DNA from: Amyelois transitella
Lineage: Eukaryota > Arthropoda > Insecta > Lepidoptera > Pyralidae
Direction: 5' to 3'
DNA: 64,000 nt
Assembly (NCBI RefSeq): GCF_032362555.1
Contig: NC_083533.1
Coordinates: forward strand, 749,001 to 813,000
Numbering within the stretch: the first letter of the stretch is position 1; each line of letters begins with the position of its first letter. Of this stretch, positions 1 to 64,000 are shown piece by piece. The translations under genes were made by a program, and so were the position numbers. The notes below the pieces were generated by a model. The model ran no database searches and was not told the DNA's origin. It worked only from the letters and a program-made list of their open reading frames with translations.

Positions 1-314
1 CATGCTGTGTTCGCTCATAGAATAAATTAAAAACATATGTATAATGTTGCTTGTCATGATATCATTGTGTCAACCATTTTACGAAGCAAATAAAAAAAAA
101 CATCTTTAAACCTTGACAGTGATTAGCCAACATGTTCAGGAGTAACAAACTATTAATAAATTTATTTAATTTTATATATTCATAACATAACCACAATAAT
201 CTTACATTCTATCATTAAGCTTAACGTGGCCTTTCAGTATTATCAAGACTGTCAGCTATATCTTCCCCGTTATGGCTATAGACGTGACTATATGTATGTT
301 TGTGTGTTTCTCAC

Positions 315-495
315 CTTGCCTGGGCGCGTCGTAAACTTCGCTCGGCTCAGGTATGTTGAACCTCTCTATGAGCAGGTCGAGGAGTTCCCCGGGGCTGCAG
401 AACGACCTGTAGGTGGTGAGGAACGTCCTCACCAGCTTCAGGTCCGCGTAGATGTGGTACGTGAGCCGCTCCACCAGTTTTAGGAGGGTCGCGCC
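315..495 (-). CDS. Sos: Sos exon 15, RasGEF N-terminal (REM) domain; last exon in the window
   Basis: Codes for [40 protein letters not shown] and [20 protein letters not shown], the REM domain that packs on the catalytic CDC25 domain. Phase 0 to 1, GTGAGA donor. The next exon is beyond the left edge. Confidence 0.96.
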
Positions 496-3400
496 CTAAG
501 AGAGATAAGTGTTATTATTATTATTATTTTTGTGTAGTGCCGTGTGGTTCCCGGCACCATTACAAAAAAAGAATAGGAGCACTCCATCTCTTTCCCACGG
601 ATGTCGTAAAAGCCGACTAAGGGATAGGCTTATAAACTTGGGATTCCTCTTTCAGGCGACGGGCTAGCAACCTGTCATTATTTGAATCTCGATTCTATCA
701 CAAAGCCAAACAGCTGAGCGTGGCCTATCAGTCTTTTCAAGACTAGTGGTTCTGTCTACCCCGCTAGGGATATAGACGTGATCATATGTATGTATGTATT
801 ATTATTTTTATAAACAATCTGTACTATTAAAATTATAAAGCTGAAGAGTTAGTTTGTTTGAACGCGCTAATCTTAAGAACTAGTGGTTCGAATTGAAAAA
901 TTATTTTTGTATTGAATAGACCATTTATCGAGGAAGGTTTTAGGATATATTACATCACGCTGCTACAGAAGGGCTGCAATGATGCCCAAAATAACTATTC
1001 CACGCGGACAAAGTCGCGGGCACAGCTAGTTTCACAATAAACCTATGTTTTATAAAGATTTCTTTCACCAAATTATCACATTTTATTCTTGAACTACTTA
1101 TTAAGTTTATTAATTTATTTAAACTTCATTGTACAAAATACAAATGTATAGCACAATCGGCGGACTTAATGCTAGAAGCGTTATCTACCAGTCAACCATT
1201 GGGTCTGACAGAGAATAAGTTCTGGAGGCAACTCCACCCCCCGCTGCGTGGCGCTAAACTATCGCTGTTTCACTTTTATAATGACGAAAAACGGAACAGC
1301 GATAGTTATTCGTACGAGCAAAACGGCGTCGCGCGCCATTACTATTTATCGTGAATAAAAAATACCACTAGAACTATAAATGAGCTACTCAGCTCGTGAT
1401 ACCTATTGTCGCCTCTCCATCACATCTTTTTCTCGTCAGTTTCTCGCTAGTTTCTCACCATGATAGATCCTTTACCAATACCTACTGCCTCTACACAGAC
1501 ACATCTTTTTCTCACCTGTTTCTCGCTAGTTTCTCACCTTGATAAGAGGCGGGGGCGCGTTATCAGAATTCGGCCTGGTCGGCTCTTCTAACACGATGTT
1601 ATCGGGCGAGTCGGGCACCGCGAACCGGTATAACGACGCCGGCGGCAGTTTTAACGGGTGTTGCCGTTCTAAGTCTAGCAGGATGCTGGCAATAACAAAA
1701 TATATAACAATTAAAGAAATAGAATTGAGAATCTCAATTCTATCTTAAAGCCAAATAGCTGAACGTGGCCTATCAGTGTATACAAGACTGTTACCTCTGT
1801 CTACCCCGCAAGGGATATAGACGTGATTATATGTATGTACGTATTAAAGTAATAATAAATAATTATGAGTCGAGGCAGTAGCCCTAGGAATAGTCCAGCA
1901 TGGGATTGGTATTAAGCATGACGAGTTCGCACATATAGTCTAAACTAATGGTATCCCCCAAGGAGATATGTTAGGCCCTTCGCTTATTATAGTTACAAAG
2001 ATACAAACAAATATGCGGTTTAGCATTAGGTAATCTATACTAATATTATAAAGCTGAGGAGATTGTTTGTTTGTTTGTTTGAACGCGCTAATCACAGGAA
2101 CTACTGGTTCGAATTGATTCAAAGATTTGCGTTGAATAGACCATTTATCGGGGAAGGCTTTAGGCTATATAACATCACCCTACAACTATAAGAAGCAAAG
2201 AAATAATGGAAAATGTGAAAAAAAAACGGGGAAAATTATTCATCATTGAGAGCTTCAATGATGCCCAAAATAACTATTCCACGCGGACGAAGTCGCGGGC
2301 ACAGCTAGTTTAGTGATATATCGCACATTCATTTTAAGCATTTGGGTGTCCCCCAAGGAGGTATTCTCAGACCGTTCAAGGAACAAATTACAATATAAGT
2401 GAATGGAGTCCATCAAGGAAATATGTTTGGCCCTTCACTTTTTACAGTTATTTATATACAAATACACATACCTATCGACAGTTCTGTCCAGCATGGGCTT
2501 GGTATTGAGCATGACGAGGTCGCACATCCAGTTCCTCTTCTCCGCGCACGAGGCACACGACAACACCACGGCGGGGCCCACGCGCGGGCACAGTTCTACT
2601 AGGTTCCGGCCCTCTGTTGGGACAAAAATTATTAGCGTTATGATACATGTGACGTGTGGTTCCCGGCACCCTTAGAAAAAAAATAAGACCACTCCATCTC
2701 TTTCCCATACATACATATAATCGCGTCTATATCCCTTGAGGGGTAGACAGAGCCAACAGTCTTGTCAAGACTGATAGGCCACGTTCAGCTATTTGGCTTT
2801 AAGATAGAATTGAGATTCATTCCCATGGATGTAATTAAAGGCGACTACGGGATGGGCGTATAAGCTTGGGAATCTTCTTTTAGGCGACAGGCTAGCAACC
2901 GTATGTATCCCTTGCGGGGTAGACAGAACCAACAACCCACGTTCAGCCGTTTTACTTAATGATATACAAATAATTGAGATACAAATAGTAAAAGACCGCT
3001 AGCTCATCGCCTAAAATAAACAATCCCGAGTTTTTAAGGCCATCTCTTAGTCGCCTATTACGACATCCACAAGATAGATAGATAAAATACGAATAAAAGA
3101 CAATAGCCTTTAACTGAGAATCATTTTTGAAGTAAACCTGTCACCATCTCAATTTCAATTTAATCTAGAAGCCATTCCGTTGTCTACACTAATATTATAA
3201 AGAGGAAAACTTTGTTTGTTTGGTTGTAATGAATAGGCTCAAAAACTACTGGACCGATTTTAAAAATTCTTTCACCATTCGAAAGCTACATTATCCACGA
3301 GTAACAAAGACTATATTTTATTTTGGAAAAAAATAGGGTTCCGTAATATATTTGGATTTTTCGGACACAAACTGAAAAATATCAACCAAAATGTTACTTA

Positions 3401-6400
3401 TTTTGCGTACGCTGCCTAAACTACAAAAGATAGAACCATAAAATGTTTTAATTAATTGTAGATCTTATAAATTATCTACAAAAAAGTCCGCGACACACTA
3501 TACCTATCTATGTCGAGTGAGGCACAACAACCACATTTTTATTTAAAAATCTTGAATTTTTTTGGTCTACATTTAAACGCGTTTTTTTTTACTCATGCTA
3601 TTAATCAAAATAATTAATTTCATCAATAAGTACAGTTTATGTAGATAATATTTGGTCTTTGAATGATTAAAATTGGACGTTTGGTTTTGAAGTTGTGGTG
3701 AAATTAAAATATTACGATTTTTCTAATAGAGATATATTTAGTATCGGCTGTGCATCCGTGCGAAGCCGGGGCGGGTCGCAAGTATTTTATCAAAGCGACG
3801 TGTATCAAAAAGCCAGAAGGAAGAAGATCGAGTACCTTCAGTGTCAGGCCTGTCTATCAGCTCCATCTTCCTCACGTACAGCTTCTCCTTCAGCTTGAGC
3901 TGGTGCTGCGAAGAACCACCTGAGACTAGAGTACCACTGTTCACGCCCACCTGCAATATGCAAAACCATTTTAGAACTACGAGTATATAAAAACCGAAAG
4001 AGCCTTGTGGTTCCCGGGACAAAAAAAAGAACAGGACCTCTCCATCTCTTTCCCATGGGTGTCGTAAAAGGCGACTAAGACTAAGCTTATAAACTTGAGA
4101 TTCTTATTTTAGGCGACGGGCTAGCAACCTGTCACCATTTGGATCTCAATTCTATCATCAAGCCAAACAGCTGAACGTGGCCTATCAGTCTTCAAGCTCT
4201 GCCTGCCCAGCAAGGGATATAGACGTGATTATATGTATGTATGTATCTATATTTATTTAGTACTTACCAGAGAGTTGACAGGTTTACACAGTAGCAACAG
4301 GCCGTCGAACAAGAACGCTCTCCGCTCCGCTATACGCTTGCCGGGGCCGAGTTTTGATAGCGTGTCCTCTGCAAAATTATATATCAAATTAATATTATAT
4401 AAAGTTAAATAGTTCGAAGTTAGTTTTAGTTTTTTACAAGCTATTTCGTTTGCTTCACTTTTTATCCTCCATTTTAAATGTTAAATTCTGTCATTACATT
4501 TCTTTTAAAAAATGTACTGTGTTTTCCTTCTCACCCTTCAATTCTTTATTATTTAAAGCATTACACATACATTCATATAATCGCGTCTATATTCCTTGCG
4601 GGGTAGCCAGTGCCAGCAGTCTTGAAATACTGGCCATACTACATACATTTCACAAGAAGTACATAAATAGATTATTACTGATAATCCGGCTCGAAGGACC
4701 ATTAAGATAGAAGGTTTCATTGAGCTACAAGGTATTCATTACTGATAATCCGGCTCGAAGGACCATTACGATAGAAGGTTTCATTGAGCTACACGGTATT
4801 CATTACTGATAATCCGGCTCGAAGGACCATTAAGATAGAAGGTTTCATTGAGCAATACGGTATAAATTACTGATAATCCGGCTCGAAGGACCATTAAGAT
4901 AGAAGGTTTGATTAAACAATACGTGATTCAGAGGTGGTATTTAGAGCACTGAACATTGTGTAGGCATACCTCTGATGAACTCGTTGCAGTTCTGGCCGAT
5001 GTCGCGGCCGTCCCAGTTGTCCACGACGCGCGCCAGCTCGCTGCACTTCTCCACGGCCAGCTGGCGCCGCGCGCGCGCCGCCATGCGCTGCGTCGCGTCC
5101 CTGGGGGCACATACATACACACAAATAATTTAAAACTATTAAAAAATGCCAATCCATAATTTTGTGTCGCGTCCCTGGGGCCACGCAGGCACATACACAC
5201 ACACACATATACATACATATAGTCCATTTAAAACTATTCAAAATTTGCAAATCCATAAAAAAAAAATTAATAGATATAAGTCAATTAATCTGAACAATGT
5301 ATTCTCTCGTCCACATTTCTATTCTAAATTTGGATAGTTGGGAAGTTGACGTTGTTGAAGAAAATGCTGCAGTGCAGTTAGTTACCGCTTCTTCTGTAAA
5401 CTTATATTTAAGTTATTTTTTTGACGTCAACCAACGTTGTGAAACCAAAAGACATGACAATTAGTAAGTAATATGAAGTATCCCATAATAATGAATAAAA
5501 TTTAAGAAATTAATAATAAGTAATTCTAGGACGAAGATGCTACTTATTTCAATAAAAATCTCTTCCAGTGGAGGAGATGAATCTTTTCTCAAATTCTCTC
5601 ATTTTCTTAAATTGATATGTTTTATGTAACGAAAAATTTATATTGTGACTTACATTTTGGGCCCATTTGCAGTAGCTTTTAACAAGAGTTTCTTTATCGG
5701 ATGTAGATTGCATTCCACTTGTTTGAAACTTTCCCTGTCGTCACTAGCCGGAGCTATCTGAAGTAACGCTAACACGTAATTATGGTAGAGGAACACGTGG
5801 GCAAGGGGCGCTGAAAAATATAAAATAAATATATGCATTAATCCGGCTCGAAGGACCATTTTGATAAAAGGTTGACTTTCAATCAAAAAAGGAGGACAGA
5901 ATAATAAAGTTAATTAACTATCATTTGCCGTTAAACTTTCAAGTTAAATTTTGGAATAAATAAAAAACGAATCTATTAATCCGGCTCGAAGGACGAAGAT
6001 GAATAAAACCGCCTGAGTAACGTACGGAACTGTACCAAGTTTATTGAGTACATATTGATGATGGTTGCGCGTGTAACGTAAACGCTGAGTCGGCATTTGC
6101 TTTACGTACTGGAAAATGTTTAAATGTGCGTTTGCGCATACAATAACTTACCAAGAAGAAGCTTGGGAAGATAATATTTGACAGCTAATCGAAATCCATG
6201 GCCCCCCGTGTCCAATCGTTCAGACAGCTGAAACAATAACACCAATGGTTAAATATAAACTAAACTTACATACATACATACATATATATGTATATAGTCA
6301 CCCCTATACCCCTTGCCGGTTAGACAAAACCGACAGACTTGATAAGACTGAAAGGCCACGTTGAGATGTATGGCTAAATGATGGAATTGAGATTCAAATA

Positions 6401-9400
6401 GTAACAGGTTGCTAGCCCATCGCCTACAAGAAGAATCTTAGTTTATTAGCATTTTCCCTAATCGCCTTTTACGATATCCAAAGATTTGAAGTGGTTCTAC
6501 TCTAAAGCGCCGGGAACCACGGCATTAACGTCCTTCCGTCCTTCAATCCTTGTACCCTGTTCCGGTCATAACACCTCTAATATTTATTTATTTAAACTTC
6601 ACAGCACAAAATACAAATATATAGCACAATTGGCGAACTTAATGCTAGAAGCATTATCTACCAGTCAACCATTGGGTCTGACAAATAATTTGGTCTAATA
6701 ACAAGAAGAGGTCTTGTCCCAATTTAACAATGTCGTCATCACTATAAAAAAAACGTCATCTATGTAGCAGAAACGACAGTTCGGGCTCGACCGTCACCAA
6801 AGGGAAGATCTTCCTGTAGGCTGGTGTGATAACTGGGGAACCGCGCGACAGATGAGTCGGAGGTTGTATACCTTATATGATCCAATCCGTAAAATCTTAA
6901 TTATCGAAATTTAGCATAGCATTTAGCGCATGAACATGGGTTATCAGTCTTTTCAAGACTGTTGGCTCTGTCTTTCCCAAAAGGGATATAGACATGACCA
7001 TATGTATGTATACATACATACATACATAATACATAAAATCACGCCTCTTTCCCGGAGGGGTAGGCAGAGACTATGTATGTATGTATGTTCATATATACAA
7101 AAGTAACGCTCACCATAGGATCAGCCACTATCCTCTGCAGCTCGTCCCGCGACTCCTTACGCGTGACGATGTTCGCGTAGCGGACGTAAGCACGAAATTC
7201 CTCAACTTCTGCTAACTCTGAAACAATATTACTTTGTTATTATTCTTCTTAAATTTAAGAGCTAACTCTTGTCAGTGTTGTTAAGTGGAGCGTCGTTCAT
7301 GTATCACTTTTCTCTGTTATTTTTTTTTATTGTTGGTATGTTGTAAATAACATTTATAGGGTTTAAATTACAAATAAAAAAAACATAGCGAACATGAACT
7401 GAATAAATGAAAAACTAAATTTATTGAAACTTTACGCATGTTAAATAGTTATTAATATAAATAGTATAGAATAAACAATTATACATTTATAAAATGGCCA
7501 GCACACATTGAAATCAGTTCTTAAGCCAGAAATAATTATATCATCTACATACCTTCGAAACAGCTGCCGATGTATGGCGTTGGCGAGTCTTGAGACATCT
7601 CCATGGCGTCTTCAAGGTTACCCAGGAGAGTGGTCGTCAACTCGTATATGTCCACTATGTTGCCGAAGATGAGAGAGATAGACTGCGGAGCGAAGGAAAT
7701 GGAATTATATATTATGGTTACCTGCCCTTGGAGCATGACATGCGCGACGCCGTTTTTATCGCGCGTAAAACTATCGCTGTCCCTTTTCACTTCATAATTA
7801 AAAGCGAAAAAGACGATAAAAACGGCTACTCGCGTGCCATGCTGTGGGGATTTGGAAAACATTTTACAATGTAATGCGACAGAATTGTCCAAAAATCGGT
7901 CGAAGGGGGATTTATATTTCAACTAATATTATAAATTCGAAAGTTGCTTTGTTAGTTTTCTCTGCACGCGTTATCGTCTGAACCAATCTAGCGTATATAT
8001 AATTTAGAAGAACATAGGGTACTTTTTTACACAGGTTAAAACTATATATTATCGTGAACTTTGCGTAATATCTGTAGGTGGCGTTAAATTTGCGCAAGCG
8101 AAGCTACGAATAAAAGCTAGTTAGACAATTTTTTTTTTATATTCTATCTGCATCACGGAATAACTTTTGCTCCGATTTAAATGTGGTTTTCACAGATGAG
8201 GTTGACTTGGTCCGAAAAATATTGGAAAATCTAAACTAAATTGGATCACCCCAAGGGCCAAACTTAGGCCCAACATATATTTTATCAAACAAAATTAAAC
8301 ACATATAACTCACCTGACTATCCTTATGTAGTATCTTCTCCAACTCGTCCTTAAACACCCTGATTATAAGATGTAGCTCCCGCAGGAAGTGCTTCTCGTC
8401 AGCCAACAGATCCCTCACTAGCTCGGCATAACTGAGGGACGCTCTTCGCCCCCTCTCCGGAGGGGGGGCCGCGGCGGGGGACGAGACTAGTTCGGATTCT
8501 TGATAGAACATGTCCATTAGCACCTGTGTCAAAAAGAAAATATGATGAGAGATTACATTAAATTCTCAATCCCATAAAGCTAAACATGGCCTTTGGGTCT
8601 CTTCAAGACTGTTGGCTATGTCTATCCTGTAAGAGGTAAGATTTGTGTGCAAAAATTAGGCTTTTGTACCGTACGGTTCCTGGCACTTTCAAATAAAACC
8701 TTTTCACCTCACCCCTGAGGGTTTAACTAATTTCATAGAGTGTAAAAACCATGACAGGTTTACCAGGTAAGATAACCCTGTTTAGAATATCACATTCTAT
8801 CATTAAGCTTAACAGCTGAAAGTGCCCTATCAGTCTTTTCAAGACTGTTGGCTCTGTCTACCCCGCAAGGGATATAGACGTGACCATATGTTTGTATGTA
8901 TGTAGAATGTCACATGTGTCCCTCAAACCCGCCTTATCAATTAAATTATCTTTCCACTTGCCACATTTACGAACGGAGAACTGTCCCCATGCGTTATTCC
9001 AACAAGCTCTATAATTATAACTGGAAAATAACATTATGCCGTGTGGTTTCCGGCACCAATACAAAAAAGAATAGGACCACTCCATCTCTTCCCCATAGAT
9101 ATCGTTAAAGGCGATTAATGGATAAGCTTACAAAGTTGGGATTCCTTTTAAGGCGATGAGTTAGCAACCTGTCGCTATTTGAATCTCAATTCTATCATTA
9201 AGCCAAATAGCTGAATGTGGCCTATCAAGTATGGCCTATTGTAGTCTTTTCAAGACTGTTGGCTCCGTCTACCCCGCAAGAGATATAGACGTGACCATAT
9301 GTATGTATAATAACATTATAACAAACGTACCTTATCGGCACACATTGCAGTCTTCACATCGCTACTAGTTATGGTCTCGTAGCCGGACTTCTGTGATATC

Positions 9401-12400
9401 TTCTTGACAAAGTTCCCTGCCAACCTCAGTATGTCAGCGCTAACGTACTCCAAGATGGCCGCCATGAAGACGGTGACCGATGTGTCGATCTTGTATTGGA
9501 GGACCTCCTGTTTGGAATAACATACATACATAAAATCCCACACGCCTCTTTCCCGGAGGGGTAGGCAGAGACTACCTCTTTCCACTTGCCACATTCTCTG
9601 CATACTTCATTCGCTTCATCCACATTCATAACTCTCTTCATACATGCTCGGCGGTTTCGGGTACTTTTGACCTGACCCTTTACCAGGACGTCCTTAATTT
9701 GATCAAGATACGTTCGTCTAGGTCTTCCCACTCCGACCTTTCCTTGTTTGGAATAAAGAAATATGTATACATACATACATACATAAAAATCACGCCTCTT
9801 TCCCGGAGGGGTAGGCAGAGACTACCTCTTTCCACTTGCCACTATCCTAAATATGTATAGGAGCAATTAATTAATCAATGCTCTTAGGGTAAGGGAAACA
9901 TCGTTGAAAAACCTGCACATTCAAGCAACTGAGTGTACAACCGTATGGTCCAATATGGTTTAGGTTTACCTGCAAAGGTTGGGGAGGACAGACGGAAGTT
10001 TGCGCTTCGTGAAAAAACCTGACTCACCCAATAGAATAGAATAGAATAGATTTATTTTCAAAATTGGATACAAGGTATCACTTATTGACGTCACATAACT
10101 TAAATCTAATTATAACTACTACCGCTTCCAAAGCGCATGTGTAGAAGAAGCGACGGAACAAACTACACTGCAGCATTTTCATAGGACGTCAATTTACAAA
10201 TATAGATCTCTTAAATCTAAATCGTGGACGAATGCACATTGTCTACATTAAAAAACATGTATGAATGTAGAACACGGGAACACGGTCAATACGGGTCTTG
10301 TAACCGGGACTATAGCCAGGTGGAAGAAGAAGCTGAATGTCAGCTGCAGCCAGTGCTTGGTCTCTTTAGTTTATAGAACCCAAATCCGGTATACTTGTTC
10401 AGCCAATCGTTACAAACCCTTATCTTCTTCAGAGCCTGGTGTAATCTATCAACAGGCTAGGAAAGATCCGGCTTTTGCACCTGAGAGACCCTCGGTACTG
10501 GCATGACACTCTAGGCTATCAGACTCGAAATTAAGGTGGCTCACTGCTTTTATACATTAAATGGAACTAGTGAAAGAAATTATTATCGATAGTTTCACCA
10601 TGAACCTGTGTATGTTCAATGTACATATATTAAGGGTTGTGTTATACGGCCCATGGTCACGAGACCTCACCTTCTGCAAAGCCTGGTGCAGCCGGTCAGC
10701 GGGCAGCGCGAGGCAGCGCCGCCTGCGCTGGGAGACGGCGTCCCGGGCGTCCGCCACGGCCCAGCGGTCCAGCGGCGTGGGGAACGACCGCGCCACGCGC
10801 TCCTCCACATCCTGGTGGCGGACAATCAATATGTTACTTGTTTTACCAGCAACTTAGCCCGCGTTCATTTAACGCCACCCACTTAAAGCCACAAAGATAA
10901 TGCAATCTACAAAAAGACTACTAAATGAGCAACACCTACAAACAGCTGTGTGGTTTCCAGCACTTTAGAATAGGACCGCTCCATATCTTTTGTATGGATG
11001 TCGTTAAGGGCGACTAAGAGATAGACTTTAAGCCATACAGTAGAATGTGGCCTTTCTAACTTTTCAACGTAGACAACATGTTTACTTTGTCTTCCGCACC
11101 AAAGGTTATAGACCTGATTCTTTGTATGTATATTTACCAAGAAGGATCTTATGCCTTTACCACAGAACAAGATACCAAAACACATAGACTACTCGTTAGG
11201 AGGTCCACGTAATACCCCTGTGACGGTCTAAAGGCAGACGGTCTAAAGGCAGCAATACCTGTACAGTGAGAGGTGATGGCGCGGCGCACAGCATCGCTAA
11301 CAGACGGAGACACAGAGACTCCACATACTGCAGTGCACTCTCCTCCGCGCTCAAGGTCGGGTGCACTTGTTCTAGGACCTGGAAAAATTGAAAAATTTGA
11401 TATACAAAAATTCAAAATTTTTATTCATTATTATAGGATAATTCATCTTCTTCTTCTACGTCATTACCTTTTCCCACTTTCTACGTGGGGTCGTCACAGT
11501 ATGTTAGTTTTTTCCAATTACTTCATATCGCTTAATAATTGACAAAACATATGGTTTCACAACATTGGTTGACGTCAAATAGATAAAGTTCCAAGACTTG
11601 ATTGAACTATGCCCAAAGAATTTGGGGTGGATTGTTTGTTTCACAATTTTGTACACATATCATGTCTTTATCCCTTACGGGATAGACAGAGCCAATAGTC
11701 TCCTAAAGACTTAAATCGCGCTTTATGATGGGCAAGCAACCTATTTTGAATTTCAATTCCATCATAATGCCATACATCTGAATGTGGCCTTTCAGTCATT
11801 TCAAGACTGTTGGCTCTGTCTACACCACAGTATAACTTCGCAGGAGATAGACGTGAATATATGGATGTAAATAATTTACAAGGGATAGGCTTACAAACTT
11901 TGGATTCTTTTTTAGGCGATGGGCTAGCAACCTGTCACTATTTGGATCTCAATTCTATCATTAAGCCAAATAGCTGAATGTGGCCGATCAGTCTTTTCAG
12001 GACTGTTGGCTCTGTCTACCCCACAAGGGATAAAGACGTGACCATATGTATGTATGTATGTAATAATTTACAATGTGTGACATAATATAATAATATTATT
12101 CAATGTCCATTCTATGTTTGTACTATGGCTACACTTCTATTATCTTCAAAGTGTACTCAGAAACAAAGGTCTTTCTATATTAAGTTTTCCAGGAATTCCC
12201 CTTGAAACAGTTTGATGTAAATAGAAGGCATAACAGGGGCACACCAAATTATATCACTATTGATATCATATCTTTACCTTGACTGAGAAATCATGCCGTA
12301 AAATCAACACCTGGACACCCTTGCATCAATTAAATAACGTTATTATCACTTAATCTTATTAAAAAGATCTATTGCGATCATTAAAACCACTATATTACAG

Positions 12401-12569
12401 ACAAATGTAAAGAAATTCGTAAATTGCGAAAGAAAAATAGCGTACTGTCGTTTTGTATACAAAAGAAACGAACCTTGCGCAAGGGTCCCACGAATAGCCC
12501 GCGCCATTTCTCGGCGTTCTCCGGGTCCTGGAAGTCGTACCCTCGACTCTCCTCCACGGTCGGCAGCAT
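315..12569 (-). CDS. Sos: Son of sevenless (Sos), Ras guanine-nucleotide exchange factor, 5' half; 15 coding exons, gene continues off the left edge
   Basis: Sos loads Ras with GTP downstream of receptor tyrosine kinases, recruited to the membrane through adaptors. Fifteen exons join in frame on the minus strand (12474-12569, 11259-11378, 10671-10811, 9331-9507, 8314-8523, 7553-7682, 7114-7217, 6152-6227, 5654-5810, 4970-5100, 4268-4368, 3836-3950, 2472-2613, 1538-1685, 315-495), giving about 676 residues. Order: N-terminal histone folds (about residues 30-178, with [13 protein letters not shown]), DH domain (about 203-400, [18 protein letters not shown]), PH domain (about 448-565), then the RasGEF N-terminal domain start ([20 protein letters not shown]). 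This matches the insect Sos order. The start ATG at 12567-12569 is the first after an in-frame TAA upstream. The CDC25 catalytic domain and the proline-rich tail are outside the window. Several exon edges are duplicated in the introns. Confidence 0.96.
538..795 (+). mobile_element. SINE (family with GTGTGGTTCCCGGCACC head and (ATGT)n tail), near full length
   Basis: About 255 bp: head CCGTGTGGTTCCCGGCACC, middle GTCGTAAAAG-like words, GGCGACGGGCTAGCAACCTG, then CTACCCCGCTAGGGATATAG and GTATGTATGTATT. In the Sos intron 3' of exon 14. One of dozens of copies of the most abundant repeat in the window; family name not known to me. Confidence 0.9.
820..1029 (+). mobile_element. Helitron-like element, family 1, internally deleted
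   Basis: Same family with CGCGGGCACAGCTAG end; about 70 bp shorter internally. Confidence 0.8.
1421..1545. repeat. 79-bp partial tandem duplication of the Sos exon 14 splice-donor flank
   Basis: TTTCTCGCTAGTTTCTCACC occurs at 1440-1459 and 1519-1538; the preceding CACATCTTTTTCTC also recurs at 1421 and 1500. On the Sos strand both copies offer a GTGAGAAAC donor, one after ATCAAG (used) and one after ATCATG (intronic). Confidence 0.88.
1538..1685 (-). CDS. Sos: Sos exon 14, PH-to-REM linker
   Basis: Codes for [35 protein letters not shown] and APPPLIK; phase 2 to 0, 148 nt. Its donor (GTGAGA plus flank) recurs 79 bp further into the intron. Confidence 0.95.
2034..2308 (+). mobile_element. 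Helitron-like non-autonomous element, family 1
   Basis: Starts TCTATACTAATATTATAAAG after an A, ends GCACAGCTAG before a T: 5' TC, 3' CTAG and A/T insertion are Helitron hallmarks. A short GC-rich hairpin candidate (CGCGGACGAAGTCGCGGGC) precedes the CTAG. About 275 bp, no coding capacity. Confidence 0.85.
2472..2613 (-). CDS. Sos: Sos exon 13, end of PH domain
   Basis: Codes for [20 protein letters not shown], then [20 protein letters not shown], the C-terminal helix of the PH domain. Phase 1 to 2, 142 nt, GTATGT donor. Confidence 0.95.
3186..3320 (+). mobile_element. Helitron-like element, 5' part only
   Basis: TCTACACTAATATTATAAAG and a body with CTACTGGACCGATTTTAAAA, then unrelated AT-rich sequence; Sos intron. 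Confidence 0.6.
3836..3950 (-). CDS. Sos: Sos exon 12, PH domain
   Basis: Codes for [20 protein letters not shown] and [18 protein letters not shown]; the IDRPDTE segment is a Sos PH-domain hallmark. Phase 0 to 1, 115 nt. Confidence 0.94.
4003..4246 (+). mobile_element. SINE, near full length
   Basis: Same family, TGTGGTTCCCGGGAC head to GTATGTATGTAT tail, lying between Sos exons 11 and 12, the tail ending about 20 bp from the exon 11 donor. Confidence 0.88.
4268..4368 (-). CDS. Sos: Sos exon 11, start of PH domain
   Basis: Codes for [20 protein letters not shown] and [14 protein letters not shown], the first strands of the PH domain. Phase 1 to 0, 101 nt, GTAAGT donor. Confidence 0.94.
4670..4922. 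repeat. 64-bp minisatellite, 4 copies, in a Sos intron
   Basis: ATAATCCGGCTCGAAGGACC recurs at 4681, 4745, 4809 and 4873 (period 64). Single copies of TAATCCGGCTCGAAGGAC also occur at about 5838 and 5977, so the core is a dispersed motif that expanded here. Confidence 0.93.
4970..5100 (-). CDS. Sos: Sos exon 10, DH-PH linker
   Basis: Codes for [35 protein letters not shown]; phase 2 to 1, 131 nt. Very GC-rich at its 5' end. The acceptor region is duplicated about 70 bp into the intron (see findings). Confidence 0.93.
5090..5260. repeat. Imperfect two-copy duplication spanning the Sos exon 10 splice acceptor
   Basis: GTCGCGTCCCTGGGG followed by a CACATACA run, then TTTAAAACTATT and CAATCCATAA occurs at about 5093-5158 and again at 5165-5260. 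The second copy duplicates about 10 bases of exon and the acceptor into the intron. Confidence 0.82.
5654..5810 (-). CDS. Sos: Sos exon 9, end of DH domain
   Basis: Codes for [20 protein letters not shown] and [18 protein letters not shown]; phase 1 to 2, 157 nt, GTAAGT donor. Confidence 0.94.
6152..6227 (-). CDS. Sos: Sos exon 8, DH domain
   Basis: Short exon, 76 nt, coding [20 protein letters not shown] then PKLLL. Phase 0 to 1, GTAAGT donor. The GHGF and LPKLLL elements are those of the Sos DH domain. Confidence 0.92.
6266..6525 (-). mobile_element. SINE, near full length
   Basis: Minus-strand copy; CATACATACATA tail on the left, GCGCCGGGAACCACGGC head on the right. Confidence 0.87.
7114..7217 (-). 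CDS. Sos: Sos exon 7, DH domain
   Basis: Codes for [20 protein letters not shown] and [15 protein letters not shown]; phase 1 to 0, 104 nt. Matches the DH helix after the GSCFE segment in Sos. GTGAGC donor. Confidence 0.93.
7553..7682 (-). CDS. Sos: Sos exon 6, DH domain
   Basis: Codes for [31 protein letters not shown] and IGSCFE, the middle of the DH domain. 130 nt, phase 0 to 1, GTATGT donor. The open frame upstream of the acceptor is intronic and carries no Sos similarity that I recognise. Confidence 0.94.
8314..8523 (-). CDS. Sos: Sos exon 5, start of DH domain
   Basis: Begins [11 protein letters not shown] and runs into the DH helix [21 protein letters not shown] short GC-rich Pro/Ala linker ([14 protein letters not shown]) precedes the DH domain. 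70 residues, phase 0, GTGAGT donor. Confidence 0.96.
9036..9308 (+). mobile_element. SINE, near full length, internal duplication
   Basis: Head TGCCGTGTGGTTTCCGG, tail ATATGTATGTAT. The stretch GTGGCCTATCAAGTATGGCC shows a short internal duplication. Ends about 20 bp before the Sos exon 4 donor. Confidence 0.88.
9331..9507 (-). CDS. Sos: Sos exon 4, second histone fold
   Basis: Codes for [31 protein letters not shown] and [11 protein letters not shown], 59 residues, phase 0. This is the second histone-like half of the Sos N-terminal module. GTACGT donor. Confidence 0.96.
9520..9760 (-). mobile_element. LINE 3'-end fragment
   Basis: Minus-strand remnant of the same LINE ([20 protein letters not shown] and on to the PSGKE end) with CATA tail, inside the Sos intron next to exon 4. 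A second, shorter tail (9765-9845) follows. Confidence 0.88.
10023..10255 (+). mobile_element. Dispersed repeat, inverted relative of the 27855 copy
   Basis: AATAGAATAGAATAGA, then CAAGGTATCACTTATTGACG, CACTGCAGCATTTTC and AATCGTGGACGAATGCACAT. Sos intron between exons 3 and 4. Confidence 0.75.
10671..10811 (-). CDS. Sos: Sos exon 3, histone fold
   Basis: Codes for [19 protein letters not shown] and on to LHQALQK, 47 residues, phase 0 to 0. GC-rich (many CGG/CGC codons) compared with the AT-rich introns. GTGAGG donor. A degenerate look-alike of its 3' edge lies about 245 bp downstream in the intron (10419-10510). Confidence 0.94.
11259..11378 (-). CDS. Sos: Sos exon 2, histone fold
   Basis: Codes for [20 protein letters not shown] followed by [14 protein letters not shown], a highly conserved Sos segment of the N-terminal histone fold. 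AG acceptor and GTATTG donor, phase 0 on both sides, 40 residues. Confidence 0.95.
11878..12062 (+). mobile_element. SINE, 5'-truncated
   Basis: Starts inside the family consensus (CAAGGGATAGGCTTACAAAC) and ends (ATGT)n; follows another partial copy at 11740-11872. Confidence 0.82.
12474..12569 (-). CDS. Sos: Sos exon 1 (coding part)
   Basis: Codes for 32 residues including [11 protein letters not shown], matching the conserved start of Sos. An in-frame TAA lies about 14 codons upstream of the ATG. The donor after LRK is GTTCGT, phase 0. The 5' UTR extent is unknown. Confidence 0.88.
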
Positions 12570-13317
12570 CCTAACCAGCTCCGCCGCGAAATCATGTAAA
12601 CACTGTCTTGATTATCACTCTAACACAATATACACCATTTCGTCTATTTTGGAAACTTACAGCTTCCAAACACACAACTTTTAATGACACCACAATAAAT
12701 GGATAAGTTAATCCCAATTTATCACCGAGACACAGTAATTACAATTAAAAATATGTCTAGAAATTAATTGAAATGTAAATTCTTTGACTCATTTGATCGG
12801 CAAAACGACGCCATTTTCAATCTATTTTGTTGTCGCGTTCCTGTTGATTGAATGGGGATGATTGCATTGAATGTCGCGTTTACGTTTTTCTACTTAGAAG
12901 AATAACATTTTTTCTTCTGAAAATCATTTTCAAACTGTTTTATTGGAGAATTCCTGGATTTTATTGTTGTTATTGTGTAATATATAATCCTTAATGAAGA
13001 AAATAAGAAGGAAATTATGAACTGAACCTACGCAATTAGTAATCGTCAAGTAATGTTTTTAATCTGTGTAGATAAAGTCAAATTATATAGCACAGCACAC
13101 AGAAAACAAGTAAACAAAACGCAGCTGTCAAACTGTCTTCAGTCAAAAATGTTAATTTGACATTGACATGTCATGCTTGTTGATGAAAATAAAAATTTAT
13201 TCATAAGTCAAGTCAATAGGTACTGTTTAAGTGTTATCATTTTCGCCGTACAGTGATTCACATAAATAAAATAAACTTAATTTTTCTATAAACACAATTG
13301 AATATGAGAGTTTAGTG
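12570..13317. promoter_or_regulatory. Head-to-head Sos / sid-1 intergenic region, candidate shared promoter
   Basis: The start codons of Sos (minus) and sid-1 (plus) face each other across 748 bp that contain the two 5' UTRs and presumably both promoters. The sequence is unique-looking and free of the SINEs that fill the rest of the window. At 12807-12817 the minus strand reads AAAATGGCGTC, a perfect fit to the YY1/Pho-type consensus AANATGGCGNC. No TATA box stands out in a convincing place. Shared regulation is an inference from spacing only. Confidence 0.5.
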
Positions 13318-13433
13318 ATGATTTTCAAGCTATTTCTTATATGTACTGCCACCACCTGCGTATTTGTTCAGGGTATTTCAAACACTTCATCTACTGTCCG
13401 AAATGTGGGTGAAAAACAATTTATTTACAACAT
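13318..13433 (+). CDS. sid-1: sid-1 exon 1, signal peptide
   Basis: Starts [19 protein letters not shown], a hydrophobic secretion signal, then a short Ser/Thr-rich stretch ending FIYN. Ends phase 2 at a GTAAGT donor. This ATG gives a signal peptide and frame continuity into exon 2; an in-frame TAG lies just upstream. Confidence 0.82.
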
Positions 13434-16400
13434 GTAAGTAGCCTTTTCCATACATAACTTATTTTCCTGTCGGTAGTCTTTAATTAAGAGGGTTTAGAAT
13501 AAATTAAAGCATGATGAGTAGTCATAATCTCAAAAAGGGCTGCTGTCTGTCCGGGATTCCCCGAATTGGTACTATTTTGAAGTGTCACAGATAAGCGCAT
13601 TATCTTCACTTCACAGTATACAGCAAAGTCGCTTCCTGCATCTGTCCCTATGTCTGTATGTATGATTACATCTTCAAAACTACACAACAGATTATGATGT
13701 AGTTTTTTTAAGAGATAGATTGATTCGAGAGGTAATAAATAGGAAGGTAATAAATATATACATCCTACTACTATTATAAAGGCGAAAGTTTGTATGGATG
13801 TATGGATGTTTGTTACTCTTTCACGCGAAAACTACTGAACCGATTACCATGAAATTTGGTATGTAGGTAGCTGAAGACCCAGAATAACACATAGGCTACT
13901 TTTTATCCCAGAGTTCCCGCGGGATTGATAGGGTTTCCATGCGGACGAAGTCGCGGGCGGCCTCTAGTATATGTATAAATGCTACCGAGGCCAGGGCGGG
14001 TCACTAGCACTAGAGCACTATATACAGTGTTTCCACTTGCAACAAACATCGTATTTTGAAAGCAAGAAAAAAGTGATTTATATGGTACAAAAATATAACA
14101 ATTTCATTTATATTTGAAGCATCAAAGAGTGAATAAACCAGCGTATTAATATTTGCAGATACGATTATGACACAATAATACACGTCACAATCAGCAATGA
14201 TACGGAGCAGATAATGGACTTTCGTGAGGTAAGTATTTGTAATAATCCTGTAACCCTCCAGTCTTTTACCACAGCCATGGTTCTATCTTAACTGGTCCCA
14301 TCACTGCACATCAGCATATCAATATGGTCTATACCTCGTATTTATTTTTCCAGAATTCGTATACATATCGTGGTTTTCCGACAAGGGTGCACATCGTCAC
14401 AAATGACACAGTCACCACGGAACATCCCGTATTCATCACAACCACTCAGCAGAAAGGTAAGACTTAAGTTTTTGGGTTTATATACTTTTATTCTTATAAA
14501 GACATATTTTACAGCACTTACATAAGAACATAAAATAAAAAAATAAATAAAAATACATAAGTTCATTTTCACACTAATAAACGGAATATAATAGCAAAAG
14601 TTCAGTAAATTGAGATGATGTGCTCACCTGTTTTCAGTTTTCACCAGATTAACCTCATCATCCACTTGAAATGTCTGTAAAGCAACCTGGATAACTTTAG
14701 AATAATTATAGAATTACAGTCGTGTAAGACTAACACATTGTTAAATTTATTTGGTGTAATACAAGACATATACATAATGCAAGTGTGCAGTGTGGTTCCC
14801 GGCACCAATACAAAATGAATAGGACTACTCCTACTCTTCCCCATGGGTGTCGTTAAAGGCGACTAAGGGATAAGCTTAAAAACTTGGGATTCTTCTCTTA
14901 GATGATGTGCTAGCGCCTGTCGCTATTTGAATCTCAATTATATCATTAAGCCAAACAGCTGAACGTGGCCTATCAGTCTTTTTATGACTGTCAGCTCTGT
15001 CCACCTCGCAAGAGATATAGACGTGACTAAATGTATGTATCTATACTAATATTATAAAGCTGAAGAGTTTGTTTGTTTGGACGCGCTAATCTCAGGAACT
15101 TCTAGCTCTAATTGAAAAATTCTTTTTGTATTGAATAAACCATTTATCGAGAAATGCTTTAGGCTATATAACATCACGCTGCAACTATTAGGAACAAAAA
15201 AAATCGTAATGGATAATGGAAAATTAAAAAAAAAAACCGGGGGGTAATTATTAATCCTTGAGGGCTTCAATGATGCTCAAAATAACTATTCCACGCGGAC
15301 GACGTCGCAGTGACAGCTAGTGTATAATACAATCTTCTTTTCCTTTCATCAAGGGGTGTCATCATGGGAGCTCCCACTGGAGGTGGCGACGTCACATTCC
15401 TCGATGCTGTTCCACGAAATGGCGAGAACTCTGTGCCCCCACGACGCTGGTCCCAGTGAGTTTAGATAGATAGATCTAGATTTACGGCCTCTGTGGCGCA
15501 GCGGTAGTACGCTTGTCTGTGACACCGGGGGTCCCGGGTTCGAATCCCGGCCAGGGCACGATGAGAAAAGAACTTTTTCTGATTGGCCTGGGTTTTGGAT
15601 GTTTATCTATATAAGTATTTATTATAAAATATAGTATCGTTGAGTTAGTATCTCGTAACACAAGTCTCGAACTTACTTCGAGGCTAACTCAATCTGTGTA
15701 ATTTGTCCTGTATATATTTATTTATTTATATTTATTTATTTATCTCATGAAATCATGAAGAGAGTTATGAATGTATAGATCTCAAAACTCTTTATTGCAC
15801 CATAAGAGTAGAACATACAAAACAACACAAAGCAGATATAGATGGTACAAAGGCGGGCTTATCGCTAATGCAATCTCTTCCAGTCAACCTTTGGGTGGAA
15901 GGAAACCAAACAGGAGATCGGCGTTGGCGCAGAGCAAGATAAATAAATGTTTGAACATAATAAAATACATACAGAATTTATACATACATACATATGGTCA
16001 CGTCTATATCCCTTGCGGGGTAGACAGAGCCAACAGTCTTGAAAAGACTGAATGGCCACGTTCAGCTGTTTGGCTTAATGATAGAATTGAGATTCAAATA
16101 GTGACTGGTTGCTAGCCTATCGCCCAAAAAAGAATACTAAGTTTGTAAGCCTATCCCTTAGTCGCCTTTTACGACATCCATGGGAAAGAGATGGAGTGGT
16201 CCTATTCTTTTTTGTATTGGTGCCGGGAACCAAACGACATATATATCTATATATAATACATATAAATACATACAAATACGCATAAATACGAAATAGCGTT
16301 TAATACTTCATCTCTTTCTCTTGTAAGACAGTGGTTAGTTTGATAGAGGCGTCTTTGAATAGCGCATTAAGTAAGCGCTGCTTTAGCGAAACGCAATTGT

Positions 16401-18230
16401 TAGGCCTGTTGGAATAACCGTGTGGTTCCCGGCACCAATACAAAAAATAATAGGACCACTCCATCTCTTTCCCATGGATGTCGTAAAAGGCGACTAAGGC
16501 ATAGGCTTACAAACTTGGGATTCGTCTTTTAGGTGATGGGCTAGCAACCTGTCACTAGTTGAATCAATGTATTCTCTCGTCCACATTCTATTCTAAGTTT
16601 AATTGATATTGTGAAGTTGACGTTGTTGAAGAAAATGCTGCAGTGCAGTCTGTTACCGCTTCTTCTGCACTGACGCCTTGTAAACTTAGTTTTAAGTAAT
16701 TTATTTGACGTCAACCAATGTTGTTAAACCATACGTTTTGACAATTATTAAGCGATATGAGGTATCCTACAATGATGAATAAACATTTTGAATTTGAATG
16801 TATACGCAGGTTTGTAAGTCAACTCTATCTTGCAGACATAACATCAGTGAACCGTCCACAACTCCAGCTATCCACCTTCAGTCCAGCTAACGTCAGCGTT
16901 GATGTTAAGTTGCGACGCGTAACCGACTTCTACGTGCCTCTTGACCAGGTTTGAACCAAACTCCTCACCCGACTTAAGAATAAAAGAAGTGTAAGGCCAT
17001 TGACCACACGATCAAGTTAGTTAACATACATATATCATCACGTCTTGCGGGGTAGACATAGCCAAAAGTTCAGCTGTTTGGCTTAATGTTAGAATTGAGA
17101 TTCAAATAGTGACAGGTTTCCAGCCCATCCATCCAGTTGACCCCACTAAAACCTGCTTTCCTTGCTTTTCACCCAAAAAATAAAACAGGGATATAAGTTG
17201 ACCAAGTCATATCGGCAATCTCTCTTTGTCAGTTAAATTGGAAGGTAAAATGTATGTTATCCCACTTCTGATGTTTTTGTTTATTTTTAAGGGTGGACAA
17301 CCCTTATCACTAAGGGGTATGAAAAATAGATGTCGGCCGATTCTCAGACCTACGCAATATGCTCACGAAATTTCATGCGAATCGGTCAAGCCATTTCGGA
17401 GGAGTACGGGAACGAACATTGTGACACGAGAATTTTATATATAAGATGAATCTCAATTCTATCATCAAGCCAGAAAGCTGAACTAGGCCTAACAGTCTTT
17501 TCAAGACTGTTGACTCTGTCCACTCCGAAAGGGATATAGACGTGACTTTATGTATGTATGTATTTATATAATATACGCAATTCCAGCTGTTTACCAGTAA
17601 TAACTTCCGCACCAGGAAGAGGGATGACACTGTTATTTCTAATTTAGGCTGTATTATTTTTTATTAAACATTTAAAAAAATATATGTTTATTGTATTAAC
17701 TTGATACCGTGTGGTACTCGGAACTTTAGAAAAGGGCAACCCTATCTCTTTCCTATGATTATAAACTTGGGATTCTTCTTTCAGACAATGGGCTCTATCA
17801 ACCTTTCACTATTTGAATCTCACTTCTATCCCTAAGTCAAATAGTTGAACGCGGCCTAACAGTCTTTTGAAGACGTTGGCTGTCTACCTAGCAAGGGATA
17901 TAAATATCATTATATGTATGTATGTATATATATATCATTGTAACATGATTCGAAACGTCCAAGATAAAATAAAGGTACCTATGTTACGTGTGCGTTTCAA
18001 CGCCCCGGCTTCGCACGGGTGGACATATTTTTGTGTTTTATATTTTGAAATAAACAAAGGGTAAAAACAAATTTATGCCTATGTCACTTTTGAAGGTCTA
18101 TTCTATATCTGTGCCAAATTTTATCAAAATCGGGCCAGTAGTTTTTGAGTTTATTCCACACAAACATACAAAAATACAAATCTTTCCTCTTTATTATTAG
18201 TGTGGATGTGGATGTGGATAAACAGAAATT

Positions 18231-18312
<82 letters not shown>

Positions 18313-21300
18313 CTATAGTAGATGATATATACATATAGTAGATTTCTATCTCTTTCGCACATCTGTTCACACCGTCCCGTTCACCCGTTCGCCGCAGGTG
18401 GTCCCGGTGGTTGTAACGCCCAGTACACCCAAGTACTACTACTTCTCGTTCGACAGTGAACCACCGGAGAATGATACGAAGAGAGAGCAGCTACTGCCGA
18501 GGTAGGAAATTGAATGAATGAAATAAATAAGTTGATTTGATCGATTGCCAAATCTGAGCTGAACGCGGCCATTCAGTCTTTTCAAGACTGTTGGCTCTGT
18601 CTACCCCGCATGGGATATAGACGTGACCATATGTATGTATGTATGTAAATAAATTGAACGAAATTGAATGAAGGTTTTTTTTACGTTTTAATTTAGAGAT
18701 CTTGTTCGTAACATCTTTATTACACATAAATTTACATAGTCACAAGAAATAGTACACAGTTATAAAATAAATAAATCACTTGCAATGGTGGACTTATCCC
18801 TTTAAGGGATCTCTTCCCAGCCTTGTGCTGTCCTCACTCGCGGGAACCAATTCCTAGCCTTCTACCTTCTTCACATGCGGGAACTTATTGTAGTCTTGTA
18901 CCTTCCTCACATGCGGGAACTTATTGTAGTCTTGTACCTTCCTCACATGCGGGAACTTATTGTAGTCTTGTACCTTCCTCACATGCGGGAACTAATTGTA
19001 GCCTTGTACCTTCCTCGCATACATACATACATACATAAACTCACGTCTCTTTCCCGGAGGGGTAGGCAGAGACTACCTCTTTCCACTTGCCACGATCCCT
19101 GCATACTTCCTTTGCTTCATCCACATTCATAACTCTCTTCATGCAAGCTCGGCGGTTTCGGGCACTTTTGACCTGACCCTTCACCAGGACGTCCTTAATT
19201 TGATCAAGATATGTTCGTCTAGGTCTTCCCACCCCGACCTTTTCCTCCACACTCTCCTTGTATATCTGCTTAGTCAACCTGTTTTCATTCATCCTCTCCA
19301 CATGACCGAACCATCTCAACATACCCTTTTCTATTCCTGTAACTACATCTTCTTTCACATCACAACATTCCCTTATCACGCTGTTCCTTATCCGGTCACT
19401 CAATTTCACACCCAACATACTCCTTAACGCTCTCATTTCCACTGCATTTATTCTGCTTTCGTGCTTCTTTTGCCATACCCAACTTTCACTCCCATACATT
19501 AATGTCGGGACCAACACGCCCCTGTGCACAGCCAGTCGAGCCTTTTTGGATAGTTTCTGACTGCTCATAAAGGCATGCAAAGCTCCATTCACCATGTTCC
19601 CCGCGTTCACTCTCCTTTCAATATCACTATCACACTTGCCATCTGATGTAAACTTTGATCCTAGATATACAAACTCTTTCACTTGCTCAACTTTTTCTCC
19701 TCCAATCAAAATATTACATGCTGTCATTTCTTTCTCCATTTCAAAAACCAGTGTTTTAGTTTTACTTACGTTCACTTTCATTCCTTTCTCTTTTAAAGCT
19801 TCATGCATACAGTTTACCATCTCCTGTAATTCCTCCGCTGATGACGCCAGTATAACCTGATCGTCGGCATAGAGCAGACATTTGACGAGTAACTCATTCA
19901 TCCTTAATCCACTTTCAGACTCTTTCAAATCTGTCAAACAACTATCCATAAATAGGTTGAACAGCCACGGTGACGCAACACATCCCTGCCTAACACCTTT
20001 CTCAATCTTAAACCACTCAGTGTGCGCTCCGTTTATCCTGACACAAGCACTCGAATCCTCATATAAGGATTTCAGTGCTCGTATCAAAAGACTGCTCACC
20101 CCATGCATAGAAAGTGCTGACCACAATTCATTCCTCTCAACTCTGTCATAGGCCTTTTCCAAATCCACGAATGTGCAATAGACTTTTTGACTTTTTGACT
20201 GAAATTAAGGACGTGTGCCGTGTGGTTCCCGGCACCAATGAAAAAAAGAATAGGACCACTCCATCTCTTTCCCATGGATGTCGTAAAAGGCGACTAAGGG
20301 ATAGGCTTACAAAATTGGGATTCTTTTTTTTTAGGCGACGGGCTAGCAACCTGTCACTATTTGAATCTCAATTCTATCATAAAGCCAAATAGCTGAACGT
20401 GGCCATTCAGTCTTTTCAAGACTGTTGGCTCTGTCTACCCCGCAAGGGATATAGACGTGACAATATGTATGTATGTATGTATTAAGGACGTCCTGGTAAA
20501 GGGTCAGGTCAAAAGTACCCGAAACCGCCGAGCTTGCATGAAGAGAGTTATGAATGTGGATGAAGCGAAGGAAATATGCAGAGATCGTGGCAAGTGGAAA
20601 GAGGTAGTCTCTGCCTACCCCTCCGGGAAAGAGGCGTGATTTTATGTATGTATGTATGTATGTATAAGACATAAATACAGCGTCGCGCGTGTCACGCTAC
20701 TGGGCATGCGCTCTCATTTTCCACGTCCACTATTACTTCCCAGATTCAACTACACGATTCCGAAGAGCGTAATACTGATCGTGGAGTCGGATGATGACAT
20801 ATGTGGATTGGTCTCCATACAGAACAACTCGGTAAGTTTACGGATTTTTCTTCATGTATAATAATTATACACGGAATAGTGCCGTGATACAGAACAACTC
20901 GGTAAGTTTACGGATTTTTCTTCATGTATAATAATTATACACGGAATAGTGCCGTGATACAGAACAACTCGGTAAGTTTACGGATTTTTCTTCATGTATA
21001 ATAATTAATATTTACGGATTTTTTTTTCATGTAGACTAGGTACCTACCTACATACATATATATACACGGGATAGTGCCGTGCCGTGTGGTTCCCGGCACC
21101 AATGAAAATAAAAGAATACGACCGCTCCCATCTTGTTCCAACGGATGTCGTGAAAGGCGATTAAGGGATAGGATTATAAACTTGTGATTCTTCTTTCCCA
21201 TTAATGTCGTAAAAGGCGACTAAGGGATAGGATTATAAACTTGTGATTCTTCTTTCCCATTAATGTCGTAAAAGGCGACTAAGGGATAGGATTATAAACT

Positions 21301-24300
21301 TTAGATTCTTCTTTTCCATTAATGTCGTAAAAGGCGACTAAAGGATAGACTTATAAACTTTAGATTCTTCTTTTGGGCGATGGGCTAGCAACCTGTAACT
21401 GTTAGAGTCTCAATTCTATCATTGGGCCTGTCAGTGTTTTCAAGACTGTCTACCCCCAAGTGATGTAGACGTGTTTATATATATGTAAGTATGTATGTAA
21501 TGAACTATTATTTTCAGTGCCCAGTGTTCGACAATGAGAATGACGCCTTATATCAAGGTTACCATCAAACTATGACGAATAAGGGCGGGATCACACTAAC
21601 GGTAAGTTTTATCAATTAAGAATTTGTTCATTATTGAATTAATAGGTGTAAGATGAATTTGTTCTTTTTGAAAATCTGAATGTGGCCAATCAGTCTTTTC
21701 AAGACTGTTGGCTCTGTATACCCCGTATGGGACATAGACGTGACTATAAGTTTAACGTTCTCAATTCCGTTGCGTTAAATCTGCTTTCGTGCTTATTCTG
21801 CCACACACAACTTTCACTATCGTACTTTAGTGTTGTGACCAACATGCCTATGCCAGGTGAGCCTTTTTGTACAGTTTCGCACTGCTCATAAAGGCATGGA
21901 ACGCTCCATTTATCATGTTCCCCGTGTTCACTCTCCTTTCAATATCACTATGAAACTTTTTACAATAGATAGTTTCAGTAATATAATGAAATATATATGT
22001 ATTATACTAGAGGCCGCCCGCGACTTCGTCCGCATGGAAACCCTATATATATATGGATAAAAAGAAGCCTATATCTTATTCTGGGTCTTCAGCTACGTAC
22101 ATACCAAATTTCATCGTAATCGGTTCGGTAGTTGTTGCGTGAAAGAGTAACAAACATCCGTACTGACATCCTGACATACTCACAAACTTTATTGTATATT
22201 AGTAGGATATTTAAATATACATATACATTTAATATATTATAATTAATTATTAATTAATTAAAATTAATATAATATACATTTAATTTAAATAAACATAAAC
22301 ATTTGATATATTTAAATATCCTACTATGTATATACATACATACATACATAAAATCACGCCTCTTTCCCGGAGGGGTAGGCAGAGACTATGTATATGTATG
22401 TATGTATTAAATAATTTAATTGGTTTTCAGCAAACAATGTTCCCGTCGGGTTTTTACGTTATGTTCATCGTTAAACAGACAGATGATGAGTGTATCGGTT
22501 CGACTGATATATTGCCAACCGCTCCGACTCTGTCCACCCCGGCGGACAGGAGGAAAGAATTCAGGTGTGTATTTGTTTGTAAACTATTGATTGCACATAA
22601 AAAGAAATGTAATAAATTACAATGTCCATGCCATACAGCTGAACGTGGCCTTTCAGTCTTTTCAAGACTGATGGCTCTGTCTACCCCGCGAGCGATATAG
22701 TGACGTGACTATGACGATGTAGGTATGTATGTAGAACGTGAATGCAGCAACAGTTGTCAAAAACGAAATAAACGAATGGACAAGGTGTAGTGGGATTTGT
22801 ATTCCAAATTCTATGGTGTTATAAATTTATATCACCATACATACATACATACATATAATCACGTCTATATCCCTTGCGGGGTAGACAGAGCCAACGGTCT
22901 TGAAGAGACTGAATGGCCACGTTCTGCTATTTGGCTTAATGATAGATTTGAGATTCAAATAGTAACAGGTTGCTAGCCCATCGCCTAAAAAATAATCCCA
23001 AGTTTGTGAGCCTACCCCTTAGTCGCCTTTTACGACATCCATGGGAAAGAGATGGAGTGGTCCTATTCTTTTTTCTATTGGTGCCGGGAACCACACGGCA
23101 AAATATATCACCATACGAATGAAGAGACGCGGTGAGGGAAAACATCGTGAGGAAACCTGCACATTCAGGCAACTGGATGTGTGACCATGATCGATCCAAT
23201 ACGGGTAAGGTCTACCTGCAAAGGTCGCGGAGGTCGGACGGGAGTCGCTTCGTGTGAAAACCTGACTCACACAATCCAGGGTCCATGGTCAAAGGCACAC
23301 CCCGGGTTCCTCTCCAGAGTGGTGAGGATGCATACATACATACATATATATAATCACGTCTATATCCCTTGCGGGGTGGACCGGGCCATCAGTCTTAAAA
23401 ATACTGATAGGCCACGTTCAGCTCTTTGGCTTACTGATAGAATTGAGATTTATATAAAGTGACAGGTGGCTAGCCCGTCGCCTTAAAGATGAAGCCCAAG
23501 TTTATAAGCCTATCCCTTAATCGCCTTTTATGACATCCACGGGAAAGAGATGTGGTGGTCCGATCCTAGTAGATGCGACCGGGACTAAAAGCCAGGAGGG
23601 AGAAGAGAAATAAATAAATAAATAAATATAATATACGGGACAAATTACACAGATTGAGTTAGCCTCGAAGCAAGTTCGAGACTTGTGTTACGAGATACTA
23701 ACTCAACGCTACTATATATATATAATATTATATATAAACATCCAAGACCCAGGCCAATCAGAAATAGTTCTTTTTTCATCATGCCCTGGCCGGGATTCGA
23801 ACCCGGGACCTCCGGTGTCACAGACAAGCGCACTACCGCTGCGCCGCAGAGGCCGTTACGGAAGATATTGAATTCTATTATTGCATATCTTTTTTTTCAG
23901 ATTTCGCGTTATAGCCACGATATCGTACAAGGAGTATGTTATAGGCGCTTTAGTCACGTTAGCTTTGATATTTTTAGTCGCTATATTAGTGACTATAGTC
24001 GCTTTACCTGCCTTCTCTTGCTCGCCACAAGGTAATTAATTAAAGATTTATTTGTCATCTATTTAAATCTATACTAATATTATAAAGCTGAAGAGTTTGT
24101 TTGTTTGTTTACTTGTTTGAACGCGCTTATCTCAGGAGTTACTGGTTCGAATTGAAAAATTATTTTTGTGTTGAATAGACCATTTTTTGAGGAAGGCTTT
24201 AGGCAATAGGTATTACATTTCGCCGCAACTGTTTGGAGCGAAGAAATAATGGAAAATGTGAAAAAAGCTTCAATGATGGCTTCAATGATGCCCAAAATAA

Positions 24301-24782
24301 GTATTCCACGCGGACGGAGTCGCGGGCACAGCTAGTTAATACATATAATCACGTCTATTACGTAGGTACGTCGCGGGGTAGACGGAGTCTTGAAAAAATT
24401 AAAGGCCACGTTCAGCTGTATGGCTTAAAAATAATTTAGGTTTGTTTGTCATTTATTTTAATACATACATATAATCACGTCTTTCTCCCTTGCGGGGTAG
24501 ACATACATACATTAAATCACGCCTCTTTCCCGGCGGGGTAGGCAGCGACTACATCTTTTCACTTGCCACGATCTCTGCATACTTCCTTCGCTTCATCCAC
24601 ATTCCTAACTCTCTTCATGCAAGCTCGGCGGTTTCGGAGTAGACAGATTCTTGAATACTGAACGTTCAGCTGTATGGCTTAAAAATAAATTTCAGATTCA
24701 AATCTTGTCGGATCGCTGGACCATCATCTAAATGAAGAATCCCAAGTTTATAAGCCTACCCCTTCCTTAGTAGCCTTTTAAG

Positions 24783-24849
<67 letters not shown>

Positions 24850-27800
24850 TAGCTGTGCCCGCGACTTCGCCCGCGTGGAATTGTCATTTTGGGCATCATT
24901 GAAGCCCTCAAGGATGAATAATTTTCCCCGTTTTTATTTCACATTTTCCATTATTTCCTCGCTTCTAAAAGTTGCAGCGTGATGTTCTATAGCCTAAAGC
25001 CTTCCCCGATAAATGGTCGATTCAACGCAATAAGAATTTTTCAATTCGAACCAGTAGTTCCTGAGATTAGTGCTTTCAAACAAACTATTCAGCTTTATAA
25101 TATTAGTAGATATAGATTTATTTATTGAATTTATTTATCTTTGAACCAGCTATCCTCATACCAGTGACCGATCCTAACCCAGAAGAACCAGGACCGTCCA
25201 CGAGCGTAGAAGCTGAAGCGACGCCTGGCCCTTCGCACGCGACTGACAAATTAATTGATGAAGGTAAGTGAGTAAATGCTTTATTGTTCACTAAAGGAGT
25301 ACCTACATGAGAAACTTGAAATTCTTCTTTTAGGCGATGGGCGTGTCACTATTAGAATCTCAATTCTATCTTAAAGCCAAACAGCTGAACGTGGCCTATT
25401 AGTATTTTCAAGACTGTTGTCTCTGTCTAGCCCGCTAGGGATATAGATGTGATTATATGTATGTATGTATTACCTTCCTTACCTTAGGTACCTTATGTTC
25501 ACCCTTGCCTCTTTTTTGTATATGATCCTCTCATTGTCAGGTTGGCTGGAAGAGATCCCACTTAGGGATAAGCCCGCCTTTGTACTGAACTACTGTTTTA
25601 TATTTGTAATGTACTCCTTTAGTGGACAGTAAAGCGTTTTCTTACTTACTTAAAATTATACAATTGTCGACACTTTTTGTTGTTGACGGCCTCTGTGGCG
25701 CAGCGGTAGTGCGCTTGTCTGTGACACCGGGGGTCCCGGGTTCGAATCTTGGCCAGGGCGTGATGAGAAAATAACTTTTTCTGATTGGTCTGGTTCTTGG
25801 TTGTTTATCTATATGTATAAGTATCACTACCTAGTATAAAACAAAGTCGCTATTTTAGTCTGTTTGTCTGTATGCTTAAATCTTTTAAATTACGCAACGG
25901 ATTTTGATGCGGTTTTTTGTAACAGGTAGAGTGATTCAAGAGGAAGGTTTTTATGTGTAATAACATTTATAATTTTACACCCGTGTGAAGCTGGGGCGGG
26001 TCGCTAGTTTATTGTAAAATACAGTATCGTTGAGTTAGTATCTCGTAACACAAGTCTCGGACTTGCTTCGAGGCTAACTCGATCTGTGTAATTTGTCCCG
26101 TATATATTTATACATACATACATATAATCACGTCTATATCCCACGCGGGGTAGACAGAGCCAACAGTCTTGTAAACACTGATAGTCCACGTTCAGCTATT
26201 TGGCTTTAAGATAGAATTGAGATTCAAATAGTGACAGGTTGCAAGCCCATCGCCTAAAAAAGAATCCCAAGTTGGTAAGCCTAAGTATTTATTTATTTAC
26301 TAGCGACCCGCCCCGGCTTCGCACGGGTGCAAAATTATAAATGTTATTATACATAAAAACCTTCCTCTTGAATCAGTCTACCTGTTACTAAAAACCGCAT
26401 CAAATACCGTTGCGTAATTTTAAAGATTTAAGCATACCTACAGACAAACAGACTGAAATAGCGACTTTGTTTTATACTATGTAGTGATTTTGTGACAGAT
26501 TCCCTATCGGAGTCGATACCGGAATGGCCTGAACCTCTAGCGCCGTTGACCTTAGCTGGTCTCAGCCGGGCCAAGCCTACCGCTCACAACAGGAGGTCTG
26601 ATAGGTAAGTGTGAATTTTATACACACATACGTACATACATAATATAATCACGTATATACATAATATACACACCCTGCATGGGATATGCGAGGTGGTCAG
26701 AGCCGACAGCCTAAAAAAGACTAATGACTGAAACTAAAAGCTGAACGTGGCTTAGGTTCAGCTGTTTGGCTTAATGATAGAAATGGGATTTAAATAGTGA
26801 CAGGTTGCTAGACCATCTCCTGAAAGAGGAATCCCAAGTTTATAAGCATATCCCTTAGACGCCTTTTACGACAGCCATGGGAACAAAATTTAGTGGTCCT
26901 GTTCCTTTTTTTTATTGGTGCCGGGAACCACACGGCGCTAAAACTACAACCCGTACATCCATCTCAGTTTGGTCCAAAGGTTCGACTGGCAGAGAATGCC
27001 TTGTGGCATTAAGTCCACCTGTTGTACATTTTACATACATACATACATAAAATCACGCCTCTTTCCCGGAGGGGTAGGCAGAGACTACCTCTTTCCACTT
27101 GCCACGATCTCTGCATATTTCTTTCGCTTCGTCCACATTCATAACTACATACATTTTACGTGCATGAAGTTTAAATAAATAAATAAAACTTAAATAATTT
27201 TTATTTTTTTTTGTTTTGCAGGTATTTTTGGAGCTCCCTAACCGTCGCAATTGTGTACGCATTGCCTGTTATTCAACTATTGTTTACATACCAACAGGTT
27301 AGTGAAAATATATTAATTCATACATACATACATATATGGTCACGTCTATATCCCTTGCGGGGTAGACAAGAGCCAACAGTCTTGATAAGACTGAATGGCC
27401 ACGTTCAGCTGTTTGGCTCAATGATAGAATTGAGATTCAAATAGTGACAGGTTGCTAGCCCATCGCCTAAAAGAGGAATCCCAAGTTTATAAGCCTATCC
27501 CTTGAAAATAAATTAATGTAGGTATAACATACATACATACATACATATAGTCACGCCTCTTTCCCGGAGGGTTGGGCAGAGACTACCTCTTTCCACTTGC
27601 CACGATCTCTGCGTATAAATTGAAAAATAAATAATTCTTCCTATGGGAGCATGTTTGCCAGATAAAAACTGGAATTATATTAAAACTAGCTTTTGCCGGC
27701 GGCGGCTTCGTTCCCGTGGAAAATACTAGAAAAATTAAGCCTATGTACCGCCCGAAGGTGGTTTTTGTTTTTATTCGGTACAAACGATAAAAATACCTTC

Positions 27801-30800
27801 TCTTTGCTATTAGTGTATATGTATATACATATATTGTGACGAAATATTCGTATTGTACATAATAAGTTCTACATTCCTTCATGTTTTTTAATGTATACAA
27901 TGTGCATTCGTCCATGATTTAGATTTAAGAGATCTATAAGTATTTGTAAATTGACGTCCGATGAAAATGCTGCAGTGTAGTTTGTTCCGCCGCTTCTTCT
28001 TCTACACATGCGCTTTGGAAGCAGTAGTAGTTATAATTAGATTTATGTGATGTCAATAAGTGATACCTTGTTTCCAATTTTGAAAATAAATCTATTCTAT
28101 TCTATTCTATTTCTCAGATGGTCTTCCAAACCGGAAATCAAGATCTGTGCTACTACAACTTCCTATGCGCACATCCGCTCGGCGCGCTTCAGATGTCCGA
28201 CTTTAATCATGTATTGTCCAACATCGGCTACGTGCTGTTGGGAGTCATCTTCATGTTGCAAGTCAGAGTTAGGCAGAGGAAACCTCAGTCTCCTGTGAGT
28301 ATTAAAATATTTTTTGTACGAGTTGGCATTGGGACCATTTGACATTGGTACGAGTTGATATTGAGACGAGTTGGCATTGAGACGAATTGGCATTAGGATG
28401 AGTTGGCACTGGGGCGAGTTGGCATTAGGACGAGTTGAAATTGGGACGAGTTGACATTAGGACGAGTTGACATTGGGACGAGTTGACATTGAGACGAGTT
28501 GTCATTGGGACGAGTTGGCATTGGGACGAGTTTGCATTGGGACGAGTTGGCATTGGGACCATTTGACATTGGGACGAGTTGGCATTGGGACCATTTGACA
28601 TTGGGACGAGTTGGCATTGGGACCATTTGACATTGGGACGAGTTGGCATTGGGACCATTTGACATTGGGACGAGTTGGCATTGGGACCATTTGACATTGG
28701 TACGAGTTGGCATTGGGACCATTTGACATTGGTACGAGTTGGCATTGGGACGAGTTGACATTGGGACCATTTGATATTGGGACACAGACAGTTGGCTTAA
28801 GGACAAAAATTGCATTGCATTTTGTTCGATTGGCCTGGGTCTTATTTTTAAGTATTATCGTTGAGTTAATACCAAAAACAGAAGTTTCGAACTTACCACT
28901 AGGCTAGCTTGATCTGCGTAATTTGTCCCTTATATATTCATTAATTTTTTAAAAAGCCATCAGCTTCGCATAGACTCCATCATTAATGATGGAATTGAGA
29001 TTCAAATAGTGACAGGTTGCTAGCTCCTACCATAGGGAATCCCAATTTTATTTATCCTTATTCGCCTTTTACGACATCCATGTGAAGATGTGGAGTGGTC
29101 CTATTCTTAAGTGCCTGGAAACAAAGGACCATGATTTAATATATATAAAATAAAAATTACATTATATCATTTCTCCATCTGCCTCAGGGTCTTGGCATCC
29201 CCCAGCACAGTGGCCTGTTCTACTCCATGGGCTTGGCCCTGGCGATGGAAGGTCTACTGTCAGCGTGTTACCACCTGTGCCCCAACAAGATGAACTTCCA
29301 ATTCGGTAACGTAACTGTTCATTGTGAACACGGTTTATATTTTTCATCACCTAAACACATTTAAAGTTAAAAAAAATTCTTACGGAATGGTTGCTTAAAC
29401 AAAATTACGAAGATACAGAAAATTTACTTCAAGTTTTACAATAAATAAGTCGCAAACATAAGCATGACACCTCATACACACACCACGTTTATAGGAGTAA
29501 CTATTTCTTTTAAATATATATATTTCTCTAAATACAATACTTAAGTTAATAAGATATTTTTTCTCGTACTAAGTAGGTACCTACTCTTATTATGTTTAGA
29601 AAATTAATCAAGAGGCGGGCCTGATGACTTGTAATACAGGTGCATTCCTAGTACCTACAGGCGTCAGCTCCCACAAATTCAAGTAGTTGATTTGGTACTT
29701 TAATTTAATCTAATTAGTATTAAGATTTCTTGTTTTGTGGAGAGAAATAAACATTTATTATTATTATTATATCTTAGCTTAAATTACATACATACATGCA
29801 TACAGTACTACCACTTTAATAAGTTACACCGATGTACCTGCGCAGAAATCAATTTTTGTCATGGCGCGAAAATGTCTGCGCCAATCATAGTGCGCCATTT
29901 GAACGCGGGACCAAAACCGTTCGCTATTGGCTAATTGCGTACGCGCCGTGTCTGGAGTTCGCAGGAGCGCGGGAGTCGGTAATGAGCGAGATACACGACT
30001 CCTGTTGTATTAGGATTAAAAATCCTATGTTGTAGCAATAAGTTTGTTTATTACAGAACTATTTTATGATCTCTGTCGGAACTTGTTTTGAAAGAAATTA
30101 AAACTGCACTTTCTGATATAACTCACTGAACTTATATTTGGTTTATACATTGGGTATTAACATCCATGAAATTATAAAAAGTGAACTAAATTATTATACA
30201 TTTTAACATTGTAAGATACGCCTTTCGGTCTTTTTAAATATTTTGTGCAATATTCTATTTTTGTTCTTTATTTTTTTCTTAGTGGCCAGCAGTACTTCTT
30301 TCAAATTACTGTACAAAGTTCGTTATTTCAATTTGTACCAACAGATTCGTCGTTCATGTACGTGATAGCGGTGCTGGTGACGGTGAAGCTCTATCAGAGT
30401 CGGCATCCCGACGTCAACGCGAGTGCGCACGCGACTTTCATGGTGCTGGCGGCCATCATTGTCATAGGTCAGTGTGGATGCTTCTAGAATCTTGAACATT
30501 CTTTGCGTTTAAGAATTGTTGAACGTTCATGGTTTCAATATCAATAATGAATACCCTGGCCATTGTATATTGTGTCAAGTAGATTTTAATGTAAGTTAAG
30601 TAAGAACTACTACTAATTTAAGTTAAGTAAGAACTACGTCTTATTCTCTTCTGTCATCTGCTGTGTCATGTCTTATGCGTATCTAAGATTTTATCTAAAA
30701 GAAAACTTACGTACTCACTATTCTCTATGCTTTCAGTTATTCTTACAAGAATGGGTCATACATAAATATGTACATACATACATATGGTCACGTGTATATC

Positions 30801-33800
30801 CCCTGCGGGGTAGACAGAGTCAACAGTTTTGAAACGACTGATAGGCCACGTTCAGCTATTTAGCTTAATGATAGAATTGAGATTCAAAAAGTGACAGGTT
30901 GCTAACTAAAAAAATACAATTCCAAGTTTGTAAGCCTATCCCTTAGTCGCGTTTTACGACATACATGGGAAAGAGATGAGAGTGATCCTATTATTTTCTC
31001 TATTGGTGCCGGGAACCACACGGAACATATATATATAATATTTTAATTTGATTTGTTAATGTTCGCAGGTCTCTTCGGCATTATGTTCCCAAGCGTGTAT
31101 TTCTGGGTTTTCTTCACTATACTACATCTTATGACGTGTTTTATACTCACCGTGAAGATATACTACGTCGGACAGTTCAAACTTGGTAAGTAATCATTAT
31201 ACAGTGGCGACATCTATTATCGTGTTGCAACAACTGAAACGTAAAGTTACTATTTAATTCTGCCACCGCCCGAGAGATGGCGTTACTGTTAGTTCCCTAT
31301 TCCGTAGAATGAAATTTTAACATTGTATTGTCGCCGTCTCGCTAGTTAAATGACGGTGCATTTAATAATTTTTTGTCAGTGTCATTGTACTCATAGACAT
31401 TTTATGACGTTTATAGTTTTTAAAAAGAATAGGACCACTCCATCTCTATCCCATGGATTTCGTAAAAGGCGACTAAGGGATAGGCTCACAAACTTGGGAT
31501 TCTTTTCTAGGCGATGGACTAGCAACCTGTCACTATTTGAATCTCAATTCTATCTTAAAGCCAAATAGCTGAACGTGGCCATTCAGTCTTTTCAAGACTG
31601 TTGGCTCTGTCTACTCCGCAAGGGATATAGACGTGACCATATGTATGTATGTTACAATTATCTTTCACTCCACACATAAGAGAAATGTGTGGAGTGAAAA
31701 GAACGTGGCGACCAAAATTGAAGAGTATGTTGAGAATGGATGAGGACAGACTAGCGAAAGGAATTTATGTGTGGTTCCCGACCACACGGCACTTGTAATA
31801 AAGTCGTTATACGTGATTTATTCCAGAATGGTCTGTTCCGCGTCGAAGTTGGACCGCGATCCGAAACTCTGGTGCGGCCGCGTTCCGTCCGCGCTACACC
31901 GCGCGCTGCGTGCTACTGGCGCTGGCCAACCTCGCCAACTGGGCGCTCGCCGCGTACGGGTGAGTATGGTGCCCGCAGCTCTACTAGCGCTGGCCAACCT
32001 CGCCAACTGGGCGCTCGCCGCGTACGGGTGAGTATGGTGCCCGCAGCTCTACTAGCGCTGGCCAACCTCGCCAACTGGGCGCTCGCCGCGTACGGGTGAG
32101 TATGGTGCCCGCAGCTCTACTAGCGCTGGCCAACCTCGCCAACTGGGCGCTCGCCGCGTACGGGTGAGTATGGTGCCCGCAGCTCTACTAGCGCTGGCCA
32201 ACCTCGCCAACTGGGCGCTCGCCGCGTACGGGTGAGTATGGTGCCCGCAGCTCTACTAGCGCTGGCCAACCTCGCCAACTGGGCGCTCGCCGCGTACGGG
32301 TGAGTATGGTGCCCGCAGCTCTACTAGCGCTGGCCAACCTCGCCAACTGGGCGCTCGCCGCGTACGGGTGAGTATGGTGCCCGCAGCTCTACTAGCGCTG
32401 GCCAACCTCGCCAACTGGGCGCTCGCCGCGTACGGGTGAGTATGGTGCCCGCAGCTCTACTAGCGCTGGCCAACCTCGCCAACTGGGCGCTCGCCGCGTA
32501 TGGGTGAGTATGGTGCCCGCAGCTCTACTAGCGCTGGCCAACCTCGCCAACTGGGCGCTCGCCGCGTACGGGTGAGTATGGTGCCCGCAGCTCTACTAGC
32601 GCTGGCCAACCTCGCCAACTGGGCGCTCGCCGCGTATGGGTGAGTATGGTGCCCGCAGCTCTACTAGCGCTGGCCAACCTCGCCAACTGGGCGCTCGCCG
32701 CGTACGGGTGAGTATGGTGCCCGCAGCTCTACTAGCGCTGGCCAACCTCGCCAACTGGGCGCTCGCCGCGTACGGGTGAGTATGGTGCCCGCAGCTCTAC
32801 TAGCGCTGGCCAACCTCGCCAACTGGGCGCTCGCCGCGTACGGGTGAGTATGGTGCCCGCAGCTCTACTAGCGCTGGCCAACCTCGCCAACTGGGCGCTC
32901 GCCGCGTACGGGTGAGTATGGTGCCCGCAGCTCTACTAGCGCTGGCCAACCTCGCCAACTGGGCGCTCGCCGCGTACGGGTGAGTATGGTGCCCGCAGCT
33001 CTACTAGCGCTGGCCAACCTCGCCAACTGGGCGCTCGCCGCGTACGGGTGAGTATGGTGCCCGCAGCTCTACTAGCGCTGGCCAACCTCGCCAACTGGGC
33101 GCTCGCCGCGTACGGGTGAGTATGGTGCCCGCAGCTCTACTAGCGCTGGCCAACCTCGCCAACTGGGCGCTCGCCGCGTACGGGTGAGTATGGTGCCCGC
33201 AGCTCTACTAGCGCTGGCCAACCTCGCCAACTGGGCGCTCGCCGCGTACGGGTGAGTATGGTGCCCGCAGCTCTACTAGCGCTGGCCAACCTCGCCAACT
33301 GGGCGCTCGCCGCGTACGGGTGAGTATGGTGCCCGCAGCTCTACTAGCGCTGGCCAACCTCGCCAACTGGGCGCTCGCCGCGTACGGGTGAGTATGGTGC
33401 CCGCAGCTCTACTAGCGCTGGCCAACCTCGCCAACTGGGCGCTCGCCGCGTACGGGTGAGTATGGTGCCCGCAGCTCTACTAGCGCTGGCCAACCTCGCC
33501 AACTGGGCGCTCGCCGCGTACGGGTGAGTATGGTGCCCGCAGCTCTACTAGCGCTGGCCAACCTCGCCAACTGGGCGCTCGCCGCGTACGGGTGAGTATG
33601 GTGCCCGCAGCTCTACTAGCGCTGGCCAACCTCGCCAACTGGGCGCTCGCCGCGTACGGGTGAGTATGGTGCCCGCAGCTCTACTAGCGCTGGCCAACCT
33701 CGCCAACTGGGCCCTCGTCTCCCACCTCACAACCTCGCTGTCAGAGCTCTTAGACCAAGCTTCACAATGGGCTAACAACCTGTCACTATTTGAATCTGAA

Positions 33801-34814
33801 TTTCATCATTAAGGCTGTTGGTTCTGTCTTTCCAACAAGGGATAATAATATATATATATAATTCTGCACGAAAATCACTACATATGTAGTATAAAGTCAA
33901 ATTATTTTCTCTGTCTGTATTGTATGCGCTAATCACGAAAAATTGAAGTTTTAAATGTTGAAAACTGAGTTTTCTGTGGAGGGTTCTTATCTATAAATCC
34001 TACCCATGTGAAGCCGGAGCGGATCGCTTGTCTTAGAATTCACAATTCTATATTCTCCCACAGATTATACATGCACAAACGCGACTTCGCGCGCCATCTC
34101 CTAGCCATTCTAATGGGCAACACTATCCTATACACCTGGTTCTACCTGGCCATGAAGCTCAGCAAGCGGGAGAAGGTGTCTCCGCCGTCGTGGGTCTACT
34201 TCATAGCCGCGCACGTCACCTGGATCTTGGCGCTGAGGCTGTTCCTCGACTCCAAGACCAAGTGGTCGGTGAGTATGGAATTGTGTGGAACGCCATCTGT
34301 GTTTTATAGGTGGAACCTCTTGATTAAACGTCGTTAAGTTTGTTTGTTTGATGTGTTTTTACGCGTTATCTAATGAACCAATTTCTTGAAATATTGCTTA
34401 TATTTAGTTAAGAGTCTGGAGAAAAAAAAAAATAGGGTAATTTTCATCCCGGTAAAAACTATAGTTCCCGTGAAACCTGTATTCTTTTGTTGCAAAGATG
34501 CAAGTAAACAGGTATCGTAATTTCATAAAAAAAAATTCACTGATATCAACTTTTTTTTCAATTTTCCTCATTAACAAAAGGAAAATGACACAAAAAAAGA
34601 GTCATTCAGATTTGAACTTGTTTCCTTTCTCCCACAGGAAAGCCCGGCCCATTCCCGCCGCCACAACGCCGTGTGTTCAGCGCTACAGTTCTACGACTCC
34701 CACGATCTCTGGCACGTGGCCTCCGCTACAGCACTCTATCTCTCCTTCAATCTCCTGCTGGTCATAGACGACCCGTTGAGGAACACACCGAGGGACTTGA
34801 TACCTGTGTTTTAA
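13318..34814 (+). CDS. sid-1: SID-1 / SIDT family transmembrane protein (systemic RNAi-defective-1-like), complete, 20 exons
   Basis: Twenty exons join in frame to 796 residues: 13318-13433, 14159-14228, 14354-14456, 15354-15455, 16836-16948, 18398-18501, 20744-20831, 21518-21601, 22431-22564, 23901-24031, 25150-25263, 26499-26604, 27222-27297, 28118-28294, 29188-29305, 30345-30467, 31069-31185, 31827-31959, 34064-34268, 34638-34814. Layout: signal peptide, beta-strand-rich extracellular domain (about 20-290), first membrane helix (about 300-330), cytosolic acidic loop, then a C-terminal multi-pass bundle. The bundle keeps the CREST/ceramidase-like metal-site residues expected of SIDT proteins: Ser531 and His535 (SACYH), Asp546, His760 and His764 (HDLWH). 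In other animals SID-1 proteins take up or move dsRNA or act on lipids; whether the lepidopteran copy imports dsRNA is not shown here. Two exon 3' edges are tandem-repeated. Confidence 0.95.
13766..13970 (+). mobile_element. Helitron-like element, family 3
   Basis: TCCTACTACTATTATAAAGG to GTCGCGGGCGGCCTCTAG, about 205 bp, in sid-1 intron 1. Body has GAACCGATTACCATGAAATT. Confidence 0.82.
14159..14228 (+). CDS. sid-1: sid-1 exon 2
   Basis: Codes for [20 protein letters not shown] plus FRE; phase 2 to 0, 70 nt, GTAAGT donor. Extracellular beta-rich domain. Confidence 0.85.
14354..14456 (+). CDS. sid-1: sid-1 exon 3
   Basis: Codes for [20 protein letters not shown] followed by [14 protein letters not shown]; phase 0 to 1. 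The [15 protein letters not shown] segment is typical of SID-1 extracellular domains. Confidence 0.88.
14785..15039 (+). mobile_element. SINE, near full length, followed directly by a Helitron
   Basis: GTGCAGTGTGGTTCCCGGCA head; the (ATGT)n tail is interrupted at 15040 by a Helitron-like element. Confidence 0.88.
15040..15320 (+). mobile_element. Helitron-like element, family 1
   Basis: TCTATACTAATATTATAAAG to GTGACAGCTAG, inserted in the (ATGT)n tail of a SINE, ending 33 bp before sid-1 exon 4. Confidence 0.87.
15354..15455 (+). CDS. sid-1: sid-1 exon 4
   Basis: Codes for [20 protein letters not shown] and [14 protein letters not shown]; continues the V-x-SW-x-LP pattern of SID-1 ectodomains. 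Phase 1 to 1. A Helitron-like element ends about 33 bp upstream of the acceptor. Confidence 0.9.
15484..15745 (+). mobile_element. tRNA-derived SINE, full length
   Basis: Begins ACGGCCTCTGTGGCGCAGCG with a pol III A-box-like block (TGGCGCAGCGG) and a B box (GGTTCGAATCC), then a tRNA-unrelated body (GAGTTAGTATCTCGTAACAC) and TATTTATTTATTT end. The tRNA-like part lacks a tRNA 3' arm, so it is a SINE, not a tRNA gene. In the sid-1 intron after exon 4. Confidence 0.92.
15982..16238 (-). mobile_element. SINE, near full length
   Basis: Minus copy, CATACATACATATGG tail to GGTGCCGGGAACCAAACGAC head, in the sid-1 intron before exon 5. Confidence 0.9.
16418..16564 (+). mobile_element. SINE, 3'-truncated
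   Basis: Head CCGTGTGGTTCCCGGCACC to TAGCAACCTGTCACTAG, then cut by another repeat (CTGCAGTGCAG family) at 16565. Confidence 0.85.
16565..16800 (+). mobile_element. Dispersed repeat, CTGCAGTGCAGT family
   Basis: CAATGTATTCTCTCGTCCAC, GAAAATGCTGCAGTGCAGTC, TGACGTCAACCAATGTTG and an AATAAACATTTTGAATTTGA end. Further copies lie at 5292-5515 (plus), 35655-35900 (minus) and 42990-43175 (plus). Related to the previous family through the CTGCAGTGCAG core. Confidence 0.75.
16836..16948 (+). CDS. sid-1: sid-1 exon 5
   Basis: Codes for [20 protein letters not shown] and [18 protein letters not shown]; phase 1 to 0, 113 nt. Ectodomain strand segment. Confidence 0.88.
18230..18311. repeat. (AT)n microsatellite
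   Basis: About 80 bp of uninterrupted AT dinucleotides, followed by a shorter AT-rich stretch; about 90 bp upstream of sid-1 exon 6. Confidence 0.97.
18398..18501 (+). CDS. sid-1: sid-1 exon 6
   Basis: Codes for [20 protein letters not shown] then [15 protein letters not shown]; the PKYYYFSF segment is characteristic of the family. Phase 0 to 2. A long (AT)n run lies about 90 bp upstream. Confidence 0.88.
18829..19018. repeat. 36-bp minisatellite, about 5 copies
   Basis: Unit containing CACATGCGGGAACTTATTG and TAGTCTTGTACCTTCCT; starts recur every 36 bp. Directly abuts the CATA tail of the LINE fragment on the minus strand. Frames through it translate as short peptide repeats but are not genes. 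Confidence 0.9.
19041..20195 (-). pseudogene. 5'-truncated non-LTR retrotransposon (LINE), reverse transcriptase C-terminal part
   Basis: Open minus-strand frame of 375 codons from 20168, extendable without a stop to about 20195. It begins within RT ([15 protein letters not shown]), contains the catalytic [10 protein letters not shown], then [29 protein letters not shown] and [10 protein letters not shown], and ends [15 protein letters not shown]. The N-terminal endonuclease and first RT blocks are missing, so it is a dead 5'-truncated copy. The 3' end is a (CATA/TATG)n tail at 19018-19036. The clade cannot be settled here; an RTE-like 3' tail of tandem tetranucleotides is visible. Its 5' end abuts a SINE copy at 20213. 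Confidence 0.93.
20213..20480 (+). mobile_element. SINE, full length
   Basis: GTGCCGTGTGGTTCCCGGCA to (ATGT)4; lies between the LINE RT fragment (minus) and a LINE 3' tail (plus). Confidence 0.92.
20481..20665 (+). mobile_element. LINE 3'-end fragment
   Basis: Encodes [20 protein letters not shown] then [20 protein letters not shown], the C-terminus of the same LINE, followed by (ATGT)n. It starts exactly in the (ATGT)n tail of the upstream SINE. Confidence 0.9.
20744..20831 (+). CDS. sid-1: sid-1 exon 7
   Basis: Codes for [20 protein letters not shown] then GLVSIQNNS; phase 2 to 0, 88 nt. Ends at a GTAAGT donor. The last 18 or so exon bases and the donor recur twice more at 70-bp spacing; only the first donor ends the exon in the expected place. 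Confidence 0.92.
20814..21006 (+). repeat. 70-bp tandem triplication spanning sid-1 exon 7 end and its 5' splice site
   Basis: AGAACAACTCGGTAAGTTTA begins at 20821, 20891 and 20961. Each unit carries exon end, GTAAGT donor and intron flank ending AGTGCCGTGATAC. The same ATAGTGCCGTG words adjoin the 5' end of a SINE at about 21079, suggesting the duplication is linked to that insertion site. Confidence 0.95.
21079..21500 (+). mobile_element. SINE with internal 59-bp tandem expansion
   Basis: Head at 21079; the segment AATGTCGTAAAAGGCGACTA through ATTCTTCTTTCCCATT occurs four times at 59-bp steps (about 21144, 21203, 21262, 21321) before the normal 3' half and tail. An expansion inside one SINE copy. 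Confidence 0.9.
21518..21601 (+). CDS. sid-1: sid-1 exon 8
   Basis: Codes for [20 protein letters not shown] followed by NKGGITLT; phase 0 to 0. Strongly conserved SID-1 ectodomain segment. Confidence 0.93.
21770..21960 (-). mobile_element. Degenerate internal LINE fragment
   Basis: Minus-strand similarity to the 19480-19640 part of the LINE (words such as CTGCTCATAAAGGCATG and CTCTCCTTTCAATATCACTA), heavily mutated, in a sid-1 intron. Confidence 0.75.
22008..22211 (-). mobile_element. Helitron-like element, family 3, opposite orientation
   Basis: CTAGAGGCCGCCCGCGACTT on the left to TATTAGTAGGAT on the right; sid-1 intron after exon 8. Confidence 0.82.
22431..22564 (+). CDS. sid-1: sid-1 exon 9
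   Basis: Codes for [20 protein letters not shown] then CIGSTDILP and PADRRKEF; phase 0 to 2. FPSGFYVVFIV-type motif of the family. Confidence 0.93.
22838..23100 (-). mobile_element. SINE, full length
   Basis: CATACATACATACATATAAT tail to GTGCCGGGAACCACACGGC head, sid-1 intron. Confidence 0.92.
23328..23590 (-). mobile_element. SINE, head degenerate
   Basis: CATACATACATACATATATA tail then GGGATATAGAC complement and GACATCCACGGGAAAGAGAT; the head region is replaced by unrelated sequence. Confidence 0.82.
23618..23858 (-). mobile_element. tRNA-derived SINE, full length
   Basis: Minus copy of the same family: B-box complement GGGATTCGAACCCGGGACC and A-box complement CCGCTGCGCCGCAGAGG. Ends about 40 bp before sid-1 exon 10. 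Confidence 0.92.
23901..24031 (+). CDS. sid-1: sid-1 exon 10, first transmembrane helix
   Basis: Codes for [20 protein letters not shown] then [18 protein letters not shown], ending the ectodomain and forming the first membrane helix. Phase 2 to 1. Confidence 0.92.
24068..24335 (+). mobile_element. Helitron-like element, family 1
   Basis: TCTATACTAATATTATAAAG to GGGCACAGCTAG in the intron after sid-1 exon 10. Confidence 0.87.
24500..24645 (-). mobile_element. LINE 3'-end fragment
   Basis: CGCCTCTTTCCCGG then GCAGCGACTACATCTTTTCAC and the CTTCGCTTCATCCACATTCC block of the LINE 3' end, with a CATA tail on its left. Confidence 0.8.
24789..24848. repeat. (AT)n microsatellite at a Helitron edge
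   Basis: About 60 bp of AT repeats immediately before the CTAG end of a minus-strand Helitron-like element. Confidence 0.96.
24849..25116 (-). mobile_element. Helitron-like element, family 1, opposite orientation
   Basis: CTAGCTGTGCCCGCGACTTC on the left; right end near ATTAGTAGATATAGA. It sits about 35 bp before sid-1 exon 11 and in inverse orientation to the copy 500 bp upstream. Confidence 0.87.
25150..25263 (+). CDS. sid-1: sid-1 exon 11, cytosolic loop
   Basis: Codes for an acidic, Pro/Ser/Thr-rich stretch ([20 protein letters not shown]). Phase 1 to 1. Poorly conserved loop after the first helix, supported mainly by splice sites and phase. Confidence 0.75.
25686..26110 (+). mobile_element. 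tRNA-derived SINE interrupted by a Helitron-like element
   Basis: The SINE head (ACGGCCTCTGTGGCGCAGCG) runs to about 25827 and resumes at about 26010 (TTTATTGTAAAATACAGTAT) to the TATATATTTATA end. The roughly 180-bp insert is a small Helitron beginning TCACTACC and ending CTAG. Confidence 0.9.
25828..26009 (+). mobile_element. Helitron-like element, family 2, nested in a SINE
   Basis: TCACTACCTAGTATAAAACA to GGGGCGGGTCGCTAG, with the terminal hairpin candidate ACCCGTGTGAAGCTGGGGCG near the end. Nested insertion proves it is younger than the SINE copy. Confidence 0.85.
26109..26285 (-). mobile_element. SINE, 3' half
   Basis: CATACATACATATAATCACG tail to AGAATCCCAAGTTGGTAAGC; truncated, inserted in the tail of a tRNA-derived SINE. 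Confidence 0.85.
26300..26487 (-). mobile_element. Helitron-like element, family 2, adjacent to sid-1 exon 12 acceptor
   Basis: CTAGCGACCCGCCCCGGCTT on the left, 5' end complement TTTTATACTATGTAGTGA on the right at 26469-26487, only about 12 bp from the exon at 26499. Confidence 0.87.
26499..26604 (+). CDS. sid-1: sid-1 exon 12, cytosolic loop
   Basis: Codes for [36 protein letters not shown]; phase 1 to 2. Its acceptor lies only about 12 bp downstream of a Helitron-like element. Loop sequence, supported by phase and by the SR-rich end preceding RYFWSS. Confidence 0.78.
26625..26937 (-). mobile_element. SINE, rearranged
   Basis: Minus copy with a CATA-type tail, an internal rearrangement near 26690-26760, and a standard GTGCCGGGAACCACACGGCG head. 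Confidence 0.82.
27029..27150 (-). mobile_element. LINE 3'-end fragment
   Basis: CATACATACATA tail followed by the conserved CTCTTTCCCGGAGGGGTAGG block and GCCACGATCTCTGCATATTT; truncated after the CATCCACATTC block. A second shorter copy lies at 27530-27612. Confidence 0.85.
27222..27297 (+). CDS. sid-1: sid-1 exon 13, second transmembrane helix
   Basis: Codes for [20 protein letters not shown] and FTYQQ, a SID-1 family hallmark. Phase 2 to 0, 76 nt. Confidence 0.93.
27855..28117 (-). mobile_element. Dispersed repeat with (TCTAT)n tail, directly upstream of sid-1 exon 14
   Basis: Contains GAAAATGCTGCAGTGTAGTT and GATACCTTGTTTCCAATTTT and ends in TATTC/TCTAT pentanucleotides that run into the exon 14 acceptor. 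A copy in the other orientation lies at 10023-10255 (AATAGAATAGAATAG start) in the Sos locus. Probably a LINE 3' end; class not resolved. Confidence 0.75.
28118..28294 (+). CDS. sid-1: sid-1 exon 14
   Basis: Codes for [40 protein letters not shown] and [10 protein letters not shown]. The [14 protein letters not shown] and [10 protein letters not shown] motifs are diagnostic of SIDT proteins. Acceptor lies directly after a transposon's pentanucleotide tail. Confidence 0.97.
28320..28790. repeat. 16-bp minisatellite with alternating variants in a sid-1 intron
   Basis: About 29 units of GGGACGAGTTGGCATT and GGGACCATTTGACATT. In the centre (28540-28735) the two variants alternate, making a 32-bp higher-order unit; at the edges only the first variant is used. 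It lies shortly after the exon 14 donor. Long frames through it on either strand are artefacts. Confidence 0.93.
29188..29305 (+). CDS. sid-1: sid-1 exon 15, CREST Ser/His motif
   Basis: Codes for [20 protein letters not shown] then [19 protein letters not shown]. Contains Ser531 and His535 of the CREST-type site. Phase 0 to 1. Confidence 0.97.
29830..30040. promoter_or_regulatory. GC-rich, promoter-like patch inside a sid-1 intron
   Basis: In an AT-rich intron, this block carries GGCGCGAAAA (an E2F-type site), two CCAAT boxes in opposite sense (GCGCCAATCA and CTATTGGCTAAT) and several CpG words. No convincing ORF follows; the frames are short. It could be an internal promoter or a transposon's regulatory end. 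Confidence 0.35.
30345..30467 (+). CDS. sid-1: sid-1 exon 16
   Basis: Codes for [20 protein letters not shown] then [20 protein letters not shown]. Asp546 is the first residue. Phase 1 to 1, GTCAGT donor. Confidence 0.96.
30770..31024 (-). mobile_element. SINE, full length, upstream of sid-1 exon 17
   Basis: CATACATACATATGG tail to GGTGCCGGGAACCACACGGA head; ends about 45 bp before the exon 17 acceptor. Confidence 0.9.
31069..31185 (+). CDS. sid-1: sid-1 exon 17
   Basis: Codes for [20 protein letters not shown] then [19 protein letters not shown], two membrane segments. Phase 1 to 1, GTAAGT donor. Confidence 0.96.
31421..31655 (+). mobile_element. SINE, lacks the first 30 bp
   Basis: Starts at AAAAAGAATAGGACCACTCC and ends GTATGTATGTT, in the intron before exon 18. 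Confidence 0.88.
31827..31959 (+). CDS. sid-1: sid-1 exon 18; its 3' edge is the founder of a 27-copy tandem repeat
   Basis: Codes for [40 protein letters not shown] and LAAYG; phase 1 to 2. The first GTGAGT donor (31960) gives GG|A, which joins exactly to LYMHKRDF of exon 19. Reading through the first donor reaches an in-frame TGA at the second unit, so only the first donor preserves the protein. GC-rich compared with neighbours. Confidence 0.9.
31909..33716 (+). repeat. 68-bp minisatellite, 27 copies, built from the 3' edge and 5' splice site of sid-1 exon 18
   Basis: Unit of 68 bp: exon end (CTGGCCAACCTCGCCAACTG to GCGTACGG) plus donor GTGAGTATGGTGCCCGCAG. Starts recur exactly every 68 bp from 31913 to 33681. 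Copies are nearly identical; only two (around 32500 and 32633) differ by GCGTATGGG. The first copy is the true exon edge with slight differences (CTACTGGCG for CTACTAGCG). The last copy diverges into GGGCCCTCGTCTCCC and lacks the donor, leaving 26 GTGAGT donors. Confidence 0.97.
34064..34268 (+). CDS. sid-1: sid-1 exon 19
   Basis: Codes for [40 protein letters not shown] and FLDSKTKWS, spanning several membrane helices. Phase 2 to 0. Confidence 0.97.
34638..34814 (+). CDS. sid-1: sid-1 exon 20, C-terminus with HDLWH motif
   Basis: Codes for [20 protein letters not shown] then [20 protein letters not shown] and a C-terminal DLIPVF stop. His760/His764 complete the CREST-type site. Degenerate copies of this exon and its 3' flank follow downstream. 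Confidence 0.97.
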   Translation, partial: ESPAHSRRHNAVCSALQFYDSHDLWHVASATALYLSFNLLLVIDDPLRNTPRDLIPVF

Positions 34815-36131
34815 AAGTGCCTGAATTTGAAGAAAAAAAAATTTATATTGATACAGTAGCGCCATCTATGATTCGGTGAATACACTAATTTGCGCCTTAT
34901 GAAGTGGACAGTGTCGACATCTGTGTTTTGAGACTGGTACTTTTTAATACATTGCCACGACGAGGTGTGTTCGGCGCTGCAGTTATATTACTCCTACGAT
35001 CTCTGTCTCGTGACTTCCGCCATAGCTATCTAACTCTCTTCCAATCTCTTAGACCCGCTGACAAACACACCAAGGGATACCTGTGTTTTAAAACAAAATA
35101 AAAGTTCCTAAATTTGAAGAAATAAGATAAATATATTGATACAGAAGCGCCATCTATGATTCGGCGTTTATACTAACTTGCAAAGGGGACAGTGTCGACA
35201 TCTGTGTTTTAAGAATGGTACTTTTTAATACGACTACGACTCAAACCTTCTCTGGCACACCACAGGGGACTTGCTTCTTGTCTTTATAAAACAAAGGTAG
35301 TTTTAAAGAAATAAGTGATGAATAAAGTAGCGCCATCTATGAATCGACGTATATTCCTATAGGAATTTGTGTTTTATGGACGGCAAAAGGCTATGACGAG
35401 GATGAACGTGACACCTTTCTGTCTTTGCCAAACAGACGATAGAGATAAAAAAGGGATTGTGTGTTTTTATGTTTGTATGTCAAGGGCGCCTAAATGGTAG
35501 ACACTCGCAGACGACGTTACAATATGAGTCGCATTTGTCTGACGTTAGTGCTTTAGCGTCTACTCTAAAGACCAGGTGACCCACTTTGGCAAACTCCCAA
35601 GAGAGAAAGAAAAATGCTACGGAATTGAATACTTGTTATTAAAGTCATCAAATTCAAATTTAAAAAAAATATTCATTATTATGGGACACTTCATATCGCT
35701 TAATAATTGTCATAACTATTGGTTTCACAACATTGGTTTTAAGTCAAATTAATTACTTAAAACTAAGTTTACGGCCGCTTCCAAAGCATCAGTGCAGAAG
35801 AAGCGGTTGCAAACTGCACTGCAGCATTTTCTTTGACCACGTCAACTTCAGAACTATCCAAACTAAGAATAAAAAATGTGGACGAGAGAATACATTGTTG
35901 TAATAATATTTATGGATCATCCTAAAAATGATTTGACGTTTCTCTTAGAAATATTATAAGAGCTCTTCTATCTGTTTTTCAAGGATGGTAAAAATGCCTA
36001 TTAAATAAAAAGACTACCACTAACATGACTAGCACTGTAACGCCATCTTTGATACGGCGTATGCACTAATTTGCACCCTTTGAAGTGGACAGCGTCGACA
36101 TCTGTGATTTGAGACTGGTACTTTTTAATAC
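34815..36131 (+). repeat. Degenerate tandem copies of the sid-1 terminal exon and 3' UTR
   Basis: The block from the terminal exon (GTGTGTTC at about 34670) through the 3' UTR words GCGCCATCTATGATTCGG and GGACAGTGTCGACATCTGTG (about 34950) is repeated in degraded form at 34963-35230, partially at 35231-35360, and as a 3' UTR remnant at 36024-36131. The second copy keeps GATCTCTGTCTCGTG in place of the HDLWH region but no open frame. They read as decayed tandem duplications, not alternative exons. An AATAAA in the second copy (about 35097) could serve polyadenylation. Confidence 0.75.
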
Positions 36132-36335
36132 GTGAGTTAAAAACTTTGTAAATGTTTTTAAAATATTTTTTTCTGAATATGCTCATATTAGAAGTAATAT
36201 TAATATGTCAATATTATACAGTTGGTCACATTTTTCCACTCTTTATCTAGATTTTCTTCGTATATTTACCACCATTTTATGTTACGTCGTTGGTTGTATA
36301 TATAAAATTTAAGTATTTTTTGTTTATTTGTTTAA

Positions 36336-38739
36336 CCCATTCTTGACCACCGTGCCAATTTGGGAACACTTATTTTTTGAGGGTAGATAAAAAAAGTGTT
36401 GACACCAGTGTATGTTCTGTTGCGTAGTTGTGAAGGCAAAAGAGTGCGCTTATGGTAAAAAATTAAATAAAAGCATAAAACATCAAAAGTGATATTGTTT
36501 TCATAAATTAAAAATATCTATTTATAGAAGCATCGAGGTAAGTGCATATTATTTACTTATACGACAGGTCGATGTACGATATCGTGATAGTGGTTTTAGT
36601 TATTATAAAATAAGATATTGGACAAACGTTTATATGTAAATTTAGTAACTTTTATCTTATGTATGCAATTATACGGTCAAGTAAATATTGGTGTGCCAAT
36701 TTTGGTACAGTGGCTACAAGTGTGCAATAATTGAATATTCATTTCAGGACTTCAAGATGAGTCGAAAACAGACTTTTAGCGCCAGTAATAACTACAGAGG
36801 ACTTGAGGATGCCATTCATGACATAATAGAGGATAGTGATGACGGTTTGGAGTATGACCTAGCCATTATTCCTCCAGATCCAAGTATTGTTACTGATGAA
36901 GAAGAGGGTTTCGACGAAGATTTGATGCCGTCGAGCTTACCAAATGACGTTCCTGGTAACATTGAAGTATTTGTTCACAATATTGGTAGTCTTTCAGACT
37001 CTGGTGACAGTAGTGATGATGAGCCTTTGGCTGCAAAAAAAGCACGTAAAGACACAGGTAGTACATCACATGCAGAGCAATCCAGAAACACTGTACCATC
37101 TCGTCGTCAAGCCTTGAATATTCCAATTTGGCGAAAGTGTGCTCCTAACTATTCTACTCAATACGAAGAAACTGAGGAACGGTTACTCTGTGAGAACCAT
37201 GTGAAAGAGCAACTAAAAGATTTGACTCCTGTTCAAATTTTTGAAAAGCTTTTTGATGATGAAGTATTTGAGATGATTGTACACTTTAGCAATCTTTATG
37301 CGAGCCAAAATAATAGACACAACTTTTGTGTCACAACTGAAGAGCTAAGGATATTTTTTGGAATACTCATTCTTTCAGGTTACCATAAGTTACCTCGAGA
37401 ACACATGTATTGGTCTTTGGATGAAGATGTTGGCGTAGAAGTCGTGTCAAAAGCGATGTCAAGAAATAGATTTAGAGAAATCAAACGAAACTTGCATTTG
37501 GTAGACAATAATGATGCTTCGACTACTTCTGATAAAATGTTCAAGGTCCGAAAATTGTCCGAAGTACTCATGAAAAAATATAACCAGTGGGGTATTTTTC
37601 ACGAGTTTATTTCAATCGACGAATCAATGATTCGGTACTATGGCCATCATCCAGCCAAGCAATTTATTCGAGGCAAACCTGTTCGGTTTGGTTACAAGAA
37701 TTGGGTTGCTGCAAGTTCTTCAGGATATTGTTATAGCTTTGATATTTACTGTGGAAAGTCTACCACGCCGACCACTGAGCCACTTGGTACAAGAGTAGTA
37801 AAATTGCTACTCAATAAATTGACGACGAATGCTGCAAATCATAAAGTATTTTTTGATAATTTTTTTACCAGCTGTGATCTACTCTATGACTTACGTCAGT
37901 CAGGATTTCGGGCCACTGGAACTGTGAGAGAAAATCGTACCAAAAAATGCCCATTATCGTCTGTAAAGGAAATGATGAAAAAATCACGAGCAGTATATGA
38001 CTACAGGTTTGATAAAAATAATGAAATTCTTTTGGTCCGCTGGAAAGATAACAGTATTTGCACAATGGCTACCAATTACGACTCATATGAGCCTTTAGGA
38101 CTTGTAAAGAGATGGTGTCCAGAAAAAAAGGAGAAGGCTGAGGTGACGATTCCACATCTCTTTCAAAATTACAATAAAGGCATGGGTGGAGTGGATGAAT
38201 TAGACCAGTCGATATCACTCTATAGGATTGGGATTCATGGCAAGAAATGGTGGTGGGTTCTATTTACCTACATGATTGACATGACCATAGCAAACGCATG
38301 GCGTCTACATGTCCTTGCTAAAGAAGATCCCATGGACCAATTGTTGTTTAGGCGAAACATAGCCAGATACTACCTCAGGCATTCAATTCAGAAACAAAAC
38401 ACTCGTCCTTCGTCATCAAATATTGATGGGTTACAATTAGATGGTAAGAACCACGTCCCTGAAAAACTTGTGAAACGTGTACGGTGTGTTGTTTGTCATA
38501 ATAGAAGCCGTTGGGGGTGCAAAAAATGCAAGAAAACACTCTGTATAGAAAAATCGTGTTTCGCTGATTTTCACTCTTAGGTGGCCACTGTGCCAATTTG
38601 GGTACACCCCTGTAATTTCCTGAAAAAATGTTTTTTTTTCATTTTCGAGCAGATTTATTTGTTTTTGTACTCCTCTTTCATGAATAAATAAAGAAAAATT
38701 AAAAATTAACATGTGCGTTTTTATTTGGCCTCTAATGGG
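36336..38739 (+). mobile_element. piggyBac-type DNA transposon, apparently complete, flanked by TTAA target duplication
   Basis: Element of about 2.4 kb bounded by TTAA at 36332-36335 and 38740-38743. The ends start CCCATT on each strand, with imperfect similarity for about 13 bp. Subterminal 23-bp near-identical motifs containing GTGCCAATTTGGG lie at 36347-36369 and 38585-38607, with a related copy that reads well in the opposite sense at 36693-36716. One long intact transposase ORF fills the interior. TTAA duplication is the piggyBac signature. It sits in the sid-1 downstream region, between degenerate terminal-exon copies and PTP-ER. Confidence 0.93.
36757..38580 (+). CDS. piggyBac transposase (DDE_Tnp_1_7 type), intact
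   Basis: Cut-and-paste transposase. The ORF is open from 36688; the likely start is the ATG at 36757 (MSRKQTF), since the upstream part contains a possible splice acceptor and overlaps a subterminal motif. This gives 607 residues, the usual piggyBac size. The acidic N-terminus (EDSDDGLEYD) is followed by the DDE_Tnp_1_7 domain. Catalytic Asp are visible: in FISIDESM (about residue 288 from this start), VFFDNFF (about 367) and GGVDELD (about 480). The C-terminal Cys-rich region (CVVCHNRSRWGCKKCKK) is the expected cross-brace zinc finger. No stop or frameshift is visible, so the gene may be active or recently active. Confidence 0.95.
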   Translation: MSRKQTFSASNNYRGLEDAIHDIIEDSDDGLEYDLAIIPPDPSIVTDEEEGFDEDLMPSSLPNDVPGNIEVFVHNIGSLSDSGDSSDDEPLAAKKARKDTGSTSHAEQSRNTVPSRRQALNIPIWRKCAPNYSTQYEETEERLLCENHVKEQLKDLTPVQIFEKLFDDEVFEMIVHFSNLYASQNNRHNFCVTTEELRIFFGILILSGYHKLPREHMYWSLDEDVGVEVVSKAMSRNRFREIKRNLHLVDNNDASTTSDKMFKVRKLSEVLMKKYNQWGIFHEFISIDESMIRYYGHHPAKQFIRGKPVRFGYKNWVAASSSGYCYSFDIYCGKSTTPTTEPLGTRVVKLLLNKLTTNAANHKVFFDNFFTSCDLLYDLRQSGFRATGTVRENRTKKCPLSSVKEMMKKSRAVYDYRFDKNNEILLVRWKDNSICTMATNYDSYEPLGLVKRWCPEKKEKAEVTIPHLFQNYNKGMGGVDELDQSISLYRIGIHGKKWWWVLFTYMIDMTIANAWRLHVLAKEDPMDQLLFRRNIARYYLRHSIQKQNTRPSSSNIDGLQLDGKNHVPEKLVKRVRCVVCHNRSRWGCKKCKKTLCIEKSCFADFHS

Positions 38740-38967
38740 TTAACACTTCACTGCAAAATATGTAAAAGGAATAAGGTTCGTTTCACATGGAGAAGATACG
38801 CGACTCGATATTTGAATAGAATCAGTGTTTAAATTATCTAATACGGCTTCGAATATATAAACCTTCATCTTGTATCACTCTATTTAAAAACTGCATCAAA
38901 ATCTAAAATATAGTTTTAAAGATTTAAGCATACACACAAACAGACACGGGAAGCGACTGCTTTATAC

Positions 38968-39163
38968 TATACTAGCGACCCGCCCCGGCTTCGCACGGGT
39001 GCAAAATTCGGAAACAATTATACATAAAAACCTTCCTCTTGAATCACTCTACCTGTTACAAAAAACCGCATCAAATTCCGTTGCGTAATTTTAAAGATTT
39101 AAGCATACAGACAAACAGACTGAAATAGCGACTTTGTTTTATACTATGTAGTGATAGTGATAT
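38968..39163 (-). mobile_element. Helitron-like element, family 2
   Basis: Same family as 26300-26487, CTAGCGACCCGCCCCGGCTT to TTATACTATGTAGTGA. A more decayed relative lies immediately upstream (about 38790-38965). Confidence 0.85.
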
Positions 39164-39339
39164 TGATTGAAAAACAGCTTTTAACCGACTGAAAATGGGA
39201 GGAGGTTTTTAAAAATTCGATCGTATTTTTTTTTAATCATGCAATATTTAGCTATAGTTTCAAGTGATCAAAATGTTAAGTAGGTTTATGAAGAAATATA
39301 TAACTTTTTACGCTTAAGCTTCGTTTTATTTTACGGTTT

Positions 39340-39655
39340 TTTACTGGTTTGAATTGAAAAATTCTTTTGTGCGTTGAATAGATCATTTATCGAGGAAGGC
39401 TTTAGGCTATATAACATCATGTTGCAACTATAAGGAGCAAAGAAATAATGGAAAATGTGAAAAAGACAAAGTCGTGAGCACAGCTAGTCATAAATACGAC
39501 TTTGTCCGCGTGGAATAGTTATTTTGGACATCATTGTAGCCCTTAAGGGTGAATAATTTTCCCCGTTTTTTTCATATATTCCATTATTTCTTTGCTCCTT
39601 ATAATTGCAGCGTGATGACAAACAAACTCTTCAGCTTTATAATATAAGTATAGAT
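39340..39655. mobile_element. Two truncated Helitron-like family 1 copies abutting tail to tail
   Basis: A plus-strand 3' part ending GAGCACAGCTAG at 39488 is followed at once by a minus-strand copy (GACTTTGTCCGCGTGGAATA) ending near 39655. Confidence 0.8.
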
Positions 39656-39944
39656 AATTTATATTTGGTTTTGTTATACAATTGCAATAAACTGTCACCA
39701 TGTAGGTCTGATAGGGAAGAGAAACATACCTAGTGTGTGCCGGCACCAATAGGTATAGTACCGCTACCACAGTATAAAAATAGGACCACTCCGTCTCGTT
39801 CCCATGGATGTCGTAGAAGGCGGCTGAGGAATGTGCTTATAAACTTGCCATTTTTCTATTCAATCGATGGGTTAGCAACCTCTTAAGTTTACAAGCCTTT
39901 CTCTTAATAGATTTCTGCGTGGGAATAATGCAGCCGGCATATAT

Positions 39945-40206
39945 GTACATACACATATATAATCACGTTTATATCCTTGGCGGGGTAGATTATAGCCAAC
40001 AGTCTCGAAAAGACTGAATGGCCACGTTCAGCTATTTGGCTTAATGATACAATTGAGATTCAAATAATGACAGGTCGTCGACCGTCGCCTGAAAGAAGAA
40101 TCCCAAGTTTATAAGGCTATCCCTTAGTCGCCTTTTACGACATCCATGGGAAGGAAATGGAGTGGGGTCTTATTCATTTTCCTATTGGTGCCGGGAACCA
40201 CACGGC
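39945..40206 (-). mobile_element. SINE, full length
   Basis: Tail at 39945-39965, head GGTGCCGGGAACCACACGGC at 40187-40206; intergenic, downstream of the piggyBac. Confidence 0.88.
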
Positions 40207-41459
40207 GATTATTACATCAATGTTTATTATCATGCCTTTAAAACCTACACTCTTTGAAGACTAAAGGCATAACGTCACAAAGTAGTGTCCGCAATGCGTG
40301 TAGCAATTATTTCACCATACATTCGTCACTATTTCACAATGGTTGATGACGTCATACCTATTGACCAATGACCAGTAATAATTTGTTTTATTTAAGAGTC
40401 ATTGTTATGACGTCACTAAAATTTTAATCGACATTAGGTAGGTACATATCGCGCCACTGTGATAAGTTCGGTGTCTATGACGACCTTACAATTTCGATAA
40501 TACCAACGTCTTTATCCCTTACGGCGGGGTTGACAGAGTCGGATGGGTCAATGATAGGATTGAGATTCAGAGATTCAGATTACGTAAATTCACGGGGTAG
40601 AAAAACCAATAATTTCGAAAAGATTCGAATGCCCTGTTCAGCTGGATGGCTTAATTATGGAATTGAGATTCAGATATCGACAATTACCAGCCAGTCGCCC
40701 CGTTATAAGAATCCCAAGTTTATAAGCTGTCTTGCCTGACTTTTTCAAATCTGCATGGAGAAAAAGCACCACATATGTAGAATCTGTGTGGCACATACTG
40801 CTTTCTTCGCTACCTACCAGCCTAGCATGGAATTAAAATTTCAAAATAAATTCTAATTTCATCCACCTGTCCTAGGCTCCAATTTACCAATACCTAGAAA
40901 ACTCGTAGTATTCAGGTTAGATCGATGTTGGGCGAGTTCAATAAATTATCACTCTTCAATGAATGACGTGCATACAATGCTACAGCCCTGCGACCCAGAT
41001 AGCCGACCTGTGAGTGTGTATTGTGACCTAGCAAGGGTCGGGGCAGTCGTCCTAGTGCCCTAGTTAGCAGCTCCATTGCGCATGCCCTAAAGGGGCTGAA
41101 TGGGCACTACCCTGTTTGGGAGAGCTGGGATTCTGCAACAAATCGCGGTGATAATAATGCAGGAATGACGTAGTCAAGATAAATAGTGAGCTAACATTGC
41201 GAAATAAGGTTTGAAACAAAGAGTCGTTTTAATCGTTCTAGAATCGCGATTTAATTATGGATGTTATTGTTGTGATGATATGTTTTTGTTCATGACGTTT
41301 GCAGGACACTCATTGTCATTGTATTGTGTAATTTCGGCTAGATTGTTTTGTTGCTTTACTTTTTCATTGGTAACAAATAAATAAAATTTTACCAAATTCT
41401 ACTCAATATAATTTTAAATTGTGATAGGGAATTTGAAAATATAATACTGGCAACATTTT

Positions 41460-41645
41460 CTCTTTTGTTGTCTTGAAAAGAAAAATGGCCGTCGTACGTA
41501 ACGTCAAAACTTGTAAGGTGACTGCTTACGAAGAAAACGCTTAATATTTCATCGAAAACGAATTAAATAGTGATTCATTGGTGTCTGTGAATCATTACAG
41601 GGGTTATATTTGTGTTGTGGTCTGTGGATTTTGGATATCGCATAA
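41460..41645 (+). promoter_or_regulatory. Presumed PTP-ER 5' UTR / proximal promoter
   Basis: Non-repetitive sequence upstream of the first ATG, with AAAAATGGCCGTCG at 41482-41495 resembling a YY1/Pho-type site as in the Sos/sid-1 interval. No TATA box. Assigned by position only. Confidence 0.3.
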
Positions 41646-41696
41646 ATGGTGGAAACCGTAGGCCTAGGAGTTCCCTCAACAGTATTTAAATGCACA
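41646..41696 (+). CDS. PTP-ER: PTP-ER exon 1 (short N-terminal exon)
   Basis: ATG followed by VETVGLGVPSTVFKCT and a GTAAGT donor, phase 0. It lies about 180 bp downstream of a motif AAAATGGCCGTC resembling a YY1-type site. Assigned because frame and phase match exon 2; no homology is visible in so short a peptide. Confidence 0.5.
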
Positions 41697-44600
41697 GTAA
41701 GTAATTTCGCCCAATATTCCTCTGTTATCAGCAACTCAGATCTATAAACGGCCCGCTCACGTCATCTTTTAACTACGAGGCAAACTTGAAACTGCAATTT
41801 CATGCAATTACGTAGGGAATATGATGTTGTTTTTCTAAAACTATTGCTCGATAATAAACCTTGAAATTCATATTGTTTGTCTTGAAAACGTAGTTGGATG
41901 GCCTTTTCGACTGTTCATTGACACGTTAGTGAGGAAATCCGAGTAATTAGAGAAGGAAAACACACGTTGGGCTTCGACCTCCCTCTGATGTTGACAAGAT
42001 GTGTAAGTCCCAGAAATAGACCAGTCTGAGTACTTACGTCTGCGACAGTTCATCATTGAAATGTGTTTATCAATCGTCACTAAACTTAGCAGGAGGATGT
42101 GACGATACTAATTTTAATATGCGCGAAAATTTGAGTGTTTTTGCCATAGTTCAATAATATAGTCTTTAGAACTTCCCTCTCAAAATCAATGTTAGACATT
42201 GCAAATGACTGTTAAAAAACTTCACCTCTGATATATATTTAAAATTAATAATAACTTAAATATTAATGTACACAACACCCTTAACATAATTAATTTATGT
42301 AGGTAAAAACAAGATATTAATACCTTCCTAATATTTTTTTTTATAATATTTATTCCATTAACCAGTCAAATTTATTTTTCAACTAGCATTCTCCATTCCT
42401 GTAGACATTCTGGGATAAAAAGTATTCTATATCCATATGTATTTTTTTTATTGTTTTTATTTTTCAAAATTGGACACAAGGTATCACTAATTGACATCAA
42501 ATCACTTAAATATAATTATAACTATAAACATATTCAACCTAAAAACTATTTTTCTACAAAATTCGTCAAATAGATTTTGTTACACGCATTATTCACTTAC
42601 ATGAGGTTCTCTGAAAATGGACTGCGTGAATTACCTACCTTCTTTTAAAGAGTATTTAAAGAATGTACCTACTACTTTCAGAGTAATTGTAAAGAAAGTA
42701 GTTTGGGAGAAACTTATCATTTATATATTTATATTATATAGTTTCTGACACTTATGACTACCTTAATAACAGAAACATCTGGCTTGAGCTTGGCGCAGGA
42801 ACCTCATGAAGAATGTAGTAGGTCTGTAGAAATAAAATTCGGTAGGTAGGTACACTGTACACCAATTTTATTTAAATTTTAGACTTAGAATTTATTATTT
42901 TCATTACTTATTTATTATATTTCTTTGCATTATTGAAATTTATTGAACTAAACAAATTTATCATAACAATGTATTATCTCTCCTCCCCTTCTCTTTTGTC
43001 TATTTCTAATTCTTAGTTTAGATCATTGTTAGGTTGACATTATGGAAGCATATGTTGCAGTGCAGTTTGTTTCTGCCCATTCTGCACTGCCACTATGGAA
43101 GTGGCACTAAACTTAAGTTTGAAATAATTAATTTGACATCAAACAATGTTGTGAAACCAAAAAAATATGACTTAGTATCCATCGCTGAATCGCCGCCCGA
43201 ATCTTATCCCGATGACCTTGGATATTTATCTGATATTTGTTTGTTTGTTTGAACGCACTAATCTCAGGAAGTACTGGTTCGAATTGAGTAATTCTTTTTG
43301 CTTTGAATAGACCATTTATAGAGGCAGGCTTTAGGCTAAATAACATCACGCTACAAACAAATAATAGAATATGTGAAAACAAAAACGGGGGGGAAATTAT
43401 TCATCCGTCAACGATGCCCAAAATAACGGACGAACTCGGGGAGAACAGCTAGTTTTTTTCTCTATAAAGGCTCACAGTGCTCACGGTTGTACAGATGTGA
43501 TCACGGGGGCATGTGCGCGGCAGTGGCGGGGCTGGTGTGCGGCGCGCTGGCGGCGCTGTTGCTGCTGCTGCTGGTGGCGCGCTGCCGCCGCGCCAAGCGG
43601 GCGCCCGTACCGCCTCCGCACCAGGTCACTAGTAGTTCAGATCTAAGGTGTTTTGTCGCCGTTCGAGATTTTTGTTTGTTTGTTTGTTTGTTTGTTTGTA
43701 AACTCTTTATTGCACATAAAAATAAATATAACAAAAATAAAACAGTCATTGGATATACAGTGGAATCCGGTTATAACGACGGTCAAGGGACCAGTGATAT
43801 TACGTCGTAATAACCGGAAGTCGTACTAAACAATCATTTTTTTTTTAATAATCATATACAAAATTTATGTACATACGTATTAATACGTATTAAGGTGACT
43901 AACAGACAAAAAAAAAACATTGAATTAAAAATATTTATTTATTTCACATATAATAATATGCATACATATACGGTACAGAAGTGTACTAAGAAGGAAAAGA
44001 AATGAGATTAATCAATAAGTAATTTAAAACAACGCAACACCTACTGCAAAAAGTCGGTAATTTTTGATTGTTTTTGTTTTTTATTTTTATAGTAAGAAGT
44101 ACGGACTGCATTATGCAATTGTAAAAACGTTGTAAAATAAAACTTTTTTCTTCAATAGAGAAACTTTTTCGCTTAGCCATTTTAGTACGCGCACTCACTT
44201 GTCACCCGCAAATTAGGAAATGTAACATAAACAAAACAGACAGTCCGCGATGCATGGGCTAGGCAGGTGCGCGGGGCGGGGATAGCTTCTATTATGTACC
44301 TATAACTTAGATTTGTTTGTAAACACGTCGACGCACGTCGTTATAACCGGACAATGTGCGTTGAATTCCGTCGTTAAAAGCGGTCGGTCGTTATAAGCGG
44401 AGTCGTAATAAACGAATGTACTTTCATAGTGGCTCGATACGAAACCAAACATATGTCTATAGTTGCGTCGCTAAAAACGGTTGGTTGTTATATGCGAAGT
44501 CGTACTAAACGGATTCTACTGTATGTACAATGGCGGACTCATTCCAATCAAGATTTTTTCCAGTCAACCAAAATAAAAAGGAAAATTCATAATCAAAGAG

Positions 44601-47600
44601 GCAGCGCAGATTAAAAGCATTTTTGTTTTGTTTTGCAAGTTTTTTTTTTTTTTTTATTTTTTTAAAAAAGTTTTTGTATCTATGTTTCATTTTCTAGAGT
44701 GATTTGAGTGGTAAAAAGAGGGTAGATAAATAATATACAAATTGACTTGGAATAGGTTTTTTTTGCGACGGGCTAGCTGTCTGTCACTGTGTGAAACTCA
44801 GTTGTGTCACAGCTTAACGTGGCCACGTCACGTCATATGATCACGTCTATAGCCCTTGCTGGGTAGACAGTGCCCACAGTCTTGAAAAGAATATAATTAA
44901 ATGTATGTATTTACTTATAGATTTCTTGGTGCTATGATTGAACTAATATTAAAAAGTAGAATGATAATTTTCCTAACAAAGTAGGTAAAATGTATGATAA
45001 TAAATAGATAAGAGATCAGTCATTGTTTGCAGCATAGAAACAGCGATGTAGTGTAACATTTTCTATCTCCGGTTACAGGTGCACGTAGTGCGGTTCGCCC
45101 CCGCGGCGCCGCCGCGGCGCGTGGCGGTGCCCCCGCCGCCCGCGCCCCCGCCCCCGCTCCGCGCGCTGCTCACGCGAGCCCCGCCCGACCCCGACACGCA
45201 GGAACCCCCGCAAATTGTGATCGTACAAAACACTATTCCACCCCCAGACACTGATCCTAGCCACGAGCCCGGTAACTCCTATTCTCAGGCTCCTGGGCCC
45301 TCAGAATTCCGAGGTATACCTAAACTACCGCTCCCCGAGTGGCTCCCGCGGCGACCTTTGGACTGCAAGTATTCTACCACAATCCCGCGACCGCTCGTTC
45401 AAATCGTCGACTCCGAATTGGGAGCAGATCTGAACAGGGAGACGCGAGCTAAGAAATTTAGCGCAACGAGGTCTCCGTCACTGGAGAAAGACGACAAGAG
45501 CCCGTTCTTGGGCAGCGCCAAGTCGGCAGACAAGGGTGAAGTTTTCGGGTTTGACGAGGAAGTAGTTAAAAAACTGGAGGGCGACACGGAGGAGATGACC
45601 TCGCCGAAGGAGATGGAGCGGAGACAGGAGTCGCCGAGCAATTTGAGACGCTTCAGATCTGTCAGCACGCGGCTGAATATGTGCAGCGTGTCGGAGAGCC
45701 CGAATTTGGAAGGACAACAAGAGAGGCTGGAAATGCAGAATTCGCCGAGGATAATAGAATGCAGTTCGGCAAAAGAAAAGTCCTCTGCACCAAAATTCGA
45801 TTTTTCCCCTAAAATACTAGCCGATTGCATGAGCAGTCCCAGATTCTTCACTCCGCCCGAAGTGGTATCACCGGCGTTCTTTTCAGAGCCGTCGCCCAAA
45901 TCGGTATATTACGACAGCGTTAGGTCGCCGAAATTCTTCCCAGAAACCCCACGGGAATGTGCGGAAATTCCCCAATCGCCGAGGACATTAGGGGATCATT
46001 TGAACAGGAATGGTTTATCAGAAAAGCCCAGTTCTCCTAGAATACTAAGCGCTAAAGCCAGTCCAAAAATTCATAGTTGTAATAAAGAAAATTATTTTAC
46101 ATTCGATCAAGTTCACCTCGAAGAAAATGCATGCAGAGTGTCGCCGAAGCCGAAGAAATATAGCGGAAGAAATTCCATTGAAAAAGAAAGATTCACGCCG
46201 CCCGCCGATAAGGAAGCGAAGAAATACAGGAGACACAATAGTTGCGATACGAATTATAAAAATATCGAATTGAATATAACGAAATGTGATGATAACAAGG
46301 AGTGCGATGATAAAGTGGAGGTGATAGATACTGACGTGGTAGACTGTTGCGCCAAACTCGACAGTTTGCAAGTAGACGTCGAAGAAAAAGAAGAAATCAC
46401 TTCGACACATCCAAGTTCGGCACACGCTAGGAGGCAACGATTAAAATCGATATCTCTAGACTCGGATAACGCGAAAATTATTGAACATAATCTGGGTCTA
46501 CCTATTGCGAAACAAATGAAAGATCAGATGAACGAAGCTTACAAAAACCAAGATGTCAGCACGTCATGCGACAGTCTGGAAAGGCACCCTAAAACCCCCG
46601 TAAGCGAACTCGCGTCGTTCGAGTTTGCTGATGAAATGAAAGACAAAGAAGAGGAATTAAAATCGCCTCTGGATGTGAAACATAAAAAATGTCTCAGACA
46701 GAGTTCTGACACGCAGTCGTTTATAGACATGCCGAGATTTTCGCCGAAAGAGTTCGAAATAACTGTGACGTCAGAGGAAGGCGCCACCACAGCGGCCGAA
46801 ATGCAAACGAAACGAAAAGGGAAGAACCTGAGAAACTTAACGATAGATTTGACGAAACGAGACAGTGAACTGGAGAAGGAGTTGTTGGAATTCGAAAAGT
46901 TATACACGGACGCTGAGGAGAAGAAGGTGAAAACTCCGACTTTGAAAGTAAAAGCCACATCGTTAGATTCATCAGAGTCTGTCAATTTATCCTTGCCCCA
47001 AAAGAAGACTTTAGAAGTACCACAGAATTCTGTATCTGTACCTAACACGCCAAAGCGGCAATTGAAACGTATTTTAGCGCAGAAGAGTATGAAGCATGAT
47101 TTTAGTGGCGGGAAAGTTGGGTACAATTTCATGTTGTCAAATGCAGAACAGCGCAGATTGTTTATGAAAGGCCAGGATAGTGGTATCTTCCTTAGGGAGA
47201 ACCATGCTAGTCTAATGCTTTACCAGCCTGGCACGTCGCGAATGGGCTCCCGTACAATGGGTTCGTTCGATGAGAACATGGCGGATTTTACAGAAAGACC
47301 AGAAATTAACATATCTGGTGCCGACAATAGGTATTACGAACCTGGTCAAACTTTGGGGTCGAACTTGCTGAATTATAAACAGAGTTTGAGCGTGTCCAGT
47401 ACTAATTTGAAGACATTGCCCGAAGGCGTGCCGTCGGATGACTTCGAACCTAGCGCTGAAGATGAAAAATTAAGTAAAAAGTTGCACAGAAGGAATTCAA
47501 ATCAAAGCCTTATGTTGAGCACGCATAGCTTACAAAGTTCAAACTGTTCTTTGAACAGCTCAGGCGCGTCTTGTCACAACTTAGCTACGGTCCGCACAAG

Positions 47601-49873
47601 CATATCTAACTTCAGTCTGAACTCAGACAATAGACTGAAGAAATTATCATTGGAAAGACGAGACTCTAACACCTCATTGATCACAGATCACTTGACGCCA
47701 TCCACTCGAGTCATTTGCACGTCTAACGCTAGTCTCGGTGAGGTTTCCAAGAACTGTTTACTCCAAAGACGAGGTTCCAACAATAGTTTGACATTAAACA
47801 TACATTCGACCAACTTAAGTCGACATTCGAGCAATACTTCTTTGAACAAAGAGGCTAAACCTTTGAAAAAGGGTTTGTTAGAGCGGAGAAGTTCAAACAC
47901 GTCGCTTACTTTAAACATCAACACTTCAAATCCGCAATTATCTGTCAATAGAGGTTTGAGTATATCAAACTACAATCTGAATGGATCGACATGTAATTTA
48001 AGTAGATATAATAGCAATCATAGTATTGATAATCCTCCAGGAGAACCTAAAAAAGGTATTTTGGAAAGACGCAGCTCAAACACATCATTGACTCTAAATA
48101 TCCAACCTCAGGAGCCAAGGGATTTGGAGATCGACGAGAGTCTGATCAAAGCTAACTTGAACGATCTCCCTCACAGGGACAAACACAGAAAATCTTTGAG
48201 TACTGAGAATTTAATTCCGAAATCTTACAAAAATAGGTTAAAAATGTCATCAGAGAAAGTTGGTTTCGGGTCCCACGACAATCTCTGGTCGGCTTCGTAC
48301 CCAGATCAAGAATATCCTCAAAATTTAACTTACGTGGGCGGTGATCAGGAGAACGAGATGATTTACGCGTTCGGTCGCCAAGACGAGGGTGGTTTTCAGC
48401 AGGGTTTCATCAGGAACATAACGACGAAACCTCTCAGCCCTCAGAGCACATCGGAAGACTTCCGAATGTACTTGGCGAATATGCAGCATCTGCAGAACGC
48501 CTCTAGTGTGCTTTCAAGGCAGCAATTGCGCGATTTGAACAACGTTTTCCAGAACGGTTATTCGACAGTCAAATGCCATAGTTCATCGGAAGGCAAGCAT
48601 TGTTGTTCGGGGCGTGTGGAAGACTTGGCGTCTGAGAACCCGCAGATGGTCATACCAGACCCGGTCGTGAGCCAACCGTGTTCAGAGTACCAAAAGATGT
48701 TGCTGAGAAACCTCCATCAGGAGTTTTGGGATATGCCCACGAATTTTCAGGAGAAACCTATAGTGTCTGGCTCCCACCCAAAGAATAGATATAAGACGAT
48801 ACTGCCGAACGAACATTCGAGATTTATATTGAAAGATGGCGGTGGTGAGGGGTACATCAATGCCAATTTTATAAAGGTGAGTTATACACACTTACTAATG
48901 TTATAAATGTGAAAGTATGTTTGTTTGTTCGTCTTTCACGTCAACACGACGAAACTTTGCAAGTCTGTGTTTTAATTAATTTGTCATTACTTGAATATTG
49001 AAGTGAACTTTTCTCATTTTCCAGGGTCACGAGTACTCCAAAAACAGCTACATAGCGACCCAGGGGCCGCTACAGAACACCATCTACGACTTCTGGCTGA
49101 TGGTCTACCAGAACTCCATCTCTTGCCAGATCGAGGAGGCCTCGCCCCCATCAGTCCAAAAAGTGGTAATGCTTACCAATTTCATTGAGAAGAACCGGCA
49201 GAAATGCGAAAAGTACTTCCCGTTGGACCTGAACGAGGAAGTGACTTTCCCTAATCCGGACGAAATAGATGTCACCGCAGAGGAAAGAAGCACTTTCAGT
49301 ATAACGAACTGCGGTATGGTCAAGAAACCTGGTTATACGATAAGGAAATTGGATGTGAAGTATCAGAAACTAAAATCGATCACGGTACACCATTACTGGT
49401 TCCACAATTGGGCCGATCACAAGTGTCCAAAAGATGTGAACGCGTTGTTGAATCTGAGTTTAGACGTGTTGGCTGACAAGAAGTTGAACTTCAGTGATTC
49501 GTGTGAAGTGGACGAGGAACAGTGTAAATGTGACAGTCCGAGAGCGGACTCCAAATTCGTGTTTCCACCGTTAGAGACTAGAGTTTTGCCGTGTGAAGTG
49601 AGCGTTAATGTGTCCACGCCTTTAGACTTCTCCGTAGAGCAACATAGTCCAGCAACAATAATACACTGTTCAGCTGGGATCGGTCGAACGGGCTGTCTCA
49701 TAGCTATATTGAATGGTATAAAACAGTTGACGAACGAACACAAAGTTGACGTTCTCGGGATAGTGTGTAACATGCGTCTGAACCGCGGCGGCATGGTTCA
49801 GAATTCGGAACAGTACGAGTTGATACATAAAGTGTTGTGTTTGTTCGAGCAGATATGTCTCCCAAAGTTATAG
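41646..49873 (+). CDS. PTP-ER: Receptor-like protein tyrosine phosphatase of the KIM family (PTP-ER / PTPRR-like), complete, 4 coding exons
   Basis: Exons 41646-41696, 43478-43624, 45079-48876 and 49025-49873 join in phase 0 to about 1614 residues. Exon 2 gives one membrane helix (about 29-51) followed by RCRRAKR. The huge exon 3 is a low-complexity cytosolic region rich in Ser-Pro, with a repeat array of KIM-like motifs at about 866-1075, then the start of the PTP domain (KNRYKTILPNEHSRFIL). Exon 4 holds the catalytic core: HCSAGIGRTGCLIA with Cys1547, the Q loop (QNSEQYE), and a WPD loop altered to W-A-D (Asp1463). The IGRTGC and RLNRGGMVQ motifs resemble PTPRR/PTPN5/PTPN7, which dephosphorylate ERK and p38. 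In flies PTP-ER restrains Ras1/ERK signalling. The exon 1 join and start are the least certain part. Confidence 0.88.
41700..43200 (+). other. PTP-ER intron 1, no gene seen
   Basis: AT-rich, mostly unique sequence, with a partial dispersed repeat at 42450-42535 and another at 42990-43175. No supported coding frame or RNA gene. Confidence 0.6.
43205..43453 (+). mobile_element. Helitron-like element, family 1, in PTP-ER intron 1
   Basis: Family 1 body (GAACGCACTAATCTCAGGAA) ending GAACAGCTAG, only about 25 bp before the exon 2 acceptor. Confidence 0.82.
43478..43624 (+). CDS. PTP-ER: PTP-ER exon 2, transmembrane helix
   Basis: Codes for CSRLYRCDHGGMCAAVAGLV, CGALAALLLLLLVARCRRAK; one strong hydrophobic helix with a basic stop-transfer. 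Three Cys precede the helix. Acceptor CACAG at 43477; donor GTCACT is non-consensus but gives phase 0 into exon 3. Confidence 0.72.
43759..44521 (-). mobile_element. pogo/Tigger-like DNA transposon, non-autonomous, TA target duplication
   Basis: Terminal inverted repeats CAGTGGAATCCG (left) and its partner complementing CGGATTCTACTG (right), each flanked by TA. The interior minus frame 43986-44198 starts MAKRKSFSIEEKSFILQRFY, resembling the N-terminal helix-turn-helix of pogo-type transposases, then loses similarity. Internal TTATAACGACG words recur near both ends. Inserted into an older repeat (halves at about 43695-43757 and 44524-44560) in PTP-ER intron 2. Confidence 0.82.
45079..48876 (+). 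CDS. PTP-ER: PTP-ER exon 3, 1266-residue cytosolic region with KIM array and start of PTP domain
   Basis: One uninterrupted 3.8-kb exon. It starts VHVVRFAPAAPPRRV and a Pro-rich stretch, then has many S-P sites including the related SPRFFTPP, SPAFFSEP and SPKFFPETP. Eleven S-N-x-S-L units lie at 47479-48110; five are KIM-like (R-R-x-S-N-x-S-L). It ends in the PTP domain (GYINANFIK), GTGAGT donor. The acceptor before GTG (45079) is a good pyrimidine-AG site. Confidence 0.93.
49025..49873 (+). CDS. PTP-ER: PTP-ER exon 4, PTP catalytic core and stop
   Basis: Codes for GHEYSKNSYIATQGPLQNTI, VVMLTNFIEKNRQKCEKYFP, then the W-A-D loop, an acidic insertion (SCEVDEEQCKC) and the P loop. An extra segment (SISCQIEEASPPSV) lies between the DFW helix and VVMLTN. 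282 residues, TAG at 49871. Confidence 0.95.
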   Translation, partial: GHEYSKNSYIATQGPLQNTIYDFWLMVYQNSISCQIEEASPPSVQKVVMLTNFIEKNRQKCEKYFPLDLNEEVTFPNPDEIDVTAEERSTFSITNCGMVKKPGYTIRKLDVKYQKLKSITVHHYWFHNWADHKCPKDVNALLNLSLDVLADKKLNFSDSCEVDEEQCKCDSPRADSKFVFPPLETRVLPCEVSVNVSTPLDFSVEQHSPATIIHCSAGIGRTGCLIAILNGIKQLTNEHKVDVLGIVCNMRLNRGGMVQNSEQYELIHKVLCLFEQICLPKL

Positions 49874-51890
49874 CTGTAAGTTGGAAGAGTGTAAGATTGG
49901 TCTTAGTTTAATTTTATGACATCGTCATCTTCTTGACGTTTGTATCCGTTGCATTCTATCTGGGAAAGGTCTGCTTCCGACCGTGATTCAGGAATTCATA
50001 TATAATTTGTCTTGATAATTGTTGAAGCGATGAACAGATAAATAGTGACAACACACTCGGAAGCTTGTTCCATAACGTTAATATGTTTTTTGTGACCTCC
50101 TAAACCTGTGTGAGCTTAAGTGTGTGTGACCTTGTGACCTAGTCTGGAAATTAGTATCAGATATTTACATGAAACCTGCCTCTAGGAGAACCTACCCCAT
50201 CTAGGGTCATAGTTGTGGAAAGTGCTTTTAAGTCGCCTTGAATGTCTCCACTTTTTTTATAGAATTTTCTTTATAGATTATAGGGACTGTCTACCACAAC
50301 TATGATCTATGGGTTAGGATAGAATAACAGAATAGAATTCGCAATATTTTAAGATCGCAGAAGTGGTAAGTACTGGTGAATGTGACATTGGAAAATGACA
50401 ATACAATGTCATAATAAGTACGATATGGCATTTCTGTTGTTCAAATTATTCGATTTCTGTGGGTAATTAGGCCAGTTGGCAGTCACTCCATGTAATAACC
50501 TGATAAGCAGTCCTGGATCATGGTTGTAAGTGGACCGATGGGACAAACATCAGGACGATGATGACATATATATATATGTATATTATTTATTAAGACAAAG
50601 AGCGAAGTTAACTATAAAATAAATGTATGCAAATTTTTTTTTATATATATATAAAATTCGAAGATTTTAGTGTATATTTTAAATAGAATAGTTAATTTAT
50701 TGTGTATAAAATCTTGTGTAGAAAGTTTTGTATAGGTAAATGTACATTTATATTGAATTATTGACAATTTTTTTAAATTAACATCACTATAAGGTGTAGA
50801 ATGTACCGTCAGCTGGTGAAGTGATCGGCCATATTGGCCGGGGCACATCAAAAGCAGCGCAGTCTGAAAGCGGTCCCGCGCCAATCATAATACAACAGTC
50901 TTCAAAGTTTATAAATAATACAGGTATTAAATGCGCGCGTAACTTAACTAAGCCGGGATGTAAAACAAAATATTGTTTTGGTAAATATAAAGAAAACTAC
51001 CGTATATTATAAAACATAAAAAAAATCTTATATTATTGCTTCTTAGGAAATCATTGTTGTGAAAATTAACAAAAAACGATCGTCATTTCTTTTTTTTATT
51101 AAAAATGTCCTTTTTTCTAAGCGGCCAGTGAGCTATAGAATTTCAAACACGGACGTTTCGAATCATGTGATAAGATAACATAAAGGTGCGTTATACATAA
51201 TAATAATACCTGTATTATTTATATATTTATAAATAGTATAATGCAACGTGGTTTATAATCAGTAATCTTCAAAGTCTTTACATTACCAAAGCGTGGCGTC
51301 AGAGCAGTTCGAGCGCTCGTTTTAAATGTACATGTGACGAGTTCAAAGGTTTTTTTTTCGTAAGACAACTTGGTGCGGGCCCGCGTCCGAACTGCATTAT
51401 TCCCGACCCGCTTTTAGTGCACTCGCGGCCCTTATTGCTTTTGATATATTGGTGCAAAAGTGTTTCTTCGCTCGCTCGCTGGCGATACGGCTTACGCTGA
51501 AATATATATATAGTTCTGTTTTGTCTTCAAACATAAATTTCAATATTTAATTATACATATTTTATTTTTATCGTTTTGTTATTGATCTGTATAAAATATT
51601 TTAAAAGTTTTGTGTTTTAAATGTAGGTAGATAAATTTTGGTATTTTAAAATCGACATTGATTAAATTTAATACTGTATCCTTTGACGTTTGGGTAAATA
51701 TTTATTAACAAATATTTATAGACGATTTTGGATTCACCATGTTTTTTTTAAATTATTTAACCGTACTGGTGGTTTAATGTTTACTTTTGTTATTTTAATT
51801 TTAAATATTACCTTTTATAAAGCTAACCCTTAAGTGAGTTACAAAATATAAAATCATTACGTTGGTATCCTAAAAATGGGGTAGTAACCA
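49874..51890 (+). other. PTP-ER 3' flank and probable 3' UTR
   Basis: No further coding frame. AATAAA-like signals occur at about 50616-50625. A short GC-rich patch with inverted GGCCAATATGGCC-like symmetry (50825-50842) and CCAAT-like words lies at 50815-50900, and a second GC-rich stretch at 51290-51500. The UTR end cannot be fixed from sequence. Confidence 0.4.
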
Positions 51891-51924
51891 CAGTACATGA
51901 TCCATTATTTTATAAAAAATATTT

Positions 51925-52048
51925 TTGAACGATTATCATCCACCAGGCCATTCCAAAAAAAGATCTTTTTCATCATGACCGACCGGGAATCGAACCCGGG
52001 ACCTGTCGTTCTGATACAGGAACACTGCCAATGCGCAAAGATTCGTCA
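51925..52048 (-). mobile_element. Diverged tRNA-derived SINE head
   Basis: Complement of GGGTTCGATTCCCGGTCGG (B box) with GATGAAAAAGATCTTTTTTT and GGCCTGGTGG downstream. More diverged than the other copies and lacks a convincing A box and acceptor stem. Confidence 0.7.
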
Positions 52049-52049
52049 T

Positions 52050-54700
52050 TTGTATGTAGAACAATACCTACTTATTAACATGCCTGTGTCGGCCAAATCC
52101 CACTTCTTATGTTTTCCACTTGGTATATGGACTTCTTCGTCGTTACTTTTTCCCACTTTCTACGCGGGGTCGGCACAGTATGTTAGTTATTTCCAATTAC
52201 TTCTGTCACTCGCCATCTCACTGGTCACTCCCTTTCTCCTCGTACTATCCTTTACGCCGTCCATATCTTCTTTCATCTCTTTTTCGGTCTTCCCCTATTT
52301 CTTAAACCTTTCACTTCATTATTTATGTATATGGACATCGTCAGTAAAAGATTTCGTATTTTTTTTAGATTTATCAATGTTTATTTTTGGGCTAGCGGAA
52401 TCTATTATTATTTTAGCGCCTTTAGCCACAAAGAGGGCAAAAACAATGTTTACCACAATTGCTAGTCATAAATAATCAGGTAGGTACGGTAACTTTTGCG
52501 TTTTTTTGTTAATCAAATCTTTATTTCCATAAAGTGAAATCCACAGAGTATTAAGTATGCTCTCTTATATTTATATTCATTCGCTTAACTTTGCACCGTT
52601 TTATAATTTTCTTAACATCCATAGGCTGCTCATACCGATTTTTATTAATTTGTTCTAATTCATAGAAATATTCTCATTTTCTTTCGGCTGAAAGTAAAAA
52701 AAACTGCAATTTGAATAATATTTGCACAAACAGATTGACAAAAAATCAGAAAACTCTGTGCTATCAGAAAAATTAAAACATTACGCTATTTTGGAGGGGA
52801 TATATGATTTTTTTAATGAGTACACGCGGCGCTCTTGATGACCTAATGCGAACTGAATATAAATCTAATGTGAAGTATTGAGTACTTAGTGAAATGTTGA
52901 CACTGTACAGCCTGTACAATATTTGCAGTTAGGACAAGATTAGTTAATATATGAAGAGATTAAAATATAAATACAACGGACACTAAAATAGAAATCGCAC
53001 TCCTATTCTTAGTGATTATTTGATTTTTAATTCGCTAACGATCACCACGTGAGCAAACTCACGCGCAGATATATGAGTTGTGTAAACATGTGATGATCAA
53101 CAGTAATGTTGGTTGTGTACATGTTGTAGCTATGTTCAAATGGCCATAATCACGCGTTTATTTTTTCGGTTATAATGTCCATGGAGAATGTACATACATA
53201 TTTAAGTACCTATGTCTTTACCTTACGGGTTAGATAACCAACACTACAAGACTAGACCAATTGTACTACATGGTATAATGAATGCAAATTTCAAAGAAAC
53301 ATCACTAGTAAAAAAAGTTATTCAAGTGAATCTCAGTAAAACAAAAATCTACCTGCGTTTTCTGGTATCTTCCTCTGAACTTGCAGTTGCAGCTATAGCG
53401 TTATTCCTTGGTCTCAGTAAAAACGCTAAAAAATGGCGTAGGTCGATCAGCTGATAAGTAAAATTAAAAAAAAAAAACGTCATTACAAAAATGAAATAGA
53501 ACATGAATATGTACTAGTTTAAAAATATTTAGGTATAGCTCAGCGTAATGCTGGCTGTAAACAATTTGCTATACAGCCAGCGCTGACGGGTTGATCGTTT
53601 CATCAGACGATTCCCGCCAAAAAGTATGTCATCATTAAAATAGTTCATACTACAATCAGTAAAAATATGTCATAGTCCCGAACGCTTATAATCAAAGTCA
53701 TCAAATCTGAGTTTCCGGAGTATGGTCAATTATGACCACAAACCAATGAGCTAGCATGAAACAATCTGATATGCGCATGAGACTGTATAAAAAGTATATA
53801 TCACGAAGAAAGAACAGGAATCTACTAAGGATCTTAGCAATTGGAATCCCTTGATATCTGCCTACCCTTGTGGGGAACAGGTGTAATGTTATGTACATCG
53901 AACCACCACACCCGTTGCCTTTTTAGCGATAACTCAGTGTCTTCTTAAGCTAGACGATTTTTGAACAAGGTTATAGATTTTTACCGCCAAAACTAACTGA
54001 TAAAAACATACTCATACAAGATGGAAACTCCCGAGGTCACAGATTAATTATTTTTTGTCAGAATCCTCCAAGGGCAATGTGCAAAAGGAATCGCGAGAAT
54101 TGTGAAAGGAAACCTAAAAACTCCACAGGTAAAACAAATGGAAAAGTTTGAGCGGTCCTAGGTTACCTAAATTAAAAGCTGTTTTTTACCACGTAAAATA
54201 CAGTTGTTGACGTAGGTAAATCCCGAAATTACATATTCTCCATATTCTTTATTTTAAGCTATTCAGTTTTTTAGACTGGACTCTATATACCCCGTAAGGA
54301 ATATTTTGAGCCCCCACTTTTTAGGCATCATCATAGAATTATCAATACGAATTTACCACTGACCATTGGAGAGAACAGTAATGCATTTTTAAGTTAGGTT
54401 CATCTGTTTTGGAGCTATGATCTCAAATATATACTAACTCAAAGATGACACAATATCTTTATTGCTATTGATGAAAGGTAAGGTCAAGATTATATTATTC
54501 CTAAATCTTGATTCTAAAACTTGTTTGAACGTGGATGAAGTGACAACAAAAGTTTGCAGGGGTCCTCGCATGTGGAAAGTAGTTTCTGCCTACCTTTCCG
54601 GGAAAGAGATGTGATAATGTGCATTATTATCAAATTTATTAATTACATACCATGGGTATTTGAATCAAAGAGAAAAAAATTATGGTTATGATTTAACAAT
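52050..54700. other. Gene-poor stretch downstream of PTP-ER
   Basis: AT-rich. Contains a dispersed repeat at 52130-52270 (CCCACTTTCTACGCGGGGTC, also at 11480-11515) and a LINE 3'-end remnant at 54525-54615. Open frames here (for example 51897-52475) run through repeats and show no recognisable domain. Confidence 0.6.
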
Positions 54701-54704
54701 GCGC

Positions 54705-55003
54705 TATAGCAACTTGGGAATAATGTAGAGAAAAATACGATTTATAAAAATAACATATATTGGTTGCTATTTTAACAAAAAACTAACTTAAAATATATTG
54801 AATGAAAAAATGTGACAAGAAACAAAAACGCAACGAACTTCATAGAATCCGCAATTTCAAAAATGCCGGGCGCTAGATATTCCATTAAGGACAGGACCGT
54901 ATCTAGGGGCCGGACTCAGCAGAAACTAAAATACTAAATAATTTACAAATATTAAAAATCTTTAAATATTAACAATAGTACAAATTTTATAATACCCGCT
55001 ACA
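54705..55003 (-). repeat. 3' LTR of the Gypsy remnant
   Basis: 299 bp, near-identical to the copy at 55877. Follows the polypurine tract on the minus strand. Confidence 0.92.
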
Positions 55004-55031
55004 CTACCCCCCTGCTGAGACCGATGCTACG

Positions 55032-55876
55032 CTAAGGTCGATAGTGCTTGGGAAAGTGTACTCGGCGTCCAGATCTAGTTTGTCTGACTTGTTGAGGTGG
55101 TGGTGTAGGCTTCTCTGCTGTCACAGGTGATGGCATCTTAGCTACCAGGGGTGGAGTGATAGCGGTCTTCAAAGCGACATCTGCTTCTCCCTTTTGAGCA
55201 ACGTAAGCTGGTTTCAAACGATTTATAGTTACAGTTGTATTGTGGCCGTGGACTGCAATCCGAAATGTCTTCGTACCGCGTTCCAGCACCTTGTGTGGTC
55301 CAGTGTATGGTGACTCTAGTGGATGTCGGTAACCATCTTGTCTCAGAAAGACGTAATCAGCAGTCTCTAAAGCTTTCGGAATGTAGAATGGTTTGTCGCC
55401 ATGTCGACTAGTAGGCTGTGGTGACAGTTTTGCCATATGAAGACGAAGTCGTGCCACGAAGTCGGTGTAGTCGATGATGTCGGATGACGTTGGGGCAAGG
55501 AACTCGCCAGGTAAGCGTAGGGGCTCGCCGTAAACAAGATCAGCTGCTGAAGCGTGGATATCTTCTTTCCAGGCGCTGCGGATACCCAACAGCACCAAGG
55601 GAAGAACCTCGGTCCAGTTTGAAGTTGCATGACATTTGATGGACGCTTTCAGCTGGCGGTGAAGACGCTCCACGAGTCCATTGCAGGCAGGATGGTATGC
55701 TGTGGTGGGCCGGTGCTCAGCTCCAAGGATAGCACTCAGGGTTTTGAAGAGCTTGCTCTCAAACTGCCGGCCTCTGTCTGTAGTGATGCGATGTGGGCGA
55801 CAATTTCGATACCTGGACTACATTTCCCAGTTTACCATTGCCTCCTGCGCGAGTTTCCTGATATCACGTCGGGGTA
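55032..55876 (-). pseudogene. Gypsy integrase C-terminal fragment with an internal stop
   Basis: Minus-strand frame with integrase core motifs (HRITTDRGRQFES, TTAYHPACNGLVERLHRQLK) and the GPY/F module (SPYTGPHKVLERGTKTF), then a basic tail and stop at 55032. An in-frame TAG at 55818-55820 breaks the frame upstream. The first catalytic Asp region is absent. Described only as a dead fragment. Confidence 0.93.
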
Positions 55877-56175
55877 TATAGCAACTTGGGAATAATGTAG
55901 AGAAAAATACGATTTATAAAAATAACATATATTGGTTGCTATTTTAACAAAAAACTAACTTAAAATATATTGAATGAAAAAATGTGACAAGAAACAAAAA
56001 CGCAACGAACTTCATAGAATCCGCGATTTCAAAAATGCCGGGCGCTAGATATTCCATTAAGGACAGGACCGTATCTAGGGGCCGGACTCAGCAGAAACTA
56101 AAATACTAAATAATTTACAAATATTAAAAATCTTTAAATATTAACAATAGTACAAATTTTATAATACCCGCTACA
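55877..56175 (-). repeat. 5' LTR of the Gypsy remnant
   Basis: 299 bp; no primer-binding site (TGG start) next to it, because the adjacent sequence is integrase code. Confidence 0.92.
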
Positions 56176-57607
56176 GCGCCTTACACATTTAATAAGCAAA
56201 GATTAAGGCCATAAATAATGCTATAAAATACTCCTAGTTCGTAAGAGTTCACGTCTTTACTCCCTTATGGTGTGGACAGCGCCAAGTGTCACAACAATAG
56301 TACTTTTACAATCTGTGCGGGAGAAGCAGCTGGCTATCTACCATTTTTAGGGTTCCGAACTTAAAAGGTTAAAAAGAGACCCTATTCCTAAGCCTCCGCT
56401 GCCTGTCTGTCTGTCACCAGACTGTGTCTCATAAACCGTGATAGCTAGAAAGCTGAAATATTAAAAAAATATGTATTTCCGTTGCCGCTTTTTCGACAAA
56501 CACTTAAAATTTCTAATATTAAGTCTACATACAATACAGGTATATTTTTCCTCAATAAAAAAAAATTTACACAGTTATACCTTTAAAAAATAAATAATTA
56601 AATAACAATAAAGTTATTATTATAGGGGGGCTCCCATACAAAAAACGTAATTTTTTTTTGTCGTTTTTATTTACAGTTATAAACGTGAATATTAAAAAAA
56701 TAGTAACAAACGTGATGACATAACTCTTCGTGCGCGAGTCCGACTCGCTCTTGGCCGATTTTTTTTTGCTACCAAACCAGCACCGAATCTAGCATTAGAT
56801 GAATGTGCTTATTCCCTTAATCGCTTTATATTCTTGAGAAATAATAGATCGGTCTTATTCTTAAGTACTGGGAATCACTATTACGTATTAGCTGTCATTA
56901 GTGACTAGTTATTATACCGTCACGTAGGATATTATCAGCGTCTATGAAATCAATTAGCACTTACGTAGACAGGTTATATTTAAAAAAAAAACGCGGGAAC
57001 TTGGTTCCTGGTAGCTATACACTTTTCACAAGTTAAATCTCAACTTTATCATTAAGCCATACAGCTGAACGTGGCCTTTCGGTCTTTTCGGTACTATCGG
57101 CTCTATCTACCCCGTAACGGATAAAGATGTGATATTTCTGTGTATGTCACTGTACATTATTAGCTCTGTAACAAGTAGCGTATATGTATGTTACTGCTGA
57201 ACGTCTATTTCTGTATCTGTGTTGTAGTTTTTGAGTTTATTGGTTACAAACGAACAAAAATACAAATATTTTTATAATTTAGTGTGGTAATACAAATTCG
57301 TACATAGAAAATACTAAAAAGTACCTACAAAGTTGTCATATTCCAATGTAGGTATTCTCCTGGGAAAAATGCACGTTTCCCGTGGGAGTGGCCATAAACG
57401 ACAATGCCCGCGAGCAAAACGGCGAGCAGAAACTATAAGTTTTATATTTTTCCTTGATGGCTATTTACAAAACTAACGTTTGACGCATTTAATTAACATT
57501 TTCGCTAAACCAAAAGATGCTAAATAGTTAACACAATATTTTTCAATGGCTTTCAATGTATTCCGGCAACGATTAGTGTGACAGAGATATAAATGTACAT
57601 ATACATT

Positions 57608-57805
57608 ATATCATGGATGTCGTTAAAGGCGACTAAGGGATAGGCTTATTAACTTGTGATTCTTATTTAAGGCGATGGGCTAGCAACCTGTCACTATTTG
57701 AATCTCAATTCTATCATTAAGCCAAGCAGCTAAAACTGTCATTTCAAGACTGTTGGCTCTGTCTACCGCGCAAGGGTTACACGTGATTATTTGTATGTAT
57801 GTTCA
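57608..57805 (+). mobile_element. SINE, 5'-truncated
   Basis: Starts ATGTCGTTAAAGGCGACTAA and ends GTATGTATGTTC; intergenic. Confidence 0.85.
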
Positions 57806-58071
57806 TTATATAATGGCTCTTTCCCGATCCGCATACATCTTCCGTTTCATCCACATTCATAACTCTTCATTCACGTCACAATATTCATTCCCGTGCTCCT
57901 CCGAAACGGCTTGACCGATTCACATGAAATTTTGTGAGCATATTGAGTAGGTCTGAGAATCGGCCAACGTCTATTTTTCATGACAACATTTTTTAACTAG
58001 AAAGTATTTAAATGGCAAAACAACGTTTACCGGGACAGCTAGTACTTTTATATTAAGTAAGTAATTATATA

Positions 58072-58285
58072 GATAAACATCCAAGACCCAGGACAACCTA
58101 GGCCAGTTTATGTTATGGGATGGGATACTATCCCAACGATACTAATTCAAACGTCCAAATCCCAGGTCTATCAGTAAGATAATTTTTCATCATGACCTGA
58201 TTGGGTATAACGATTATCGACCCCACAATCTCGTGACTTAGAGGCAGAAACAGTTCCACTACTCCGTACAGGCTTTCGCTAAAGG
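58072..58285 (-). mobile_element. Degenerate tRNA-derived SINE
   Basis: Minus copy with recognisable words (AGATAAACATCCAAGACCCA, ATCATGACCTGATTGGG) but a decayed B box; intergenic. Confidence 0.7.
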
Positions 58286-60787
58286 TTTATTTATTTATTT
58301 ATATCCTTTTTCTATTTTTATTTTTATTTATTTAGATCCAAATTATGTGCCATCTCCATCATAATCTATTAGTTTTCAAACGAGCATTATACAAAAAGTT
58401 GCATGTGTTAAACTTTAAAAAAAAATGTCCCCTTTTTTTAAAAATTAAAAATAGGTTTTTAAACCATTTTGTAGTTGTTAAAGTATTTTTTTTATCATTA
58501 TTGTGTGTGTTTATCTGTGGATAGATAATGTTTTTTAAATCTGTGTATCCATCGGCATTTTTTTCTCCAAAATGTTTTATAATAACAATTGTTTTATTAA
58601 TTGTGTATAATATCAATAGGTAGTCAATAAACTGATTGTAAATATTTATAGGTATAACTAGTTAATTATAATTATTAACTAATAATTAATTAGGCGATTT
58701 GGTGACAGGATTTATCATCTTTTAACGTTCTGTCAACAGAATGTGATTAGGATGGGAGGAGGAAAACAGTTTAAGATGCTTTCGACTTCTACAAAGTTAA
58801 TATAAAATGGCGTCTCCCTCTTAAGTCGGCCGAATGATGATAATTTCGTTCGTCAAATAGGTAAAAAAATATTTAAAAAAATTGCACAGTAAATTGGTAT
58901 CTTTGTTAATTTTTAATGAAGAATAAGATCCGACATAAGTATATTTAATGTAATTTAAAATAAATTCACGTTAATAGTATATTTAGTAAGGTGTAAATTT
59001 TTATGTATTAGTGTAAAAAAGTTTATTAATTTTTATTGTTTCACATTACGTACATAAGAGTTACTCAATAAGGATATCTCATTTTTTTACGCCGGATATC
59101 AGCACTGAATTGTAAGTATATACATACATATATATATTACCAAATCATATGTTAATATATTTCCTCTCAGAGTTTAACCACAGAGTATAGATTTTTCCGT
59201 TCCGTAAAAATATTACACAAGCAAAAGTAACTCTGATAGGCATTCACGCCTAAACCACCGAACCGATTTTGATAAAATTTGGTACAGAGATAGATTTGAC
59301 CCTTATGCAGGACGAAGCCTTGTCAATGTCAGTGAAATCATTAATGTCTTATTTCTCAATCTTTCTTGCACTTTTATTAATTTCAAAGTGAGAGTGGGAA
59401 GGATGATAAGATATATGCCTTGTCAAATTTCGTGAAACGACCCTGCTCTAATTTTAGTGCAATAATGCTGATTGTCGAATGCATCACTATATCTCAATTA
59501 AGAGTTACCATTTTTGACGTATATGAGGGTTAAACGCAGACTTTGACTTTTGATAGCAATAAAATCTCATGAGCCACTTGTAGCCTCATGTCATCTTTAT
59601 TTTAAAACAATTTTAAAAGTTTGGAAGATTTCATTCAAAGTAAGTATTTTCGCTTCAACTCCAAATTTAATATCGTAATTTAAATTATATTTTGCCAAAT
59701 TAGAGAAATCTCGAAAGGTATGTACCTACCTAAGTCTAACAATTAATAACTTACAGTAAACAATTTACTAAATATTGCAACAACCAATCATAAGATTACA
59801 TTTATGTGATTTATTTCGACATTGGCCAAATCTCATAGAAATCAAATTCTTTATTCATTTGCAAATGAAAGCGAAATGCGTTTTTGTATGAAAACTTGAG
59901 TCTAGTTAAGCACGATACAATGTTATAAGTATGTAAGTAAGTAATTATTTTTCTAGCACAAACGTATACTGCCTGATCAATATTAAAGCTAATAATGATA
60001 GTTCTAAATTAATAATTAAATTGGAATCCCGACATGTATTTTGATGGAAGTTCTATAAAAAAATAATTAGTGAATGTTGTAAATAAGTTTAAATTAGGCT
60101 AAATTTATTTTTAGTTAGGATAATGAAAAGAATTAACTATAAATGAAAAGAAGAACACCAAATTTTAGATGTAACTTTAAATAAATATTGTAATAATGTG
60201 GTATTTGTGAAGGTTTCGGCGGGAAGCGGCCATCTTGGTATTAAATAAATTAAAAATTAGGACATTTTTCATAGCAAAAATGATGACATACTGATATGAT
60301 AACATAATCACAGCTGTATCTCTTGCAGGATTGGCAGAGCTAAACAGTCTTGAAAAGACTGATAGGCCACGTTCAGCTATAGGCTTAATACGAGTAATAG
60401 AATCGAGATTCAAATAGTGACAGGTTGCCAGCCCATCGCCTAAAAAGGAATGCAAAGTTTCTATGATAAAATGTAAATCTCTTTCAAATGTAATTAATTT
60501 CGCAAATTTGACCATTTTTCTTATTATTTTTGTAAACTTAACTGGTTACCTATTAAACTTCGCGGTAATTTTACCTTCTTTAAATGTCCTCCCTTATTCA
60601 CAATGTACTAAGTAGATGAAACCAGGTTTCCGGTATCTTTTGGACAATTCCCTCTCATTCCTCGCAGTCTTTTACAAAATTTGTCATTGTTTTTGACAAT
60701 ACTCGTAAAACAATAACAATTAAGTGAAACAACCAACCAAAATTTATGTATTTTAACTTTATTGTATAGCACAATTGGTGGACTTAA

Positions 60788-61025
60788 TACATACATACAT
60801 ATGGTCACGTCTATATCCCTTGTGAGGGAGACAGAGCCACCAGTCTTGAAAAGACTGATAGGCCACGCTCAGCTATTTGGCTTAATGATAGAATTGAGAT
60901 CCAAATAGCGACAGGTTGCTAGCCCATCGCCAAAGAAAAGGATCCCAAGTTTGTAAGCCTATCTCTTAGTCGTCTTTTAAGACATCCATGGGAAAGAGAT
61001 GGAGTGGTCTCCGTCTTATTCTTTT
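60788..61025 (-). mobile_element. SINE, lacks head, inserted in another repeat
   Basis: CATACATACATATGG tail to AAAGAGATGGAGTGGTC. The flanks (AGCACAATTGGTGGACTTAA / AAACTTAATGCTAGAAGTAT) belong to one older repeat seen uninterrupted at about 1140-1210, so this copy is nested, with ACTTAA-type flank duplication. Confidence 0.85.
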
Positions 61026-61957
61026 TTAAACTTAATGCTAGAAGTATTATCTACCAGTCAACCATTGGGTCTGACAGAGAACTTCATCTTGACATATACA
61101 ATGACCTTCACCTTCCGGAAGTTATAGCCAAAGTATTGCTTAAGTGTGAGCTACTGCAATTTAGCAAGTTAAAATTGGCCATCAAATAGCGAGAGTGTTC
61201 ATTTTATGACCCATTGTGTGCCGCCAATGACAAGCGAACTATCTGTCAATGCGTTATGTTTTAAATAGGTTATATTTTTTTTACCACCAGTAACAGTAGA
61301 AACGATAGGAATATATTCTATGTTCTCATTTCCGTCAGTGTAATTCTGTACTTAAGAATCGTGTGCAAGGGTTTTGCATGAAGTGAAGATTTGCCTTACT
61401 TCCAATTTGATGAAATTTTGCGAAGTAGGTAGAGAGATGTGAAACATTCAAAGACTATGAGACATAAATGTTTCGCATAAAATAAAAGTTCATAAAATTT
61501 AAAATCAAAAAAAGTCTAGAATAATGAAATGTGTTGTTGTTATATATCATATTAAAAACAATTACCTACATATAACTTGCTTATTTAATCACCAACTATC
61601 AGTCTTTTTAAGATTATTGGATCTGTCTACCCCGCATGGGATATAGATGTGATTATATAGGTATATATTTATTAGAAGATGATCGCCTGCGGAATTGTTA
61701 ATAAAAAAATTAAAAAAAAAATTCATAGTGTACCTCGGTGAGAAAAAAACAAAAAGGTTAAATCCAAGATGGCCACCTCATTCCGTCACTGCGTTTTATG
61801 TGTCCCTTATACGGTACACTTCAATATTGTGGATTTTTATTCCTTTATATGTATCTGTATGTGCTATTTAAATAAATTGATATGATGAATAATAAATAAC
61901 ACTTGTTTCATTTCGTAAGTTTTTCATTATTTCCAGGTTGCCTTAAAAGTTAATTAC

Positions 61958-62214
61958 ATACATACATATGGCCACGTCTATATCCCTTGCGGGGTAGACA
62001 GAGCCAAGTCTTGAAAAGACTGAATGGCCACGTTTAGCTATTTGGCTTAATGATAGAATTGAGATTCAAATAGTGACAGGTTGCTAACCCATCGCCTAAA
62101 AAAATAATCTCAAGTTTGTAAGCCTATCCCTTAGTCGCCATTTACGACATCCATGGGAAAGAGATGAAGTGGTCCTATTCTATTTTGTATTGGTGCCGGG
62201 AACCACACGGTATA
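61958..62214 (-). mobile_element. SINE, full length
   Basis: CATACATACATATGG tail to GGTGCCGGGAACCACACGG head; intergenic. Confidence 0.9.
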
Positions 62215-62399
62215 AAAGTTAATTTATCCGATTTAAGTTAGATAATTTATATTATAATTTTTAAGTTTAAATTAATTTCTCTTCTCATTCTTTTACAATT
62301 TTATCATTGTATGTACTCGGACTGCAAACATTTTATCTACTAAATCACAATTTATATTGCAATTATACATATCTACCTAATTTAGTTTTCACACTGGTC

Positions 62400-62648
62400 T
62401 ACATACATATAATCACGTCTATATCCCTTGCGGGGTAGACAGAGCCAACAGTCTTGAAAAGACTGAATGGCAACGTTCAGCTATTTGGCTTAATGATATA
62501 ATTGAGATTCAAATAGTGACAGGTTGCTAGCCCGTCGCCCAAAAGAAGAATCCCAAGTTTATAAGCCCTTAGTCGCCTTTTACAACATCCATGGTAACGA
62601 GATGGAGTGGTCCCATTCTTTTTTTATTGGTGCCGAGAACCACACGGC
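62400..62648 (-). mobile_element. SINE, full length
   Basis: ACATACATATAATCACG tail to TTGGTGCCGAGAACCACACG head, about 190 bp from the previous copy and in the same orientation. Confidence 0.9.
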
Positions 62649-63397
62649 ATTCTGGTCTAATTTCAAAAAGTCTTCAATTTTGGATCTGTCTTCTTAATAA
62701 GGAATGCAATCGTAATTATATGTACGGATGCGTATTTTTTAACAAGTTAAAATAGCTAACGTAGGTACATGTAAAATAAGATTTAATTTTTTACGTTATT
62801 TTAACGTTAAATTTCTTCAATTTATTTGACCAAGTTAAAAAGTCACGCCTACTCGTATAATACTTAGTAAACTTCTAACGTCATCCAATAAATTATTTAC
62901 GAAATGTTATTAGCACCTAAGTAAGTTACGTACATAAATATACGTATTTGGTAATGAAAAAAAATTAAAACCGACGATATGAGATAATTAACAATACCAT
63001 TATCAGATGCGTATAAGCTACAAATTAAAGAAAAAAATTTTATATACCTATATAGGTGCAATATACTTAGGTATAATACTTAGGTTATTTGTATAAAAGT
63101 TAATTCAGTTTATTAAAGAAAGCAAATAGTAAGTTTAATTTTATTTCTTATAGTGTAAGGTTTAGTTTTAATCTTTTAGTTTTCATTAATTAGTTTTATT
63201 TAGATTTATTTTAGTTTTACGTTTACTTACTCAAAAATATTCCATGTGATCTATTGATTCAAAATTATAATTTTTTTAAGTAAAAAAAAAACAAATAAAA
63301 TCCTACTGGTTGAGGAATAAATACCACAATAGCCTTAGGTACCACATATTAAAATCAAAAATATCTCATCTACCAGAATAATTAAATATAAACATAG

Positions 63398-63535
63398 CCG
63401 TGCACGTGTGGTTTCCATCACATAAAAGTAGGACCATATCATATCTTCTTTCCCATGGATGTCGTAAAAGGCGACTAAGGGAAGGGCTAATAAACTTGGG
63501 ATTATTTTTATAGGCAATGTGCTAGCAACCTGTCA
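63398..63535 (+). mobile_element. SINE, 3'-truncated
   Basis: Head CACGTGTGGTTTCC then GTCGTAAAAGGCGACTAAGG and GCTAGCAACCTGTCATAATA; the last words recur once (63565-63600). Confidence 0.8.
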
Positions 63536-63769
63536 TAATAAAAAAATTAAATTATCTTTCTTTTTCTCCACTACTGTGCTATCAACCTGTCATAATAAAA
63601 AAAATAGTCTTTCTTTTCCTTCATTACTATAATAACGTTGCTTAATTACGTTTGTAACTGCACCAAAATGTTTTTAACCTCGCAATTGAATGGATTAACG
63701 TTAACTGATGACGAATTTAATTAATTTGCTAAATATCTATCCAGTTTTGTGACGTTTTGAATGTGTTAT

Positions 63770-63911
63770 AATGTTCCTTTTGAAGCCCAGCGATGTCAGT
63801 GGACGGATAGTCGTGACTGATAAAGGACATACCGGTGAATTTCGAGTTGAAATTTTTTAAGTGACATAGTTAAGTGTTTTGTTTGTGTTAAAAAAAGGTT
63901 GATAGTAACAG
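63770..63911 (+). other. Possible 5' untranslated exon of a gene beyond the right edge
   Basis: Unique, less AT-rich stretch (GCGATGTCAGTGGACGGATA) ending AACAG|GTGAGC, a good splice donor. No ORF. Suggestive only. Confidence 0.2.
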
Positions 63912-64000
63912 GTGAGCGATTGAGTATATATTTTAAATTATTTAGGTTAATTTTTATTAATTAAATAAATAAATATTGCTTTGAATATTCTTCTTATTAC

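Follow-up and report, generated by a model that had tools for sequence, protein, structure and literature searches.

The window analysed here, a 64,000-nt stretch of the Amyelois transitella genome (GCF_032362555.1, NC_083533.1, positions 749,001-813,000, forward strand), carries a gene for a protein tyrosine phosphatase (PTP) with an array of short repeated units upstream of its catalytic domain. The three exons of the model (Table 1) are all in frame, and a script comparison found their joined product identical at every letter to the 1586-aa NCBI protein P0001; a protein search with the joined exons returned LOC106142976 of the same species as a 100% match across the searched part. Elsewhere in the window, a long open frame contains a piggyBac-type transposase domain (36685-38580, plus strand; PF13843, E 2e-85) and another open frame contains a reverse transcriptase domain (19041-20204, minus strand; PF00078, E 2e-30).

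Table 1. Features of the phosphatase gene and of its array of kinase interaction motifs (KIMs), in window coordinates
Feature	Position	Strand	Remark
Alternative first exon (probable), MVETVGLGVPSTVFKCT then GTAAGT	41646..41696	+	Like start of Plodia isoform X2 (P0002)
Exon 1 (aa 1-38), very hydrophobic stretch	43511..43624	+	In-frame join; equals NCBI protein P0001
Exon 2 (aa 39-1304): disordered-looking N-terminal region, KIM array, start of PTP domain	45079..48876	+	
SSTNLKTLPEG, conserved element upstream of array	47395..47427	+	Common to beetles and flies
KIM A, LHRRNSNQSLMLST	47482..47523	+	5/7 PTP-SL contact positions
Unit w1, non-basic, SNCSL	47539..47553	+	
Unit w2, non-basic, SNFSL	47605..47619	+	
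KIM B, LERRDSNTSLITDH	47650..47691	+	4/7 contact positions; drifting in Lepidoptera
Unit w3, without basic pair, SNASL	47722..47736	+	
KIM C, LLQRRGSNNSLTLNI	47758..47802	+	7/7 contact positions
Unit w4, without basic pair, SNTSL (within LSRHSSNTSL)	47830..47844	+	
KIM D, LLERRSSNTSLTLNI	47875..47919	+	7/7 contact positions; flanks best matching single beetle KIM
Unit w5, non-basic, SNYNL (not SNxSL)	47965..47979	+	
Unit w6, without basic pair, SNHSI (not SNxSL; within LSRYNSNHSI)	48013..48027	+	
KIM E, ILERRSSNTSLTLNI	48058..48102	+	7/7 contact positions
HRKSLSTENL, conserved element downstream of array	48184..48213	+	Common to beetles
Exon 3 (aa 1305-1586 and stop), remainder of PTP domain	49025..49873	+	PF00102, E 1.2e-45
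WAD replacing WPD loop	49409..49417	+	WADH in 32/32 full-length Lepidoptera rows
Catalytic P-loop HCSAGIGRTG, intact	49664..49693	+	32/32 full-length Lepidoptera rows

The phosphatase and its transcripts

The hydrophobic stretch encoded by exon 1 (hydropathy 2.83 across aa 5-23, a crude score and not a transmembrane predictor) is likely a membrane anchor, and a strongly hydrophobic N-terminal stretch recurs in 26 of the 32 full-length Lepidoptera rows among the matches listed. The alternative first exon would probably give an anchor-less form and, since one of the two first exons is hydrophobic and the other is not, anchored and soluble forms are both likely. An ATG-TGA, a start codon followed immediately by a stop, lies 16 bases upstream of the main start codon (43495-43500).

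The whole array falls within a single exon, the same one that opens the PTP domain. Among the matches listed, all seven unlabelled full-length lepidopteran rows cross both exon junctions within one open reading frame, which joins the anchor or the alternative first exon to the array and the third exon. Such rows probably derive from RNA; other unlabelled lepidopteran rows continue into the intron after FIK, as expected of genomic DNA. The identity of the NCBI model and these seven junction-crossing frames led us to reject an array lying outside the mature mRNA, the outcome that the original prediction had named as speaking against it.

The catalytic domain is that of a classical PTP, matching PF00102 (Table 1). 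Among single-domain PDB chains it scores best with PTPRR (1jln), followed by PTPN7; seven double-domain chains (RPTP sigma, LAR, alpha and epsilon) outscore 1jln through the adding up of two domains. The best full-length relatives, from Plodia, Battus, Maniola, Drosophila species and Calliphora, are annotated as PTP-ER (best 120 of 2383). Judged from this similarity and from motifs that match the PTP-SL contacts, the moth protein is a PTP-ER orthologue, a KIM-type tyrosine phosphatase, as had been proposed from the DNA. Like the mammalian KIM phosphatases PTPRR (PTP-SL), PTPN5 (STEP) and PTPN7 (HePTP), it has motifs of the form L-x-x-R-R-x-S-x-x-x-L-x-L-x-hydrophobic, and the mammalian enzymes likewise come in anchored and anchor-less forms. 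They differ in having one KIM near the PTP domain (a single 16-residue KIM in PTP-SL, according to the extract of PMC2675061). The moth enzyme has a WAD loop and, besides three complete KIMs, a further two that are partial; the last KIM lies about 220 residues away from the domain (in most Lepidoptera rows, roughly 210-224 residues upstream of LHQEFW, where the PTP domain starts). We class the moth protein as a variant of the KIM phosphatases because beetle proteins are intermediate, with one KIM that is far from the domain.

The P-loop, Q-loop and KNRY motif are intact in all 32 full-length Lepidoptera rows among the matches listed, and the WAD loop of these proteins retains the aspartate of the general-acid loop. 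Among the matches listed, WPDH occurs in 71/71 fly rows and WPD in 34 of 35 other animals, one giving no match. The named beetles listed divide into WQD (14/31) and WPD (17/31), a recount that led us to abandon WQD as an all-beetle trait.

SP-[KR] sites are dense in the N-terminal region at 45472-46197 (aa 170-411). Residues 39-1240 hold 11 such sites, compared with 1.6 by shuffling (maximum 7 in 3000 shuffles). Three other Lepidoptera that were inspected have 9-11, P0032 has 4 and Bradysia 5, and the count is just 1-3 in Aedes, Drosophila yakuba and Tribolium. The cluster could possibly comprise ERK or CDK target sites beside the ERK docking sites.

Units and complete motifs of the array

Between residues 845 and 1042 the protein carries eleven S-N-x-[SN]-[LI] units, their serines at positions 845, 859, 881, 901, 920, 938, 956, 977, 1001, 1017 and 1038, with gaps of 14-24 residues between units (mean 19.3). 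The original prediction had described S-N-x-S-L at eleven places with a mean spacing near 19. The places and the spacing are borne out and nine of the units are exact, with SNYNL at 1001 and SNHSI at 1017 as variants; its protein positions designate the same places and are all 29 too high for the 1586-aa protein. The RRxSNxSL core is present in five of the eleven units, as it had quoted. When residues 830-1060 were shuffled 20,000 times, neither count was ever reached, be it the nine SNxSL (shuffle mean 0.18, maximum 3) or the five RRxSNxSL (mean 0.001, maximum 1).

The main contributors to ERK2 binding in PTP-SL are given as L225, R228, R229, L235, L237 and M239, and S231 as the PKA site (extract of PMC2675061). 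We scored each unit by its match to these seven positions, a mammalian reference. KIMs C, D and E match at all seven, A and B only in part (Table 1), with A retaining the arginines and the L-x-L and having lost outer contacts, and the six other units at 2-3. Residues 39-1240 contain three sites with 7/7, whereas the mean over 1000 shuffles is 0.003. Because the contact scores are unequal, we count three complete and two partial KIMs, not eleven; the idea of a reiterated KIM thus survives as several KIMs interspersed with six units that have no basic pair. The distances between complete KIMs are 39-42 residues from C to D and 58-63 from D to E (47 of 48 Lepidoptera rows measurable). All five KIMs have the R-R-x-S serine, which is conserved at 100% in each of them over the 48 Lepidoptera rows. 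An array query led to one place in the moth genome among the best candidates scored, with no second array gene found there.

Conservation and copy number across animals

Relatives were taken from three listings. The first, the best 120 of 2383, holds Lepidoptera in rows 1-48 (27 named), 71 flies (65 named) and, apart, P0050. The second, the best 120 of 1569, contributes 115 new rows, of which 31 beetles and 35 other animals were tallied by name and 49 were not counted (5 named flies, one jgi row and 43 unlabelled, with 0-3 complete KIMs); one of these, P0169, has a second 7/7 match that we read as lying within the PTP domain, at residue 765. The third, the best 120 of 166, adds 28 new rows with 1-3 complete KIMs. 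The other insects tallied are a wasp, which is the one named row of Hymenoptera, a true bug (partial), lice, thrips, a termite, a cockroach, a grasshopper and a damselfly, and the non-insects are Daphnia, spiders, a tick, molluscs, a brachiopod, nemerteans, an acorn worm and lancelets; among the matches of the three listings, no row is named as a caddisfly, lacewing, scorpionfly or flea.

In the 48 Lepidoptera rows the cores of KIMs C, D and E are 98-100% conserved, except for position -1 of E (92%), among the matches listed. Conservation is near complete out to +6 and +8, beyond the span of a phosphosite, with positions +5 to +8 (T-L-N-I) at 98-100%; the mean for KIM B is 0.77. Over the 32 full-length lepidopteran proteins, core conservation is 1.000 for C, 1.000 for D and 0.988 for E, and the mean is 0.913 for the array, 0.814 for the PTP domain and 0.778 for the N-terminal region. 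The longest invariant runs in these proteins are 21 residues with the Q-loop, 18 at KIM D and 17 at KIM C, followed by 12 each at the P-loop and at RRQRLKSISLDS. Conservation (0.95) extends to the six units that lack the basic pair, a feature that docking does not explain.

Codon usage speaks to how the copies came to be alike. At 29 of 92 comparisons of identical residues among the five KIM units the codon is the same, as against about 25 expected, and the identical 14-residue stretches of D and E have 4 of 14 codons in common (4.2 expected); the B-E pair is an exception, at 6 of 9 against 2.6. With codon matches near chance, the likeness does not come from recent tandem duplication or gene conversion, both of which we rule out. 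By these sequence measures the array is old and selected.

Among the matches listed, three complete KIMs are found in 47 of the 48 Lepidoptera rows and in 27/27 of those named, the exception being P0032, which has two and lacks E. P0050, 56% identical over 62% of the query, has five. Strict RRxSNxS[LIVM] cores number five, four and three in 32, 15 and 1 Lepidoptera rows, respectively (37, 10 and 1 with a looser pattern). The 71 fly rows listed have three complete KIMs in 5 cases, two in 64 and one in 2; at six or more of the seven contact positions there are three sites in 57 and two in 14, and RRxSNxS[LIVM] cores number three in 55/71 and two in 16/71. The named flies P0122, P0123 and P0124 of the second listing have none or one, and some of the fly rows with fewer KIMs are fragments or short gene models. 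A single complete KIM is present in all 31 named beetles and in 34 of the 35 other named animals among the matches listed. Another loose pattern gives two matches in two beetles, the second outside the KIM. Pollicipes pollicipes (P0140), considered as an independent case of two KIMs, was rejected: a 122-residue stretch with the KIM and the start of the PTP domain is repeated identically, probably through duplication in the model or assembly.

The single KIM of beetles and other animals is read as the ancestral state, from which we infer that the copies were gained before or near the fly-moth split. Several KIMs had been put forward as a property of this insect's enzyme, with a search of orthologues in Lepidoptera, Diptera and Hymenoptera as the check. 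The array is indeed present and is kept in the Lepidoptera examined, where one conserved KIM with the others lost was not seen, and its range is broader than proposed, KIM copies occurring in the Diptera examined as well (Hymenoptera being one row). Drosophila PTP-ER (the named row is D. yakuba P0120, D. melanogaster being absent among named rows) and its dipteran counterparts are orthologous to the moth protein, with two or three KIM cores; they differ in having fewer copies than the three complete KIMs plus A and B of the moth and in keeping WPD.

The two elements that flank the array extend this comparison. Among the matches listed, the SSTNLKTLPEG pattern is found in 48/48 Lepidoptera, 31/31 named beetles, 57/71 flies and 0/35 other animals, and the HRKSLSTENL pattern in 48/48, 31/31, 10/71 and 0/35; both elements are invariant in the 32 full-length Lepidoptera. 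The beetle proteins (Tribolium P0150 and others) thus have LKTLPE before the KIM, KSLSxENL after it and some SN-type units in common with the moth, yet they differ in having a single KIM, LERRGSNASLTIDL, in 31/31 named rows among the matches listed, and the frame of the array therefore seems to predate the additional KIMs.

By their flank scores, the KIM of beetles and KIM 3 of flies go with D of the moth, and other assignments are weak. The equation of fly KIM 3 with D is clear in Bradysia (103, runner-up 43) and Aedes (88, runner-up 57); in Drosophila the scores are 44 for E and 40 for D. Fly KIM 2 leans narrowly to C. The flanks of fly KIM 1 score best against D, not A, and those of unit B of P0050 also against D; because of this, the names A and B rest on order alone across orders of insects, and a pairing of every fly KIM with a moth KIM by its flanks was given up.

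Proposed multivalent docking and its alternatives

We consider it probable that moth PTP-ER is a multivalent ERK-docking platform, in which an ancestral single KIM has been multiplied in the N-terminal region. Each complete KIM (C, D and E) would occupy the D-recruitment groove of ERK, so that several equivalent sites for docking would be strung along a flexible tether in one phosphatase molecule. The local concentration of ERK would be raised, allowing capture, rebinding and possibly the binding of more than one ERK simultaneously, and the phosphatase would dephosphorylate ERK, hold it, or both, more effectively. As each KIM retains the R-R-x-S serine, phosphorylation could lower docking capacity stepwise and not all at once; in PTP-SL, PKA phosphorylation of S231 is reported to impair ERK binding (extract of PMC2675061).

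The kinase side of the proposed interface looks conserved: the moth ERK exon has YYDPNDE at the acidic docking site with both aspartates kept, and a change of one docking-site aspartate in Drosophila Rolled is the sevenmaker mutation, according to the extract of PMC7016714. A decayed-looking short second ERK copy (TFNPHKRIMVEEALAQPYLEQ) adjoins the true ERK exon (L013, frame 3, near residue 611). In Drosophila cells, PTP-ER RNAi is reported to raise phospho-MAPK (PMC3958334, in extract).

Simultaneous occupancy of several KIMs could be limited sterically or kinetically, although the spacing between the complete KIMs may leave room for more than one ERK. The loss of contact positions in A and B within Lepidoptera means that more sites are not always retained, and catalysis on a docked kinase is not assured, given that the last KIM is much farther from the PTP domain than in single-KIM animals. 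The fly rows with fewer KIMs also tell against the platform.

The strongest competitor, which we rate as somewhat less than an even prospect, is avidity with one ERK bound at a time, the extra KIMs aiding capture and rebinding or serving as backup. The 1:1 binding of single-KIM PTP-SL to ERK2 (n = 1.06, in the extract of PMC2675061) fits it, as do the erosion of KIM B and of the outer contacts of A in Lepidoptera, which redundancy permits, and the existence of P0032 without E. Simple redundancy should nevertheless let one copy slip, and C, D and E show no drift over the 32 proteins; the linkers between cores, by our estimate roughly at least 24 residues, also leave room for separate kinases.

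A rather unlikely alternative is that the units are first of all sites for basophilic kinases (PKA or AMPK/SIK-like), read by a partner such as 14-3-3, with ERK docking secondary. The AMPK/SIK-like consensus is L-x-R-x-x-S-x-x-x-L. Every KIM has R-R-x-S, R-x-x-S flanked by hydrophobic residues at -5 and +4 recurs in w4 and w6, none of the eleven units in Amyelois has lost S0, N1 or the hydrophobic +4, and the invariant RRQRLKSISLDS and HRKSLSTENL also have basic residues before a serine. Such an array would not call for the conserved positions +5 to +8 of C, D and E, however, which are needed for docking and not for a phosphosite, and w1, w2, w3 and w5 have no basic residue at -3.

That separate KIMs serve separate MAP kinases (ERK, p38 and JNK) seems to us improbable. 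The copies do differ at -1 (N/D/G/S) and +2 (Q/T/N), fixed per copy in C and D, and mammalian KIM phosphatases are reported to bind ERK2 and p38 with different affinity (extract of PMC3956856); against this, a stretch of 14 residues is the same in D and E, and the mammalian preference depends, according to the extract of PMC2675061, on a KIS beside the KIM, which only the last KIM could have. Neutral expansion of a low-complexity stretch rich in Ser, Asn and Leu (45 S, 34 L and 31 N in 231 residues) can be set aside almost entirely, with chance and low complexity ruled out by counts that composition-preserving shuffles never reach and by near-complete conservation alongside chance-level codon matches.

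For the docking platform that we prefer, the design has a parallel in MKK7, a MAPK kinase that we take not to be homologous to moth PTP-ER. MKK7 is described as having three D-sites for one MAP kinase in its disordered N-terminus (PMC2928751, in extract); the two proteins share the idea of docking sites in tandem, and MKK7 differs in being an activator of JNK and not a phosphatase, with sites that differ in sequence and strength. Several docking sites in a MAPK partner are therefore already known, and the multiplication of KIMs within a PTP would be the new part. To our knowledge, the KIM phosphatases described so far have a single docking motif and bind 1:1. The literature searched yielded no PTP with several KIMs; the founding PTP-ER papers fell outside its coverage, and an earlier mention is possible.

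A bolder form of the docking platform, which we put forward tentatively and regard as doubtful, would make moth PTP-ER a multivalent ERK sink: several ERK molecules held per phosphatase, a capacity set stepwise by three to five serines, and a shift in Lepidoptera from turnover to trapping. The shift would go together with a WAD loop and with docking motifs whose conservation exceeds the mean for the catalytic domain.

Near-identical copies have been fixed by selection in two large insect orders, including the genetically tractable flies, and the series of one, three and three to five copies is a natural one. It makes testable how multivalent docking relates to the shape of ERK pulses, to sequestration and to cAMP-ERK crosstalk, and the change in the WPD loop raises the question of catalysis versus trapping. 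If the sink reading is true, the SN units and then the KIM copies, from beetles through flies to moths, would document, step by step, the building of a docking array.
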